A DNA stretch of 64,000 nt from the NCBI GenBank assembly GCA_036925085.1, contig JAUPFP010000072.1:434001-498000 (forward strand). Reading direction: 5' to 3'. This stretch comes from Brachycybe producta. Its lineage: Eukaryota; Arthropoda; Diplopoda; Playtdesmida; Andrognathidae. The position numbers and the translations under genes were made by a program. Numbering within the stretch: the first letter of the stretch is position 1; each line of letters starts with the position of its first letter. The notes beneath the pieces are model-generated. The model was given only the letters and a program-made list of their open reading frames with translations. It was not told where the DNA came from and made no database searches. This document shows positions 1 to 64,000 of the stretch, piece by piece.

Positions 1-29
1 AAGATTGATTAGAAGTAGTTCAGTAGGCC

Positions 30-305
30 CTACACATAGATAAGAAACGGCCGTTGTGCAGCATCTAGATGTCTTATTGCATTTGTCCCCATTGCTTTTT
101 CTCCCAAGTCTCCGCCCCATAGATCATCATAGGGACGATAGCTCGTTCATAGATGGCTTTAAGGGTGGTGGGCAAAATGCCCCTTTCCCGTCTTGCCACC
201 ATGAACCTTCCCTTTGACGAATCTAATGTGGTCCATCCAGGTGAATTTTGCATCGATCATTACCCCAAGGTATCTCATTGGTCCCTCCACCGGGATCTGC
301 AGTGG
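30..305 (-). pseudogene. LINE reverse-transcriptase relic (R1/Jockey-like)
   Basis: On the minus strand the sequence reads as the C-terminal RT/thumb region of a non-LTR retrotransposon. A RYLGVMIDAKFTW motif matches the YLGV(I/M)ID.K..W block typical of R1/Jockey-type ORF2. Further on, in a second frame, an IYERAIVPMMIYGAE-like stretch matches the L.Y..V..P.LLYGAE block. The two blocks lie in different frames and stops intervene, so it is a dead fragment. R1-type LINEs are mainly known from arthropods, which is one of the clues to the host. The clade is inferred from motifs only. Confidence 0.6.
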
Positions 306-402
306 CGGATTAAGACTTTTAGCGCCATAAGCTCAAAGTATTTTGCGCCCCCCGAATTTTTTTGGTTTAATTAAAAAACGTTAGCTTACCTCTTTTATAT
401 AT
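300..402 (+). repeat. possible hAT/MITE end
   Basis: The junction after the LINE relic starts with CAGTGGCGGATTAAG, close to CAGTGCCAGATTAAG, the left end of the complete hAT-like MITE at 48428. No matching right end is visible before the Maverick-like element begins at 409, so this would be a truncated copy. The remaining bases are AT-rich and show no coding potential. Confidence 0.3.
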
Positions 403-408
403 GTCCTC

Positions 409-620
409 AGTAGTATAGGAAAAGTCATTTCTGGGTCACTTTTTCCCATAGACTACTATAGAGCACACATTTTGAGCACCACACTCCAATCTTCCATAGA
501 CTATCATTGAGTCATTTCTGTATCACTCGTTTTAAGGCCAACCAGTTTATAAGCTATAAAGACATATTTACACTATTTTTAATGCTTCATCATAACAGAG
601 AAAAACTGACCCAGTTTTCA
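409..620 (+). repeat. Left terminal inverted repeat of Maverick-like element
   Basis: Matches the reverse complement of 16045-16256 over about 212 bp with scattered substitutions and short indels. Within the TIR a short motif group recurs (GTCATTTCTG followed by a TCACT box, and CATAGACTA), so it has internal sub-repeats. Similarity stops abruptly at the ACCCAG block near 614, followed by unrelated sequence. Open frames through this segment are not credible genes. Confidence 0.8.
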
Positions 621-720
621 TGGAGGGAAAAAAGGATAGTCAACAATTTTTACAACACATTCATCTTTTCTAAAAATATGGAAGCACCACAAATGAAGAC
701 AATGGAAGAAAAGAAAAAAG

Positions 721-783
721 GTAAATATATATTTTTAAAAATAATCATTTTTGTAATGTTTTTTTTTTATTTTTTTTTTCTAG
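721..783 (+). other. Candidate 63-nt intron in the viral element
   Basis: A GTAAAT donor follows a purine-rich stretch and is closed by a long T tract ending TTTTTTTCTAG. The segment is AT-rich and has canonical GT...AG ends. It lies immediately upstream of the small acidic ORFs at 809-1146, so it could be a 5' intron of that transcript. This is judged on signals alone. Confidence 0.4.
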
Positions 784-808
784 GTGAAGCAAAGATATTT
801 TATCAACA

Positions 809-1018
809 ATGGTCACCAGCTGCCTACAATCAAGCCAGCTAGAGGAAGCTGCTCAGGACATGAGACAACAGCTGGAGGACATCGAGGATTTCCTTGAAGA
901 AAACGAAGAATCATATAAAATGGATGTTGATGCTGGAGAAAAAGACATCAACGACACCAAAGGCCCGGATGACGTGGATGAAGCCATCATTGAAAAACTT
1001 CAAAAAATGACGGGATGA
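809..1018 (+). CDS. Small acidic coiled-coil-like protein, unknown
   Basis: A 69-residue ORF with an ATG start. It is strongly acidic and its middle is rich in Glu, Gln, Leu and Asp with heptad-like spacing (for example LEEAAQDMRQQLEDIEDFLE), suggesting a helical or coiled-coil protein. I do not recognise a family. Its TGA overlaps the ATG of the next ORF (ATGA at 1015-1018). That could mean coupled expression, or a single gene broken by a frameshift. It lies between the left TIR and the polymerase-type relic. It may be the end of a viral gene whose beginning is lost or spliced. Confidence 0.35.
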   Translation: MVTSCLQSSQLEEAAQDMRQQLEDIEDFLEENEESYKMDVDAGEKDINDTKGPDDVDEAIIEKLQKMTG

Positions 1019-1146
1019 ATCTTTTAGAACTAGATGGTGAGGATTGGGAGTTGGAGACATATTCAGAGGAGGAAATTACAGCAATGGAGGAGGCTGCAAA
1101 AATGGCTGAAGTGGCCAAAAAAATAGCTGAACAAGAGTGGAGATAA
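1015..1146 (+). CDS. Small acidic helical protein, unknown
   Basis: A 43-residue ORF starting at the ATG that overlaps the upstream stop. Composition is acidic and Ala/Lys-rich (EEEITAMEEAAKMAEVAKK), again compatible with one helix. The same acidic, helical character in two frames that abut by ATGA suggests a frameshifted single gene. Function unknown. An AATAAA-containing T-rich tract follows within about 150 bp. Confidence 0.35.
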   Translation: MNLLELDGEDWELETYSEEEITAMEEAAKMAEVAKKIAEQEWR

Positions 1147-1708
1147 GAAATTTGCTGACAGGATAAGTTGTGGATAGCTTTTCACAATGTATTTATTTTG
1201 TGTAAAATTTTTAATATTTTTAACTATTGTGTTTTTTAATTTTAATTTTTTTATTTTTGTTTTGTTTTTTAATTGGTTTTTGTGAATAAAATGTTTTAAA
1301 GTTTTTTTTGGTTTTGGTATTCTTTATTTCCCTTTTAGTTCTTATAAAGTTTTTAGACTTTGGGTTTTTAATTGTTTTTTCATTTTTAGTTTTTTAAAGT
1401 TTTTAAAGCTTTTTTTAAAGTTTTTTAGTTTTGTTAATAATTTTTTATTTTACTTTTAGCTATTTTAAAGTTTTTAGGTTTTGTGTTTTTTAAATTGTTT
1501 TTTCATTTTTAATTTTTTAGTTTTTTAAGTTTTGTTTTTTAATTGGTTTTTATGAATAAAATGTTTAAAAGTTTTTTTAAGTTTTGTTAATAATTTTTTT
1601 TTAATTTTACTATTTCAAAGTTTTTAGGCTTTGTTTTTTAAATTGTTTTTTCATTTTTAGGTTTTTAGTTTTTTTAAATTTTTGTTTTTTAATTGTTTTT
1701 ATGAATAA
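1147..1708. repeat. T-rich spacer with repeated AATAAA-containing module
   Basis: An extremely T-rich stretch in which a module containing TTTTTATGAATAAAATGTTT or close variants recurs three times (around 1280, 1550 and 1700), separated by T/A variants such as AAGTTTTTAGGTTTTGTG. No coding potential. It looks like an internally duplicated 3'-end or intergenic tract that supplies several AATAAA signals after the small acidic ORFs. Confidence 0.5.
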
Positions 1709-2593
1709 AATGTTATTGGTGCTATCAAAGAAAAATGTAATCTCTGCTATTCACAATTGAATACTAAAACGGAATGGTTGGCCCATTTAAATAATACTCA
1801 TGAAATATTTTTACCAGATTATTTTGTTGTACATAAAACGGGATTTCGGGGTTTATTAGTTACCTTAAAACATATGAATGGGAATAATATTCAGGATTCA
1901 AGGGGCTATTTTCAACATGTCTATAACGATATTACGAATTTGTTGGAGGGATGGTCTAATAAAATGAGATTTAAATTTCAATTATGTTTACGAATTCATT
2001 TTATCAAGCCAAAAATCATTTATTAAAACAATGAGGCAATAATGACTTACAAAACCAATCAGTCTTTTTTTTGTAGTAATATGAAACTTATTATGCATCA
2101 CTCAGAAATAAAACAGTACTTGCGAGAATGTGAAATGCAAATCTTAGGCGCAATAGAAGCTTTCATTAATAGAGGTTCGGGTTGGGTGATCGATTCCATC
2201 GAAGATGTAGAAATCAAAATTGGCAAATACAGACCATTTAAAGGGGGATGTGTGGGGAAACTTCCCGTTTCATTAAAAAATAAGAAAACTATTTTAAATA
2301 TCACATCTAAAGATGCCAAATGTTTTTTATGGTGTATATTAGCTCATTTGCATCCTGTCGCATGGGGCAACAATCGAAATAGATTAAGCCACTATAAGAA
2401 ATTAGAAGGATCACTCGATACGTCCATGCTTGACTACCCCGTAGCCTTAAACCAAATTTCAAAATTTAAAATTGCGAATAATCTCAAAATGAACGTGTTT
2501 GGTTACGATAAGTATATTGTTCCTCTTCAGCTAAGTAGTTCCAGCTCAAATAGAGAAATAAATCTTCATAACATGATATTTATTCAGTATTAG
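1709..2593 (+). pseudogene. Polinton-type polymerase N-terminal region relic (C2H2 finger + conserved domain)
   Basis: A frame open from a TAA near 1706 begins with a C2H2 finger (C-x2-C ... H-x4-H, about 1727-1792). After a TAA at 2024-2026 the same frame continues to 2593. The second part carries a GSGWVIDSIEDVEI block, a KKTILNI block, a KCFLWCILAHLHPV block and a KMNVFGYDKYIVPL block. I recognise this order from large invertebrate virus/transposon proteins, where it precedes a family B DNA polymerase of the Polinton/adintovirus type. The exonuclease and polymerase domains themselves are absent: the frame stops at 2593 and the next bases are not coding. No function is expected from this copy. 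The family assignment rests on remembered motif order and needs a profile search. Confidence 0.55.
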
Positions 2594-2764
2594 TACAAGC
2601 TTTGAAAATTTCACATCACCACTCATATTCTAACCAATGGTTATATGAAATTCCTTGAATGATGACACTTCTAATCGGTTGGACATCTTCAATCTAGCGG
2701 CTTAACACAAATAAGACATTCACCCTCTCAAATAAATCATTTTTTTCCGTTTGTATTCCTCGGG
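2594..2764. other. Spacer between convergent viral relics
   Basis: About 170 bp of AT-rich sequence between the plus-strand polymerase-type relic and the minus-strand gene. Short stop-rich frames only. Nothing recognisable. Confidence 0.5.
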
Positions 2765-3349
2765 CTACATTGTACAAAAATGTGGTGGATCTTGACTTCC
2801 ATCACCCGCTTTTAGGAATTTGTCTTGATGAACACAGTCAGCACATGCTTTATTCCAGTCTGGTACTTTTATCGTGGTTTTTATCGCACTACATGTAAAG
2901 TCAACTTCTTGAGGGCCAAAGATTGTCAGTAAATTCTCATATTTCATACAAAGGCCTAGTTTCGCGAGGTTTATGCTAGGAATATTTAATTTCATTAATA
3001 AATTTCTTTCCACAGTGCCACCCTTATAAGCAAATAAGGCATTTGAATTTTTTCTCAAAGGCATGCACATACAAGCTACGTAAAACATTCAGTTATGTTG
3101 AAAATGCGGCATCATCGGTATCATTTCTATAAGACCATTAATATGTGCTGTCATGAATTGCATTGTTCTGACATCCTTGCCAGTAAACATCCTATTTTCA
3201 GGAAGACGAATAAACATTATTCGGGTGTGGATCGCTGATAGTATAGTATCCCAATTCTTTAATGTAAAAATCACTTGAAATCCATCACAATCAATAACGG
3301 TGGAAATATTGCCGAAAATAGACATTCTGGAAACTAGTTTTTCATTCAT
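2765..3349 (-). pseudogene. Broken virus/transposon-type protein with VIDCDGFQ and YKGG..ERNLL motifs
   Basis: Two minus-strand ORFs (3349-3089, ATG start, and 3088-2765) lie in one frame and are separated by one TGA. The first has an N-terminal VIDCDGFQV block. The second has ALFAYKGGTVERNLLMKL followed by Cys-containing segments. The pattern (acidic VID.DGFQ near the start, KGG..ER.LL..L.IPS.NL later) resembles proteins dispersed in arthropod and cnidarian genomes next to virus-like elements. The acidic opening motif could be motif I of an RNase-H-fold or DEDD-type nuclease, but I cannot see the remaining catalytic residues. Function unassigned. Confidence 0.45.
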
Positions 3350-3515
3350 AAGGCTGAATCAAACCGAGGGGAAAAAAATAACATACCTAATGCCGTGAAA
3401 TCCGAGGCTTCGGGTAATGAGTAGATTTTGCCATAGCATATACATTTATCCAAATACTTATACCCCTTAGCTTATTCATTATTGTTTCCAAGGGGTGTAA
3501 GTAAATCTCGGCCTT
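3350..3515. other. Intergenic segment, no gene seen
   Basis: AT-rich, without motifs I can support. It lies upstream of the minus-strand relic and could hold its promoter, but no TATA box stands out. Confidence 0.4.
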
Positions 3516-3765
3516 GACAAAACATGAATAGATGTGTTGAGACATGTTTAGGCTTGTTTAAACATGCCTTAATGTGGCCCTAAGGATGTGCCTATAAATC
3601 ATGGACTTATGAAAACATGAATAAACATGTTGACTCATGTTTAGGCTCGTTCAGATCTGTTCCACTGAAATGCGCATGTGGGTGTATCTGTAAATCATAG
3701 TCTTGTGAAAACATGAACAGACATATTGCATCATGTCTAGACCCATTAACACTACACTATTTATT
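3516..3765 (+). repeat. Imperfect ~94-bp tandem repeat, about 2.6 units
   Basis: Units begin near 3516, 3608 and 3704, each with a (G/A)AAAACATGAA.A motif followed about 20 bp later by a CATGTTTAGGC/CATGTCTAGAC box, and (in the first two) by a TGT.AATCAT box before the next unit. Divergence between units is substantial. It sits between oppositely oriented gene relics of the viral element, a place where DNA viruses often have repeat enhancers or origins. That role is only an inference. Confidence 0.55.
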
Positions 3766-3899
3766 AACCCTAATGTTAATCTTAAGGGAGCATGATAACC
3801 CCACAAACCTATTCTCAGACCTTGGCTAGACATGATTAGATTTATTGAAACTTGCCAATGGAATAAATATTTCTAGACAAATAAATCGAATGTGCAACT

Positions 3900-4253
3900 A
3901 TGTCTTCTTATAATTCATATATTTCATTTGTAGACATTGCATCTGATTCTGAAACGGAGTCTGAAACTATCTAATAGGATTTTTTTTAAAAAAATAATGA
4001 AATTGCAACTGCAGATGACACGACCGATAGTGAAATTCTCCTCGAACTGACAGGAAATCCACCTGTAAGCCGAAAAGAACTCCTGGAGAAACTACTGCCC
4101 TACGATGATGAAGAAACGGCGACTATCAAATATTGTACTATTTGTTTAGTGAAGGGTGCATGGGTTGTATTTGACCCTTGTAAGCATCAAGCTGCCTGTA
4201 AGGCTTGTACAGCAACATTATTAGAAATGGAAAGTTTTTTATGCCCAGTGTAG
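3900..4253 (+). pseudogene. Truncated RING-finger (IAP-like) protein relic
   Basis: An ATG opens a short acidic/serine frame (to about 3975). It is broken by a stop beside a T8A7 tract, and coding resumes in another frame to the TAG at 4251. The second part ends in a C3HC4-type RING: C-x2-C (CTIC), a DPCKH block supplying Cys and His, C-x2-C (ACKAC), and a final CP. The last zinc ligand is missing because the frame stops right after CPV. A C-terminal RING with DPC.H spacing is typical of viral and cellular IAP-like E3 ubiquitin ligases. No BIR domain is visible. An AATAAA-type signal lies near 4329. Given the break and the lost Cys it is probably inactive. Confidence 0.6.
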
Positions 4254-4358
4254 AAACCCCATTTCAAATGTAATTGATGTTTATCAGCCCTTAACAGATT
4301 TATTGCCAATTCAATGAATATCATCTAAAATAAAACCTGAAGTTCTTTTATATATTGA

Positions 4359-4444
4359 ACACTTCTGCGACAGACCTCTGCCTGCCTTGGGATACCAAGT
4401 TTGCTATCCCTAGGCAGGCAGAGGTCTGTGAAATGCAGAAGTGT
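4359..4444. terminator. 86-nt interrupted palindrome between convergent genes
   Basis: Arms: ACACTTCTGC...CAGACCTCTGCCTGCC pairs with GGCAGGCAGAGGTCTG...GCAGAAGTGT. The loop also contains partly complementary GGGATACC/GCTATCCC. It sits exactly between the converging RING relic (plus) and the Bcl-2-like ORF (minus). It might act as a bidirectional 3'-end structure or viral hairpin, or be a small fold-back insertion. The role is inferred from position. Confidence 0.45.
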
Positions 4445-4451
4445 CATGAGT

Positions 4452-4976
4452 TTATATAAAGAAATGAAACAATACTGCAAAAAATTTGAACATGTAACAT
4501 TTTATTGCATCCGTATTAATAAATGTAACAGTGCTAATGATTAGTAATTGTGGAACCACATGATTAACATTACTCGGAGTGTCGTTAGGTGTTGCGTAGA
4601 CATCCTGCATCGCAGCCCATGATCCATTATCTCGAAGCCACGATGGTGATGACTTGAACACGTATTCACCGATATGCACAGCCGTTGCTTCCTCGAATCC
4701 GGATCTTGCCAGTTGGAGGACGAGTGCGTAAGTCACTATAATTTTACCGAATGATGGTGATCCTTGATAAACTTCGTCCAACAAGAAGGTTAATTCTTGG
4801 TTCAAATCTGAAACAGTTTTTAAAGTTGTTGCTATGGATTCGAAAGCTTGAATATCCTTATTTCGAGCTTGTTTGGCGAGTTTGTAAATTGTTCGTGAAA
4901 AGTTGGAAATCACGGTTTTGTGCGATTGTTTGGCTATATGATACACATCAATGGCAATTTTCGTAAATTCCTGCAT
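4452..4976 (-). CDS. Bcl-2-like apoptosis regulator (viral-type)
   Basis: 174 residues from the ATG at 4976; the frame also extends upstream to a TTG at 5009, but the ATG is preferred. Helix-rich throughout. A BH1-like segment lies at about residues 66-92, with a FGKIIVTYALVLQLA core like the W/F-G-R-I-V pattern. A BH2-like SWLRDNGSWAAMQDVY sits at 112-127, compare W(I/L)..NGGW. The C-terminus from about residue 139 is hydrophobic, as in tail-anchored family members. The NWGR box is changed to SFGK. Family members act at mitochondrial or ER membranes and control cell death. A minus-strand AATAAA lies at about 4499, inside the last codons. The ORF is intact in spite of decay around it. It is inside the virus-like element, so acquisition by a virus is likely, but no similarity search supports this yet. 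Confidence 0.6.
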   Translation of the reverse strand: MQEFTKIAIDVYHIAKQSHKTVISNFSRTIYKLAKQARNKDIQAFESIATTLKTVSDLNQELTFLLDEVYQGSPSFGKIIVTYALVLQLARSGFEEATAVHIGEYVFKSSPSWLRDNGSWAAMQDVYATPNDTPSNVNHVVPQLLIISTVTFINTDAIKCYMFKFFAVLFHFFI

Positions 4977-5044
4977 GTTGAACACCTTATTTGTAAAAGC
5001 TAAGCACAACTAACATTAAAAAGTATAAAAGTGGTTGGCCTTCA

Positions 5045-5611
<567 letters not shown>

Positions 5612-6297
5612 TGTGAGCTTTTGACATCAACCAACATTTTATTACCAACCTTTAGATGACATTTTCTACTTTTCGTTTCTTCTCTGAGCAGTATGACAAC
5701 TGCACAGAGAAGATCCGAGCTGTAGAGAGAGCTGGATGGAGATAGATTGTAGTCACTCTTCTGCATGGGGGTGAAATCGTTGCAGGAGAGTGGCGGCCAT
5801 CTCTCTCTCTTCCGGTTGATGCTGATATACATCTTCTCCATCGGTATTCCGACCAGAGAAGATGTTGTAGCTGCTGAGAATCGTATAGCTCCTGCCCTAT
5901 GAAACCTCCGGCCTCTGAAGAGAAGTTATTTACATAGACATAAAGACAACGCTACTTCTTGTTACAACACTTTTATTCATTCCTTGTAAGAAGTACAGAT
6001 ACAAGGGTGAATAGTAAAATACTAACGGTGAATCCTCAGGCCCATGATTTGGAATTTATCTCAAAAACAGGCAAAGGAAAGAACTACTTAACAAAGAGGA
6101 ACATGGTCCTTTTATACCTTGGACCTGTGTACACCTGCGAGGTGTAACCAGGTCCAAGTGACCATGGTCCTTTATGTATCAATCCGCCGCTTGGGCATGA
6201 GTCAGAAAGGTGAGTCAGAGAGGAGGGAGGGACGGTTGAGAGTTGTTTACCCCCCAGGCTATGGCTTTGGCGGGATCACGATTTACAGGGTGTTACA
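5612..6297 (-). repeat. 3' LTR
   Basis: 686 bp, TGTGAGC...GTGTTACA on the plus strand. Compared with the other LTR I count four substitutions (around 5700, 5768-5769 and 5782) and no indel. Read on the minus strand it has a TATAAAAG box (6109-6116) and an AATAAA near the downstream end. Confidence 0.93.
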
Positions 6298-6315
6298 TAC
6301 CCTCCAACCTTGCTT
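6298..6315 (-). other. Polypurine tract candidate
   Basis: Immediately upstream of the 3' LTR on the minus strand the sequence reads AAGGTTGGAGGGTA before TGTAACA. It is moderately purine-rich and correctly placed for plus-strand priming. It is imperfect, so only a candidate. Confidence 0.4.
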
Positions 6316-6700
6316 GGAGTACGTCCTCGTACTCCAGCCAAGGGTGGAAGGTTTTCAAATTACGCAGCGGGGAGACATGGGTGGCTGAGGACTTACCGTG
6401 TACAAAGGTGGTTATGGAAAGGCACTGGCACTGAAGTGTCAGCGCCCTAGAAAAGTGAAAAAGGCTGAAAACATAAAAAGATAATCAATGCTCGCTGAGT
6501 GGCGAGCCGCTATTGAAATCTAAAAAGAAAAGAACAGTTGCAACGTATTTTATTTTTTTATAAATTTTTCGATACTGCCACCCGGATGGGTGGCAACCAC
6601 ATGAGTACATGTGGTGCGCAGCTATCCCTGCTGCGGAGGGTGGGGAGGATCCTGGGTCCATGAACCGTACGGGGGGGGGGTAATCCCGCCGGACCTGGCC
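6316..6700. other. Non-coding 3' region of the LTR element
   Basis: Contains a short stem (TTGGAGTACG/CGTACTCCA near 6313-6336) and a G-run at 6670. It lies downstream of the accessory ORF stop. No gene seen. Confidence 0.5.
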
Positions 6701-8470
6701 TCATCGGTAGCTGGATGCGGCAGACAGCCATTGTCCCTGGTCGTCAGGTAGATCCCGGTGGAAGATATTGAAGATGTCCCGGTCCCCGATAATCTTACGG
6801 GAGGACCGCTTGTTGTACAGTGTAGCCCAAGCGGCGTCCCATAAGATGGCGATTCGGTAACGAGGATCCGGTTCCGGAATGTAGTGACGACTGGTGCGGA
6901 ACGTCTGTCCAGCTGGCAGTCCAAAGACGGAGTTGACGAAAGCTCCCAAAAGGGCTTCCGTGGCTTCATCGATGGCATCTCCGGCGAAACTGATGGTTTC
7001 AACAATCCGTCTTCTTGGGAAGACGATGGTGACGAGGACACTTGTTAGGCGGGAGAGTCCCACGACATATCGCTCCCGGGGAGGGAGGTCCAGACGGGGA
7101 AACCCTTCCTCCAAAGAGAAGTGTCCTACGTAGAGGGTATTGGCAGAGCGCACTTCGCGCTGCCAAGTGACCCACCGATTGTTGAGCAACCTCTCGCCGG
7201 AGGTGGCTGCACGGAACGAATGATCCAGCGGTAACCGCCCCAGAGTAGCCCCGGCATGGGGTACAGTGGGCGGTGCGGCTGGTCGGGCTGGTGTTGGAGC
7301 CGCAGGTTCCAGAGAAACTGATGCGCCTGCGATAGGCCTGGCATGGCGCAAGGCGGACCGGGCCATATCGCGGGCCCGCTGACGTAGTCGCTTCGATGCT
7401 GACTTCCTGCTCAGCGCCTCCAGTGGCTTGGCACTTCCTGGTGCACGGCCCAGTGCTTCCATGGGGTCACCTCCCTGTTGCATGACGTCTTGCAGAAGGT
7501 TTGTGATGGCCTTCTGTTTTTTCAAGAACGTGGCACGCTCGGCGGAAGGTGGCGGCATCAAAGGTGTAGGCGTAGGTCGTCCAGAAGGGCGGCCCGGAGG
7601 TGGCGGAGGAGGAGAGCGATGCGGGACCCGAGTGGGAGGGCCCCGAGTTTCGCAGCGACGGTCGCGGTCCAGTTGGACACGGAGATCCTGTAGATCTTGC
7701 CTGGCCCTTGGGTCGAAGTTACCACGCGGCGGAAGGCCGCGTCCAGAGGAACCACGTTGTTCCTGCTGACTTCTTCCGTCGGGTCGGCGTCGGGGCGAAA
7801 GATGGGAACCACGTGGCGAAGAGCGACGTGGCTGTGGCCGTTGAAGAGAGTCTCGAGAAGAGTGGTGGCCCCTGTAGGACTGTTGAGGCTCCTTGGGGCG
7901 AGCCCCAGTGGGAACCTGAACACGAACAGGTTGGGGAACCACCACTATGGAAGGTAACTTTGGAGTCGGAGTTGGTGTGGCGGCCTTGCTGCGTGGAGGC
8001 GTGGCACATCGGGAGGTTGGTGGTGATGATATCGGTGTATGAGTAGGAGGTAGCGGGGAGATAGACGGCACCGGCGAGTGGTGTCGGAACGGCTTCGGTG
8101 GCGTTACAGATGGGGAAGGAGACGCAGAGAGGCTAGTCGACAAGGTTGCTGGCGAGTTCGAGGGTGGAGGCGATGGCGTAGTTGGTGGTGGAGTCGGTGC
8201 TGTCTCTCGGAGTCAGGCCTCGATTTGTAGGAGCTCCTCTTTTGGGAGTTGCGCCGTACAAGGCAGACCCAGCTCGGCGAGGCGGATGCAGACTGCACGG
8301 AGATACGCCAAGTTGTCCTCCCCTTCCTTCTTGTCCTTGGCTGCCTGACGAAGAGCAGCCTCCCTTTGCAGCTCCAAGTGGAGGTTTTCGAGAGGGGAAG
8401 GCACAGATCCACCTCCCCCACGCTTCCCTCTGGCTTCAGCTCCACCTGGGATGGTTGGTCAGGCACGAGG
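6701..8470 (-). CDS. Accessory ORF of LTR element, main segment (unknown function)
   Basis: One minus-strand frame is open from about 8470 to 6701 except for a single TGA at 8213-8215. The upstream part has a glycine-rich linker and then a helix-forming LENLHLELQREAALRQAAKD region. After the TGA come about 250 residues very rich in Pro, Arg and Ser (including PPPPPPG), then a ~200-residue better-ordered C-terminal part with TWQREVRSANTLYVGHFSLE and RYVVGLSRLTSVLVTIVFPRRR, ending ...SSYR. No signal peptide or membrane segment, so not envelope-like. No RT, RNase H or integrase motif. Composition suggests a nucleic-acid-binding or structural role. The TGA is followed by C, a leaky context. The 8143 upstream edge is not an ATG. 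Coding is supported by length, composition and recent age. Confidence 0.5.
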
Positions 8471-8877
8471 TTACCGCGGAATGCCTGGTTAACCCCCCAT
8501 GCCATTGTATTAATATCGATGCGGTCTTCCCGCTCCTCCCAGTAGTGTTTTGATGTCGTGACGTCGAAGGGGACGATGCTGCTTGGAGCAGCAGGTTTCC
8601 CTTCGCGCCCGACATTGGCAGGTCGCTTGAAGCTTGCTTTTAGGCGCTTCTCCCCACGCCGGTGAAAATTCTCCGGTTCGGAGGAGGTGCGGCGCCTATC
8701 TATTGTGTTTGGCGACTCTCTTCTTGTTATTGGCGCACTGGCGGCGCCCGCCTTCTGTAGCTGGCAGGTAGATTGAGAGAGGGGTTCAGCGGTCCCCGCC
8801 GTTCCACTCTCCGTCTCTTCTTCACTAGAAGAGGCAGACATCATCCTGCCTCCTCTCCATGAGCCTGTACCTGGCAT
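8104..8877 (-). CDS. Accessory ORF of LTR element, N-terminal segment
   Basis: ATG at 8877. The first ~150 residues (to about 8415) look genuine: a Ser/Glu-rich start (SASSSEEETESGTAG), a basic middle and a DINTMAWGVNQAFRGNL segment. Beyond about 8415 this frame becomes a shadow, while the helical LENLHLELQ region continues in another frame. The two parts are probably joined by a frameshift, programmed or mutational, in the G-rich overlap at roughly 8410-8470. The first 150 residues resemble no family I know. Confidence 0.45.
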   Translation of the reverse strand: MPGTGSWRGGRMMSASSSEEETESGTAGTAEPLSQSTCQLQKAGAASAPITRRESPNTIDRRRTSSEPENFHRRGEKRLKASFKRPANVGREGKPAAPSSIVPFDVTTSKHYWEEREDRIDINTMAWGVNQAFRGNLVPDQPSQVELKPEGSVGEVDLCLPLSKTSTWSCKGRLLFVRQPRTRRKGRTTWRISVQSASASPSWVCLVRRNSQKRSSYKSRPDSERQHRLHHQLRHRLHPRTRQQPCRLASLRLLPHL

Positions 8878-10398
8878 ATTTCTTAAGAGTTTGGAAGTTC
8901 TTACTTTTTCAAAAGTCCCGCTGCTGGTGATTACTTCTAAATAATAACAGAAATCGGTCCCCGATCACTCTGTTATTATTTCAAGAGGTCCAAAGAGTTC
9001 TGAAGGCCTGATGCACTGCACGTGAGTTCAAAGGCTTGAAGGTGGCACTCAAGCTTTTGATTAACAACAAAAACTGATGAAGTCCGAAATTAGAATTTGG
9101 AACTTGGCACAAAAAGGACTTGAAGATTTGAAGAACCGAAGGTGAATATAATTGAGATGACAGGATGAATAAAACGAGTGCTTCTTTGAAGAGAGCCAAT
9201 TGAATGGTAATTGACCAGGTTTGGTCACTTAGATATATTTCTTATTTAATTTTTTTTAAAGAAGTTAGAAGGGCCGGCCCCTTTTAGAATAAGACACCTT
9301 ACTCTAATTGGTCTCTTCACGACTTTTATTTATTGGGGGTGGGGGTTGTCCCACCGATATTGGATGTGAGAGGTGTTGATCTAATTCTTATCAGAGTCGG
9401 TCCTGTTTATTATTTTTAGATAAACAAAAGGACTAAGGAATCTCGAGGGAGAAGGGCCGTTATTTTATTTCACAACGAGGTGTGAAGTTGCCCATTAACT
9501 TTCTCCCCTTCTTTTCCTTAATGCCTTTTTGAAAAGAATAGGTCAGCAAGGTTACTAATGTACCTTGCTGTTTGTTGTTATTTTTAGGGGGAGTGGGACA
9601 GGAGTTGGTGTCCCACAAATTCAATCTTAATTGAGAGGGTGACAGGTTCTTCAGTTTTTTATTTTTTTTTTTTTAATTGAAGGTGCCCGCTCTCACAAAA
9701 TCTTCAAAACTGATTTTCTTCCTTTTTTTTTATTTGTTTATGGCCAGCAGTTTTTCGTTGTTTGTTTTTTTTTTCTTTGAAGTCCCAGTGCATTGGTCTG
9801 GCCCCCAGAGCAATTGTCTCTTTGAAGTTTTCTATCCTTCTACTGTCAACAGCATGGTCAATGACGTCCGTCCATAATAAAGGGGAGCACGGTGTTTTCC
9901 TTTTGCTGACCCTTTTATGGCTCTTGATTTTTCTTCTGAACGTCCTTGACTGGCCTTCGGCGTTTTTCTCAGGTGTACCACGTGGTTGACAGTTGTTTGT
10001 GAAGGCCACGTGGTTCCGGTGTAGTTTATTGCATGTTTGAAATGGTTGCCAATATGTAAATATTGGTGGCTATTTTGAAAAGTTTAGAAGTGTTTCAAAA
10101 ATTAAAGTTGTGTGAATTTTGTAGAGTTTTGGGAGTTATTTGAGAGTGTTTAGAGGGGTTGTTGATGCTGTGGGGTTGTTTATTCGTTGGGGGGTTCCTT
10201 TTATCCCCTCCCCCACCTCTTGACAACTGTCCTCAGTTGTTTCTTAACACAACATCTCAAATTCCTCCCGCTCTTCTATTGTTGATATTTGATTGTTGGT
10301 GTTTATTTCCATAGTCATGAAATAAACACTGGTGAATTATTGTTCTATTTCTGTCGCGTTTGGTTTCTTGACCGCGTGGGTGGCCGTTGCTTTCGTCG
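8878..10398. other. 1.5-kb region where RT/IN would be expected; no pol domain
   Basis: Between the retropepsin and the accessory ORF. I searched both strands by eye for a YxDD box, RNase H or HHCC/DDE motifs and saw none. The sequence is T-rich with CACGTGG motifs (around 9988 and 10008) and has one small basic ORF on the minus strand (10009-9704, 101 residues, Lys/Arg-rich) of doubtful reality. It is probably an untranslated spacer or remodelled sequence. Confidence 0.6.
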
Positions 10399-10968
10399 TC
10401 ACTCACGGGGTGGAGTTTCGAGGTTTTCCTTAGAGGTGCTGGCAGATTTGCCAAGGGCCTCTACGGAAGTTTTTCCCAGAGCCCATCCGATGTGTGCTTC
10501 GATGCATTTTTGTCGGAGTGTGGACTCGAAGAGGTCGTCCTCCACGTATACTTTATTTGTTGTCATGGACACAGCTAAGTGCAGAGCCCGGCCTAGATCT
10601 CGGCCTAAGATGGCTTCGTGCCGGCCGGTAATCACTAGTAAGTGCCCTCGCACAGCGTGGGGGCCCAGCTGGACCGTCGCGGCGAGTCGCCCCACCACGG
10701 TGATCCGTTGGCCTCCCACACCCTGAATGTTGGGTGGGATTAACACAGGCTCGATTTCGAACTTGTGTTCCTGCGCGAGTTCAATGGTGATAACGCTGCC
10801 CGTAGCTCCGGTGTCCGCGAGCATTCGTATACTCTTCCCGTTGATCGTGACGGCGATGCATGGGTTCTTGTCGCTGGCATCATAGTCTCCAACTTCTTGC
10901 GGTGAACAGCTGCTTACCAGCTGCTCATACACCGTTGTCATTAGTCTTCGGCAGCAGGAGTGGCCCAT
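10399..10968 (-). CDS. Retropepsin (aspartic protease) of LTR element
   Basis: 189 residues from the ATG at 10968. The catalytic motif LADTGATGS has Asp at about residue 52. The second conserved block AILGRD is at about 119-124, the usual spacing for a retropepsin monomer that acts as a homodimer. It would cleave Gag and the other products. It overlaps the NC frame by about 40 nt and is one base forward of it (+1), so expression may need a +1 (or -2) ribosomal shift, or separate initiation. The ~65 residues after AILGRD show no RT start. The frame stops at 10399. Confidence 0.82.
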   Translation of the reverse strand: MGHSCCRRLMTTVYEQLVSSCSPQEVGDYDASDKNPCIAVTINGKSIRMLADTGATGSVITIELAQEHKFEIEPVLIPPNIQGVGGQRITVVGRLAATVQLGPHAVRGHLLVITGRHEAILGRDLGRALHLAVSMTTNKVYVEDDLFESTLRQKCIEAHIGWALGKTSVEALGKSASTSKENLETPPRE

Positions 10969-11467
10969 TCGTCGGCGATTGGGTTCCGGGGGCCATGATG
11001 GCTATTGTTTTATTTTCACGGCACCCAATCTCCTTGACGGATTGTTTAAGGACGTCGAGCATGTCCTGCCAAACGATTAGCTCGTCCGGGGTCCATTTAT
11101 GTGCAGGAGCCCGGTCGAGCACCTTGACTGGTATATCCTCAGAGTCGTCAGAGCTGTCGTTGTCGGGTTTATCAGGAGTAGGTGTTCCGGTGGCTGGGTC
11201 TGCTGCTGGAAGAGGAATCCGGCGGATTTGTCCCGCCACTCGTATTAGAGCAAACTCAATGCCGTCTTCGGTGATGATATCCGTTTCAGGCACCTCTCCT
11301 TTGATGTCATAGTCGGTAACCGGCTCCCCAAACTGCTTGATTGCAACCTTCTTCTTTGGTTGCCGACACTCACGGACGAAATGCCCCAATTTGCCACAAT
11401 TATAACACGTCGACTTACTCTTGTCGAACGTGCGAGTGGTCTCTGGTTGGGGGTCCGCCGCAGAGTG
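10925..11467 (-). CDS. Nucleocapsid-like extension of gag after in-frame TGA
   Basis: This continues the gag frame directly beyond the TGA at 11468-11470. A CCHC zinc knuckle CYNCGKLGHFVREC lies at 11407-11366, followed by an acidic linker (DKPDNDSSDDSEDI). The frame ends at 10925 inside the start of the protease. The zinc knuckle normally binds RNA during packaging. Its position behind a stop means it is made only by readthrough, or that the stop is a recent mutation. Confidence 0.7.
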   Translation of the reverse strand, partial: HSAADPQPETTRTFDKSKSTCYNCGKLGHFVRECRQPKKKVAIKQFGEPVTDYDIKGEVPETDIITEDGIEFALIRVAGQIRRIPLPAADPATGTPTPDKPDNDSSDDSEDIPVKVLDRAPAHKWTPDELIVWQDMLDVLKQSVKEIGCRENKTIAIMAPGTQSPTNGPLLLPKTNDNGV

Positions 11468-12781
11468 TCAGTATGAATTGGTGGCAGCAGTCTGACTAGG
11501 CTTTTTATCGTGCCTAGACCGGTGTGTTTTGTCTTTAGGGCTGGCGGCTGCCGCCGGCTCCTGGTCGGTCTTCGATGCTCCTTTACCCGACTGTGAATCA
11601 GCTGCGGGTTTTGGTTCCGTCGGCCATTTATCCAAGGACAGCAAGACCACCTCCATATTGAGGATGGCGTTCGCGAAGTCCTTGAACGACGTCGTAGATG
11701 CGTGGTGCGCGGCGTTCTGTATGGTGGGATGTAGAGCGCGGCGCAACTGACTTATACGCAGCTGGTCATCAAGTTGTGGGTAAACTCGGTCGCCGAGTAT
11801 CATAAACTCCCAGATGAAAGCTTGTGTACTCTCACCTTCCTTCTGGAGCATCTCTGTATACTTCTTCTCCAAGATGGCCAGTTCGTTCGGCTTCCCGAAC
11901 GTATCTACCATCTGTACTCTCAGTGCTGGCCAAGAAATGTCCTGAAGCTCATACCTCAGTTTACTCAGCCACGTGCGGGCGGCCCCAGTGAAACACCCCG
12001 TGATGTATTCCTCCTTGTGGTGGTCTTTCCAACCGTACAGGTGTGCCACTTCCTCGAATTCTTCCAGGAAGGGACGGAAACCTGTCAATCCGTTGAATTT
12101 TTGGATTGAGTCGGCAGGGTGGCGACCGCTGTATTTCTTATTAAACTCTTCCACGGAGGGTCCTCTGGGGGTTGGTCGATAGATGCCATCCCGGACGTTT
12201 GGCATTCCAGCCGGCATCAGACCTACCCTTTGCGGTGGAAAACGTGGCGCGTAAACTGAAGTGCCTTGTGTCGCTCCTTGGTGAGGCTGTTGTTCCGGGG
12301 GTGCCGAGCGGCGACCGCTACGTGCAACCCGGACAAGCGAGTGAGGAGAATCAGCACGTGTCGTAATCGGTATTTCCGCACGCTCATCTCTGTGACGCGG
12401 ATCATCTGACTGCTCTTGTTGTTGCCAGTCAGGGTTACGCGGTAGATGACGTGTGTGCGGTGTGTAATGTTTTTCGTAACGATCGTGGCGCTCTCTGTAG
12501 CCAACATAGGGAGCTGAAGAGGCGTCCGAGTCATCGTCGCGAAGTCGGTGTGTGCGTGTTGTCCGCCGTGGTGTAGTCGGTCGATTCGGTGTGAATCGGT
12601 CGTCTATGAGCTGAGACATACGAGTCGAGAGTGCAGCCACTTGTTGTGACAGGTGGTCAAACTCGGCCCCAGTCGGCCACGGCGGTGGTGTCACATCAGT
12701 AGTCACGGGTACTTCCAACAGATCTTCGTGTGAACCCTGGTGATCAGACAGGGACCCCGTATTGTCGTGTGAGGTAGCCAT
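11468..12781 (-). CDS. gag: Gag polyprotein (retrotransposon gag domain)
   Basis: 437 residues from the ATG at 12781. The N-terminal ~200 residues are polar and low in complexity, rich in Arg, His and Ser. From about residue 215 on there is a recognisable retrotransposon Gag capsid region: FRPFLEEFEEVAHLYGW, a TGAARTWLSKL block, FGKPNELAILEKKYTEMLQ and AFIWEFMILGDRVYPQL. These match the capsid-type domain of Ty3/Gypsy Gag. The C-terminus is Lys/Ser-rich and ends in a TGA followed by C; the zinc knuckle comes after this stop in the same frame. Gag assembles the particle and packages RNA. Confidence 0.85.
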   Translation of the reverse strand: MATSHDNTGSLSDHQGSHEDLLEVPVTTDVTPPPWPTGAEFDHLSQQVAALSTRMSQLIDDRFTPNRPTTPRRTTRTHRLRDDDSDASSAPYVGYRERHDRYEKHYTPHTRHLPRNPDWQQQEQSDDPRHRDERAEIPITTRADSPHSLVRVARSGRRSAPPEQQPHQGATQGTSVYAPRFPPQRVGLMPAGMPNVRDGIYRPTPRGPSVEEFNKKYSGRHPADSIQKFNGLTGFRPFLEEFEEVAHLYGWKDHHKEEYITGCFTGAARTWLSKLRYELQDISWPALRVQMVDTFGKPNELAILEKKYTEMLQKEGESTQAFIWEFMILGDRVYPQLDDQLRISQLRRALHPTIQNAAHHASTTSFKDFANAILNMEVVLLSLDKWPTEPKPAADSQSGKGASKTDQEPAAAASPKDKTHRSRHDKKPSQTAATNSY

Positions 12782-14756
12782 GATTAATGATGTGGCTTGT
12801 GTAATGTGAATGTGCGGTGATGAACGAGTCCGGCGAAGTCCAAGTCGTTGTGTGCAGCTCCGAGGGTTCTCGAGTACACTCTGAGCTATACTTTTCGGTT
12901 CCAGTATGATGGGACTCGTTCAGTTTGTAGGTCGGTGTTGTTACTGTGCGTCGGTAATTTAGTGCTTGTCAGCAACCGACACTATCATACTCTTATACAC
13001 TGAGTAACGATAGATTACCTAAGCTTGTGACGTGTATAACGAAGTGGCCGTTCACTCCGTTAGTGTGGTGATGGTTGTATCGTATTGATCGTGTTCTCAG
13101 TTGGGCGTGTGACGAGTTTTGGTTCCCAACTGGTGTAGCGTCGTGAGTTCTCTATTGAGTGTCAGATTTTAGAAGGATCTCTCGACACGCGGTATTTGGC
13201 GACCACGTGGAGGTTACGAGAATTCCAAAAAGTCTCAATAGAGAAACAGCAGATGTACAATACAATCCCGAGCGTGGTACACCACCCAATCGAAATTGCA
13301 CTGCGGAAAGTGAATTAGAAATGAAAGTGTATTGCAACTGCCTGAAGAAGAGGCAAGCAATACGAAGAGTAAAGCTAGAGCGCGGTGCCCGCACTTTTAG
13401 TTTTACTTGGAAACAAGAATCAAGAGTGTGTGTGTAAAGAACACACAAAGAACAAAAAGTTCAAGATGGCTGAACTTTTTAAAGAAGAACAAACAAAGGA
13501 GAAGTTCAAGATGGCTGAACTTTCCTGAAAGCAAGAGAAGAAAGCTGTTTTACTTGGAGAGTTTAAAACTTAGGTGCGGTGCCCGCACATCAAAAGTTTT
13601 AATTTAGTTTTATTAAAAAAGTAAAACAGTGTTGAAATGGAAGTGTGTTCAACAAGCTAAATGCTTGGTGAACCAGAAGAAATGTTCAGATTGTAGAAAT
13701 TTTGAGTCCTCACTGCTGGATGGCTCTGGATGAAAAAGACAGAGTCAGTGCCCAGTGAGGGACTATGTTGAGTAGAATGAAGAAGTCCGTAGGTGGCGCA
13801 GTGGTGGCCACTTCCGGTCAGTTTATTGCAATGTCCAAAAATTGATGATTGAAAAGTTCCTCCGGGGCACGTTTTTATGGTGGCCAGGAGAAAGACACAA
13901 AAAGAGAGAAAATCTAAAGAAAAAGAGAAATTTTCTCTAACAAGAGAAACTCCACCAGGGGGCGCGTGCGTGCAACCCTCTGGAAGAGAAGAAAAGAGAA
14001 GAAAACACAAAAAGATGAGAGAAGGTACAACAATGAGTCACATGGAGCGAAAAACCGCTCCGTTGGCGCTTTTTGAAGAGTGTCCGGCCGATCCAAAATG
14101 GCGGCCGGGCTTCTTTGCTGTCCAATGGAGAAAGTTCATGTGATGATGCATTGAGGTGATGATGATGAAGAAACTGAAGAACATGACTTGGGGCTTAGAG
14201 GGTCCCAAGGGAAACACAAGTGTAAAAAAACAAAGAACAAAGAAAAGGGGGGACAAGAAAGTCCCACGTGGCTAGGAAAAGTGTGTTCTAAGCTTGTAAG
14301 CCCCCTAACAATGAAATAGAGTTAGGGAGAATCTTGCTTGAAAATTAAAGATGAAGAGTGAAGATAATAGGACATTTTAAAAGACACACACGTCCTTTAA
14401 AAGCCTATTAATAGGTGAATAGATTAGTAGATGAGATTTGTTTGCTCATCTCATAATGAGACTGCAAACTCCTCTCGGAGAGTAAGAAGAATTTGTTTAA
14501 AGTGTTGCCCACGTGGTGTGGGTTTTACTTTGAAAATTAGAGAAGAGTGAAGGTGACAGTGGGTGATTGTAATGGAAACATAAAATACAAAAACACGGAC
14601 GGAAACACGTGTGTCCAAACGGTTGTCCACGTTTCCGAGTGCTAAGCGGTCAGCAGACAAAAGTTCGTTCCCACGTGTCTCTAAGGACAGGAGACAGAAT
14701 CGCGCGGTCGACACGTGGTGTGTGTAGCCACAAGTCTCTTCCGCGATTCCACAAAA
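12782..14756. other. Long non-coding leader of the LTR element
   Basis: Nearly 2 kb between the leader repeats and the gag ATG, unusually long for an LTR element. It contains a repeated CAAGATGGCTGAACTTT motif (about 13462 and 13507), a repeated GGTGCCCGCACnT box (about 13384 and 13577), and CACGTGG motifs near 13203, 14264 and 14509. Short ORFs (for example around 13159-13437) show no domains. Packaging or translation signals would lie here; none can be proven by eye. Confidence 0.5.
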
Positions 14757-15117
14757 AACGGTGCCATGCGGTTGGCTTTGACGTGATCGAGGGCCTCCAT
14801 ACATGGTCCCAACATAAAAAGGCGCCACGCGGTTGGCTTTGACGTGATCGAGGGCCTCCATACGTGGTTCCAACACAAAGGACGCCGTGCGGTTGGCTTT
14901 GACGTGATCGAGGGCCTCCATACGCGGTTTTACAAACGGCGCCACGTGGTCGACTTTGACGTGATCGAGGGTCTCCACACGTGGTTCCAACACAAAGGAC
15001 GCCGCGCGGTTGACTTTGACGTGATCGAGGGTCTCCATACGCGGTTTTACAGACAGGCGCCACGCGGTTGACTTTGACGCTATCGAGGGTCTCCATACGT
15101 GGTTCCAACATAGAAAG
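14757..15117 (-). repeat. Six-unit ~60-bp leader tandem repeat
   Basis: Six units start near 14762, 14823, 14884, 14939, 15001 and 15057. Each has a GACGTGATCGAGGG core (GACGCTATCGAGGG in the last) followed by CTCCA.AC, and an ACGCGG/ACGTGG box. Unit lengths alternate between about 61 and 55 bp and the spacer endings alternate (GTTCCAACACAAAGG versus GTTTTACAnAC), so the array has a two-unit higher-order pattern. It lies just inside the 5' LTR. Minus-strand frames through it read as a repeated VEPRME.LDHVK peptide, likely incidental. Confidence 0.85.
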
Positions 15118-15201
15118 GACGGACGAAGCCTCGTGAGGCACAATCACGAGACTTAGGACAAAGGACGGCTTCTGTTTACAGGTCGGAGAAGGCAGATGGA
15201 G

Positions 15202-15222
15202 CAATACCCCGCACCTCCACCA
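15202..15222 (-). other. Primer binding site, tRNA-Ala type
   Basis: Two bases inside the 5' LTR the plus strand reads CAATACCCCGCACCTCCACCA, which resembles the 3' end of a eukaryotic tRNA-Ala including CCA. The minus strand therefore has TGGTGGAGGTGCGGGG, the expected primer binding site. The tRNA match is from memory of tRNA-Ala acceptor/T-arm sequences. Confidence 0.7.
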
Positions 15223-15224
15223 AA

Positions 15225-15910
15225 TGTGAGCTTTTGACATCAACCAACATTTTATTACCAACCTTTAGATGACATTTTCTACTTTTCGTTTCTTCTCTGA
15301 GCAGTATGACACCTGCACAGAGAAGATCCGAGCTGTAGAGAGAGCTGGATGGAGATAGATTGTAGTCACTCTTCTGCATTAGGGTGAAATCGATGCAGGA
15401 GAGTGGCGGCCATCTCTCTCTCTTCCGGTTGATGCTGATATACATCTTCTCCATCGGTATTCCGACCAGAGAAGATGTTGTAGCTGCTGAGAATCGTATA
15501 GCTCCTGCCCTATGAAACCTCCGGCCTCTGAAGAGAAGTTATTTACATAGACATAAAGACAACGCTACTTCTTGTTACAACACTTTTATTCATTCCTTGT
15601 AAGAAGTACAGATACAAGGGTGAATAGTAAAATACTAACGGTGAATCCTCAGGCCCATGATTTGGAATTTATCTCAAAAACAGGCAAAGGAAAGAACTAC
15701 TTAACAAAGAGGAACATGGTCCTTTTATACCTTGGACCTGTGTACACCTGCGAGGTGTAACCAGGTCCAAGTGACCATGGTCCTTTATGTATCAATCCGC
15801 CGCTTGGGCATGAGTCAGAAAGGTGAGTCAGAGAGGAGGGAGGGACGGTTGAGAGTTGTTTACCCCCCAGGCTATGGCTTTGGCGGGATCACGATTTACA
15901 GGGTGTTACA
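15225..15910 (-). repeat. 5' LTR with promoter and poly(A) signals
   Basis: 686 bp; the same sequence as 5612-6297 apart from about four substitutions. On the minus strand, TATAAAAG lies at 15729-15722 and AATAAA at 15256-15251 close to the LTR end, giving a plausible U3-R-U5 layout. A second AATAAAAG occurs around 15589. The LTR is followed at 15911 by the (TA)n remnant of the insertion target. Confidence 0.93.
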
Positions 15911-16044
15911 ATATATATATATATGAAATAAAACTTCTTACCAAACAAAATAATCAAATAAAATCGTGAAAACAAGTTTCTTTATCATCATAGTAGGTGG
16001 TATCTAGAAGTTTTAAACTTCTTTCTCTTTAATGAGAAGCAAAA
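15911..16044. other. Right inner segment of the Maverick-like element
   Basis: Starts with the residual (TA)7, then AT-rich sequence leading to the right TIR. No coding potential. It joins the segment left of 5612 once the LTR element is mentally excised. Confidence 0.6.
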
Positions 16045-16256
16045 AAAAACTGGGTCAAAGTTTTTTTCTGTTATGATGAAGCATTAAAAAATAATGTAGA
16101 TATGTCTCTATAGCTTATAAACTGGTTGGCCTTAAAATGAGTGATACAGAAATGACTCAATGATAGTCTATGGGAGATTGGAATGTGGTGCTCAAAATGT
16201 GCGTTCTATAGTAGTCTATGGGAAAGTGACCCAGAAATGACTTTTCCTATACTACT
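16045..16256 (-). repeat. Right terminal inverted repeat of Maverick-like element
   Basis: Reverse complement of 409-620 with about 90% identity, ending CCTATACTACT at 16256. It is followed by GTCATC, the partner of GTCCTC on the left. Confidence 0.8.
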
Positions 16257-16280
16257 GTCATCACATAACCATAAACTAGT

Positions 16281-16536
16281 CTGTCGAGATAGTAACAGTT
16301 GTTGTGTGACCGCTTGTAGGGAAATACCATTTTGTAGGGAAATTTGGCTTCTGGAGGGAGAGGCAACACTGTTGTTGACTCAGTGATATCTGTGGAGTAG
16401 ACGTCACACTGTCATATGACAGAACTATCACGTTACTTCAACACGTGTAGACAGTTGCTATCCTGAGAGTGAACTATCGCAACTTTCATGAAAGCTACTC
16501 TCATGAAAGAGCTATAGCCATGAAAACGAAGCTTTA
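16281..16536 (-). repeat. MITE-1 family, truncated copy
   Basis: Starts inside the element with GAGATAGTAACAGTTGTTGTG and ends at the common terminus GAAAACGAAGCTTTAC. In between are the shared boxes GACCGCTTGTAGGGAAAT, GACGTCACACTGTCAT and AACTTTCATGA. It corresponds to the reverse orientation of the copy at 25414. Confidence 0.75.
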
Positions 16537-17264
16537 CAGAGTGCATCGCTCTTAAAACGTAAATTGTTTTGCTAATTACATAAAAATGATGCTGAACCTT
16601 GAGAAAGTGCTCTAGTAGATGCGCAAAAGGTTAACGCACAGAAAATGTATCAAATCATTTAGGAAAAATAGAACATGTTATAAATTAATGCAACTTTGAA
16701 GAAATAATTTAACATTCACGTCATTGCACACATGCATTCTACATTTATAAATTAATTTAAGAAATAATTCATGGTGTACAACGGGCTTTAGGCCAAAGCA
16801 AAGCATGCGTTTTATAAACTAGAGAGGTAGCTTAGTCTCTTACAAAGTAAGCTTTTTTACATGAACTTGAAAATGACCCAACTTTAAGCAGACGAACGAA
16901 GCTTAGCATACAATATTTTTTTAATTTTTTATTGCTAAAAGTTTATTTTGAAAGATATCAACATGAGAATATACCTTTAAGTGGTTAAGCAACCCTTCTA
17001 GTTTCTAAAACACGTTTCTAGTTTATCTTAATTTTGCATCTGAAAGACAGAAGAATCTCAGTTTGAAAATCAGCTTTTCATAAACCACGCATTTTCCTTC
17101 TTCGGACTGTTCAGATAGAAATTATTTCTATTTTGTATGGCGTCCTTAGCTGATTGTCCCATGTGCTAAGTTGTAAAATATTGGCATCTGTTGGTAGTTA
17201 ACCCATTCGTCCCGCTTTTCCCCAGGGCAGTCGCATTTTTCAAACTTCAGTCCCGGTGTCGTGG
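16537..17264. other. AT-rich intergenic sequence, no gene seen
   Basis: Short frames only. One local repeat: AAATTAATTTAAGAAATAATTC near 16746 resembles the sequence near 16682. No RNA gene or coding exon is supportable. Confidence 0.5.
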
Positions 17265-17985
17265 AAAATTAAGTTTGGGACGCTATAAATGTCACAATGT
17301 TTAAAATACAGTGTCGCGGCAATATGTTTATTTTTCATATTTAAAGTTGTCCAATATTAAGTTATCAAAGTGCATTGTGCATCTTAAATATATGGCTGAT
17401 CGAGTGATAGAATGACAAAAAAATTGGTAAGTGCGGTTAGATTTTTAAAAAAACTATTTCAAAATCGCCAATTTGTAACTCTTATGTTAAACTTCATTGA
17501 GTACGCCCAAATAAGAAAATAAATCCATTAAAATATGCTCGTAAAAATACCCAAAAATAATTTTAAAATACCAGAAAAAATCAGCATGTGCGCCAATGTG
17601 TTGGCTTGTGGTTTTTTAAAATTATTTTTAGGTATTTTTACGATCATTTTAATGGATGTTTTTTGCTTGCGAGCACGTACTCAGTGGAGTTCAACATAAT
17701 AGTTAGAAATTCGCGATTTTGAAATAGTTTTTAAAAATAGAAAAACACTTCCCAATTTGTTTGTCATTCTATCACTCGATGAGCATATATTTATGGTGCA
17801 CATTGCACTTTGAAAACTTAATATTGAACAACTTTAAATATGAAAAATAAACATATTGCCACGACTGTTGTGTATTTTAAAACTTAGACTTGTGTCTATG
17901 GGCTGAATAGAAAAAACGACGCGTAAGCCCCCTTTGTAGAGATTTTTCGAAGTAATTTTGCTATGGTGTAGCCTCTTAAGCTAGC
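17265..17985. repeat. Fold-back element (long inverted repeat), copy A
   Basis: Two arms of about 280 bp (17306-17590 and 17620-17885) are mutually inverted, centred near 17605. CGGCAATATGTTTATTTTTC in the left arm pairs with GAAAAATAAACATATTGCC in the right. The same family recurs at 59265-59871. The right end reads TTTTTCGAAGTAATTT...CCTCTTAAG as in the second copy. The left end appears truncated relative to that copy. Confidence 0.8.
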
Positions 17986-20258
<2,273 letters not shown>

Positions 20259-21008
20259 AGGTGTTCCGAATTCTAAATTTTCTCGAATCCAAATCCTAAA
20301 AGGCTCTCTAATCTCTCCTATAAGAATCTTATATTATTAGTATATATATAATATCCCAGGTTTGTGTGTGTGTGTGTGTGTGTGGAGTAACTGTACAAAA
20401 CCATTGAAGCACGTCGGAATTTATATAAATTAGAATAAATGAACCGTTTTTTTTCTTCTCAAGGTCAACTATATGTTGAACTCTTCCTTTGGAAAGTGTA
20501 GAAGGGGGAGAGAGAGAAAAGTGGGAGGGTTGAGGGGAAAAGGTTGGAAAGTGTAGAAGGGAGAGAGAGAAAAGTGGGAGGGGGTGACTGAAATTGAAAT
20601 GAAAGGAGTAAAAAAAAGAAAAAACCGACGCGCATGCGCACAAATGCCTGTGAATTTTGCTCTCGTCATTTATGACGGGTTACCCCACTAGTTCATTAAG
20701 AAGTTACAAATAAATGAAATAATATTAAGTATTAAATTATTAATAATTGAAAACGCATTGTGGGACTCAGGGTCGCCACAAGGTGATGATATTGGTGATC
20801 CGGGTACCACCAAAATTGCAACAATCGCCGTTTTTATTTGTTAGTGAACGCATCTATTGGACGTCAATGGAGTTAAAACTAATTTTACCAAAGGTTTTAA
20901 CAGTTTTTTTTTAAGGTTAGGATTCGAAAGACGAAAAAAGCGCGAAGATTCGAGTTTTCGAATCTCGAATATTTTTCAAGATTCGCGGGGGATTCGAGGA
21001 TTCGAATT
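20259..21008. repeat. TTCGAA-ended dispersed repeat, copy A, with ~355-bp insert
   Basis: Matches the reverse complement of 60503-60958. Shared boxes include GAATCCAAATCCTAAAAGG, GGTCGCCACAAGGTGATGA, TATTGGACGTCAATGGA and GCGCGAAGATTCGA. Relative to that copy, about 20335-20690 is an insert containing a (GT)n run and two near-identical GAAAGTGTAGAAGGG...AGTGGGAGGG units (20493, 20545). Confidence 0.8.
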
Positions 21009-21260
21009 AGAGACCTACGTTGAGTAAAGATTTGAAGCCCAGCCCAGCCCATGAGACTTTATGCTGGGTCCAGTCCACCAGGCCTACGAAGCCCATCAGG
21101 CCCACCAGTCCCACGAAGCATACCAGGCCCACAAAGCCCAAGAAGCACACCAGGCCCACGAATCCCACCAGGCTCACAAAGCACACCAGGCCCACAAGCC
21201 TTTAACAAATATGTCGATCCAAGCCCACCATCCCATGGGCTTTGTGTAGGTCTCTAATTT
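21009..21260. repeat. GCCCA-type minisatellite element, copy 1
   Basis: Between TAGAGACCTAC (21008) and GTAGGTCTCTAAT (21245) lies an imperfect ~9-bp tandem array of the form CAGGCCCAC / AAGCCCA. Translations look collagen-like (G-P-P) purely because of the 9-bp period. Similar arrays are at 21470 and 54880. Confidence 0.8.
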
Positions 21261-21469
21261 CCACACTAAATGGTTCACACGTTCACATGCTTTCCAAGAA
21301 AAGAAACTTCCCCATTAATGGCTTTAATATGTTTATTTTATTGATTGGTCAGTGAGGAATATGTTATACTTTTATTAATGTGTGAAATAATATATGTGGT
21401 TCAGTTCTATACATTTGTAAAGAACCCCATGAGAGAAATGATGAAACGCCTTCCAAACCCGTGATACAC
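21261..21469. other. Spacer between minisatellite copies
   Basis: Unremarkable AT-rich sequence, no gene. Confidence 0.4.
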
Positions 21470-21640
21470 GCAAAAGCCACAAAGCCCACCAGGCCCAGGA
21501 CTTTAACATAAAAATGCTGGCCCAGGCCTTTAACATAAAAATGCCGACCCAGCCCGCCCATGGGCTGGGCTGGGCTTTTGCAAAAGCCCACTGGCCCATG
21601 GGCTTTATGTAGGTCTCTAATTCGAATGGCCCATCCCTAC
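21470..21640. repeat. GCCCA-type minisatellite element, copy 2
   Basis: A shorter array with a duplicated unit (CTTTAACATAAAAATGC occurs at 21502 and 21528). It ends ATGGGCTTTATGTAGGTCTC followed by TAATTCGAATGGCCCATCCCTA, the same terminus style as the TTCGAA-ended repeats. The minisatellite may therefore be the core of a member of that family. Confidence 0.7.
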
Positions 21641-22918
21641 TTAATAATCAAACAGCTTTCAGGAAACAAGACTTACGTGAACTGGCAGTGATGATGCACA
21701 TTTCTGAGTTTCATTTTGTCTGCAGGTAACATATTAGATCTACACACCTAATAATGGCCTATGATGAATTGTGAATTTTGTGACACCAGGATATACTAGA
21801 TACCTATATAGTGAGCAGTTGATTCTCAAAGGGTGTGTGCTGTCGAGTTTTAGCTTGATATTTGCCACGATTTTTTTTTTCAGGGAGAAATTACTGTTTT
21901 TCGCTAGCAAAAAAAACCCCACTGAGACCTAGGGTGGTATTACCTAACTTAATGTTTAAGCATACTACAGCCTATACAACTGCATTTTTGCTTGGCATAT
22001 CTCTTGTGAGAAAATTAGTCACAGATAAAGAAGGAAAAATATCTTGTTTGTGATGAGTCTGATGACAGTCATAACATGATGATGGTTACGATTGTGACTT
22101 GACAGTTGTTAACTTATCAATGATGATGATGATGATGGTGGTGTTTTTTTTTGGGGGGGGATGGGGTTTATACTGTGTAAAAGGGTCTCTTCACTATACA
22201 ACTATACAGTTGTATGCATTTTTTTTAATATTCATTTCGACTGATAGTGACGAATGAACGATATGTATATTTGGTAGAAAGGGGGGCGGGGGTGAAGGGG
22301 GGTTAGTTTTTTTTCGTCTTATTTCATTTCAAAACTAACTCGGGAGAGAAAAAAAAAAGGAGAGGGAATTTCTGTTCTTGTATTCTTTTCTTCTTGTCTT
22401 GTAAGCTGATCATGCTGCAGTGAACCCGATTAAGAAACGAAAAAAATATATATCTTTTTGAGTTTCAACAGAAATATGCATTTTTTTTTTTTTCAGTTCA
22501 AACTAAATGTCTGGACATTTCTTTTTCTTCAATAAATTCAAGATGTTTCCAACTGTGCTGCTCATATATGTTGTACACTAAAAAAAATTGTACAAAAGGA
22601 AATTTCTCAGTAAAAGAAAAACGGTTTTTGCAAATATCTTTTCCCAAATTTTTTTTTTTATTATTAAATTCATGTCTCTTGTTGTCTACATCAGACAAAC
22701 ATTTTTCTCATAAGTGAGAGGAGGGTTTTTTTAAATGGAAAGACTTGTTTTTTGTTGTTGTTGTTACAAAATAAAAGCCCTAATGGACATATCTAGAAAT
22801 GTAAACCTTTTTAATGTTCTTAAGTGAGGAATGAACGGGTTGCAAAATGAATAACGACATTTTGATTTTAGTATACTACTGTAGTGTAAATGTAATGGTC
22901 TACCCGAGATAAGTATAT
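21641..22918. other. Intergenic AT-rich DNA with microsatellites
   Basis: Contains (GAT)n at 22120 and G-runs at 22150 and 22285. No gene or recognisable element. Confidence 0.5.
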
Positions 22919-23075
22919 AGAGACTACAGTATAATAATTTTGGGAATGTGGTGTTAAACCAGTAGTTAGGTTAAAAAGAAAGATATAGCTGTCTATAGCT
23001 ATACCTTTCTTTTTAACCTAACTAATAGCTTAACACCACACTGCAAAAATCATTATACTGTAGTCTTTTTTTTTT
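22919..23075. repeat. Palindromic repeat (~157 bp)
   Basis: Arms: GACTACAGTATAATAATTTT ... GGTTAAAAAGAAAGATATAG and CTATACCTTTCTTTTTAACC ... CATTATACTGTAGTC, separated by about 8 bases. A hairpin or fold-back MITE. No TSD identified. Confidence 0.75.
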
Positions 23076-23841
23076 CTTCTCAGGGATGTACTGGGAGGGA
23101 TAAAAAACAGCTCTGGAAAAATTATTTTGCAGTCCTAAAGGTCGCCACACACGTTCTGGTAAACCTGTTAGGTATTCCTACTGAGGCAGACTTGTGCAGG
23201 TCGACTGCAGAGTGTAGATGATAAAACTGCACAGTTATTTTCACCTTGCACAGACGACTGAAGCAAATATGAAAAACCATTCGATATGCCTGTACAGGTG
23301 TGGCCTATATGCAGGCAAACCGGACGACAGAAAGTGTCTACTATAGAAACGAAATGACGTAATGGTAACAGTTTTACCGGAGCCCTGTGCACGATGCACT
23401 ACTGTCGTCAAGTCGACCTGCATAGGCATACCTGACAGGCTTATCGTAATGTGTGGGTGCACTACTGTCGTTTGGTCAGCCTGCATAGGCATAGGCATAC
23501 CTGACAGGTTTTTTGATCCACTACTAAAATTGTTTCCTTTTGCTGGAAAAAATTATCCGATAAGGCTAAAAAAAAAATTCAGTGGGTGACTTACGATATG
23601 GTACAACAATTGATACTTTTATATCACTCCAGTGTAACGTGTGTCACTGGAATGATCGTTTAAAATGACGATTTTGGCATTAAGAAACCTGACAAAATGC
23701 TCGATATTTAGGTGGAAATAAGGTGCTCTCGAGTCTCCAATAGCCTATTAAAGTAATCAAATTTTAAAGTCAATTTAAAAGCCATGTGGCAGGGTGGGAT
23801 AGCTCCCGATTACACATGATTGTCATTCGGGTAAAACAAGA
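23076..23841. other. Intergenic DNA with a short duplicated unit
   Basis: A ~65-bp unit containing TGCACTACTGTCGT and CTGCATAGGCATA, with GGCATACCTGACAGG, occurs twice (about 23393-23445 and 23457-23513). No gene supported. Confidence 0.5.
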
Positions 23842-23962
23842 TATCATTGTTAAATTGAAATCGTCCTAACAAACGAACTATCAACTGGAAGAGACTTCCA
23901 TAGTTATTAGACTATGGAAGTCTCTTCCAGTTGATAGTTCCTTTGTTAGGACGATTTCAATT
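23842..23962. repeat. Near-perfect ~120-bp palindrome
   Basis: ATTGTTAAATTGAAATCGTC...GAAGAGACTTCCATAG is followed by its reverse complement CTATGGAAGTCTCTTC...GACGATTTCAATTTAACAAT. Arms of about 55 bp are almost identical. A 17-bp G-run follows immediately. Confidence 0.85.
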
Positions 23963-24327
23963 TAACAATGATCGCGGGGGGGGGGGGGGGGTTAAAAAGG
24001 CCAAAAATATGCATAAGTTCTAGCCATTAATTCTTTCAAAGTCTTTGTGAATGCCCGTGTCTTCCCTTCCAAGGATGTATATTTAATAAGTATATTATAA
24101 GTATCATCTGTCCGAAAAGGGCAACGCTTTGGTCATTTCTTCGGCCTGCTAATGATTCCCCATTTTAATTCCTGAAGCATAGAAAATTCACTCAGTAATT
24201 CAACGCTGTGGACAGTGGAAAGACTTCTTGCATAGATCCACATTGTATTAACCGGCGATCATACTGGCTATTTTTCTTGGGAGGGAAGATGAGTCGCATT
24301 TTCAATTGTCTTTTTATGCTTGTATAG
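23963..24327. other. Intergenic DNA, no gene seen
   Basis: Poly-G followed by AT-rich sequence. Nothing recognised. Confidence 0.4.
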
Positions 24328-24800
24328 TGATGTGCCATTGAAATATTTCAAATGACATGTGAAATTTATTTCAAAAACTTGAAACCATAAGCGAAAAAAT
24401 GGTGATTGTAATTGGTTCATCGGAGAGTATTTTAAACATGTTTAATTTTACCATTTGTAACAATTTTTTGTTCAAAGTTTTTGGAATCTGTTTCATTTTC
24501 TTCAATCATTTTTTTGAATAAATGGCATTTTCTTTAATGTTCAAAAACAATGTCTAATTAGTCTATTCTACAATCATTAGTCACATTATGTGAGAAATAA
24601 TCATATTATACCATTGGTGTATAAAGTTAATGTTAACTGATCCAAATTATATTGTTTTATTTCATGGATTTTAATTAATTTTACAACTTTTCAAAATATA
24701 TTTCACAAAAAATTCATAAATTTCATAAAATATTTCAGCAAAATAAATTTCATAAAATATTTCAGCAAAATAAATTTCATAAAATTGCCCATCACTACTG
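24328..24800. repeat. MITE-3 family (AGTGATG...CATCACT), full copy
   Basis: The ends AGTGATGTGCCATT and GCCCATCACT are roughly inverted, and internal arms are inverted. TTTTAATTAATTTTACAAC near 24668 and ATGTTTAATTTTACCATTTG near 24437 both reappear at 27725-27965. Two exact copies of AAATATTTCAGCAAAATAAA (24726, 24751) are a local duplication. Confidence 0.7.
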
Positions 24801-24814
24801 TGCATGTGGAAAGT

Positions 24815-25150
24815 CCCACATTACAATTACAATTACAAAAAATACTCTGCAAGCAGCCAGTTGGCCTATGGCAGAGGGATCTTAAGATCCAAGTGCTGCA
24901 AGATGCATTGTCCATACAAATCTATAATAACTACAAAAAATAACCTGCATTGTATATATATAAAAGAAAATCTATAATGCAGTCACGAAAATCTAAACCC
25001 ACAATTCATTAATAACATCATCAATAGTCTGTTTAGGAAAAGAGCATTCCATTGTCGTATAACCCTTGGGGGAAAAACAATAATAAGAGGCAAAAATCTC
25101 TGTTAATTTTTCTTGAGGTGGTCACCCCTTTCCACATACAATGCTTTACA
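24815..25150 (-). repeat. LINE 3' end
   Basis: On the minus strand this ends in the common LINE 3' tail (CTGCCATAGGCC... then ATTGTAATTGTAAT). The upstream part resembles 37470-37790 inside the copia element. Only 3' UTR and the last degenerate part of ORF2 are present. Confidence 0.7.
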
Positions 25151-25413
25151 TATTATCACATGCATAACATATGCTCGTACTATGTTAAATGTTTATAAGG
25201 CTTCTTTTTTACATGTTACTAAAACATGCTGTAACGCTTGTCATTTCTCAAGCAATTAGTAAAAAAAACCGTTTTAGCATTTTTTTGAATATATATATAT
25301 AGTTTTCTGAATTTTCATTCTGCAGTTTGTCATGGCTAATTTTCCACTTTCGATTAAATCCTTTGATATGGGACATTATGGAACAGGATTTTATTGCAAA
25401 CACAGTTTTTAAA
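25151..25413. other. Intergenic DNA, no gene seen
   Basis: AT-rich; possibly a little more of the degenerate LINE body at its left edge. Confidence 0.4.
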
Positions 25414-25828
25414 GGCTCGTTTTCACGGTGGCAATAGTTCTTTCGAATCGTGAGAGTAGGCTGTCATGAAAGTTGCTATAGTTCACTCTCTCACGATAGG
25501 AACTGTCTACATGTCTTGAAGCAAACGTGATAGTTCTGTCGTGACAGTGTGACGTCTATTTCACAGATATCATTGAGTCAACATTGAGTTATCGTTGTCT
25601 GTCCCTCCAGAAGCCAATTTTCCCTACTAAGTGGCTATTTCCCTACAAGCGGTCACTCAACAACTAATTACTATTGCGACAGTACTATCAACTATATTTA
25701 GTCAAACGAGATAGTTGTGATAGTGCTATCTCGACAGTGTGATAGTGACTATCATGTGATCTTCAGGTTGATAGTCCGCGCGATAGTTGCTGTCATGACA
25801 GCAACTATCGTGAAAACGAGGCTTTACA
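25414..25828 (+). repeat. MITE-1 family, complete copy A
   Basis: About 415 bp with inverted ends: AAAGGCTCGTTTTCACGG at the left and CGTGAAAACGAGGCTTTAC at the right. The interior is full of CTATC/GATAG motifs. Conserved boxes TTTCCCTACAAGCGGTCACT and GACAGTGTGACGTCTA are shared with copies at 16281, 42008 and 57370. No coding potential, so non-autonomous. Confidence 0.85.
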
Positions 25829-26974
25829 ACTAACATGACTTAGTGATTCTTTCAAGAACTGCAGATGCTTGCAAGTCAAAAGGTATAAATCAATTATATA
25901 ATTACAGCCTCATTTGAAATGTCTTTTTTTATTGAGAAAAACCTCCTTTGTTGGATTCTACATTCATGTAGATTGAAGGCTATTTAACCCAATCCACCCA
26001 CCCTCCCTCCCCACTACATTTTATGCATCATTTAAGAAAAGTGCCCGCACAAAAATGTCAATTTTAATGCCCATAGATGATCCGTGTTGGCCCACTGTGT
26101 GTGTGTTTGTGTCAATGCTCCCACTACTTAAGTTGTTAAGTATGTCCATCCATTCTTAAGTTAGCTTATATTCACTCGGACTTCCCCCCCCCCCCCTTCT
26201 TTTTATCGTCGTTTTTAAAACCCTGCTACTATTTTTTTTTTCTAAGGGTCTTTTTTCTTCACTTTTATCTACTCAAAACACACACACATAGTGTTTCCAT
26301 AAATCGGGAAAAAAATTTCAATACATTTTTCTGAGGATCCACATGAGTGGCATTCGCGTGCCACTTGTCAGCATTTTTTTTGGGGTGAAAACACGTCTTT
26401 TTGCCACAAAATGTGCTCATTGTGTTCATTCTTTTACTACCCCTCCTTATATACTTGTGTTCCTCTTTTTCTTCTTTTTTTCTGGTAAAAAAAAAAAATC
26501 TTGTAAAAACCCCTCTTTTTCCCCAAAAAAAGAGAGAAAAACTTTGTCTGGACCCTGAAGGTACGGACTGGTTTTTATTTACAACACGCAGAAAACATCC
26601 ATTTCGCCCCCTCTTTCTGCTTTGGCTTTTTATTTTTTTGCACAACAGTTGATGATAGTGTTAATATTACCACAACAATGAAAATCGTTTTATTCTCACT
26701 TTTTACTTTCACTCCATCTATACCTTTTACTTTTGTGTGTGCCCTATCATATCCTTTGGTCTCCTCCCATCATCAGATCAGTAGTTTTTTTTCTTTTGTC
26801 ACTCACTTAAGGGGTCAGTTTTGCACTCTTTTAACAAAATGATTGCTCGACCGACCACAAAACGATTTCGATTGTGGTTAAAGAAGTTGAGTGATCTTCA
26901 GGGTTGACATAATGTCCCATGTGGGAATGTCTTTTAAACAAGCACCTCCCATTTTTATGTTGTCCTGTGCTTTA
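25829..26974. other. Pyrimidine-rich intergenic DNA
   Basis: T/C-rich with C-run near 26188. Open frames on both strands around 26265-26652 reflect base composition, with no domain or splice structure. Confidence 0.5.
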
Positions 26975-27345
26975 ATTGAGACTGGCTCACTACAGCTACA
27001 AGGGTCACTACAGCTACCTGTGTTACTGCACCTATCTGGGTCACTACAGCTACCAGGGTCACTACACCTGCCTGGGTCACTACAGCTACCAAGGTCACTA
27101 CAGCTACCAAAAATATAGTCCTTTTTATCAATACATTAGCTACAGCTACTGGGGTCATAATGTTTGTTTAGGTTAGATTCGTTTCAGTTAGGTTAGATTT
27201 CATTAAGTTAGGTAAGGTTCGGTTAGGTTAGGTTTCATTAGGTTAAGTTAGAGGGAAAGGGTTATATTTTTTTGGTAGCTGTAGTGACCCAAGTATAGCT
27301 GTTCTCCCCCTGGTAGCTGCTGTGAGCTTTAGTAGCTGTATAGTG
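26975..27345. repeat. GTCACTACAGCTACC tandem array with inverted end and TTAGG-like runs
   Basis: About eight 15-18-bp units around GGTCACTACAGCTACC (26982-27115) are followed by GGTTAGGTTAG-type stretches (27168-27245), then inverted GGTAGCTGTAGTGACCC units (27273-27340). The ends (ACTGGCTCACTACAGCTAC and GTAGCTGTATAGTGAACCAGT) are inverted, so the whole is a fold-back. TTAGG is the ancestral arthropod telomere repeat, but these runs are short and imperfect. Confidence 0.75.
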
Positions 27346-27437
27346 AACCAGTGCTTAATGCTGCATGTGGACTTTTGTGTTCCTCTGCCATAGTCCTATT
27401 TGGCTGCTAGCAGAGTACTAATTGTAATTGTAACCAC
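27346..27437 (+). repeat. LINE 3' tail fragment
   Basis: TGCTTAATGCTGCATGTGGA ... GGCTGCTAGCAGAGTACTAA then TTGTAATTGTAA, as at 45706-45785 and 52725-52805. Only the last ~90 bp of the LINE. Confidence 0.8.
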
Positions 27438-27724
27438 AACACTTTAACTGCTTTAAAATGAGAAATATTTTTAAAACTAAAGGGTGGATTCTGGTTATAC
27501 ATCTTAAACTTAACATACATACTGGGCAATAATTGCTGGAAAAATTGTCGCCAGTAATGTTTCCCGATGACTGGAGACGTTGTTATTGACATCAAAGAGT
27601 GTGAATTGTTGCTTGTTTCTCTTGTTTCCCACTTTTCCACTTTTGCAAAACTGAACAAAACAGATGTTGAATTCGGTTTGATCCCTCCAAATCACTGACC
27701 ACATTGTGGCCTATCCAGATACAA
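27438..27724. other. Intergenic DNA, no gene seen
   Basis: No convincing exon or repeat boundary. Confidence 0.35.
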
Positions 27725-27965
27725 GTCACTAGTGATGGACAATTTCGCGAAATTTATTTTGTTGAAATAATAGTTCATGAAATTTATGAAAAGTTGTAAA
27801 GTATATTTTAAAGGTTGTAAAATTAATTGAAATCCATTAAATGAAACAAGATAATGAGATTCCAAAAACTTTGAATAAAAAATTGACACAAAAATGGCAC
27901 AAATGGTAAAATTAAACATGTTTAATATACACTCTCCTATGAACCAATTTACAATCACCAGTGTG
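27725..27965. repeat. MITE-3 family, half copy (inverted)
   Basis: AGTGATGGACAATTTC start, then GTTGTAAAATTAATTGAAATCC and TGGTAAAATTAAACATGTTT, which are reverse complements of segments in 24328-24800. Only one half-element is present. Confidence 0.7.
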
Positions 27966-28514
27966 GTTATGGCAAAGGTGACGCGGATACATTTCATCTT
28001 CGGCGTTCATCTTCAGCTGCGTTGCGGTTCCTCTTCAGCAATTACTAAATCCGCCCTTAACACTAAAAATCGTTCAAGATCAGCATACTTTGGTTAGCAT
28101 AATATTGAATATTAGTTTTACTGCCAATTTTTAACAACAACAAAAAAATGGTTCAACTGGTTATTAGTTAGGGATTACTTTTGAGTCGTTGACAAATAAC
28201 GTGAAATTGCTTCTTAAAATATTTGACTTCTTTGTCCCCCCCCCCCCCCATGTGTGTGTGTGTGTGTGTGTGTGTGTTTTGTATTGACGGTGAATTGTTG
28301 GAAGAAGAAGGATGGGGATTCTCGTTTGACCCACTTTTATTATGGGAACTTTTACAACACCTTTAGGGCAGAAATATAGTGGAGATGTAGTTGCCTTAAA
28401 AGTTAGAATTGCCGTATTACTTGTATAGATTATGTAAGGTATACATTCTACAGTACATTTTCAACATTGAAAACGTATTGTTTTCCTCATTATGATCATT
28501 GTAATGGCTTATAC
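27966..28514. other. Intergenic DNA with C-run and (GT)n
   Basis: C13 at 28238 and (GT)n at 28252-28275. No gene. Confidence 0.45.
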
Positions 28515-28690
28515 CCTAGTACACACCTGATAATTTAAATGCATTTAAATAATAAACGTGTTCTACAGAGCCCTGTGAAGGACAAGCAAACAATATATCG
28601 AAATATTCAGTTAATAATCTGAAAATATCGAGTTAATACTTAAATATAATCAGATAAATTATTGACAAAATAAGCATTTTGAAGGTGCAA
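28515..28690. repeat. Partial copy of the 29762 palindrome family
   Basis: TAATTTAAATGCATTTAAAT, AATAAACGTGTTCTACAGA and ATTATTGACAAAATAAGC match the right arm of the palindrome at 29762-30393 with divergence. Confidence 0.7.
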
Positions 28691-29761
28691 AGGGGGCGCA
28701 ATGTTTTAAGTAACGGGGGGGGGGCGCAACTAAATGTAACTACGCCATTGCTTAAGAATAGTCTACATGCACAGCCATATCTCTTAACCCTTTGTTTCCA
28801 TTTCCGATCGCCTGCTAGCGATTTACACTAGTCTTATTTCCGTCCGACTACATGGGTGACTTCAGTGCTTTTCAAATAACCATGGCTACATTTTCACTAC
28901 AGTCTACACCTGAAAGGGAAAAACAAACTGAAACACATTTACACATGGTTTCATTCATTTTAAATTGCGATTTAAATTACATGATTTTTTTTTCTAGAAA
29001 AGAAACAAACACATGATTTAAACACATGATCGAGTATTTATTTCAAATTATAATTCAATTACTATTAGGTACTTTAAAAAAAAAAAAAAAAATTTACATT
29101 TATTTTATAAAAATGATCATTTTACAAAAATTAAAAATTGGAATTTTTGAAATATTTAACTATATTTAAACATTCTAGTCACAGTCACAAAACTGGTATA
29201 AAAAAGAATTCCAAACATGCTTATAACTTGATTCATGACGGCAGTTTACAGTGCGCAAATTGCGTAATCTGTGCAGGATTTCCACCAAACACTGAAATCC
29301 TGGAATGTTCAGTTAGAACGCAGAGACTTTTTGTTAAAAAAAAAACACAGGGAAAACATGGAAAAGTTGGAAAACTCTAAAGAAATTTAAAATTCGCCTA
29401 AATATTTAATGGCTTTTAATTTTACTGAAATACTTAAAAAAAATAACGAAAAACTAGAAAGAAAAAAAAAGTCACTCGCCATCATTATTTATAAATATAA
29501 AAGGGTATGCTCCTAATCAGGCTTGTCATTTTTAAGCTAACTACATACTATGAGAGTCTGCGGTCTGCAGACATGGTCTGTTATTAAAGTGAACTGTGCT
29601 CCTGGTCTCACTCTCTCTGTGGGAGACCACGTTTCATAGTGTATGGTTAGTCTTTCTTCTAATACAGTTTCGTGCAGGTTTATTCTACTTAATTTCAGTG
29701 TATTTTCACCCTGGAAAAAATAAGACCAAATTACTCTGCAATACCTTTTGACTTTTACCTT
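28691..29761. other. Intergenic DNA, no gene seen
   Basis: Very AT-rich, with G-run near 28716 and poly-A at 29077. Short ORFs (29138-29380, 29537-29770) have no recognisable features. Confidence 0.45.
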
Positions 29762-30393
29762 TGTACACACGAGTTAAATGAATTCAAATTATAAACGTGG
29801 TTTAGGTGAATTATACGGAATCCAGTTAAGGACATGAACACCAAATAAAAATTGACTTTATTATTATTTTAAATTGAAATACTAAATCAATATTTTGTCA
29901 ATAGTTTATATATTATATTTAAGGATTAACTCAATATTTTGAGATTATTAACTGAATAAATTGAATTCGACATATTGTTTGTTTGCCCTTCACAGGGCTC
30001 TTCTGTAAAACACGTTTATTATTTAAATGCAGTTCAATTATCAGGTGTGTACAAGGTATTAGCCATCATTAAGAATTACGACCTAGTACACACTTAATAA
30101 TTTAAATGCATTTAAATAATAAACGTGTTCCACAGAAGAGTCCCCTGAGAAGGGCATTCAAACAATATGTCGAATTCAATTTATTCAGTTAATAATCTCA
30201 AAATATTGAGTTAATCCTTAAATATAATATATAAACTATTGACAAAATATTGATTTAGTATTTCAATTTTAAAATATTAATAATGAAGTCAATTTTTATT
30301 TGGTTCATGTCCTTAACGAGATTCCGTATAATTAATCTAAACTACGTTTAATTTGAATTCATTTAACTCATGTGTGTACAAGGTATTATGGCT
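29762..30393. repeat. ~630-bp palindromic element
   Basis: Arms of about 290 bp centred near 30065. The outer ends are TTGTACACACGAGTTAAATG (left) and CATTTAACTCATGTGTGTACAA (right). Inner arms contain TTATTATTTAAATGCA and its inverse. Arm divergence is moderate. No ORF inside. Confidence 0.82.
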
Positions 30394-31278
30394 AATCGCA
30401 ACTTGTGAATTTGGTGAAACCTATAACCTGTCACCAAGCTTTCTTATGTTCATACTAGAACTAAAACTAAGGTGGGCATTTTCAAACATGTAGTCCACGG
30501 TCTGGTGTTTCAGTTGTGTCTTGTCTCCGTTCTGACGTGGATGCTCTTTCATGACCTGTGTAGGCCCCCATTTGTGCGTGCTTGTCTGTAGCATGTCCAC
30601 GTGTATATATGTGCGTTTAACTCGTTCCCTTTCTTATTTTCCCCCCCTCTGGGTGTTGATTCTCTCTCTCTCTCTCTCCCCCTCAATCCTCAATCTTTAC
30701 CTTGATAAACCACTGACCTGCATTCCTAAGTTGGCTTCTTCACCACTGGAGAAGGGAGAGAAGAGAGAGAGGAGGGGGGATAGGATATTTTTTTTGTTCA
30801 CCTGCAAGGTTCTTTTTTTTTTTTTTGCTCATTCTTGGATGTCTGTCTGTCTGGTTCGGGTTCTCCTTAGATCTTTTTTTTGGGGGGGGGGGCAGACAAG
30901 TGCATGTAAAATTGTACTCTCTCAGTGAGTGAGACCTTCGTGTCGTTTTCCATTAAGCTTATACCATAGTTATAACTTATAACCAACTATCAAAGACTCA
31001 TTTCCATAACCTCCCTAGTTTCATTTCACATTTTTTTTTCTTCTTCTTCTTCTGTTTAGATCTTCTTTTTACATCACTTTTCTTTTGCACGCCTGAAGCA
31101 AACTTATAAATATCAGAGGCTCGATTAAGGGGAGAGAATTGCATGGCGACTCAAAGAGAACAAAAAAAAAATTCATGAAGAAATTGTTTAAAAGTTTATA
31201 AACTTCATTATGCTCTTTGTATTCAATTTAACTAACATTAATGTCTTAAAGCCGTCTCTATCAATTTCAAGTCGATTT
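30394..31278. other. Intergenic DNA with (CT)n, poly-T and poly-G
   Basis: The only long frame (30551-30928) is composition-driven. No gene supported. Confidence 0.45.
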
Positions 31279-31905
31279 TAAGCTCCCTATTATACTAGCA
31301 ACCTCCAATGCAATTCAACTTGCAATGCAACCTGTGATGAGATTTGCAACTAGAACTTTGTAATAAACTTCTACATCACACCATGCAACCTAGTTGCCAA
31401 TCAAGATTTCAAAATTTCGTTTATGTCAAGGGGCCGACACATTCGGGTGAATCTCGTACGGTATCGGAAGCCATTTTACTTTTAATCCGCGTTTTACTGA
31501 ATTTTAAAATTTCAATTCTATTCTGGATATTCCAGTAAAATGCAGCTAAAAAGTAAAATGACTTTCCATCCACACGATCATCTGCTGTGAATCGTAGGTG
31601 AAATTGGTACTTGATTTTCTTCAATGTCTGCCCCCCTTGGTTTGTGTCCATATTGGGATCTACTAACAGGAAGTTCATATGTCATTTCCGGCAAACGGCC
31701 TGATTGGTTGGTTGTTTGTCAGAAAGTTTATTTGAAAAGTTTGTCAGAAGTTGAACCTGTTCAACTCGGTGAGACTGAGTTTGACACTAGTTGAAAGGAA
31801 AGTTTTATCCAGTTGCATGTCACATGTCACACTATAAACATTGAAGTTGCATGTCACATTGCACGTTTTCTTGCATCAAAAGTTGCTAGTGTGATAGGGG
31901 CTTTA
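31279..31905. mobile_element. MITE-like element with ~23-bp TIRs
   Basis: Left end AAGCTCCCTATTATACTAGCAAC; right end GTTGCTAGTGTGATAGGGGCTTT, an inverted pair with about 4 mismatches. Sub-terminal TGCAA/TTGCA repeats occur at both sides (GCAATTCAACTTGCAATGCA; AGTTGCATGTCACATTGCA). The interior includes a minus-strand 85-residue frame (31678-31421) with no family match, possibly captured sequence. TSD unclear. Confidence 0.65.
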
Positions 31906-32819
31906 TTTTATTCTTCAATTTAACTTTTGGAGTTTTACAACGGGTTTAATGATCACATTATTTATTTAATTTATATTTTATCCACAAATTTTGTAACCTA
32001 TTTTCAAATCAGAGTCACCCCATGTATTTCAAGACATAGCTTAAAATAAAGCCAAGTTTAAGCTTTGCTTAATCTTAAGGGAATGTTTTAGAATATATTC
32101 ATTAGTTCAGGTCTTACTGAATTTATGATAATAATAAAAATAAAAATAATGATAATCTAATACTGATAATAATAAATAAAATAATGCTAAAAATGATATA
32201 ATACATAATGCAAAATTAAATATAAAATAAACTGAAAGTTGAAAATCAATTGAATTTGAATCTATTTTCAAATCATTTTTTTTCCATAATTTATTTGTGT
32301 TGGATTTCATTTTAGTCTCATAATTATATTTATTAATTATTAGGCTATAGTTGCCTCACTGTCAGATGCAGTAACAAAAAAATTAGGCTTGTGACATTGG
32401 ACACATTGTCACTGATAAATAAAAAGGGTAATTAAATACAATTTACAAAAAAAAACATTCTATTACACATTTAAACAAAAACAAGTTTTAGATCCAGAAA
32501 TCATTTCAATTGAATCGTTTCCTGTTAGCTGGATAGTCATTTCTGCATCGGCCTTTCACGCTGCTGCAGAAAAATGACTTTAAAAAAAACAAATTTGAAA
32601 CACAAAATATTGTTTCATCAAAGTTTTATTGATTTAAAAAAAAACATTAAACAAGAAATAAAATCATTTTTAAAAGCTTAACTGTAAGAATGAGCAACTT
32701 GCCCATAGTTCTCAATATCCACTTGAATTGGCCTCATGAATTTCATTCAGTTGCTGCACCTCTACTGCATGTATTGTTTAAGTAGTTAATTCTCTGTATC
32801 TAGCCATCTGATGATACAT
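31906..32819. other. Intergenic AT-rich DNA, no gene seen
   Basis: ATAAT-rich microsatellite-like sequence at 32120-32215. Nothing coding. Confidence 0.5.
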
Positions 32820-33115
32820 ACGGTGGCCGAGAGGTGCAATGCCTATATACAAACACACGACAACACCCAATACTCCACAACAACTTCCAAAACTACAACA
32901 ACTTCCAAAACTACAACAAATTCCAAAACTACAACAACTTACAAAACTACAACAACTTCCAAAACCACAACAACTTCCAAAACCACAACAACTTCGAAAA
33001 CCACAACAACTTCCAAAACCACAACAACTTCCAAAACTACAACAACTTCCAAACTTTACAACAAATTAAATATTATTTCATTTATATTTATTTATATAAT
33101 TATTGAATTCAGTAT
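32820..33115 (+). repeat. 18-bp minisatellite arm, left
   Basis: About ten copies of CAACAACTTCCAAAACTA-type units (32878-33053), preceded by GGTGGCCGAGAGGTGCAATG and followed by AATATTATTTCATTTATATT. The same three blocks occur inverted at 33945-34185. Thr/Ser/Lys-repeat translations are artefacts. TGGCCGAGAGG resembles a pol III box A, but no box B is seen. Confidence 0.85.
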
Positions 33116-33631
33116 TCATGTGCACATGCTCATTTGTGAGTGCACGCATGCACGTGTATGTACATTCCCCCCCAAAAAATATATTTTACTTTTTTGGACT
33201 TTTACTTTACTTTTTAATGCAGCTTAAAGCCTCATGTGGACATTCGCATGTACATGCGAAAAAGCCCATTAACAGAAGAAGAAAACAATTAAAATGGTCT
33301 TAAAAGACCTATACCCAAACAATTTGACAGATGCTGTAGTTTTTTTTATAAAGTTTAAAAAATCTCACAAAAAGCCATGAAGCTGGTGTTTTTTTAACTT
33401 TAGAAAATCCAAAAAAGTAAAATACATTTTTTTTGGGGGGGGGGGGGGGAGAAATGTACATACATACGTGCATGCAATACACTCACAAATGAGTATGCAA
33501 ATGCACACTCAAATGAGCTACACACACTCATAACCACACACTCACAACCACACATACTTACAAATGACCGTGCACACACACACTCACAGTTGAGTGCATG
33601 TGCACACTTACAATTTAGTGTGCACACTCAC
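33116..33631. other. Loop between inverted minisatellite arms
   Basis: CA/TG-rich sequence with CACAC(T)CACAA motifs and a G-run (33437). No gene. Confidence 0.45.
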
Positions 33632-33800
33632 TTAGGCAATCGTTCAAATGATCGCCTAAGTCGTTCAAACGATCGCCTAAGTCGTTCAAACGAGTGCCTA
33701 AGTCGTTCAAACGAGTGCCTAAGTCGTTCAAACGAGTGCCTAAGTCGTTCAAACGAGTGCCTAAGTCGTTTAAACGAATGCCTAAGTCTTTTAAACGATG
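33632..33800 (+). repeat. 21-bp tandem repeat (about 8 units)
   Basis: Units TCGTTCAAACGAGTGCCTAAG with variants (CGATCG in the first units, TTTAAACGA in the last ones). Translation RSNECLS is an artefact of the 21-bp period. Each unit contains the dyad TCGTTCAAACGA, so the array is a series of small palindromes. Confidence 0.92.
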
Positions 33801-33944
33801 GATAAAAAATTCACAGTGTATGTCCTAAAAGGGGATCAGTAGTAAACACAATCCAATGAGTGTACACACACGTGTGTGCGTGCACACTCAAATGAACATA
33901 CACACGCACACTCACAACCGCATACACTCACAAAACAAACACTG
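33801..33944. other. Spacer
   Basis: ACACAC-rich, similar in style to the sequence left of the 21-bp array. Confidence 0.4.
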
Positions 33945-34190
33945 AATTCAAAAATTATAAATAATAAATGTATACTGAATTCAATAATTATAAATAAATA
34001 TAAATGAAATAATATTTAATATGTTGTAAAGTTTGGAAGTTGTTGTAGTTTTGGAAGTTGTTGTGGTTTTGGAAGTTGTTGTGGTTTTGGAAGTTGTTGT
34101 AGAGTTTTGGAAGTTGTCGTGGAGTATTGGGTGTTGTCGTGTGTTTGTATATAGGCATTGCACCTCTCGGCCACCGTAGATACATGATAG
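33945..34190 (-). repeat. 18-bp minisatellite arm, right (inverted)
   Basis: Inverted copy of 32820-33115: ends with CATTGCACCTCTCGGCCACC, and has about five TTTTGGAAGTTGTTGTGG units instead of ten. The two arms enclose 33116-33944. Confidence 0.85.
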
Positions 34191-34344
34191 ATGGTATATT
34201 TAGTTGCCTTTGTAGACTCGTTTTATTCAATTTCTAGTTTTTTTACAACAGCGAGACAAATGAGTGTTCTTATAAGGTGTTACTAAAACTGCAAGAAATC
34301 ACCTCACAATCGCTCAATTAAAATACAGTAAAGCGCAAAATGCA
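34191..34344. other. Spacer, no gene
   Basis: No recognisable feature. Confidence 0.35.
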
Positions 34345-34709
34345 ATAAAAAGTATTGTTCTTTACGTGCTCGATTTAATTTATTTTTGAAAAGGTCCTTC
34401 TATTTTTAAGCAAGGTTCAAAATCGTTCGTTTTTTTAACCCCATGTTAAATCCCATTGAATCAAAAACCGTCCCAGAAACATTTGAAAAACTCTCGTTAA
34501 AAACGATTTAGAACAATCACAAAATGATTAGCACATACTTTCATGTATTGACTTCACGATGTTTCCTTTTTATAAATTTTGAAAAGGTACTTCTATTTTT
34601 TAATAACGTTTAAATTCATACGTTTTTTTAACTCCATGTTAAGTCCCATAGGACCAAAAAACCGTCACCCAAACATTTGAAAAACTCTGGTTAAAAACGA
34701 CTCAGAACA

Positions 34710-35574
34710 ATGATCCAGTGTGGCAGTGATTTAAATCATGATTTAATTCATGATTTCTTTTAAATAAATCAAATGATTTTAAAAAAAAATCACATTTATT
34801 TAAACATTTAAATTCTGCAATAAAAATAAAACAGTTCCTGGCATTTTTCTCTACATTTAGGTCTAAGTCCGGTGGTAGTCCTTTCATTAATGCATTATTT
34901 TTTTTTTTTGAATGGTGGAAAAATCATTAGAGATACATACATATAAATAGTAATAGTAACCTATTTAAGAGCCTCAGAGGTAAACTGTGTTAAGTCACCA
35001 AACCTAAATTTTACAGTGGAGTCATTTGAAAGTTTTTCTCTTCATTGATGGAATATGACTTAACATGGTATACCACCATCTAGCGGTCGATGTGTAAAAC
35101 CGTGGACTTAACACTGTTTACTGATGGTAGAACTTGACAGGCTGTTTAAAAACACGAATTTTACATCTTATGAAGATGTAAAAATCGTGTTTGTTGTTTT
35201 TTTAAAAAGGTGACTTAACCCAGTTTACCTCTTGAGGCACTGATTTGCTTTGGGAACTGAAAATGCTGCAAAGCTCTTGTGTTTATATGTTCAGAATGTT
35301 CAATTAAAAGTGCTTGAAACTTATTATTTTCAAATTTGAATGTTTATTTACATTTTTTTCCTATTTTGCAATTATTTTACAATTTAACAATTAACAATGT
35401 TATTATTACTCATTTTTGCAAACATCATCATTCCTCATCATAAAAAAATTTAATATTTCATATAAATGAAAAAAAAAATCAAAAAAATTGGATTTAAAAA
35501 AAATCTTGATTTAAATCAAATAAATCGATTTATTTGATTTAAAAAAAAATAAAAAAAATCAGCCACCCTGGAAC
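34710..35574. mobile_element. hAT-like non-autonomous element with nested MITE
   Basis: Ends CCAGTGTGGCAGTGATTTAA and ATCAGCCACCCTGG are inverted. Sub-terminal ATTTAAATCATGATTTAA-type sequence is mirrored near 35515. Flanks AACAATGA (left) and AACAATCA (right) fit an 8-bp duplication with one mismatch, the hAT signature. No transposase ORF. Confidence 0.65.
34972..35241. mobile_element. 270-bp MITE nested in the hAT-like element
   Basis: Inverted ends GCCTCAGAGGTAAACTGTGT and CAGTTTACCTCTTGAGGC, with GTTAAGTCACC/GGTGACTTAAC next inward. A second inner hairpin lies at about 35152-35194 (ACACGAATTTTACATCTT / AAGATGTAAAAATCGTGT). Confidence 0.75.
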
Positions 35575-35788
35575 AATCACATAAAAATTAGCACGTGCAT
35601 TAATCTATTGACTTCACGATGTTTTCTTTTTGTAAGCTTAGCACGTGAAATTATTTTTCTATTAATTATTATGAAAAAATTTTAAAAAAATGTTTTTCAA
35701 TCAAAAACGATCACAGTGCCTACATTCGGAGAAATTTTGAACTAAACGCTGTATCTAGGCTCTTAAAAATACTTAAAATAAAACTTAC

Positions 35789-36130
35789 TGTTAGAGGTTT
35801 CAATTGTAGATGGTTTATTACAACTTTAGATTTAACTCAGATTACAAAATATATATTTCACATTTTAAAGATGTCACCCACCACCATTTGCACATTACAA
35901 CATGGAGTTAAGAAGAGATAAATTTAGTGAGAATTGATTGCTGTAAAAACACCTATATTTATACCACTACCAAAACAGGTCAAATTGGAAAGTTCAGTGA
36001 CCATAAGCCACTGGTCACTTTCTAGAAAAAGTTGGAACAATAGGACCATTGTCTTATAGATGAAATGGTGTCACCTTTGAGTGACCACTGTCAAGAGAAA
36101 CTTAATTTGGGCGCATTTTTTTGTCTAACA
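35789..36130 (-). repeat. Copia 3' LTR
   Basis: 342 bp, TG...CA; about 98% identical to 41359-41699. Confidence 0.92.
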
Positions 36131-36329
36131 ATCCCCCTTTGCGAACAAAAGTTTCTCTTTTAATTTCTATCAAATAAGTTCTAGTCATTCACTACAGTTT
36201 CAAATTTTGTCATTACTTAAACACTTGGTTAACATGTCAGCCTCCATGTTTTCTGTACATACAAATTGGAGTCTAATATTTCCCCTCTTAAGTTCATCTC
36301 TTATAAAATAATATTTACGGTTAATATGT

Positions 36330-37434
36330 TTAGTGTTGACCAATACTATTAATCCAATCAATTGCAGATTTGCTGTCTGTATTAACTAGAACTGGTAAAT
36401 TTACAAACTTTCTCATATCTAGCTCTGCCAGAAAACTAGTAACCCATTTAATTTCTTTTACTTCTTCACAAATAGCAATTAGCTCTGCCTCACATGTGGA
36501 CAATGCCACAATCTTTGTTTTTGAGTCTTCCAGCTAACCAATGCATTCCCCAATTTAACTGTGTAGCCAGAAGAAGATTTTGCATCTTTTGTACTACACC
36601 AACTAGCATCAGTGCTAGCCTCTACCTGACTTTTAGTTATATCATAATTAAATTTATATTCCTTTGTTCCTTGTAGGTATCTATATATCCTTTTCACTGC
36701 AGTTAAATGGATCTGTTTGGGGTTCTGATTATATTGAGATAGTTGACTAACATTAAATGTAATGTCTGGTCTTGTCCCTACTGACAGATACATTAGGGGC
36801 CCCATCATTTCTTGATATTCCCTTTGATCTACTGCAATAGAACCCTGGCTTTCATCTAAATTTTGGTTTGGGTCTCCAGGTGTTTTCTTTAGATTACACT
36901 CTGCTAGCCCAAATCTTTTTAAAATTTTCTCAACATATTTTCTTTGAGACAACTCAAATCTCTTCTGTGTTTCATGAATGTCCATCCCAAGAAAAGTATT
37001 GGATCCATTTGTTTCAGTGATTTCAAACTTATCTATCACACCCTCCATTATTTCAGTAATAATATTATTGCTACTTCCAGCTACCAATAGGTCATCTACA
37101 TATACTCCCATAAAAAATATTTCACCTTCCCTCTTATATTTGTATACACAGGGGTCACTTTCCAGTCTTTCTAACTTAAGACTTGTTAGGATTTTATTTA
37201 ATTTTTCATTCCAACATCTACCTTATTGTGGAAGTCCATATACGCTTTTCTGTAGCTCACAAACCTTTCCCTCGTTCTCTTCTTTGATACTGCCCTCTGG
37301 TGGCTCCATATATAGTTTTTCCTTTAGTTCCCCATAAAGGTAGGTTGTTTTCACGTCATACTGCCTAACTTTCAACTGTAACTGAGATGCCAATGCAACC
37401 AGAATGCGAAGAGACTCTAGTTTCATCACTGGTG
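36330..37434 (-). pseudogene. pol: Copia RT (palm/thumb) and RNase H
   Basis: The first part (37429-37223) has the QYDVKTTYLYGELKEKLYME and SVYGLPQ blocks. After a stop, 37111-36479 has the catalytic YVDDLLVAG motif, TRPDITFNVSQLSQY and the RNase H start ASTDASWCSTKDAKSSSGY. Near 36490 the frame shifts and a degenerate STCEAELIA-type RNase H end lies beyond. RT would copy RNA to DNA; broken here. Confidence 0.88.
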
Positions 37435-38397
37435 CAAATGATGTCTCGTATTTGAATTTGAATTTGAAAAATTACTCTGCAAGCAGCCATAAAGGCCTAT
37501 GGCAGAGGGACAAGAGTCCAAGTGCAGCATAGAAAATGCATTGTCAAAACCAGAAAATATAAAACCCTATTGATATAAACCCAACAACAATTTCAATATT
37601 TTTTTAATGCTGCAAATATATGCATTGTCAAAACAAAACAAAATTATGACTCCCATAAAATACGTTTTCCTGCACAAAATCCCCAGCAAGCGAGTTCCAT
37701 TGTCAAATCGCCCTAGGGACAAATGACCAGTAATAAGAATCTGTTCGTGCAAAAATTTCTCCAACTTTGTTAGAGTGGCCACCCCTACCCAAATATAATG
37801 CCCTGCAAAGTTTACTTGAAGTAGGTATAGGGCAAGAGCCTTCTAGCATTCGATTAAAGATATTAAGACTAAAATCTGAACGTCTTGCAAGTAAACTGTC
37901 CCAACCAAGCTCTGAAAGCATTTTAGTTACACTGTCGGCATATCCATATTTACCACAAACAAACCTAGCAGCCCTGCATTGGACCATTTCTATAGAGTGA
38001 GCTAAGTCTTCAGTGTGGGGATTCCACACGGAGCTGCAGTATTCTAGATGGGGACGTACTTATGATTGATATGCTATACATTTTACCTCCCTGGGACACC
38101 TTCTTAGAACGCGTTGACTAAACCTAAGCATCTGCATAGACTTGAAAATAATCTGTTCAACATGCAGCTTCCAAGAAAGCTTAGCTGTAATCATTACCCC
38201 CAAATATTTATAAAAATCTACGTTATTAAGTGGAATGGCCCCTATTCTATATGGAAATATTATTGGATTCCTTCCCGTAGCTACCCTCATTACACAACAT
38301 TTTCCCTTATTAAGTTGAAGTTGCCATTTAGAACACCATGCCTCTATTGCTTTCAAGTCACTATCAATAATATGGCAATCATTGTCAGAAGTAGTCG
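37435..38397 (-). pseudogene. LINE 3' fragment inserted in copia RT
   Basis: A ~960-bp non-LTR fragment in the same orientation splits the copia RT frame. ORF2 C-terminal blocks: WCSKWQLQLNKGKC, YKYLGVMITAKLSWK, KCIAYQS (38356-38060), then VWNPHTEDLAHSIEMVQ-type and RRSDFSLNIFNRML (38029-37703), in at least two frames. Ends in the family 3' sequence and a CAAATTCAAATTC tail. 5'-truncated, as usual. Jockey/CR1-like by motif. Confidence 0.85.
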
Positions 38398-39760
38398 TAG
38401 TTGATTCCTGGTCTTTGGCTACATCCCACTGCTACTAATCTTGCCTTTCTCTTGTAGATTGTGCCATCTGGGTTCTCTTTTATATCATAAACCCACTTGC
38501 TCCTAATTACCTTCACGTCTTTAGTTCTAGGAACTAATCTCCACACTTCATGTGATGAGATTGGAGTTCTTTGCCCATTGCATCTTTCCAATCTTCAGCA
38601 TATGGCGAATGCAATGCCTCTTCATAATTTCCTGGGATTATTGTTTCCCCTTCTATCGATACATTTGCCTGATGGTTTACCTTTAATCGATCTGATCGTC
38701 TGGCACCCTGGGCTGCTAGTCGTTCCTCCCGTTCTAACATTTCTATTTGATGCCTACCTCTTACCAGTTCATTTGTAACTCCCTGTTTTCTCCCAGGCCT
38801 CTGAGCTTGGCCCTGTTCTTCTACAGCTTGATTAGGGTTTGACTCGTTAAATTGATTATTTATTTCTGGTGGCCCAGCTTCATCTTCAAATTCTCCCTCA
38901 TTATGGATTTCATAATTTAACTTACTAGTTTCTAAATTCCCTAAAATTCTTTTTCCTAATAAAGTAGCTCTCATCTTGTGCTCATCAAATTTTACCGATC
39001 TTGTCTCATGAACTCGGTCCTCATCTGGGTTGTACACCCTGTATGCAATTCGTTTTTGGGAATACCCAACAAAAATTCCCTTATTTGCCTTTGGCTCTAG
39101 TTTGTTCCTCTTTTCTTTTGGGATATAGTAATAGGCTATACTTCCAAAGACATGTAGGTGAGCAACTCTAAGAACCTTCCCATTCCACCTTTCAAGTGGA
39201 GTCTTGTTACTATCCTTTGTTGGGGTACAGTTTTTAAGATATGCAGCTGTGGAAATAGCTTCAGCCCAGAACTCAAGTGGGAGTTCTGCATCTATCAAAA
39301 TGGCTCTAGCTTTGTCCAACAATATTCTGTTGGCCCTTTCTACCACCCCATTGCTCTGGGGTGAGTATGGCACAGTTCTTTGATGTTGGATGTCCTCATT
39401 AATAAAATGGTTTTCCAAATTTTTATTTACAAACTCCATTCCATTATCTGACCTAACACTTAATTTTTGTACCTAATGCATTCTCATGTAATTTCTTGAA
39501 CTCTACAAAATGTTCAAAAGCCTCACTTTAATTTAAGAAAATATACAAAGATTCTGCAACTATAATTGTCCACAAGAACAAATATATACTTTGCCCCACC
39601 TAGGGATTCTTTGGGCATGGGTCCACAAAGATCAATATGTATTAGTTCTAAGGGTCTACTGGCCAATCCCAAATTGCTACCCTTAAAAGGTGTTTGAACC
39701 ATTTTTCCCTAATATACTAGGTTCACATGTTCCAAGTTTTTCATGCTTAAAAGATAAACC
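38385..39760 (-). pseudogene. pol: Copia integrase C-terminal region and RT start
   Basis: 39439-38534 has VPYSPQSNGVVERANRILLD (integrase catalytic Glu region), LPLEFWAEAISTAAYLKNC, HVFGSIAYYYIPKEKR and FVGYSQKRIAYRVYNP, all typical copia integrase/linker blocks. 38591-38385 has the RT opening VPRTKDVKVIRSKWVYDIK and KARLVAVGCSQRPGINYDYF, cut by the LINE. 39440-39760 is the degraded integrase core. Confidence 0.88.
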
Positions 39761-40163
39761 TTTTACCATCTTGCTTTGCTCCAGTTTGTCCATGTAATCC
39801 TCTCCAAGGTGTCCAAGTTTCTTGTGCCATAACTGCTTTTCATGGCTCCTTTGGAATCCTAGATTTTTATTTAAAGGTACACAATTTCCCAAATTTGCTG
39901 TCATGCACTCTTTTGTTAAATGTGAATTATTACATTGTATTTTGGTAGCTAATACAAACATTCTGTTTTTCTCTAGCTTCACCAATGAGTTCCCCATTTT
40001 GATTTATGATTTTTGCCCTCTTTTGATCAAAAATGATTTGGTTCCCTTTACTTATTAAACTTCTAACCGACAATAAATTTGTTCTTAACTTAGGTACATA
40101 AAGAACATCTTTTATACAAATGTTCTTTTCTTGTCCATCAAGAAGTTTGGTGGTGACTTTCAC
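39683..40163 (-). pseudogene. pol: Copia protease end and GAG-pre-integrase
   Basis: KDVLYVPKLRTNLLSVRSL (post-protease block) and LWHKKLGHLGEDYMDKL (the H..LGH zinc-binding start of integrase) are in different frames, implying a frameshift at about 39940-39997. A single stop separates this from the gag-protease ORF at 40191. Confidence 0.85.
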
Positions 40164-40190
40164 ATTACCCCTTGCTTCAGCCTTGATAGA

Positions 40191-41249
40191 TCAACCCTCC
40201 TCAGCCAGGTTAACTTCATTCTCTAGAGGTTGAACTTCCTCCATCCAGTCAACCTTTGGTGACATGTGTACAGTGCATCCAGAATCCAAAGTCCAGAAGT
40301 CCGTCTTGTAGTTGCCTTCAACCTGATTGCATTTTTCATCTATCTGCTCTGCCGTGTTCCAGGCATGTTCTGTATTTGTCCTTGCTTCATTTGCTGTTTG
40401 TCTTCCCTGTCCAGTACCTTGAAATGTTGGTATACCTCGTCCACGTCCTCTTTCAATTCTAGATCTATTCTCAGAATGTTCAGTATTGTGTCTGTGCCAG
40501 CAATCTTTTGATAAATGGCCCAGCTTTCTACACACAAAGCATTTACTCCTTGGGTTTTGTCTTCTTTGTCCTCCTCTTCCTGTTTTAGCCCTGAATGCCT
40601 TTTCTGTATTTTGGTGGCCCATCTGATTTGACCCTCTTGGAGTCAATCTAAGCTCCTCCTCCTTTAGGGCTTGTTGAATGTGTTCAATAGTAGCATCTCT
40701 TTGAGGCCTTAAAACTGATGCTACTCCCTCCATTCTATGATGTAGGCCTCTTACAATATGATACACTAACTCACAGGTTGGTATAACCTGGCCTAGGGCA
40801 GCACTCCGTGTTGCAATACTCCTAGCCCGGGTTAGGTAACAATCAACAGTCTCATTGTTCCCCATTAGAATGTTTTTTAATTCTAAAGCAGTATCAATTC
40901 GCTGATCTTTCACATTCCCAGTATGGTTAAGTTTTAATTGTTCCCACAGTCTTTGCTCTTCTTTCCCCAATAAAAAGGCCTGCTTGTTCTTCAGATAGTG
41001 TACATACGATTATGCCGAATGCTTCATCATTTTTCTCCTCCCATGCTGCTCTGATGATCCTGGTTCTCTATTGTTTGTTGGCTCTGAGTACTCAACGACT
41101 GGCTTGTACAATTTTCTTGTTCTCAAGATGGTGCTTATTTTCAGCTCCCAAATTGGATAGTTGTCCCCTGTCAGGAGGTCAACCCTACTTAGTGATATTG
41201 TGTTTGATGACGCCATTTCGTTGAAAAAGTTCCAGGTTGTTAGTCCCAA
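40191..41249 (-). pseudogene. gag: Copia gag and protease
   Basis: The N-terminal part (41249-41010) has the LLTGDNYPIWELKISTIL block typical of copia Gag. A frameshift near 40990 leads to the 259-residue ORF 40970-40191: gag helices, CCHC knuckle CFVCRKLGHLSKDC (residues 144-157) and the protease motif WTLDSGCTVHMS (Asp at 229). Ends at a stop at 40191 in the frame that then continues. Confidence 0.9.
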
Positions 41250-41339
41250 AAAATTTCAATGTTCTTCAATTTCTTTGTGAAGAGAAATTGTTCCTTTGTT
41301 GCACTCACTTTTCACCAATAATCACTTTTTCTAATTGTA

Positions 41340-41356
41340 ACCACACTCTGCTACCA
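41340..41356 (-). other. Copia primer binding site (initiator-Met type)
   Basis: Just inside the 5' LTR the plus strand reads CTCTGCTACCA, the 3' end of eukaryotic initiator tRNA-Met. The match extends about 11 bases. Confidence 0.6.
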
Positions 41357-41358
41357 TT

Positions 41359-41699
41359 TGTTAGAGGTTTCAATTGTAGATGGTTTATTACAACTTTAGA
41401 TTTAACTCAGATTACAAAATATATATTTCACATTTTAAAGATGTCACCCACCACCATTTGCACATTATAACATGGAGTTAAGAAGAGATAAATTTAGTGA
41501 GAATTGATTGCTGTAAAAACACCTATATTTATACCACCACCAAAACGGGTTAAATTGTAAAGTTCAGTGACCATAAGCCACTGGTCACTTTCTAGAAAAA
41601 GTTGGAATAGGACCATTGTCTTATAGATGAAATGGTGTCACCTTTGAGTGACCACTGTAAAGAGAAACTTAATTTGGGCGCATTTTTTTTTGTCTAACA
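41359..41699 (-). repeat. Copia 5' LTR
   Basis: 341 bp; partner of 35789-36130. Confidence 0.92.
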
Positions 41700-42007
41700 C
41701 CTTTTTTCTCAACAAGTTGTTCCTTTTCAAGACTTCTTCGTAAAAGCTAATTTATTCTTATTGATGTTATAGTGACTCGGTTTGTTTTTTAAATAAAAAA
41801 AAGTTGAACTAGTGTCCACTTTCCAATTCCAGTTTTGTATTATCGTTATCGATACAGTTTCCCGTCTTCAAGAGTTGTCTGTACCTGTTTCTGAAATGAA
41901 ATATTATGTTAGGTTTTTAGGCAGGTATTTTGACACCTAACATCATGATAGGATTACATACAAGTGATTACCCACGTAGTCGTAATCTATTTTCACTAAA
42001 AAATAAA
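41700..42007. other. Intergenic DNA, no gene seen
   Basis: AT-rich spacer between the copia element and MITE-1. Confidence 0.4.
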
Positions 42008-42725
42008 GCCCTGTTTTCACGATGATAGTTGTCACGATAGTTGCTGTCATGAGAGCAGCAACTATCGCGAAAACTATCATCGTAAAGACCACATGATAGT
42101 TGCAAATTACTACCACGGGCCACTCATGCCCGAGGACATACAACAGTCTATGTTACAGACACAATGGGAAAACAATACACTGGGGTGCCCGAGGACAAGT
42201 GTCAGACTAAATGTACATTGTAGATCGCTGAAGAGTTCATGGCAGTCTGGTTCGTGGACACTAGACATCTGTAATAGATCTGCTACTGGTGCTGTTGTTG
42301 CTCCTGTCTGTGCCATCAATACTGTCACCATCTGTAGTGGTGTAAGCGAAAACTGCCTCATTTGCGAAGGTACACAGGGCTACCATATGGTTGCAGAGAA
42401 CTGATGGAATTGCAGGCCAGACAATGCCCACTTTAGAGATTTCCGAAACTAAATGATCATTGATCACGTGCAATGACATGGCGTGGGAGAAGACAGTGGT
42501 AAAGTATGTGATCCAGTGAATCATCCTCGTGAGCATCGCACAGACAACATCCACCCGAGGTAGATAGGTGGAATCTACTAAGATAGCAATCGAATGGCCC
42601 GTGACCAGTGACGCACTGTTGCGATAGCACTATCATACTATCTCGTTTGACTAGATATAGTTGAAACTTGATAGTACTGTCGCGATAGTAATAGTTGTTG
42701 TGTGACCGCTTGTAGGGAAATATCT
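42008..42725 (-). repeat. MITE-1 family, long copy C with unique interior
   Basis: The left end is CCTGTTTTCACGATGATAGTTGTC-like, the right part has CTATCTCGTTTGACTAGATATAGTTG and GTGTGACCGCTTGTAGGGAA. Between about 42112 and 42600 lies ~490 bp absent from the other copies, with higher GC and minus-strand open frames (42361-42110; 42554-42261). This could be a piece of the autonomous parent or an insertion. The right terminus is missing. Confidence 0.6.
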
Positions 42726-43968
42726 ACTTTGTATCTACTTTGTGTTTAAAAGCAAAGATGTGTTGTTTTAATTCTGTACCACAAACAACATAAAATTAAA
42801 ACTAAAGCCCCCTATAAAAAAATTGTAAAGTCACACTTTAAGCATAAAATCTATGTTTTGAGATGTGTAACTCAAAAACAGATTATATCCAAATATTATA
42901 AATGTTTGCACACTTGAAGTTAAAATAGGTTTAAAATGTATTCAATGGTAAATGATATATATTAGATGGCTCTATCACAACACTTGTTTATGGATTTTTG
43001 AAAATAGATGAATAGAAATGGTGTATTCAATGACTGAAATAAAATGTTTATAAATTATTTTTTAAGTGATTTTCAACTTTTTGCACAAAAATTGAGTAAT
43101 GTTGCTATATTACCTAAAAAGGACTCAGGATTACATACTTCATTAGACTGAAAGAGAAATTTATGTAAATACATATATCTTAAATGTTTTATACCATTAG
43201 GATGTTATGCTAGAATTGCCTTCAGATCTTGTGTTGCATTACATCATAGTATTGGTGGTGTTGTAGGTATGATTGAATCAAATTATAGGGGAAATAATGG
43301 CATGATGCTAATTAATTTGGGAAAACAAAACTACCTTTCATTGATACATTACTACATCCAAGTTTAAACAAAATAAATTGGAGTATTATTGTCCAAAAAG
43401 TTCTGTTCTTGAATGTTGGAGTCTCTCTATGCATTAGAAATAAAATCAGGTCAATTCATTTGAAGAAAAAAGTGTTTCCTTAACAAGTAAATATAAAAAA
43501 CTACATTTTACAAGTACAATGAATGGTGGTGGTTACAAAAAAAAATGTAACAACCAAATAATTAATTTCCAGATTTCTAATTCCAAATTAAGAGTTCATG
43601 TAGATAGTAGTCCAGCTCATCTTCCAAATGACCATTGACCTCTCCTCCTTTTCGTGACTTCCCTGAGTGTAATTTGTTTTATTTTGTTGAAAAGTACGTT
43701 ATGTAAGGTACCCTCCTCCTACAACGGCGGATCCTTGGTCAGGAGGTCATTCGAGGGTCTGTCAAAATTTGATAGATTAACAGGTCACACTAGTAGAGGC
43801 TGCTGTGTATAAAATTTCAGCATCTCTACGTTATGGGGGGGGGGGGAATTTATTTAAAATAGGAGAAATACAAGTCCATGCAAGCGGACAACGGTCTCAT
43901 GTCGACTGAAATAAAAGTTTGTAAAAAAAAAAGCATCAAATTAACTAGAGAACCATCATATACCACAG
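42726..43968. other. Intergenic AT-rich DNA, no gene seen
   Basis: No element ends or exons recognised; G-run near 43837. Confidence 0.45.
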
Positions 43969-44030
43969 GCATTTAGAAATCGGGACAAACACAAGTTGGC
44001 TCCGCCCTTTTTATGACGACCGGCAACATA
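43969..44030 (+). repeat. MITE-2 family, terminal fragment
   Basis: GGCATTTAGAAATCGGGACA then AAGTTGGCTCCGCCCTTTTT and ATGACGACCGGCAAC, as in the complete copies at 57409 and 58374. Truncated after about 60 bp. Confidence 0.7.
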
Positions 44031-44834
44031 TGGCTGTATATTCCTGCAAATCATTTATTAGCACAGTGGTCAAATTCGTACATAATGTTGAAAGTGACCG
44101 TTTAACCAACGGTTATTGCTGTGGTTTTATTTTTTTTGCTTTTATGAGATAAAATTAGCATAGTGTATCATGTGTGTTGTACTGTGTTAGGGGGAATTAT
44201 GGTCCAGATGTGGCCACATACAAAACACCGAACCAAAAAGAGCTCAACGAACAGAGGGCATCAGTATCACAAAGAGCCATAAATATACGAAGTCACTGAC
44301 TGACTGACTTAACTGAGTAAACAGTTGTTTTGGATAAATTTATATTTAGTATTTTCAACTGGTGGTGGTGGTGGTGAGCCCACACCGTTTTCTCGCCTGT
44401 TTCTACCTTTTTTGCTGTACATACTGTATTATTCATAATGTACTCTTTCTCTCTCTCTCTCTCTCTCTGTGAAAGATCCAATGAATTGCTATCATAAAAG
44501 GGGTTCCGATTGTTGTTAAGCATGCAAACCTCTCGATAATTCTCTATGTATTTTTAACCACACCCATGAAATACCAGGTGAAATTTATTTTCAAAGCAAA
44601 TATTTTAAGCCAACATCTAACAAAAAAAAACAATGTGCATGTACTTAAAAGTTTTATGTTCAGAATATTGACTGCCAGTAATTGATCCGTTAACATTTCC
44701 GGCATTGAAAATTGATTTCCAATGGACTTGTATAAAGTTTGACGAATTGAGAGAAAAATCAAAGGGTTTTAAAAACTAGACTAGCAACTGAATTGACTTA
44801 AATAAAAACGCAACTCGTATTAAAACATCCATGT
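44031..44834. other. Intergenic DNA with (GGT)n and (CT)n
   Basis: Microsatellites at 44362 and 44448. No gene. Confidence 0.45.
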
Positions 44835-45785
44835 GTTCCTGATATTTATTAATGACCTCAGCAGCACAGTTCGCAGCAACTGTAGACTATAGGTTGTAAC
44901 TAGAGGTTGATGGTATCCAAGACTGTGAAATATTAGCTCTAGACTTGAAGGCAATTGAGGGATGGTGTAATACATGGCAACTTCAGTTGAATGAGGGGAA
45001 GTGTAGTGTTTTATGCGACTAACTCGGGTTAGAAATCCAATTGTGTTCAATTATAGTATGAATGACATTATTCTTCGGAGTGTCAAGTGTTATAAGTACT
45101 TGGGGGTTACAATGATAGATGACCTTTCTTGGAAAAACACATTGACTAAAACGAAGCATTTGTAGAACTTTCCCAGTAACACCATCAAAGGACATTGGGC
45201 ACCTGCCCAGCACAAGTTAAAACTATTGCCTATCAAGCATTGGTTCGGCCTCATCTTGAGTATTGCTGCAGTGTATGGAATCCTCACTCTGTCACACTCA
45301 CTCATTCAGTTGAAATGGTTCAGCATAAGGCAGCTAGGTTTGTTTGTGGCAGGCACAAATTTACAGATAGTGTCACTGAGATGCTGTCAGTGCTACAATG
45401 GCATAGTTTGGCACATTGCAGGGCTGAGTAAAGTTTGAAATTGTTTGGAAAAAATTACACGTGGTGATTGTCCTAAACCACAGTCCAGTGATATTCATAA
45501 AGCACTATACATGGGCAGGGCTGATCACTCTTAAGAAAATTAGGGAGATTTTTGCTAGGACAGATTCATATTATTGGTCTTTTTTTTCCTAGAGTTATAA
45601 GACAATGGAACTCTCTTTCTGAGGCAGTGGTGAATGGGGATAATTTTGTTTTATGGGATTGACATTTGTTATTCATTTTGTTTTTATATATGTGCTTGAC
45701 AATGCTTAATGCTGCATGTGGACTCTTATGTCCCTCTGCCATAGGCCTATTTGGCTGCTAGCAGAGTACTAATTGTAATTGTAAC
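44835..45785 (+). pseudogene. LINE 3' fragment (ORF2 end + 3' UTR)
   Basis: Degenerate RT-thumb region (GWCNTWQLQLNEGKC-like near 44960, YKYLGV-like near 45090), then in one frame IAYQALVRPHLEYCCSVWNP and VEMVQHKAARFVCGRHKFTD (45226-45420), the usual end of Jockey/CR1-type ORF2. Ends with TGCTTAATGCTGCATGTGGA and an ATTGTAATTGTAA tail. Same family as the copies in copia and at 52410. Confidence 0.85.
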
Positions 45786-47084
45786 TGACACAAAGCGGTC
45801 CGTTTTTTTTGCAGCTTGCCTGCCACTAATGCTTATAAATGCATCTGTGACGTCAGTTTCTAGCATACTTTATATATAAAAAGCTAAAAACGGACTGGCT
45901 TACACTGTATGTGCCTTGGCTTTATAGCCAAGAGGTTGTACAGGTAAAATTGAGGGATAAGGAAAGGACAAGAAACCATTAAGCATTCCTATAGAAATTC
46001 TCTTGTCTAAAACTTTAGCCACGCCATTTTTTCGTGGAATTTGGGGGTGAAATTCAAATATTCAATTTCCTGTTTAGAACAGCATTTTTTTTTTGCTTAG
46101 TTATTGTAGAAATAGTTTGAGAAAGTTACTGTTAAGAGTCTATATGTAATTATTAAGTATAAATTTAAGTTGGGGGTGTCTTAAACATACTGTACACAAG
46201 GGCCACCAGGGCTGAACCATTCATTAGAATGAACCTAGACGGTCGGCTATGGGCGCATTTTAACAAAATGTAATTTTTTAGTGTTTAATTGGAACAGTGG
46301 AGGAGGAGGAGCAATAACACCAGGGAGGGCTCTTCTCATTTCAGTTGAACTAATAATCGAATAGGTGGTGCTAACCACATTTGTGATGTCATATTGAATT
46401 TCTTTTCTCTTAATGGTGGGCCGGTTTTAATATTAGTGTATTCTTAAACTATACACGTATTGCCCACTCGTCGTATAATAAAATGCCACTTTTCGCCAGT
46501 TGTAATTTTCGTTTTAATCATTTTCGTCTGGTGGCAACAGGGGTCTATAAACTAGTTTTTAGTTAGTTTCTGCACTTGACTGATTCATCTGAAGATTACT
46601 TTTTAGATTATGTGAGAGAGCCTTGTATTCAGAAAGTGCTATGAGTGACGTTTCTGTGGAATTTTTTTAGTTTTGTTTTTGGTCTAACAATGTACATACA
46701 GTACATAATGACAAACTATTATTATTATTAATATTATTATTATTATTACTTAAACGCATGAAATATGATATTTTCAAGAATTGTGTACAATTTCGCAGAA
46801 GAAATTACAAGGTTGTGGCAGTTTGTGGTTAACAAACATTTTCTACGTTAGTCATTTATTTTTTAATCACATAGACCTACAGCTTCAGACATTTTTGTAA
46901 TTTTACGCTGTTTTCTAAAAGTTAACAACTTTTTTTTTAAAGGGAAAAAAAACTTTTTCACTGAATTAATTGACTATTTTCAAGTGGAATTTATACGTGT
47001 GGATTGTGACTGTAGATAGTCAATTATGACTAACTAGAAAGAAAGCCCGTCTTCGACGGGTGTGATAGCGTTTCACACACTTGA
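45786..47084. other. Intergenic DNA, no gene seen
   Basis: A loose inverted pair GCGGTCCGTTTTTTTTGCAGC / AAAGCTAAAAACGGACTGG (45795, 45879) may be a tiny MITE. (ATT)n at 46718. No coding exon. Confidence 0.4.
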
Positions 47085-48661
47085 TTGATTAGCCTGAAAT
47101 TTTCAGCATAAAGCGAGAGCATCTTATATTATAAATTTTCTGCTGGGCAGAAAACAAATTTTTTAAAAGGTAAAAATTAAAAAGAATTAAAAACTGGAAA
47201 ATGACCTTTTCACAATTATAGATGCACTAATAAACTTTTCACTTTTATTACAGTGACAAAATAAAATACTGAACACAACAGTAACATTAAAATTAATAAA
47301 GTATATAACTGTCCTGAAAACATTTTTTTCTACATACTGCAAATTTACAGAAATTCTGCCCGAAGTAGCTAAAGTGGCACTTTTCAGCTCTACTAATGTA
47401 TTATTAATTTATTATCATGGCAATCTGCTTAATCATCACGTACGGTGATGTACCAAATGTTCTCTATAGGATTTAAGTTGAGGGAACATTTCGGCCGTTG
47501 GAAAGTGGTGATATTTTGGTTTTGTAACATTTCTTCGTTATGTTACTGGAGTGAACTGGTGCATTCTCTTGCTGGAATATTAAGCTAATGCTAGGGAATC
47601 AATGTTTTCGTAAGGCAGTGCATATCCTCCCAACATTTTCTGATAAACGATGATATTTATTTTGATTGAAATGAATCATAACTTCATAAGCTATGCATTT
47701 CAAAAACTATGCTACTCATTTCAAAGACACTACATGTTTCCCATGTCATTAGGCTCACCCACTGCCAAAATTTTGATTAGAAAAGTATTGTGGTTTTTTC
47801 CTCGCATCCTTCCAATATGAAGAAAAGAAAAGAAAAAAAACTTCAAGATCATCAAGATTGAACTTTTCTCTCTCAGAAAGTTTGGTGGTGGGAGCCTAAC
47901 AATATGAGAAGTGTTTAGTGTCCCTTGTATTAATTAGCTTTTCCTTCATTTCAACCAAAAACAAATGTTTATTATCAGACAACGTTATGAGAGTGTCCCC
48001 TGGACTTAAATCCTACAGAAAACTTTTAGGACGTCATTGCAGATTGCCATGATTATACGACATCAATAGAGTTGAAAAGTGCCATTTTAGCTGCTTCTGG
48101 ACAGAATTTTTGTTAATTTGTTTATAAATATTGTGTAATGTATGTAGAAATCAATGTTTTAAGTTATAAAACATTAGGACAATCATATACTTTATTAATT
48201 TTAATGTTACTGTTGTGTTCAGTATGTGATTTTGTGACAATAATTAATAAAAGTGAAAAGTACATTAGTTTGTTTACAATTATGAAACGGTCATTTTCCA
48301 GTTTTTAATTTTATAAATGTTTACCTTTTTAAGAAAAAAATTTCTGCCCAGCAGAACGTTTATAATATATATGATGCTCTCTTTATGTTGAAAATTTCAG
48401 GAAAATCTATTGAGTATAGCCCGAGTTCAGTGCCAGATTAAGGTGGGTGCTATTGATGCTGCAGCATTAGGCCGATTCCTGAAATAGGCCCAGATGAAAA
48501 CAGACGACGATGTTAAACAGTTTACTTAGTAATTTAACTGCGTTTTTTGCAATATCTTGGGGATTCTTGCACTGCTGCATCAGGCCCAATTTCATCTTAC
48601 TCCGGCCCTGCCCGAGTTATAAACAATTTCTGGGGTGTGTCTATATATATGAAATGCACTG
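47085..48661. mobile_element. Tc1/mariner-type fold-back element, copy 1
   Basis: Two inverted arms: 47090-47760 (transposase remnant on minus) and 47800-48661 (plus). On the minus strand the left arm has a FQQENAPVHSSN-like block, the second-Asp region of Tc1 transposases. The right arm has a degraded PIENFWDVI-like end. The right terminus CATTTCATATATATAGACAC (minus sense), next to TA, matches the left terminus of copy 2. The hAT-like MITE at 48428 is nested. Coding is fully degenerate. Confidence 0.7.
48428..48610. mobile_element. hAT-like MITE, 183 bp, with perfect 8-bp TSD
   Basis: Begins CAGTGCCAGATTAAG and ends CTTACTCCGGCCCTG, an inverted pair. It is flanked by CCCGAGTT on both sides (48420-48427, 48611-48618), a perfect 8-bp duplication as made by hAT transposases. 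Confidence 0.88.
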
Positions 48662-48663
48662 TA

Positions 48664-49172
48664 TAACATCTCAAATTGAGAACATTTCCAGATATACATT
48701 TTGAGTAAATACTTGTCTTGATCCTAGTATAAACCTGCCTTGTGTTGAAAAAATGAATGTATAAAAACCCCAGCCAGGACTTGAACCAAGCACCTCTCAC
48801 TTCTCTGCCAAAGACATAACCAATTTTGCTACCAATGTAAATTGTGAGATCAAAGGTGACCTCACTGTAACCCACGTGGGTTAATTTATTCATTTGAACA
48901 AAAGTATGATGCAATCATGAACGCTTTCCTGGCTGCCAACTTTATGTGTTCAAGGGTTTTGGTGAAATTTGATGATTTTTCACAAAAATCAGGCAAACGG
49001 AACAAAATTGAAAATTCTAATGTAGCTTACGAAGAAGCCCATCTAAAGATGTGTATACTGGTTAATTTTCACAATTTTAGAGTGTGTAGTTTCTGAGAAC
49101 ATTCGTGCACAAAGGGAGGGAGTCAGCCTTTAGCAAATTATGATATTAGATGTCTCATAAAGTCATAAGTTA
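48664..49172. other. Intergenic DNA, no gene seen
   Basis: The minus-strand frame 48914-48597 has no features and crosses the Tc1 end. Confidence 0.4.
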
Positions 49173-49174
49173 TA

Positions 49175-49712
49175 CAGGGTTATTCAAAAAGAAGGAGCAT
49201 ATTTCTACCATTTATTTCTTCCAAACTACAAAAGATAGAAATATAATTCCAACGTTCCTGGACAAAGAAAAGTTCAAATTTTTTATGCACTCAATATGAG
49301 CACCATGTGTTACACGACAAATATCAAAACAGTGGCTCATTTCTTGCCCCACACGAATCAGCTGGTCTCTAGTTATCGAATTCACAGCTTCAACAATTCG
49401 ATGTCGCAGATCTTGAAGAGTGTTAGGCATAGGAGGGGACAAAGACACGGTCTTTTACGTAACCCCACAGATAAAAATCACAGGGAGTAAGGTCTGGTGA
49501 CCTGGGAGGCCACCGGCAAAGAAGTTGATCTTCTGCTCCTCCTATTCCAATCCAACGTCCTGGAATGATGTTATTCAGGACTTCTGGAACTTCCACCCGG
49601 ACTGTTCAAATTTTGAACTTTTCTCTGTCCAGGAACGTTGGAATTATATTTCTATCTTTTGTAGTTTGGAAGAAATAAATGGTTGAAATATGCTCCTTTT
49701 TTAATAACCCTG
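49175..49712 (-). pseudogene. mariner-like element, internally deleted
   Basis: TIRs of about 28 bp starting CAGGGTTATTCAAAAAGAAG / CTTTTTTAATAACCCTG, with longer inner homology (GGAATTATATTTCTATCTTT both ways) and TA target duplication (49173-49174, 49713-49714). On the minus strand, WPPRSPDLTPCDFYLWG (third catalytic Asp region) is followed, after a frameshift near 49440, by LRHRIVEAVNSITRDQL, which is the C-terminus of arthropod mariner-type transposases. The N-terminal two thirds is missing. Confidence 0.88.
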
Positions 49713-49714
49713 TA

Positions 49715-49747
49715 TCTATTTTTTACCTTTGTAATTAATAAAGTTAA

Positions 49748-49845
<98 letters not shown>

Positions 49846-50697
49846 ATTGTTAAATAGTTATCACTAAGGTAGTAATGACTATCACAATATATATCATATT
49901 ATTAATAATTATTGTATTTTTACTATGGAGACATGTGGAGTATCTGGGAGTTTGGCACAAAATTGAAAGGAGTGGAGAGATAGAACCAGTAAGGCCGACC
50001 CTGCATACTGGTGGGAAAAGGTGCAGGAAATGATGATGATTGAATTTTTACTATTTTTACATAAAATAATTTGGCTTCTACTGACGATTTTCCACATAAC
50101 CTATCGACAAAACGTTTGGGTATATATGTCTTTTCTGTTTGTCTGTCCGAGCATCACGTGAAAACGGCTGCATATCAGTTCATGAAACTCAGTATTTGAA
50201 TTCAATGCACATACTGTACATGCTGGGATAACCTGCATGTATTGCAATACAAAACCAAATCACTCCTGACAATAATTTTCTACTGCAAGTCTGCACCCAA
50301 GTGGACGTTTTTCTTATTTTACTCATCTTTACTACAGTACTACTAGATTGACTAAAGACGAATTTGAACAAACTGGCAGGCGTTTTTAAGCGCCTCATGC
50401 GTAATATTTTCATAACATAATCGTATACCATATTGCAGTTTCAAATGCAGACACAGAATTGTCTTTATTATTGTTGGTTGATTTTAATCTTCTATTTTAG
50501 TTGATTTAGTTAAATCACTTCGCAGCATCACTGCTTGATGGTATATTGCCACTTTTATTTGAAGAATCCCAGGCATTGAATCCCTTTTGTTGTTGGAGTA
50601 TTGTTGTTCTAGGTCAGTTTCCATTAGTTCTGTTCGGGTTACTTTTTGTCTTTCTCCATTTATTTTTTTAAAAAAATCATAACCAACCCTGGATTGG

Positions 50698-50769
<72 letters not shown>

Positions 50770-51015
50770 TAATAATAATAATAATTATTATAATAATAAT
50801 TATAATAATTATAATAATAATAATAATAATAATAAAAACAACAATAATTATTATTATTTTATTAAGGGGTTTCAGCCCGTTATACACCTACAATTATTTT
50901 TTAAATAAATGTTTAAATTAATTTATAAATGTGACATTGCATGTGTATAACAACGTCAATGTTAAATTATTTGTTCAAAGTTGCATTAATTGTGAAAATA
51001 TTCTATTTTTCTTAA
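49715..51015. other. Intergenic DNA with two long ATT-type microsatellites
   Basis: (ATT)n at 49750-49841 and (ATA)n with AAT/TTA inversions at 50700-50860. Poly-isoleucine frames are artefacts. No exon. Confidence 0.6.
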
Positions 51016-51023
51016 ATGATCAC

Positions 51024-51644
51024 TAGGGCTACGAATTTTAGGTGGTCCACCTAACTATTATTATTAGGCCTACAGCAAATGCCATGTAAACCATATGTAG
51101 TATATTTCTAGTCGTAGGAACCCCAAAAAAACAATTTTTATTCCACCTTTTTTGCAACTTTCAACCTTTTTTCTGATTTTCCACTTTTTCCCCCCTTTTT
51201 GCATATTTTTGTTAAAAGTTTGTAATTTTTTTTATTCTTTCCATGCTTTTGTTTGCTTCAGTGTTCTTTAGTGTAAGAACCAAATATACACCACTTGTGT
51301 TAGACTGTCAGTAGATGTAGAAAGATCATTCTAAGTGTACAAGACAATACTTTCTCCTAACAGAGAGAGTTTTACTTTTGACAACATCGAAGTGATCAAC
51401 ATTGTGCAAGCAAATTCCTTCTTATTCACCAATAAATAAAGCCCGTAATATTATGTTATTCCATTTTATTTGTACATTTTATTTCTTCAAGTGCAATAGA
51501 TATTCTAATTTTAAATGTTTTTTTCACCTTTTTATTGAGTTTTTCCACGTATTTCACCAATTATTATCCACTTTTTACCCACCTTTTTTGCCAGTTTTTC
51601 CCCACCTTTTTAACATTTTTCTCCACCCAAAATTCCTAGCCCTA
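51024..51644. mobile_element. 621-bp hAT-like MITE with perfect 8-bp TSD
   Basis: Left end TAGGGCTACGAATTTTAGG; right end CCACCCAAAATTCCTAGCCCTA, inverted with 2-3 mismatches. Flanked by ATGATCAC (51016-51023 and 51645-51652), a perfect 8-bp duplication. The interior has repeated CCACCTTTTT / TTTTCCAC motifs near both ends. Confidence 0.88.
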
Positions 51645-51652
51645 ATGATCAC

Positions 51653-52409
51653 CCATCTACTAGAGTACTTTTTCAGGATCAGCATCATGCTTATGTAATT
51701 TACAAAGCTATATAAGATGCGCTCTGCAACCTATTTAGCACACTTCTCCCCCCCAATTCTCTTGTCTAGAACGTCACAAGGTTAGATATACGATAAAGTG
51801 TCACACTATGCACTGTTCTGCGCACTTCTGCGCACTGCACTGCGCACTGTTCTGCGCACATATAAGTAAAAATGTTGGAATACTTTTACTTGTGTATAAC
51901 TGCCGATTGATACTTATAAATTAATACATATATACATTTTATGTAAAAAATCATTAACGAAGACATTCATCATTTAATTGGCACAAAAATGCAAGTAAAA
52001 CTTGTTGGTGTATAACGGGCTTTACAGGATGTACATCAACACTTATGTTTAATCCTGGTCAATATGAAGAGAAAAAAAATAATAAAACAGAAATACATGT
52101 ACATAGAAATATATAAAAAAGGTGAGAATAAATTATTTCATTGTCATTAATTCCCCCTGTCAGCCTCTCCACACAACCAACACGTTAGGTCCAATGACTT
52201 TTACATTGACATAGAAGCTGGAAGATGATAAGAAGTCTACTACATTTTGTGGGAGTGAATTCCAAATAGGAATAACCCTGTTAAAAATGTAATTATGTTT
52301 ACAATTAATACGAGTAGCAGGTAACAAAATACACTTCGAATCCCACTAGCCAATCCTTAGCCAATATTTTATATTAAAATCTAAATTCAGAGAACACTTA
52401 TAGTTTTAA
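51653..52409. other. Intergenic DNA, no gene seen
   Basis: Contains a short CTGCGCACT-type repeat cluster (51811-51862). Confidence 0.45.
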
Positions 52410-52806
52410 CTAGTGTAGGCATAGTTTGGCACATCGCAGGGCTGAGTTAAGTTTGAAATTGTTTGGAAAAATTACACGTGGTGATTGTCCTAAACCACAG
52501 TCCAGCGATATTCGTAAAGCATGGGCAGGGCTGACAACTCTAAGAAAATTAGGGAGATTTTTGCTAGGACAGATTCATATTATTGTTCTTTTTTTCCTAG
52601 AGTTATAAGACAATGGAACTCTTTTCCTGAGGCAGTGGTCAATGGGGATAATTTTGTTTTGTGGGATTGACATTTGTATTATTCATTCTGTTTTTATAAA
52701 TGTGCACGTATAAGTGCTTGACAATGCTTAATGCTGCATGTGGACTTTTATGTCCCTCTGCCATAGGCCTATTTGGCTGCTAGCAGAGTGCTAATTGTAA
52801 TTGTAT
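52410..52806 (+). pseudogene. LINE 3' end
   Basis: Closely matches 45400-45785, including ACGTGGTGATTGTCCTAAAC, GGACAGATTCATATTATTG and the CTGCATGTGGACTTTTATGT tail. Only the last codons of ORF2 and the 3' UTR. Confidence 0.88.
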
Positions 52807-53374
52807 GACCAGGTCCGGCGACACAGATTTTAATTTATAACTAGAATATTGAATACTAGATACTCCCAAAATACGGATCTTGACTAAAATAAAATTTACA
52901 AATACATCCAAGTAAAATTCCTTGGTGACGTTTTTTTTTTCCTTCTTTAAGCCGACATTAGGTCTAGAAAACGTTGCCTAATTGTTTAATACATTCATGA
53001 AAGAGGGAGAGAAAGAGAGAAAAAAAAAACTATTATCATTTTTTATGCTGTAATAGTAACCCACATCACATCCATGTATTAATAACATTATCTCTTTGAG
53101 TGTGGCCTAGTTCCACAAGACAGTTAAGTAAGAGAGAAAGAGAATAAAATGCCATAGTAACCTAATTTAAGTGGTAATGAATGATTAAGTGTCAGTTCTG
53201 GTGTATATGTGTGTGTTAGTGTGGGGGTAAGGAATTGTGTTTTGGGTGTGGGAGTAAAAGGGAAATGAAGTGCAATTATGAATGAATTTAATCAACATTG
53301 CACCTGTTGCCAAAGCAATAGGGCACTCAGATAATGAACTGATTTTTTGTGCGTGCAATTCTTCATTTGAATTC
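52807..53374. other. Intergenic DNA, no gene seen
   Basis: Mixed AT-rich sequence. No feature supported. Confidence 0.4.
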
Positions 53375-54040
53375 CTTGGGTATGTTTCACAAAACTACAA
53401 GTCTTGTTTGTAACAAGTAATTTTTTACAAGTTTGTAAAATTTTCACTTATTAGCGTTACACAAAAGTACAAGTGTACACTTGTAATTACAAGTGAATTT
53501 TTACAAGTGTAGTGGACAAACTTGTTACCAACCAAAGATTTTCTACCTAAACTCAAAAGATTGTTTTACAAGTGTTTCGAAATTAAATAGAATGTCCTTA
53601 CTATATCTCGTATTTCTTTTAAAATACACACCTTATATCCTAATGCAACACTTTTAGACGTTTTGCGCACTGTGGAATTACACACAAAGGAAAAAAAATG
53701 TATTTAATGAATACCGACACACTACGCTTGTTACAAACAAGTCAAATTTCACTTGTTCTCAACAAGTTGTTAGGAATAACTTGTTGAGAACAAGTGAAAT
53801 TTGACTTGTTTGTAACAAGTGCAGCACGTCAAGGTTCATAAAATAGTCGTTTTCATTTTTGTTTCTAATTCCATAATGCCAAAAACGTCTAAAAGTGTTG
53901 CATTAGGCAAAAAGGTGTGTATTTAAAAAAAAAATACGAGATAAGTAAGGACATTCTGTTTAATTTCAAAACACTTGTAAAACAATCCACCTACTTTTTG
54001 AGTTTAGATAGAAAATCGTTGGTTGGTTAGGTTAGGTTAG
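53375..54040. repeat. ACTTGT-rich palindromic element with ~40-bp perfect hairpin
   Basis: The central hairpin at about 53730-53820 has almost perfect arms (ACAAGTCAAATTTCACTTGT / ACAAGTGAAATTTGACTTGT). Outer arms: GATTTTCTACCTAAACTCAA near 53544 and its inverse near 54003. ACTTGT/ACAAGT occurs many times throughout. GGTTAGGTTAGGTTAGG follows at 54024. Confidence 0.8.
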
Positions 54041-54866
54041 GTATAAATCCGTGGTAAGCCAACTCATGCAACCAAACTATTGCACAACTGATGATTGCTG
54101 ATGTGTGCCCCATCGCAGCCTTAAATGAGAAGAGTGTAATATTTTTCTATTTTTGGCGACAATATTTATTATGTCCGGTTTAATTGTTGACAGTTGTATT
54201 CAGTTGTCTGGAGGTATACATGTACAGTATGTTCTGCGTAACCCTGGGGTTCCGCACAAAACGAAAATTTACATTTTCATTTTGGTGTAAATATTTAAAC
54301 AGTTGTGATTCTATGAAATAAACCAGGACCTCACTGTACGTCGTTGGAGTTGGGTTCTTCGAAAAAATGCAGTGCATATTCGAGCTACCCTTCCAGTTTC
54401 TATAATGCAAATGCGAAATTTTATAACTCAAAGCGAAAATTCTCCTTATCAATATTTGTAATTGATAATTGTTTTTTTTTTGATAATTTTGTGTAAGTAT
54501 TTTACGAAAGGAGTTTACAATTGTAATATATGTAACATGCTTCCAACTGAATTGCAAACTTAAAAAGAGTACTTGAGGAAGAAGTTGAGTTGGAATACGG
54601 TACATTTAGACTGATGATATATCTACGCAACTTGCCTTGTGATTAAAATTTTAATATACCCTCTTAGATATAACTCGAATAATAAGAGAAAAAAATAATA
54701 GAAAGACAGTTAGTTACATTAACCTGTTGGCAATATTAACAATTCAACAACTGTAACAATACAGTATTATTGTCGTTTTAAATATAATTCAAATGTTATT
54801 TTGAATTTCGTTTTTTTGTTTGTTTGTTTTCTACATGAGTAGAATGACATAAGTTGTACACTAATC
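54041..54866. other. Intergenic DNA, no gene seen
   Basis: The minus-strand 141-residue frame (54605-54180) has no domain or splice context. Confidence 0.4.
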
Positions 54867-55125
54867 AGTGATTGAGCAAAAAATTGAAGCCCAGCCCAGC
54901 CCAGCCCATGAGATTTTATACCAGGCCCAGCCCACGAAGCCCATGAGACTTTATACCAGGCCCAGCCCAGCCCAGTCCATGAGATTTTATACCAGGCCCA
55001 GCCCACGAAGCCCAACAAGCCCACCAGGCCCAAGAAGTCCACCGGGCCCACAAAGCATACCAGGCCCATGAAGCCCACCAGGGCCACAAAGTCCACCGGC
55101 CCATGGGCTTTATGTAGGTCGCTAC
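54867..55125. repeat. GCCCA-type minisatellite element, copy 3
   Basis: AAGCCCAGCCCAGCCCA start, then two ~50-bp sub-units with CATGAGA(C/T)TTTATACCAGG, then CAGGCCCA-type 9-bp repeats. Ends TGGGCTTTATGTAGGTCGCT. Confidence 0.85.
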
Positions 55126-55370
55126 TTCCAATGACCATCAAAACCCATAAATCCAAAAAAGTAAAAATTGTCAAAAAATGAAATTCTTAAAAATTCAAAC
55201 AATTCAAAAAAATTATTTTAATTAAATTATCATAAGAAAACCATATTTTAACTTAAATTTCTTAAGAAAGAAATCATGTACCTAGTTCTAGGATGTCACA
55301 AAAGTAATTGCTACTTCAAAGTAACGATTGCATACTTAATTTTTTTTTTCAGGACCATAGGAGGAGGGTT
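55126..55370. other. Spacer, no gene
   Basis: A/T-rich, nothing recognised. Confidence 0.4.
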
Positions 55371-56370
55371 AATACATTGCATTTCAGATATATAGACGCA
55401 CCAAAAAAATTGGTTATATCTCGAGTTAAACTTGATGGATTCGCCTGAAATTTTCAACATAAAGAGACAATCTTATATTATAAACTTTCTGCTAGGCAGA
55501 AAATTATTTCTTAAAAAGGTTAAAATTAAAAAAAAAAAAACATTCTGAACACAACAGTACCATTACAATTAACAAGGTATATGACTATCCTGATGTTTTA
55601 GAACGTAAAACATTCTTTTCTACATACTTTAAACTAGATTTATAAACACATTTACAGAAATTCCGCCCGAAGCAGCTAAAATGGCACTTTTCAGCTTTGA
55701 TGTTGTAGCATAATCATGGCAATCTGCTTATTTACCATGTACAATGATGTCCCAAAAGTTTTCTACAATATTTATGTACAGGGGATTTGCCGGCCATTCG
55801 AGAGTGGTGATATTTTGGTTCCGTAACCATTCCTTCATTAGGTTATTGGAGGAAACCGGGGCATTTTCTTACTGGAATACTAAGAGCTAATCCTATGGAT
55901 GTTTTATATCTGTAGATACTCTCATAACATTGTCTGATAATCACTGATATTTGCTTTGGTTGAAATAAAGACAAAACTCCTCATTCCAAAGGTGCTAAAC
56001 ACTTTGCATATTGTCAGGCTCCCACCATTAGTGGAAAAAATTCAACCTCGATGATTCTGATGGTTTTTATTCTTTTCTTCATATTAGAAGGATGTGAGGA
56101 AAAAATCACAATACTTTTTTCTAAAGAAAATTTCGGCAGTGGGGGAGCCTAATAATATGGGGAAAGTTTAGTGCCTTTGGAACGAGCAGCTTTTTTTTTT
56201 TGAAAAGCAGGCTCAGCCTTTATTTCAACCAAAACAAATATCAGCAATTATCACACATTGTTACGAGGGTATGTACTGCCATAAAACATCGATTCCATAG
56301 CATTAGCTTAATATTCCAGCAAGATAATGCCCCAGTTTCCTCCAATAACCTAACAAAGGAAACTCTTTTT
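55371..56370. mobile_element. Tc1/mariner-type fold-back element, copy 2
   Basis: Left terminus CATTGCATTTCAGATATATAG after TA. The left arm (55371-56020) encodes on the minus strand NNLMKEWLRNQNITTLEWPA and an ENFWDII-like block. The right arm (56030-56370) encodes on the plus strand a YFNQNKYQQLSHIV and LIFQQDNAPV block. Thus two head-to-head copies of the same transposase region meet at about 56030. Stops and frameshifts throughout. Confidence 0.75.
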
Positions 56371-57179
56371 TTCCATACGTTCTTGTGGGCGAGAACTGCT
56401 TCTCTCTTGGCCGATCATCGCCGCAAACAGCCAAAATCGGTAGTGAAAATCGGCATGATCGGCTCGGTTAAATCGATCTGCATGCCAATTTTTTTAGCAT
56501 GATCGGTTCCGTATTGGCTCGGTAAAAAAACAAGAGTGTGATCGGTACAGCCTTAGTGGCAACCATGAAATAACTTGCCAAAACTGTTTCAAAGCAACAT
56601 GAAAAAAGTTTCATCAAGGAAGATGGGTTTCTTCCACACAAAAATAGTGTCGTGGTCTCTTAGTTTTCAATAAATTAGATGAATCAAAATATTTATTGAG
56701 TATTATGGTTATTGTTAAGTATACTTCTAATAAGTTTACTTTATTTTGTGCTTGAACGTGAAGACGCAACAGCACCAATAACAACAAGAGAGTAAGTAGA
56801 GAGAGGTTGTTTGCATCTACCAGCAATTTCATTTCCAAAATATCATTTCTGGTTATGCAATTTTTTTTTTTCATATTTATTCAAGTTTTTCTGTTTCTTT
56901 GCTGTTTCTATAGACATGAAAAAGTGATATAACAGGAACTGTTAGATTTACATAAAGATATTCTTTTTCTTCTTATTTTGTTTATGTTTGCATTGTTTGA
57001 CATTTCAATTCGCAAACTGTACATACAAAATTCAGGCTTCAGGCAACGAACAAGATATTCATATTTAAAGTAAGACACATGACCAAAATACACGATATAT
57101 CTAGGAGGAGGAGGAAGGGGGGGGGGGGGGGGTCACCTGTGTGTGTGATATCGTGCAAGTGTGCCACACAGTAAGTTCT
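56371..57179. other. Intergenic DNA, no gene seen
   Basis: CGATCGG/ATCGGC-rich patch at 56410-56545 without further structure; G-run at 57117. Confidence 0.4.
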
Positions 57180-57352
57180 GCCCAGTACACTTGCCCAGCC
57201 CTTTTATGAGCGTCATCAATATCTAATTGGTTTGTTACTTGGTCTGATGTCATACGGCCCCGCCCTTTTCAATTTCTAATTGGCTGATATTTGGTTTGAC
57301 GTTTATAAAAGGGCGGGTCAAACGAAATTTTAGTGTGCTGGGTTAGTGTGCC
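57180..57352. repeat. Small inverted repeat related to MITE-2
   Basis: CCAGCCCTTTTATGAGCGTC and GACGTTTATAAAAGGGCGGG are inverted. TCTAATTGG and CCGCCCTTTT boxes are shared with MITE-2. The outer CAGTACACTTGCCC / AGTGTGCTGGGTTAG ends are imperfect. Confidence 0.6.
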
Positions 57353-57369
57353 ACTTGTATGTTTTGTAT

Positions 57370-58003
57370 TAAGCCTCGTTTTCAAGGTGGCGATAGTTCT
57401 TTGATGACGGGCAATTAGAAAGCGGGACAAACAGAAGTTGGCTCCGCCCTTTTTATGACGAACGCAACTTCTAATTGAGGTTGGTTATGTAGTCAGACGT
57501 CACATGCTCCGCCCTTTTCAACGTCGAACCACACAACAAACCAATTAAAAGTTGCCGGTCGTCATAAAAAGGGCGGAGCTAACTTCTGTTTGTCCCGATT
57601 TCTAATTGTCTGTCTTTCATGAGAGCAGCTGTCATGAAAGTTGCGATAGTTCACTATCACGATAGCAATTGTCTACATGTCTTGAAGTAACCGTCATAGT
57701 TCTGTCATGACAGTGTGACGTCTACTTCACAGATATTACTGAATCAACAACAGTGTTGCCTCTCTCTCCCTGCAGAAGCCAAATTTCCCTACAAAGTGGA
57801 TATTTCCCTACAAGCGGTCACTCAACAATTATTATTGCGACAGTACTATCAACTATATCTAGTCAAACGAGATAGTGTGATAGTACTATCGCAACGGTGT
57901 GATAGTGACTATCATGTGTGGTCTTCACGATGAATAGTCCTCGCAATTGTTGCTCTCATGATAGCAGCTATCGTGAAAACTATCATCGTGAAAACGAGGC
58001 TTT
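57370..58003 (+). repeat. MITE-1 family, copy B (interrupted)
   Basis: Ends AAGCCTCGTTTTCAAGG and CGTGAAAACGAGGCTTTAC. Carries the MITE-2 copy 57409-57610 inside. Without it the length is about 430 bp, like copy A. Confidence 0.85.
57409..57610. mobile_element. MITE-2 family, copy nested in MITE-1
   Basis: GGCAATTAGAAAGCGGGACA ... TGTCCCGATTTCTAATTGTC. Inner arms AAGTTGGCTCCGCCCTTTTT / AAAAAGGGCGGAGCTAACTT. About 200 bp, no ORF. Confidence 0.88.
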
Positions 58004-58373
58004 ACTGTGATGTGTGTGTGTGTGTGTGTGAAATATGACTTCGGCCCTCCTGCCGTTAGGCTTTAGGCCACTCATGCCCATAGGCACACCCACCAAACCA
58101 GTATCCATCAACTGGGCAACCCCACAGCCAAAATAGCCGAGCTGGCACCCAGGTTGTCTCTAAAGAAATGTTCCCAAAATAAGACACAAGTTAGTATGAA
58201 TGTCATTTTCCCAGCTGAGAAATAGGACGATTTGTCACCCATGTGATGTGTCTGTATGCCAGGGCTATTTTATTGAAGGGCAGACTCTGAACGGCTTCCC
58301 AGAGCATCCATGTTTAATAGGGAATTCAATTTTTTTAAGGAGGTCTAAATCCAGACAAACCTATATATATAAA
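58004..58373. other. Intergenic DNA with (GT)n
   Basis: (GT)n at 58010-58028. Nothing else supported. Confidence 0.4.
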
Positions 58374-58577
58374 TAGGCAATTAGAAATCGGGACAACCAG
58401 AAGTTGTTTCCGCCTTTTTTATGACGAACGGCAACTTCTAATTGGTTTGTTGCGTGGTTCGTCGTTGAAAAAGGCGGAGTATGTGACGTCAGACTACATA
58501 ACCAACCAATTAGAAGTTGCCGGTCGTCACAAAAAGGGCGGAGCCAACTTCTGTTTGCCCCGATTTCTAATTGCCTA
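58374..58577. mobile_element. MITE-2 family, complete copy
   Basis: Perfect outer inverted repeat TAGGCAATTAGAAATCGGG / CCGATTTCTAATTGCCTA (within one base) and inner CCGCC/GGCGG arms. About 204 bp. Confidence 0.9.
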
Positions 58578-59264
58578 TCTATACATAGAGAGGCGACTAT
58601 ACTTTCACATTTTTTCAACAACTTTTCTTTATTTTTCTCTCTTCTGTTTCAAAAGATGAGCCACTCACTCACTCACTGCCAAAACCAGTTTCTTAAAGAT
58701 ACCAAACCACATTTGGAAACTTTGGCTCATAAGCCTATTTAATACTCTTTTATTATGGCAATATTCATATTTCAAGCAACATTAGGACATAATGTGGGTG
58801 GGGAGTAGTAGTAGTAGTGCTATTAAAATAATGGCAATGTTACTGAAAGAATATTAATGGAACTGTGATTTTGCTTTTTATTCCTTGTTCTTCCTATTTC
58901 TTATGTATGTACATTGTACAAGTATATCTAGATGTATAATGTCAGTGCAAACTGTGCGGGGAGGGTGGGGGCCACCTTACATCATCAGAACTATAATATC
59001 TACCATCATAATAATTGTTATGGCTGTAAGGCGATAGGCCTTATTAATATATGCAAAAAAAAAAGTTCCATTATTATTAAATTTATTATTGACTGTATAT
59101 ATGTGATTTACAGGGTGTTTCAGCATCATGTATTTTAAGGGGGATTTAGGGAAGATTCACATACACACTGAAAAGCCACCAGAAAAAAAAAACAGAAATA
59201 TTAAATAAAAAAAAAGTCATAATATTTCTGTGGTCTAAAGTTTGATGAAAGAAAGTTGAGGATT
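58578..59264. other. Intergenic DNA, no gene seen
   Basis: (AGT)n at 58806. No exon. Confidence 0.45.
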
Positions 59265-59871
59265 ATTAAAAGGCTACATCGCCAAATTACTTCAAAAAAA
59301 TTCTCCGCAAACAGCGCTAGCATCGTTTTTATATTGAGCCCATAGACCCAATGTTAAAGAAAAAATGTTAATTTTTAAAATACACACAGTCGCGGTGGCA
59401 ATATGTTTATTTTTCATATTTAAAGTTATCCAATATTAAGTTTTCAAAGTGCAACGTGCACCTTAGGTATATGCTGATCGAGTGAAGCCAGCACATTGGC
59501 GCACGTGCTGATTTTTTTCTGTTTTTTTTTTTAATTATTTTTACTTATTTTTCCGAGCATTTTAATGGATGTTTTTGTTTACAAGCGCGTACTGAGTGGA
59601 GTTTAACATAAGAGTTAGAAATTCGTTATTTTGAAATATTTTTAAAAATATAGAACCGCACTTCCCAATTTTTTGTCATTCTATAACTCGATCTGCATAT
59701 ATTTAAGGTGCACATATTGTTCTTTGAAGACTTAATATTGGACAACTTTAAATATGAAAAATAAAGATATTGCCGCCACTGACTATTTTAAAAATTAACA
59801 TTTTTTCTTTGAAACGATGCTAACACTCTTTGCGGAGATTTTTTCGAAGTAATTTAGTGATGTCTCTTAAG
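59265..59871. repeat. Fold-back element (long inverted repeat), copy B
   Basis: Outer arms CTCCGCAAACAGCGCTAGCA and TGCTAACACTCTTTGCGGAG; inner GGCAATATGTTTATTTTTC and its inverse. Shares both arms and GATTTTT...ACATTGGCGCACGTGC-type centre with copy A at 17265. One arm carries a deletion relative to copy A. Confidence 0.82.
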
Positions 59872-60502
59872 GATTTTCATTTGAATTCCTTACATTTTTG
59901 CTTGAATGAAAAAGTTGAGAGTAGTAAAGTAGCGATTTGTTTTTGAAGCAGCCTGTACATCATCTCTACATTGATATTATATGGTGATAAGTTTTTTTTT
60001 ATGAAAATCCTAACAAAAAAAAAACCATTATAAAACTAACATGTTAGCGTCGACCAATTCTCACTGTGCAACTGTGAAGTGTAAAAAATTACAATTTCAA
60101 AATATAATATTTGAAGAAAAAAAAATCAGAAATAAATTGAACTGTTGGTTTTGGTAGAAAAATACAGCATTGATTTTTGTGAAGAAAAAAAATACCAAAG
60201 CACACAAAACCTGTCATACTTCTTTTATATACATGATGTAACAAAATACCTATCAATTGTAACAAGTCATAAAAAGGAAAGTGCTTGATTTGTTATTACA
60301 ATTATTCTATTGTCCAGCTGGACATGCTGGACACTTGTTTTCTGTGTGATACAATCTATAATCATTGAGGCTAAAGGAGAATCGTCATATTTTGTTCATC
60401 TGATGTTTTGTGCACACTCTGTATTTATGATGAATATACTGTAGGAGAAGTTAGCAGGAGTTCATCTCTCAGCAATGCTGCATTTTCAAAACTAAAAATT
60501 AG
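59872..60502. other. Intergenic DNA, no gene seen
   Basis: AT-rich with A-runs; nothing supported. Confidence 0.4.
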
Positions 60503-60958
60503 GGATGGGACAATTCGAATCCTCGAATCCCGGCGAATCTTGAAAAAGATTCGAGATTCGAAAATTCGAATCTTCGCGCTTTTTTTTTTTTTGTCTTTCG
60601 AATCTTTCAAATCCTAATAAAAGAAGAAAAAATTATTAAAAACTTGAGTAAAATTAAGTTTTAATTCCATTGACGTCCAATAGAAAGCGTTCACTAACCA
60701 ACAAAAAAACCGGTGATTGTTGCAATTTCGGTGGTATCCGGATCACAAATGTCATCACCTTGTGGCGACCTTGAGTACCACACTTGTTTTTTATTATTAA
60801 TAATTTAATATTTAATATTATTTCATTTATTTGTATCTTCTTAATTAAGAATATGGGATTCTTATACGAAGGATTTGAGAGATTCAGGAGATTCGAGAAC
60901 CTTTTAGGATTCGGATTCGAATTAGAGATAATTTGGGATTCGTCCCACTTCTACTAAA
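60503..60958. repeat. TTCGAA-ended dispersed repeat, copy B
   Basis: GATGGGACAATTCGAATCC start and AATTTGGGATTCGTCCCA end are an inverted pair. Near-complete reverse complement of 20259-21008, without the 355-bp insert. Contains TTCGAA boxes in both arms. Confidence 0.85.
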
Positions 60959-61699
60959 AACTGTATAGCATTATTTTATTTTTTTCTTCTAAGTAATTTG
61001 CATCACTGGAGACGACCCTCGGTGCCTTGTTTCATTTTGTAGATTCCAATGAGCCGCCCATTGAAAACTTACCCTTCTCAAACTAATAGTTTGTGGTGGG
61101 CTATATTTTGGCTCCATTTGTCGCAGCACACATGACAATCCTTGTAATCATTGAATGACTACTGAATGGTCTTCTGTCGGTTCGCGAGCTTGCATCTTGC
61201 AAAACTAGAAGCAAGCTTAGGATTCTTGCAGCTAAACCACATTTGTTAATATGATGAACATCCAAACTAAGCTTTTCCAATATTAATAGGTTAAAGTTCA
61301 AACAACCATATAACCAGAAGTCATTTGCAATTCTTGCATTATCATTGGAAGTTCCTGTTTTTAATATCTTTGAAACGATATAGGGGCTACTAGGGGGCTA
61401 GTCAAAATTTGATAGCCTACTTTTTTCATATAAATTTTGAACAACCAATAGGGAATCTCTGGAATTCGAAAGGCATAGGAAGTTGAAATTTTGTACAAAA
61501 CAGTTTCTCGCATGTTTGATAAAATTTCACAAAAATTGAATGGATTTAGGTTCGATAACGCATCGTTTTGCATAGAATTGACTGTTTGTGGGGGGAAAAA
61601 ACCGCTTTGCAACTCAATGATTTTGTGTCACGGTGAACTGCCAAGTGCACTTATTGGAACTCAAACTTCAATGAACGAGAAAAACTAAAAAAAAAATAT
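60959..61699. other. Intergenic DNA, no gene seen
   Basis: Frames on both strands near 61361-61688 overlap and lack features. Confidence 0.4.
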
Positions 61700-61915
61700 A
61701 TAGTTGACCCCAGTATACAATAAGCTGACTTAAATTCTTAATTATTTTTAATGAAAACAATGGTCATAAGACTCATAAATGCATCATAGAAAACCATGAT
61801 GCAATACAACAATGCAGTAGGTATACATTGTATTGCATCATGATTTTCTATGATGCAGCACCTATGACCATTGTCTCTTCATTGAAATAATTAAGTCAAC
61901 TCAAATTTCAATGAT
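61700..61915. repeat. ~215-bp palindrome
   Basis: Arms contain AACAATGGTCATAAG...CATCATAGAAAACCATGATGC and GCATCATGATTTTCTATGATG...CTATGACCATTGTC. The two halves end in AATTATTTTTAATG / CATTGAAATAATT and AACTTAAATT-like outer parts. About 75-bp arms, 10-15% diverged. Confidence 0.78.
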
Positions 61916-63015
61916 CACTGGGGGCGGGGGGGGTATTGAAAACTTAAGGTGGTATTCTTAATGATTTAAGCACTCAAAGTTAGTGTTAAACCCAATCAAA
62001 TTCCACATGAAACGTTCGTGAGTTTAGCACTACCTTTGACTTATGCAATCATTAAGAAAACAGCACCCTAATTGCTTGAAATTATAATAATGTAGAGTGA
62101 CCAAAAGACCAGCAACAAAGTTCTTGACTTCAAATAAAAGATCTCCATCTACGTTTATCCAAGTTGCTGTTTTATATTAAGCTGTGATTACATTTGTTTA
62201 AAGTTTTGCAAAAGTATTATCACATTGCCAATGTGATGACACTCTTGCAAAACTTTGAAGTGGTTTCTTGCACAACACTGTCTTACAGAAAACGCTGATC
62301 TTCGTTTTTTTTGTTGTTGTTGTTGTTGTTGTTGTTGCAAGAAACTGTGATGCAAAGATTCATAGCAATATTTTGACTTATTTATTGCGCGGAATTTTGC
62401 GAGAAAAATTGCCAGTGCATGATCGCCGCTTTAGATCACAGGTTGTTTGTTACAACTTTGGTTTTTGAATGATTGGAGGCCAGCAAACTTAAAATTACTA
62501 TATAGGCCTACTTGTTTTGTGTCAGTGTAACGAAAGCGAAATTGCGAATTTATTAATGTCGGCCTTAAGGCCTTGCTAGAGCTCAATGAAAAAGAACTCT
62601 GAAAAAAACATTCCAAAAACAAATAAATTCCACAAAATCTAACTGAGAAAATAATTTGCAGCCTATAGCATAATGAAAACTTTGAAAACAATTGTTTGAA
62701 TCAATAGGCTGCTGTCTGCACGTGGTCACCTTGACTGTTGCATTTCCCCAGATTCACTATTTAAATTTCAGAGCTTTTCATTTGTGAGTATTTCGATTTT
62801 TTAATCTGAAATGGCAGTTTTCGGAAGAAAAAAACTTTCAAAAACTATCATTTTTGAGTGTTTCATTGAGCTCTATAGCAAAGCCTTAAGTTGAACTTGT
62901 GCGTTGTTCCATATGGTCTACGAGTATAGTGTATCCATAAACCAACCCACCTGCTCCCAAACCCCCGGTTAAGTTTTTACAATTCTAACAAACAAATTCT
63001 CTTTTGTGTTTGCAG
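61916..63015. other. Presumed intron / upstream DNA of the exon at 63016
   Basis: Contains a hairpin at 62198-62254 (AAAGTTTTGCAA...ATCACATTG / CAATGTGAT...TTGCAAAACTTT) and (TTG)n at 62312. The last 35 bases include TTCTAAC (branch-point-like, 62983) and TTCTCTTTTGTGTTTGCAG. No upstream exon could be identified. Confidence 0.5.
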
Positions 63016-64000
63016 ATTGACCAGTACCCATCCATATTTTATGAGTGATTTGTTATATGCTCCAGAAGAAGAATTGGACAATGCTAAACGCGTTAAATTG
63101 ATTGTGAAGACATTGTATATGAATTCAAATGAGGAGGGGAAGGAAATTGTCAAAGATGGAGGCTTGAAACGAAAGGATTTAGAAGACACCACCACATCTA
63201 GCCCTGCACCTTCAGACAAACGTAGTCGAGTGTCAGGTTGTTTGCAAAGAAAAGAAGAAGAAGAACCATTGTTGAAGGATGTCCAGTCGATTGTGTCAGT
63301 GTCGAGTACAAAAGAAGAGGAGGAGGAGGAGGAAATGCATCATCCGGATTTGAATGAGGCAGACGAAGTGCTCACCACGTCTCAATCCAACCCTTTGAGG
63401 ACTCTGACTTCGAATGTCGCGTTCGAACTCGGGTCGAGACCTTCAGAAATTTTCTCACCAATACAAGAGGAGGAGGAGACGACACTGCAAGAGCATAAGC
63501 AATTTACCCCTTTCTGTTTGATCCAGACGACGTCTGATTATGCAAATCAGACCTTGTCTGGAATGTCCTCTTCTATGAATCCAACAACAATAACCCCTTT
63601 AACACAAAAGCAAATGAAAACAGACGGACTCGAGTCTGCATCTATTCATCAACATTTACCCCTATCTGTTCCTTGTATGCCAACATCAAGTTCAGCACAG
63701 ACGACAAATTATGCTAATGAAACTGGAGCATTAAGTCAGACTCAAAAACCACCAATGTCCTCCACCACCACCACCACCTCCTCTTCTTTTTCTTGCAGCA
63801 GCACTTGCCACAGTTCCTCAGTGATTGTCCGAGACAATTTAAAGTCTGACACCTTAGAATGTCAACCCTCTCCAGCCACCACTACCACCGCCGCCATAAA
63901 CATTACAAAATCTTTGATAAAAGGGGAAGATAAGTGCACCCTTTCATCCAACGCCGATCATCAGACTCAAAGCGAAAACGATGATGATGATGATCATCAT
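63016..64000 (+). CDS. Partial host exon: acidic Ser/Thr/Gln-rich protein, unknown
   Basis: A pyrimidine-rich acceptor ending TTTGCAG is followed by a frame (one base, then codons from 63017) that stays open for 984 nt to the window edge. It begins LTSTHPYFMSDLLYAPEEEL and AKRVKLIVKTLYMN, an ordered-looking segment. After this come a Lys/Arg-rich part (KRKD...DKRSR, nuclear-signal-like), then long Glu runs and Ser/Thr/Gln/Pro-rich low-complexity sequence, ending in an Asp/His run. GC content is clearly above the flanks. The composition is that of a nuclear regulatory or scaffold protein, but I recognise no family. Both the start of the gene and its 3' end are outside or unseen. Confidence 0.72.

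What the first reader, a model, noticed from the sequence alone, without database searches (positions are those of the whole stretch)
5612..15910. Very young LTR retrotransposon with gag and protease but an unknown ORF in place of RT/RNase H/integrase
LTRs differ at about 4 of 686 bases. The primer site, gag capsid region, CCHC knuckle and D-T-G protease are present, yet no RT or integrase motif exists in the remaining ~4 kb. The space holds a long Pro/Arg-rich accessory protein frame with an ordered C-terminal part. A recently mobile gag-pro-accessory layout is unusual among LTR elements and could be a parasite that supplies its own particle and borrows polymerase.
Basis: partly seen in the sequence, partly recalled or inferred. 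Interest (0 to 1): 0.85.

Follow-up and report, generated by a model that had tools for sequence, protein, structure and literature searches.

The report
Retrotransposon split into two complementary halves
The element in the window makes virus-like shells but no copying enzymes, and the same genome holds a partner with the same ends that makes the copying enzymes but no recognisable shell, so the two probably travel as a pair.

Summary
In detail: a minus-strand LTR element (LTRs 4/686 different) with gag, zinc knuckle and protease, no RT or integrase, and an accessory region. It belongs to a large, recently active family ("class A": at least 96 gag copies at 97-100%).

New finding: the same genome holds "class B" elements with practically the same LTRs, primer site, first ~1.75 kb of leader and 3' edge, but with protease-RT-RNaseH-integrase and no detectable capsid or knuckle. 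None of 19 examined elements has both sets; none of 96 gag copies has one of 150 RT hits in the same element.

A and B coding regions are old paralogues (protease 53%, accessory 37-38% identical), yet their LTRs are one pool (A-B 0.73%, A-A 0.67%, B-B 0.82%), and the proximal-leader tree mixes A and B. An older LTR generation is also shared by old A and old B copies. A full gag-pol relative ("class C") has a clearly different LTR in the copy read.

Best reading: a two-component LTR retrotransposon. A supplies the particle, B the enzymes; recombination keeps their ends alike. Closest precedent found: complementary plant pararetroviruses (PMC5491270). Mobilisation is inferred; expression and co-packaging were not testable.

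The parts
5612..6297 (-). 3' LTR (686 bp, TGTAAC...CTCACA)
   Evidence: one pool with class B LTRs
6298..6311 (-). polypurine-tract-like edge (AAGGTTGGAGGGTA) beside the 3' LTR
   Evidence: same in ten A and B copies but for one position that varies in both classes; similar in class C
6298..6400 (-). 3' tail homogenised between classes A and B (A-B 1.9% in the last 80 nt, 8.6% in the next 80, 28% beyond); 6400 is an approximate edge
6701..8143 (-). accessory frame, larger part (480 aa); C-terminal ~220 aa homologous to the class B accessory
8104..8877 (-). accessory frame, N-terminal part (257 aa) in another frame; in some other class A copies one longer frame covers parts of both
8878..10398 (-). 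A-rich non-coding stretch where RT-RH-IN would lie, found in class A and not in the class B loci; holds a TATA-like GATAAAAGG near 10205
10399..10968 (-). aspartic protease (DTG)
   Evidence: Pfam; 53% identical to class B protease
10925..11389 (-). nucleocapsid and linker frame as listed from its first start codon; CCHC knuckle about 11407-11366
11468..12781 (-). gag (437 aa) with capsid domain (Pfam match at residues 260-351)
   Evidence: 96 copies
12782..13474 (-). class-specific part of the leader (A-B divergence 7% then 23% in successive 250-nt windows)
13475..15224 (-). leader shared and homogenised with class B; contains ~60-bp tandem repeats 14742-15103
15205..15222 (-). primer-binding-site-like sequence TGGTGGAGGTGCGGGGTA; identical in 8 of 10 A and B copies, one difference each in two class B copies
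15225..15910 (-). 5' LTR

Best explanation
The element is one half of a two-component (bipartite) Ty3/gypsy-type LTR retrotransposon. Class A (this one) encodes Gag (capsid and zinc knuckle), protease and an accessory protein. Class B encodes protease, RT, RNase H, integrase and a homologous accessory protein, with no recognisable capsid or knuckle. Both RNAs carry the same LTRs, primer site, proximal leader (presumably with the packaging signal) and polypurine edge. Inferred mechanism: class A Gag builds the particle; class B Pol is drawn into it, perhaps through its ~300-aa N-terminal part or its linker-protease region; both RNAs are packaged together; class B RT and integrase copy and insert both; template switching between co-packaged A and B RNAs keeps the ends alike while the coding parts stay apart. 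Shown: both layouts, their abundance, absence of the missing genes from the examined copies, shared and exchanging cis sequences, purifying selection, 4-bp target duplications in both classes, and a class C gag-pol relative with a different LTR. Inferred: protein complementation, co-packaging and mutual dependence.
For: Reciprocal gene content: 10 class A and 9 class B elements examined, none with both sets; none of 96 gag copies has any of the 150 scored RT hits downstream in the same element; the longest gag-containing frame among the 96 is 846 aa. Class B: one copy scanned with Pfam gives RVT_1, RT_RNaseH, Integrase_H2C2, rve and protease, no Retrotrans_gag; tblastn with A gag on five copies gives nothing below E 6; a capsid profile made from A and C gives best E 1 on four loci of three B copies, against 1.5e-141 on A. 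LTR distances over 10 elements: A-B 0.73%, A-A 0.67%, B-B 0.82%. In each of seven 250-nt windows over the first 1750 nt of leader, A-B divergence does not exceed the larger within-class value; then it jumps to 7% and 23%. The tree of that part mixes the classes (8 label changes, shuffled mean 6.6; AU p 2.3e-88 against A as one clade, quick tree); the last 259 columns split A from B with support 100. An older LTR generation is also shared: of 40 best hits, 8 lie beside class A accessory, 4 beside class B accessory or RT, 0 both, 28 unassigned. Control with a class C-type LTR: of 40 hits 4 beside C accessory, 0 beside the A or B accessory rows entered. Selection: gag 0.33, PR 0.38, RT-IN 0.28. 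LTR of the class C copy about 61% alike to the A/B LTR plus edge over 264 columns.
Against: No expression, particle or co-packaging data. A full gag-pol class C lives in the same genome (RT 86% to B, gag 58-64% to A); its polypurine edge and first LTR bases resemble A/B, so it could help one or both classes; only one C copy was read, and neither its leader nor its whole LTR. Searches score only the best candidates (96 gag, 150 RT, 40 LTR), so a rare complete element with the A/B LTR could be missed. Class A subtypes without protease (29 of 96 frames are 629 aa; deletion seen in L053 and L052) or without gag-protease (L049) exist, so not every copy contributes. Of the 40 old LTR hits 28 could not be assigned. 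A CCHC pattern does occur in 4 of 5 class B copies, but in the leader, where the window has it too. One class B RT lies in a 5498-aa frame that was not explained (C11:3206537). pN/pS rests on five copies per class and few changes (gag 52 nonsynonymous, 50 synonymous, summed over 10 non-independent pairs).
Confidence: 0.72

Rival explanations
1. Both A and B are satellites of the autonomous class C family, which supplies Gag and Pol; A and B share ends only because one took over the other's ends by recombination.
For: Class C is intact and young: 10 copies with a 2287-aa frame, 12 more with frames of 2052-2097 aa, gag pieces 99-100% alike. Polypurine edge and LTR start are alike.
Against: The class C LTR read is only about 61% alike to the A/B LTR and edge. 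C-type LTR hits did not lie beside the A or B accessory rows entered (0 of 40); one has a class A gag and one a class B RT about 7 kb away, placed as neighbours rather than as one element. Satellites fed by C would not need to keep gag (0.33) and RT-IN (0.28) under purifying selection.
Confidence: 0.14
2. One-sided parasitism: class B is served by class C Gag (or another Gag) and is complete in practice; class A is a parasite that took over class B ends.
For: RT of B is much closer to C (86%) than gag of A is to C (58-64%), so C Gag might still accept B Pol.
Against: Exchange of LTR and leader between A and B is frequent and old and was not seen with C; class B would have to be packaged by C Gag without sharing C's LTR (C leader not seen).
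Confidence: 0.1
3. A and B are only fossils: the similarity of their ends is due to genomic gene conversion among insertions, and neither is mobile now.
For: The window copy has broken frames. An A-B tandem sharing one LTR exists (C60).
Against: LTR pairs differ at 1-5 of about 686, nine of nine other paired copies have target duplications, and dozens of long open frames exist in both classes.
Confidence: 0.04

Closest known systems
Complementary non-autonomous pararetroviruses ePVCVL / ePVCVL2 in rice (Chen et al. 2017, PMC5491270; abstract, passages and section 8 read)
   Same: One partner has the coat protein, the other has RT/RH and no coat protein; both keep a protease that differs strongly; their intergenic regulatory regions are 99.3% alike and exchanged by recombination.
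   Different: Those are plant pararetroviruses, without LTRs or integrase (this last recalled), known from endogenous segments with reconstructed genomes. Here: integrase-bearing LTR retrotransposons, with dozens of full-length copies of each half still open.
BARE-2 / BARE-1 (Tanskanen 2007; only named in passages and reference lists of PMC10025401 and PMC2410132; content recalled)
   Same: A gag-deficient LTR element that lives on another element's Gag.
   Different: Recalled: the Gag donor BARE-1 is complete, so dependence is one-way. Here the Gag-bearing class lacks pol.
TR-GAG elements (Chaparro 2015; named in passages of PMC10025401; content recalled)
   Same: LTR elements with gag but no pol.
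   Different: Class A also has protease and an accessory gene, and its polymerase partner has no gag.
SNARE/SARE in soybean, LTR swapping (Du 2010; title seen in reference lists only, names and content recalled; not held)
   Same: Autonomous and non-autonomous partners exchange LTRs.
   Different: Recalled: one partner is autonomous. Here neither is.
Athila non-autonomous families (Marco and Marin 2008, PMC2410132; abstract and passages read)
   Same: Pol-less elements with gag (and env) under purifying selection; recombination between families.
   Different: There all potentially autonomous, pol-bearing elements also have gag, so no reciprocal split.
Ty3/gypsy-type elements of arachnids and other animals
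   Same: Best protein matches of class B RT-RH-IN among the 120 listed, 36-45% identity; most named ones are arachnid (Cordylochernes, spiders, ticks), one fish, one frog.
   Different: Some carry gag and pol in one protein (Pfam Retrotrans_gag listed, e.g. P0006).

Membership tests
Ty3/gypsy LTR retrotransposons (Metaviridae) | LTRs, primer site, polypurine edge, short target duplication | tested here: met
   (4-bp duplications in nine of nine other paired copies; window site in (AT)n not decisive)
Ty3/gypsy LTR retrotransposons (Metaviridae) | pol order PR-RT-RH-IN in the same element | tested here: not met
   class A (window) has no RT-RH-IN; class B has the order PR-RT-RH-IN
Ty3/gypsy LTR retrotransposons (Metaviridae) | gag with capsid in the same element | tested here: inconclusive
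   met in class A and C; not detected in class B
TR-GAG | gag only, no protease or other genes (definition recalled) | tested here: not met
   protease and accessory present
BARE-2-like | partner supplying Gag is a complete element (recalled) | tested here: not met
   Gag-bearing class A has no RT in the same element in any of 96 scored copies; help by class C not excluded
Complementary non-autonomous pair (Chen 2017 type) | reciprocal absence of coat/capsid and RT | tested here: met
Complementary non-autonomous pair (Chen 2017 type) | near-identical cis-acting non-coding regions with recombination between partners | tested here: met
Complementary non-autonomous pair (Chen 2017 type) | protein complementation and co-packaging in cells | not testable with these tools
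   needs native RNA and particle data

The most novel reading that the evidence does not exclude
An obligately bipartite LTR retrotransposon: a retroelement with a segmented genome, whose capsid segment and polymerase segment integrate separately, spread together and have kept their packaging and LTR sequences alike through at least two LTR generations.
Probability: 0.6. Interest if true: 0.92.

Novelty: new variant of a known kind. Interest (0 to 1): 0.82.

Why it matters
Non-autonomous LTR elements are usually described as parasites of a complete one. A pair in which neither partner is complete, both are abundant and young, and their ends are homogenised by recombination would be a natural case of a split genome in an integrating retroelement. 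It would make testable how segmented genomes arise and stay together, how Pol enters a particle without being fused to capsid, and where the packaging signal lies (the homogenised tract, last ~100 nt + LTR + first ~1.75 kb of leader, would bracket it).

Tried and rejected
Private capture of a host gene as accessory: rejected, a homologue is in class B and, shortened, in class C. Readthrough or frameshift as normal expression of gag-knuckle-protease: rejected for the family, since 54 of 96 gag copies lie in one 839-aa frame. Hidden capsid in class B: none by Pfam (one copy), tblastn (five copies) or an A+C capsid profile (three copies); the CCHC pattern occurs in B only in the leader (4 of 5 copies), as it does in the window. 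Similarity of the B N-terminal region to the A gag N-terminus is not secure (phmmer E about 0.002 with high bias, blastp of A gag nothing below E 0.4). Class C as LTR donor: rejected on the LTR of the one copy read. Accessory identity: no Pfam family, best PDB sequence match E 0.16, none in the protein collection among 7995 scored candidates; AlphaFold2 of the window's C-terminal part gave pLDDT 37, so no fold search was made. Gag: none among 6148 candidates, and E 0.51 to ARC in PDB sequences. Rfam: nothing in the window. The first LTR distance table mixed orientations and was replaced. One search compared the 96 gags with 133 of the 150 RT rows; one search repeated it with all 150. Rows dropped: only 28 older of the listed B accessory rows were entered, only 41 and 31 of 77 rows, only 18 of 40, only 17 RT rows; one search added all gag rows and all RT rows. 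Literature searches for a split LTR retrotransposon pair; only PMC5491270 was close; most subscription papers are not held.
Full report
Observation. The element runs on the minus strand, 5'LTR 15225-15910 to 3'LTR 5612-6297, with 4 differences in 686. Sense order: PBS-like site, a ~2.4 kb leader with ~60-bp tandem repeats, gag 12781-11468, zinc knuckle, protease 10968-10399, a 1.5 kb non-coding A-rich stretch, an accessory region 8877-6701, polypurine edge, LTR. No RT or integrase frame was found. In this copy gag, knuckle and protease are in separate frames and the accessory region is two frames; other copies are open where this one is broken.

Host. The window is C72:434001-498000 of a 295-Mb, 442-contig assembly without a name. 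The best named matches of class B Pol are mostly arachnid elements at about 40% identity; an ORF beside the element has a sub-threshold Bcl-2 match. An animal host is likely; the species was not determined.

Copies and two classes. An LTR search scored 40 of 2016 candidates and gave 42 matches at 97-100%. Nine further elements with paired LTRs were read in pieces. With the window, five have the window's layout (class A: C72, C98, C26, C17, C11) and five another (class B: C2, C1, C42, C20, C12). Class B shares the LTR, the leader up to window position 12966 and the tail 6214-6530, but between them holds a long frame with protease, RT, RNase H and integrase (Pfam on one copy) followed by an accessory frame; three of the five (C2, C20, C12) have the long frame open at 1594 aa. 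Seventeen more stretches next to LTR hits were painted: 5 class A, 4 class B, one old class A remnant (L059), and 7 with no A or B internal region. In total 10 A and 9 B elements; none has both gene sets. One of the ten (L049) has lost gag and protease too.

Is the split complete? The gag search scored 96 of 2525 candidates, all at 97-100% identity to the window: 54 in an 839-aa frame, 29 in a 629-aa frame, 13 other, longest 846. The one painted copy of the 629 type (L053) lacks protease, as does L052, which is not among the 96. The RT search scored 150 of 2756: of the 123 top rows, 69 lie in frames of 1550-1600 aa. None of the 96 gags has any of the 150 RT hits downstream in the same element; with 133 of these RT rows, seven gag-RT pairs lie 10-18 kb apart as neighbours or nested insertions. 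In class B no capsid was found by Pfam (one copy), tblastn with A gag (five copies) or a profile of A and C capsids (four loci of three copies, best E 1; 1.5e-141 for A). A CCHC pattern is present in four of five B copies, but in the leader, where the window has one too.

How old is the split and what is shared? Proteases of A and B are 53% identical over 180 residues; accessory C-terminal parts 37-38% over about 210-220. Against this, LTRs form one pool: mean distances A-A 0.67% (40 pairs), B-B 0.82% (40), A-B 0.73% (100). In 250-nt windows of the leader over 10 A and 9 B copies (one A copy less than half covered), A-B divergence stays at or below the larger within-class value for the first 1750 nt, then rises to 7% and 23%. 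At the 3' side (10 A, 8 B) only the last ~80 nt are homogenised (A-B 1.9%), then 8.6, 28, 40 and 56% in successive 80-nt windows. The tree of the first 1750 nt mixes A and B (8 label changes, shuffled mean 6.6, at least 5 forced by well-supported branches; AU p 2.3e-88 against A as one clade; quick tree), whereas the last 259 columns separate A from B with support 100. This is exchange confined to the cis-acting ends. The natural route is template switching between co-packaged RNAs (inference).

It is not a single recent event. L059 is an old class A remnant whose accessory is about 72% and LTR about 75% alike to the young ones. The 40 best hits of its tail-LTR include 8 next to old class A accessory copies and 4 next to old class B accessory or RT copies, none both, 28 unassigned; chance expectation was about 0.01 each. 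The same test with a class C-type LTR from L061 gave 4 C, 0 A, 0 B of 40 (C copies); against all gag and RT rows, one C-type LTR has a class A gag 7 kb away on the other strand and one has a class B RT 7 kb downstream, which by the class B layout lies beyond that element's own 5' LTR position. Not all rows were entered (numbers in Tried and rejected).

Class C. Ten RT hits at 86% identity to B lie in 2287-aa frames. A gag piece of one of them is 58% identical to A gag over 225 columns and 63-64% over the capsid; a search with it found 23 copies at 99-100%, 22 with frames of 2052-2287 aa (ten of 2287) and one of 1048. So a complete relative exists. In the copy read, the frame ends in a shortened version of the accessory (45% identity over 64 residues of A), and the LTR begins TGTGACACCC and is about 61% alike to the A/B LTR and edge over 264 columns. 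Class C is therefore a related but separate family by its LTR; only about 357 bases of that LTR, and no leader, were seen.

Selection and activity. pN/pS over five copies per class: A gag 0.33, knuckle-linker 0.64, protease 0.38, accessory 480 aa 0.72 but its C-terminal 225 codons 0.40; B 5' part 0.53, RT-RH-IN 0.28, accessory 0.60 (few changes, non-independent pairs). LTR pairs differ at 1-5 of about 686 in ten elements of both classes; nine have clean 4-bp target duplications, the window's own site being (AT)n.

Interpretation. The most economical reading is a pair of complementary elements: A gives the particle and a protease, B gives protease, RT, RNase H and integrase, both RNAs carry the same ends. 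Shown: anatomy, abundance, sharing and exchange of ends, selection. Inferred: complementation, co-packaging. Not excluded: help from class C. The accessory protein, kept in both halves and related to a C-terminal extension of the class C polyprotein, has no recognised family; its role is open.

Comparison. The nearest described case found is ePVCVL/ePVCVL2 in rice (PMC5491270; abstract, passages and section 8): coat protein in one, RT/RH in the other, dissimilar proteases in both, 99.3% identical intergenic regions with recombination. The present pair has the same logic in integrase-bearing LTR retrotransposons, with many open copies. Named one-sided systems (BARE-2, TR-GAG, SNARE/SARE; recalled or seen only as citations and short mentions) and Athila (PMC2410132, abstract and passages) lack the reciprocal split. 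My searches found no description of such a pair among LTR retrotransposons in the held library; most subscription journals are not in it.

Noticed in passing
window 36479-40970 (-): Degenerate copia-type element: RVT_2 and SH3_retrovirus matches and sub-threshold copia gag and zinc-knuckle matches in separate frames.
   Followed up: partly
window 4452-5009 (-): ORF with a weak Bcl-2 match (Pfam E 0.0031, 18.5 bits, below the cut-off 31.4) just beside the insertion.
   Followed up: partly
window 4916-5611: Long (TA)n-type microsatellite into whose end the element inserted, so the target duplication is ambiguous.
   Followed up: partly
L048 (C60:200600-210500): Class A 3' end, one LTR, then a class B element: A and B in tandem sharing an LTR; a class A gag lies at C60:194983.
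   Followed up: partly
L045, L046 (C71): Class B element in opposite orientation directly beside the 3' LTR of a class A element, apparently a nested insertion.
   Followed up: partly
L049; L052; L053: Class A subtypes that lost gag-protease (L049) or protease (L052, L053); 29 of 96 gag frames are the 629-aa type.
   Followed up: partly
C1:7714067, C34:2070992, C78:114546 and others: Class C gag at 99-100% identity in frames of 2052-2097 aa (12 copies) whose RT was not among the 150 best B-RT hits: the same gag may be joined to two different pol types.
   Followed up: no
window about 10205 (-): TATA-like GATAAAAGG in the non-coding stretch, also in 8 of 9 other class A copies examined (the ninth has lost that part); could drive the accessory gene, untested.
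   Followed up: partly
C11:3206537-3207244: Class B RT inside a 5498-aa open frame; 120 bases sampled upstream (L065) are ordinary sequence, not N. Unexplained.
   Followed up: partly
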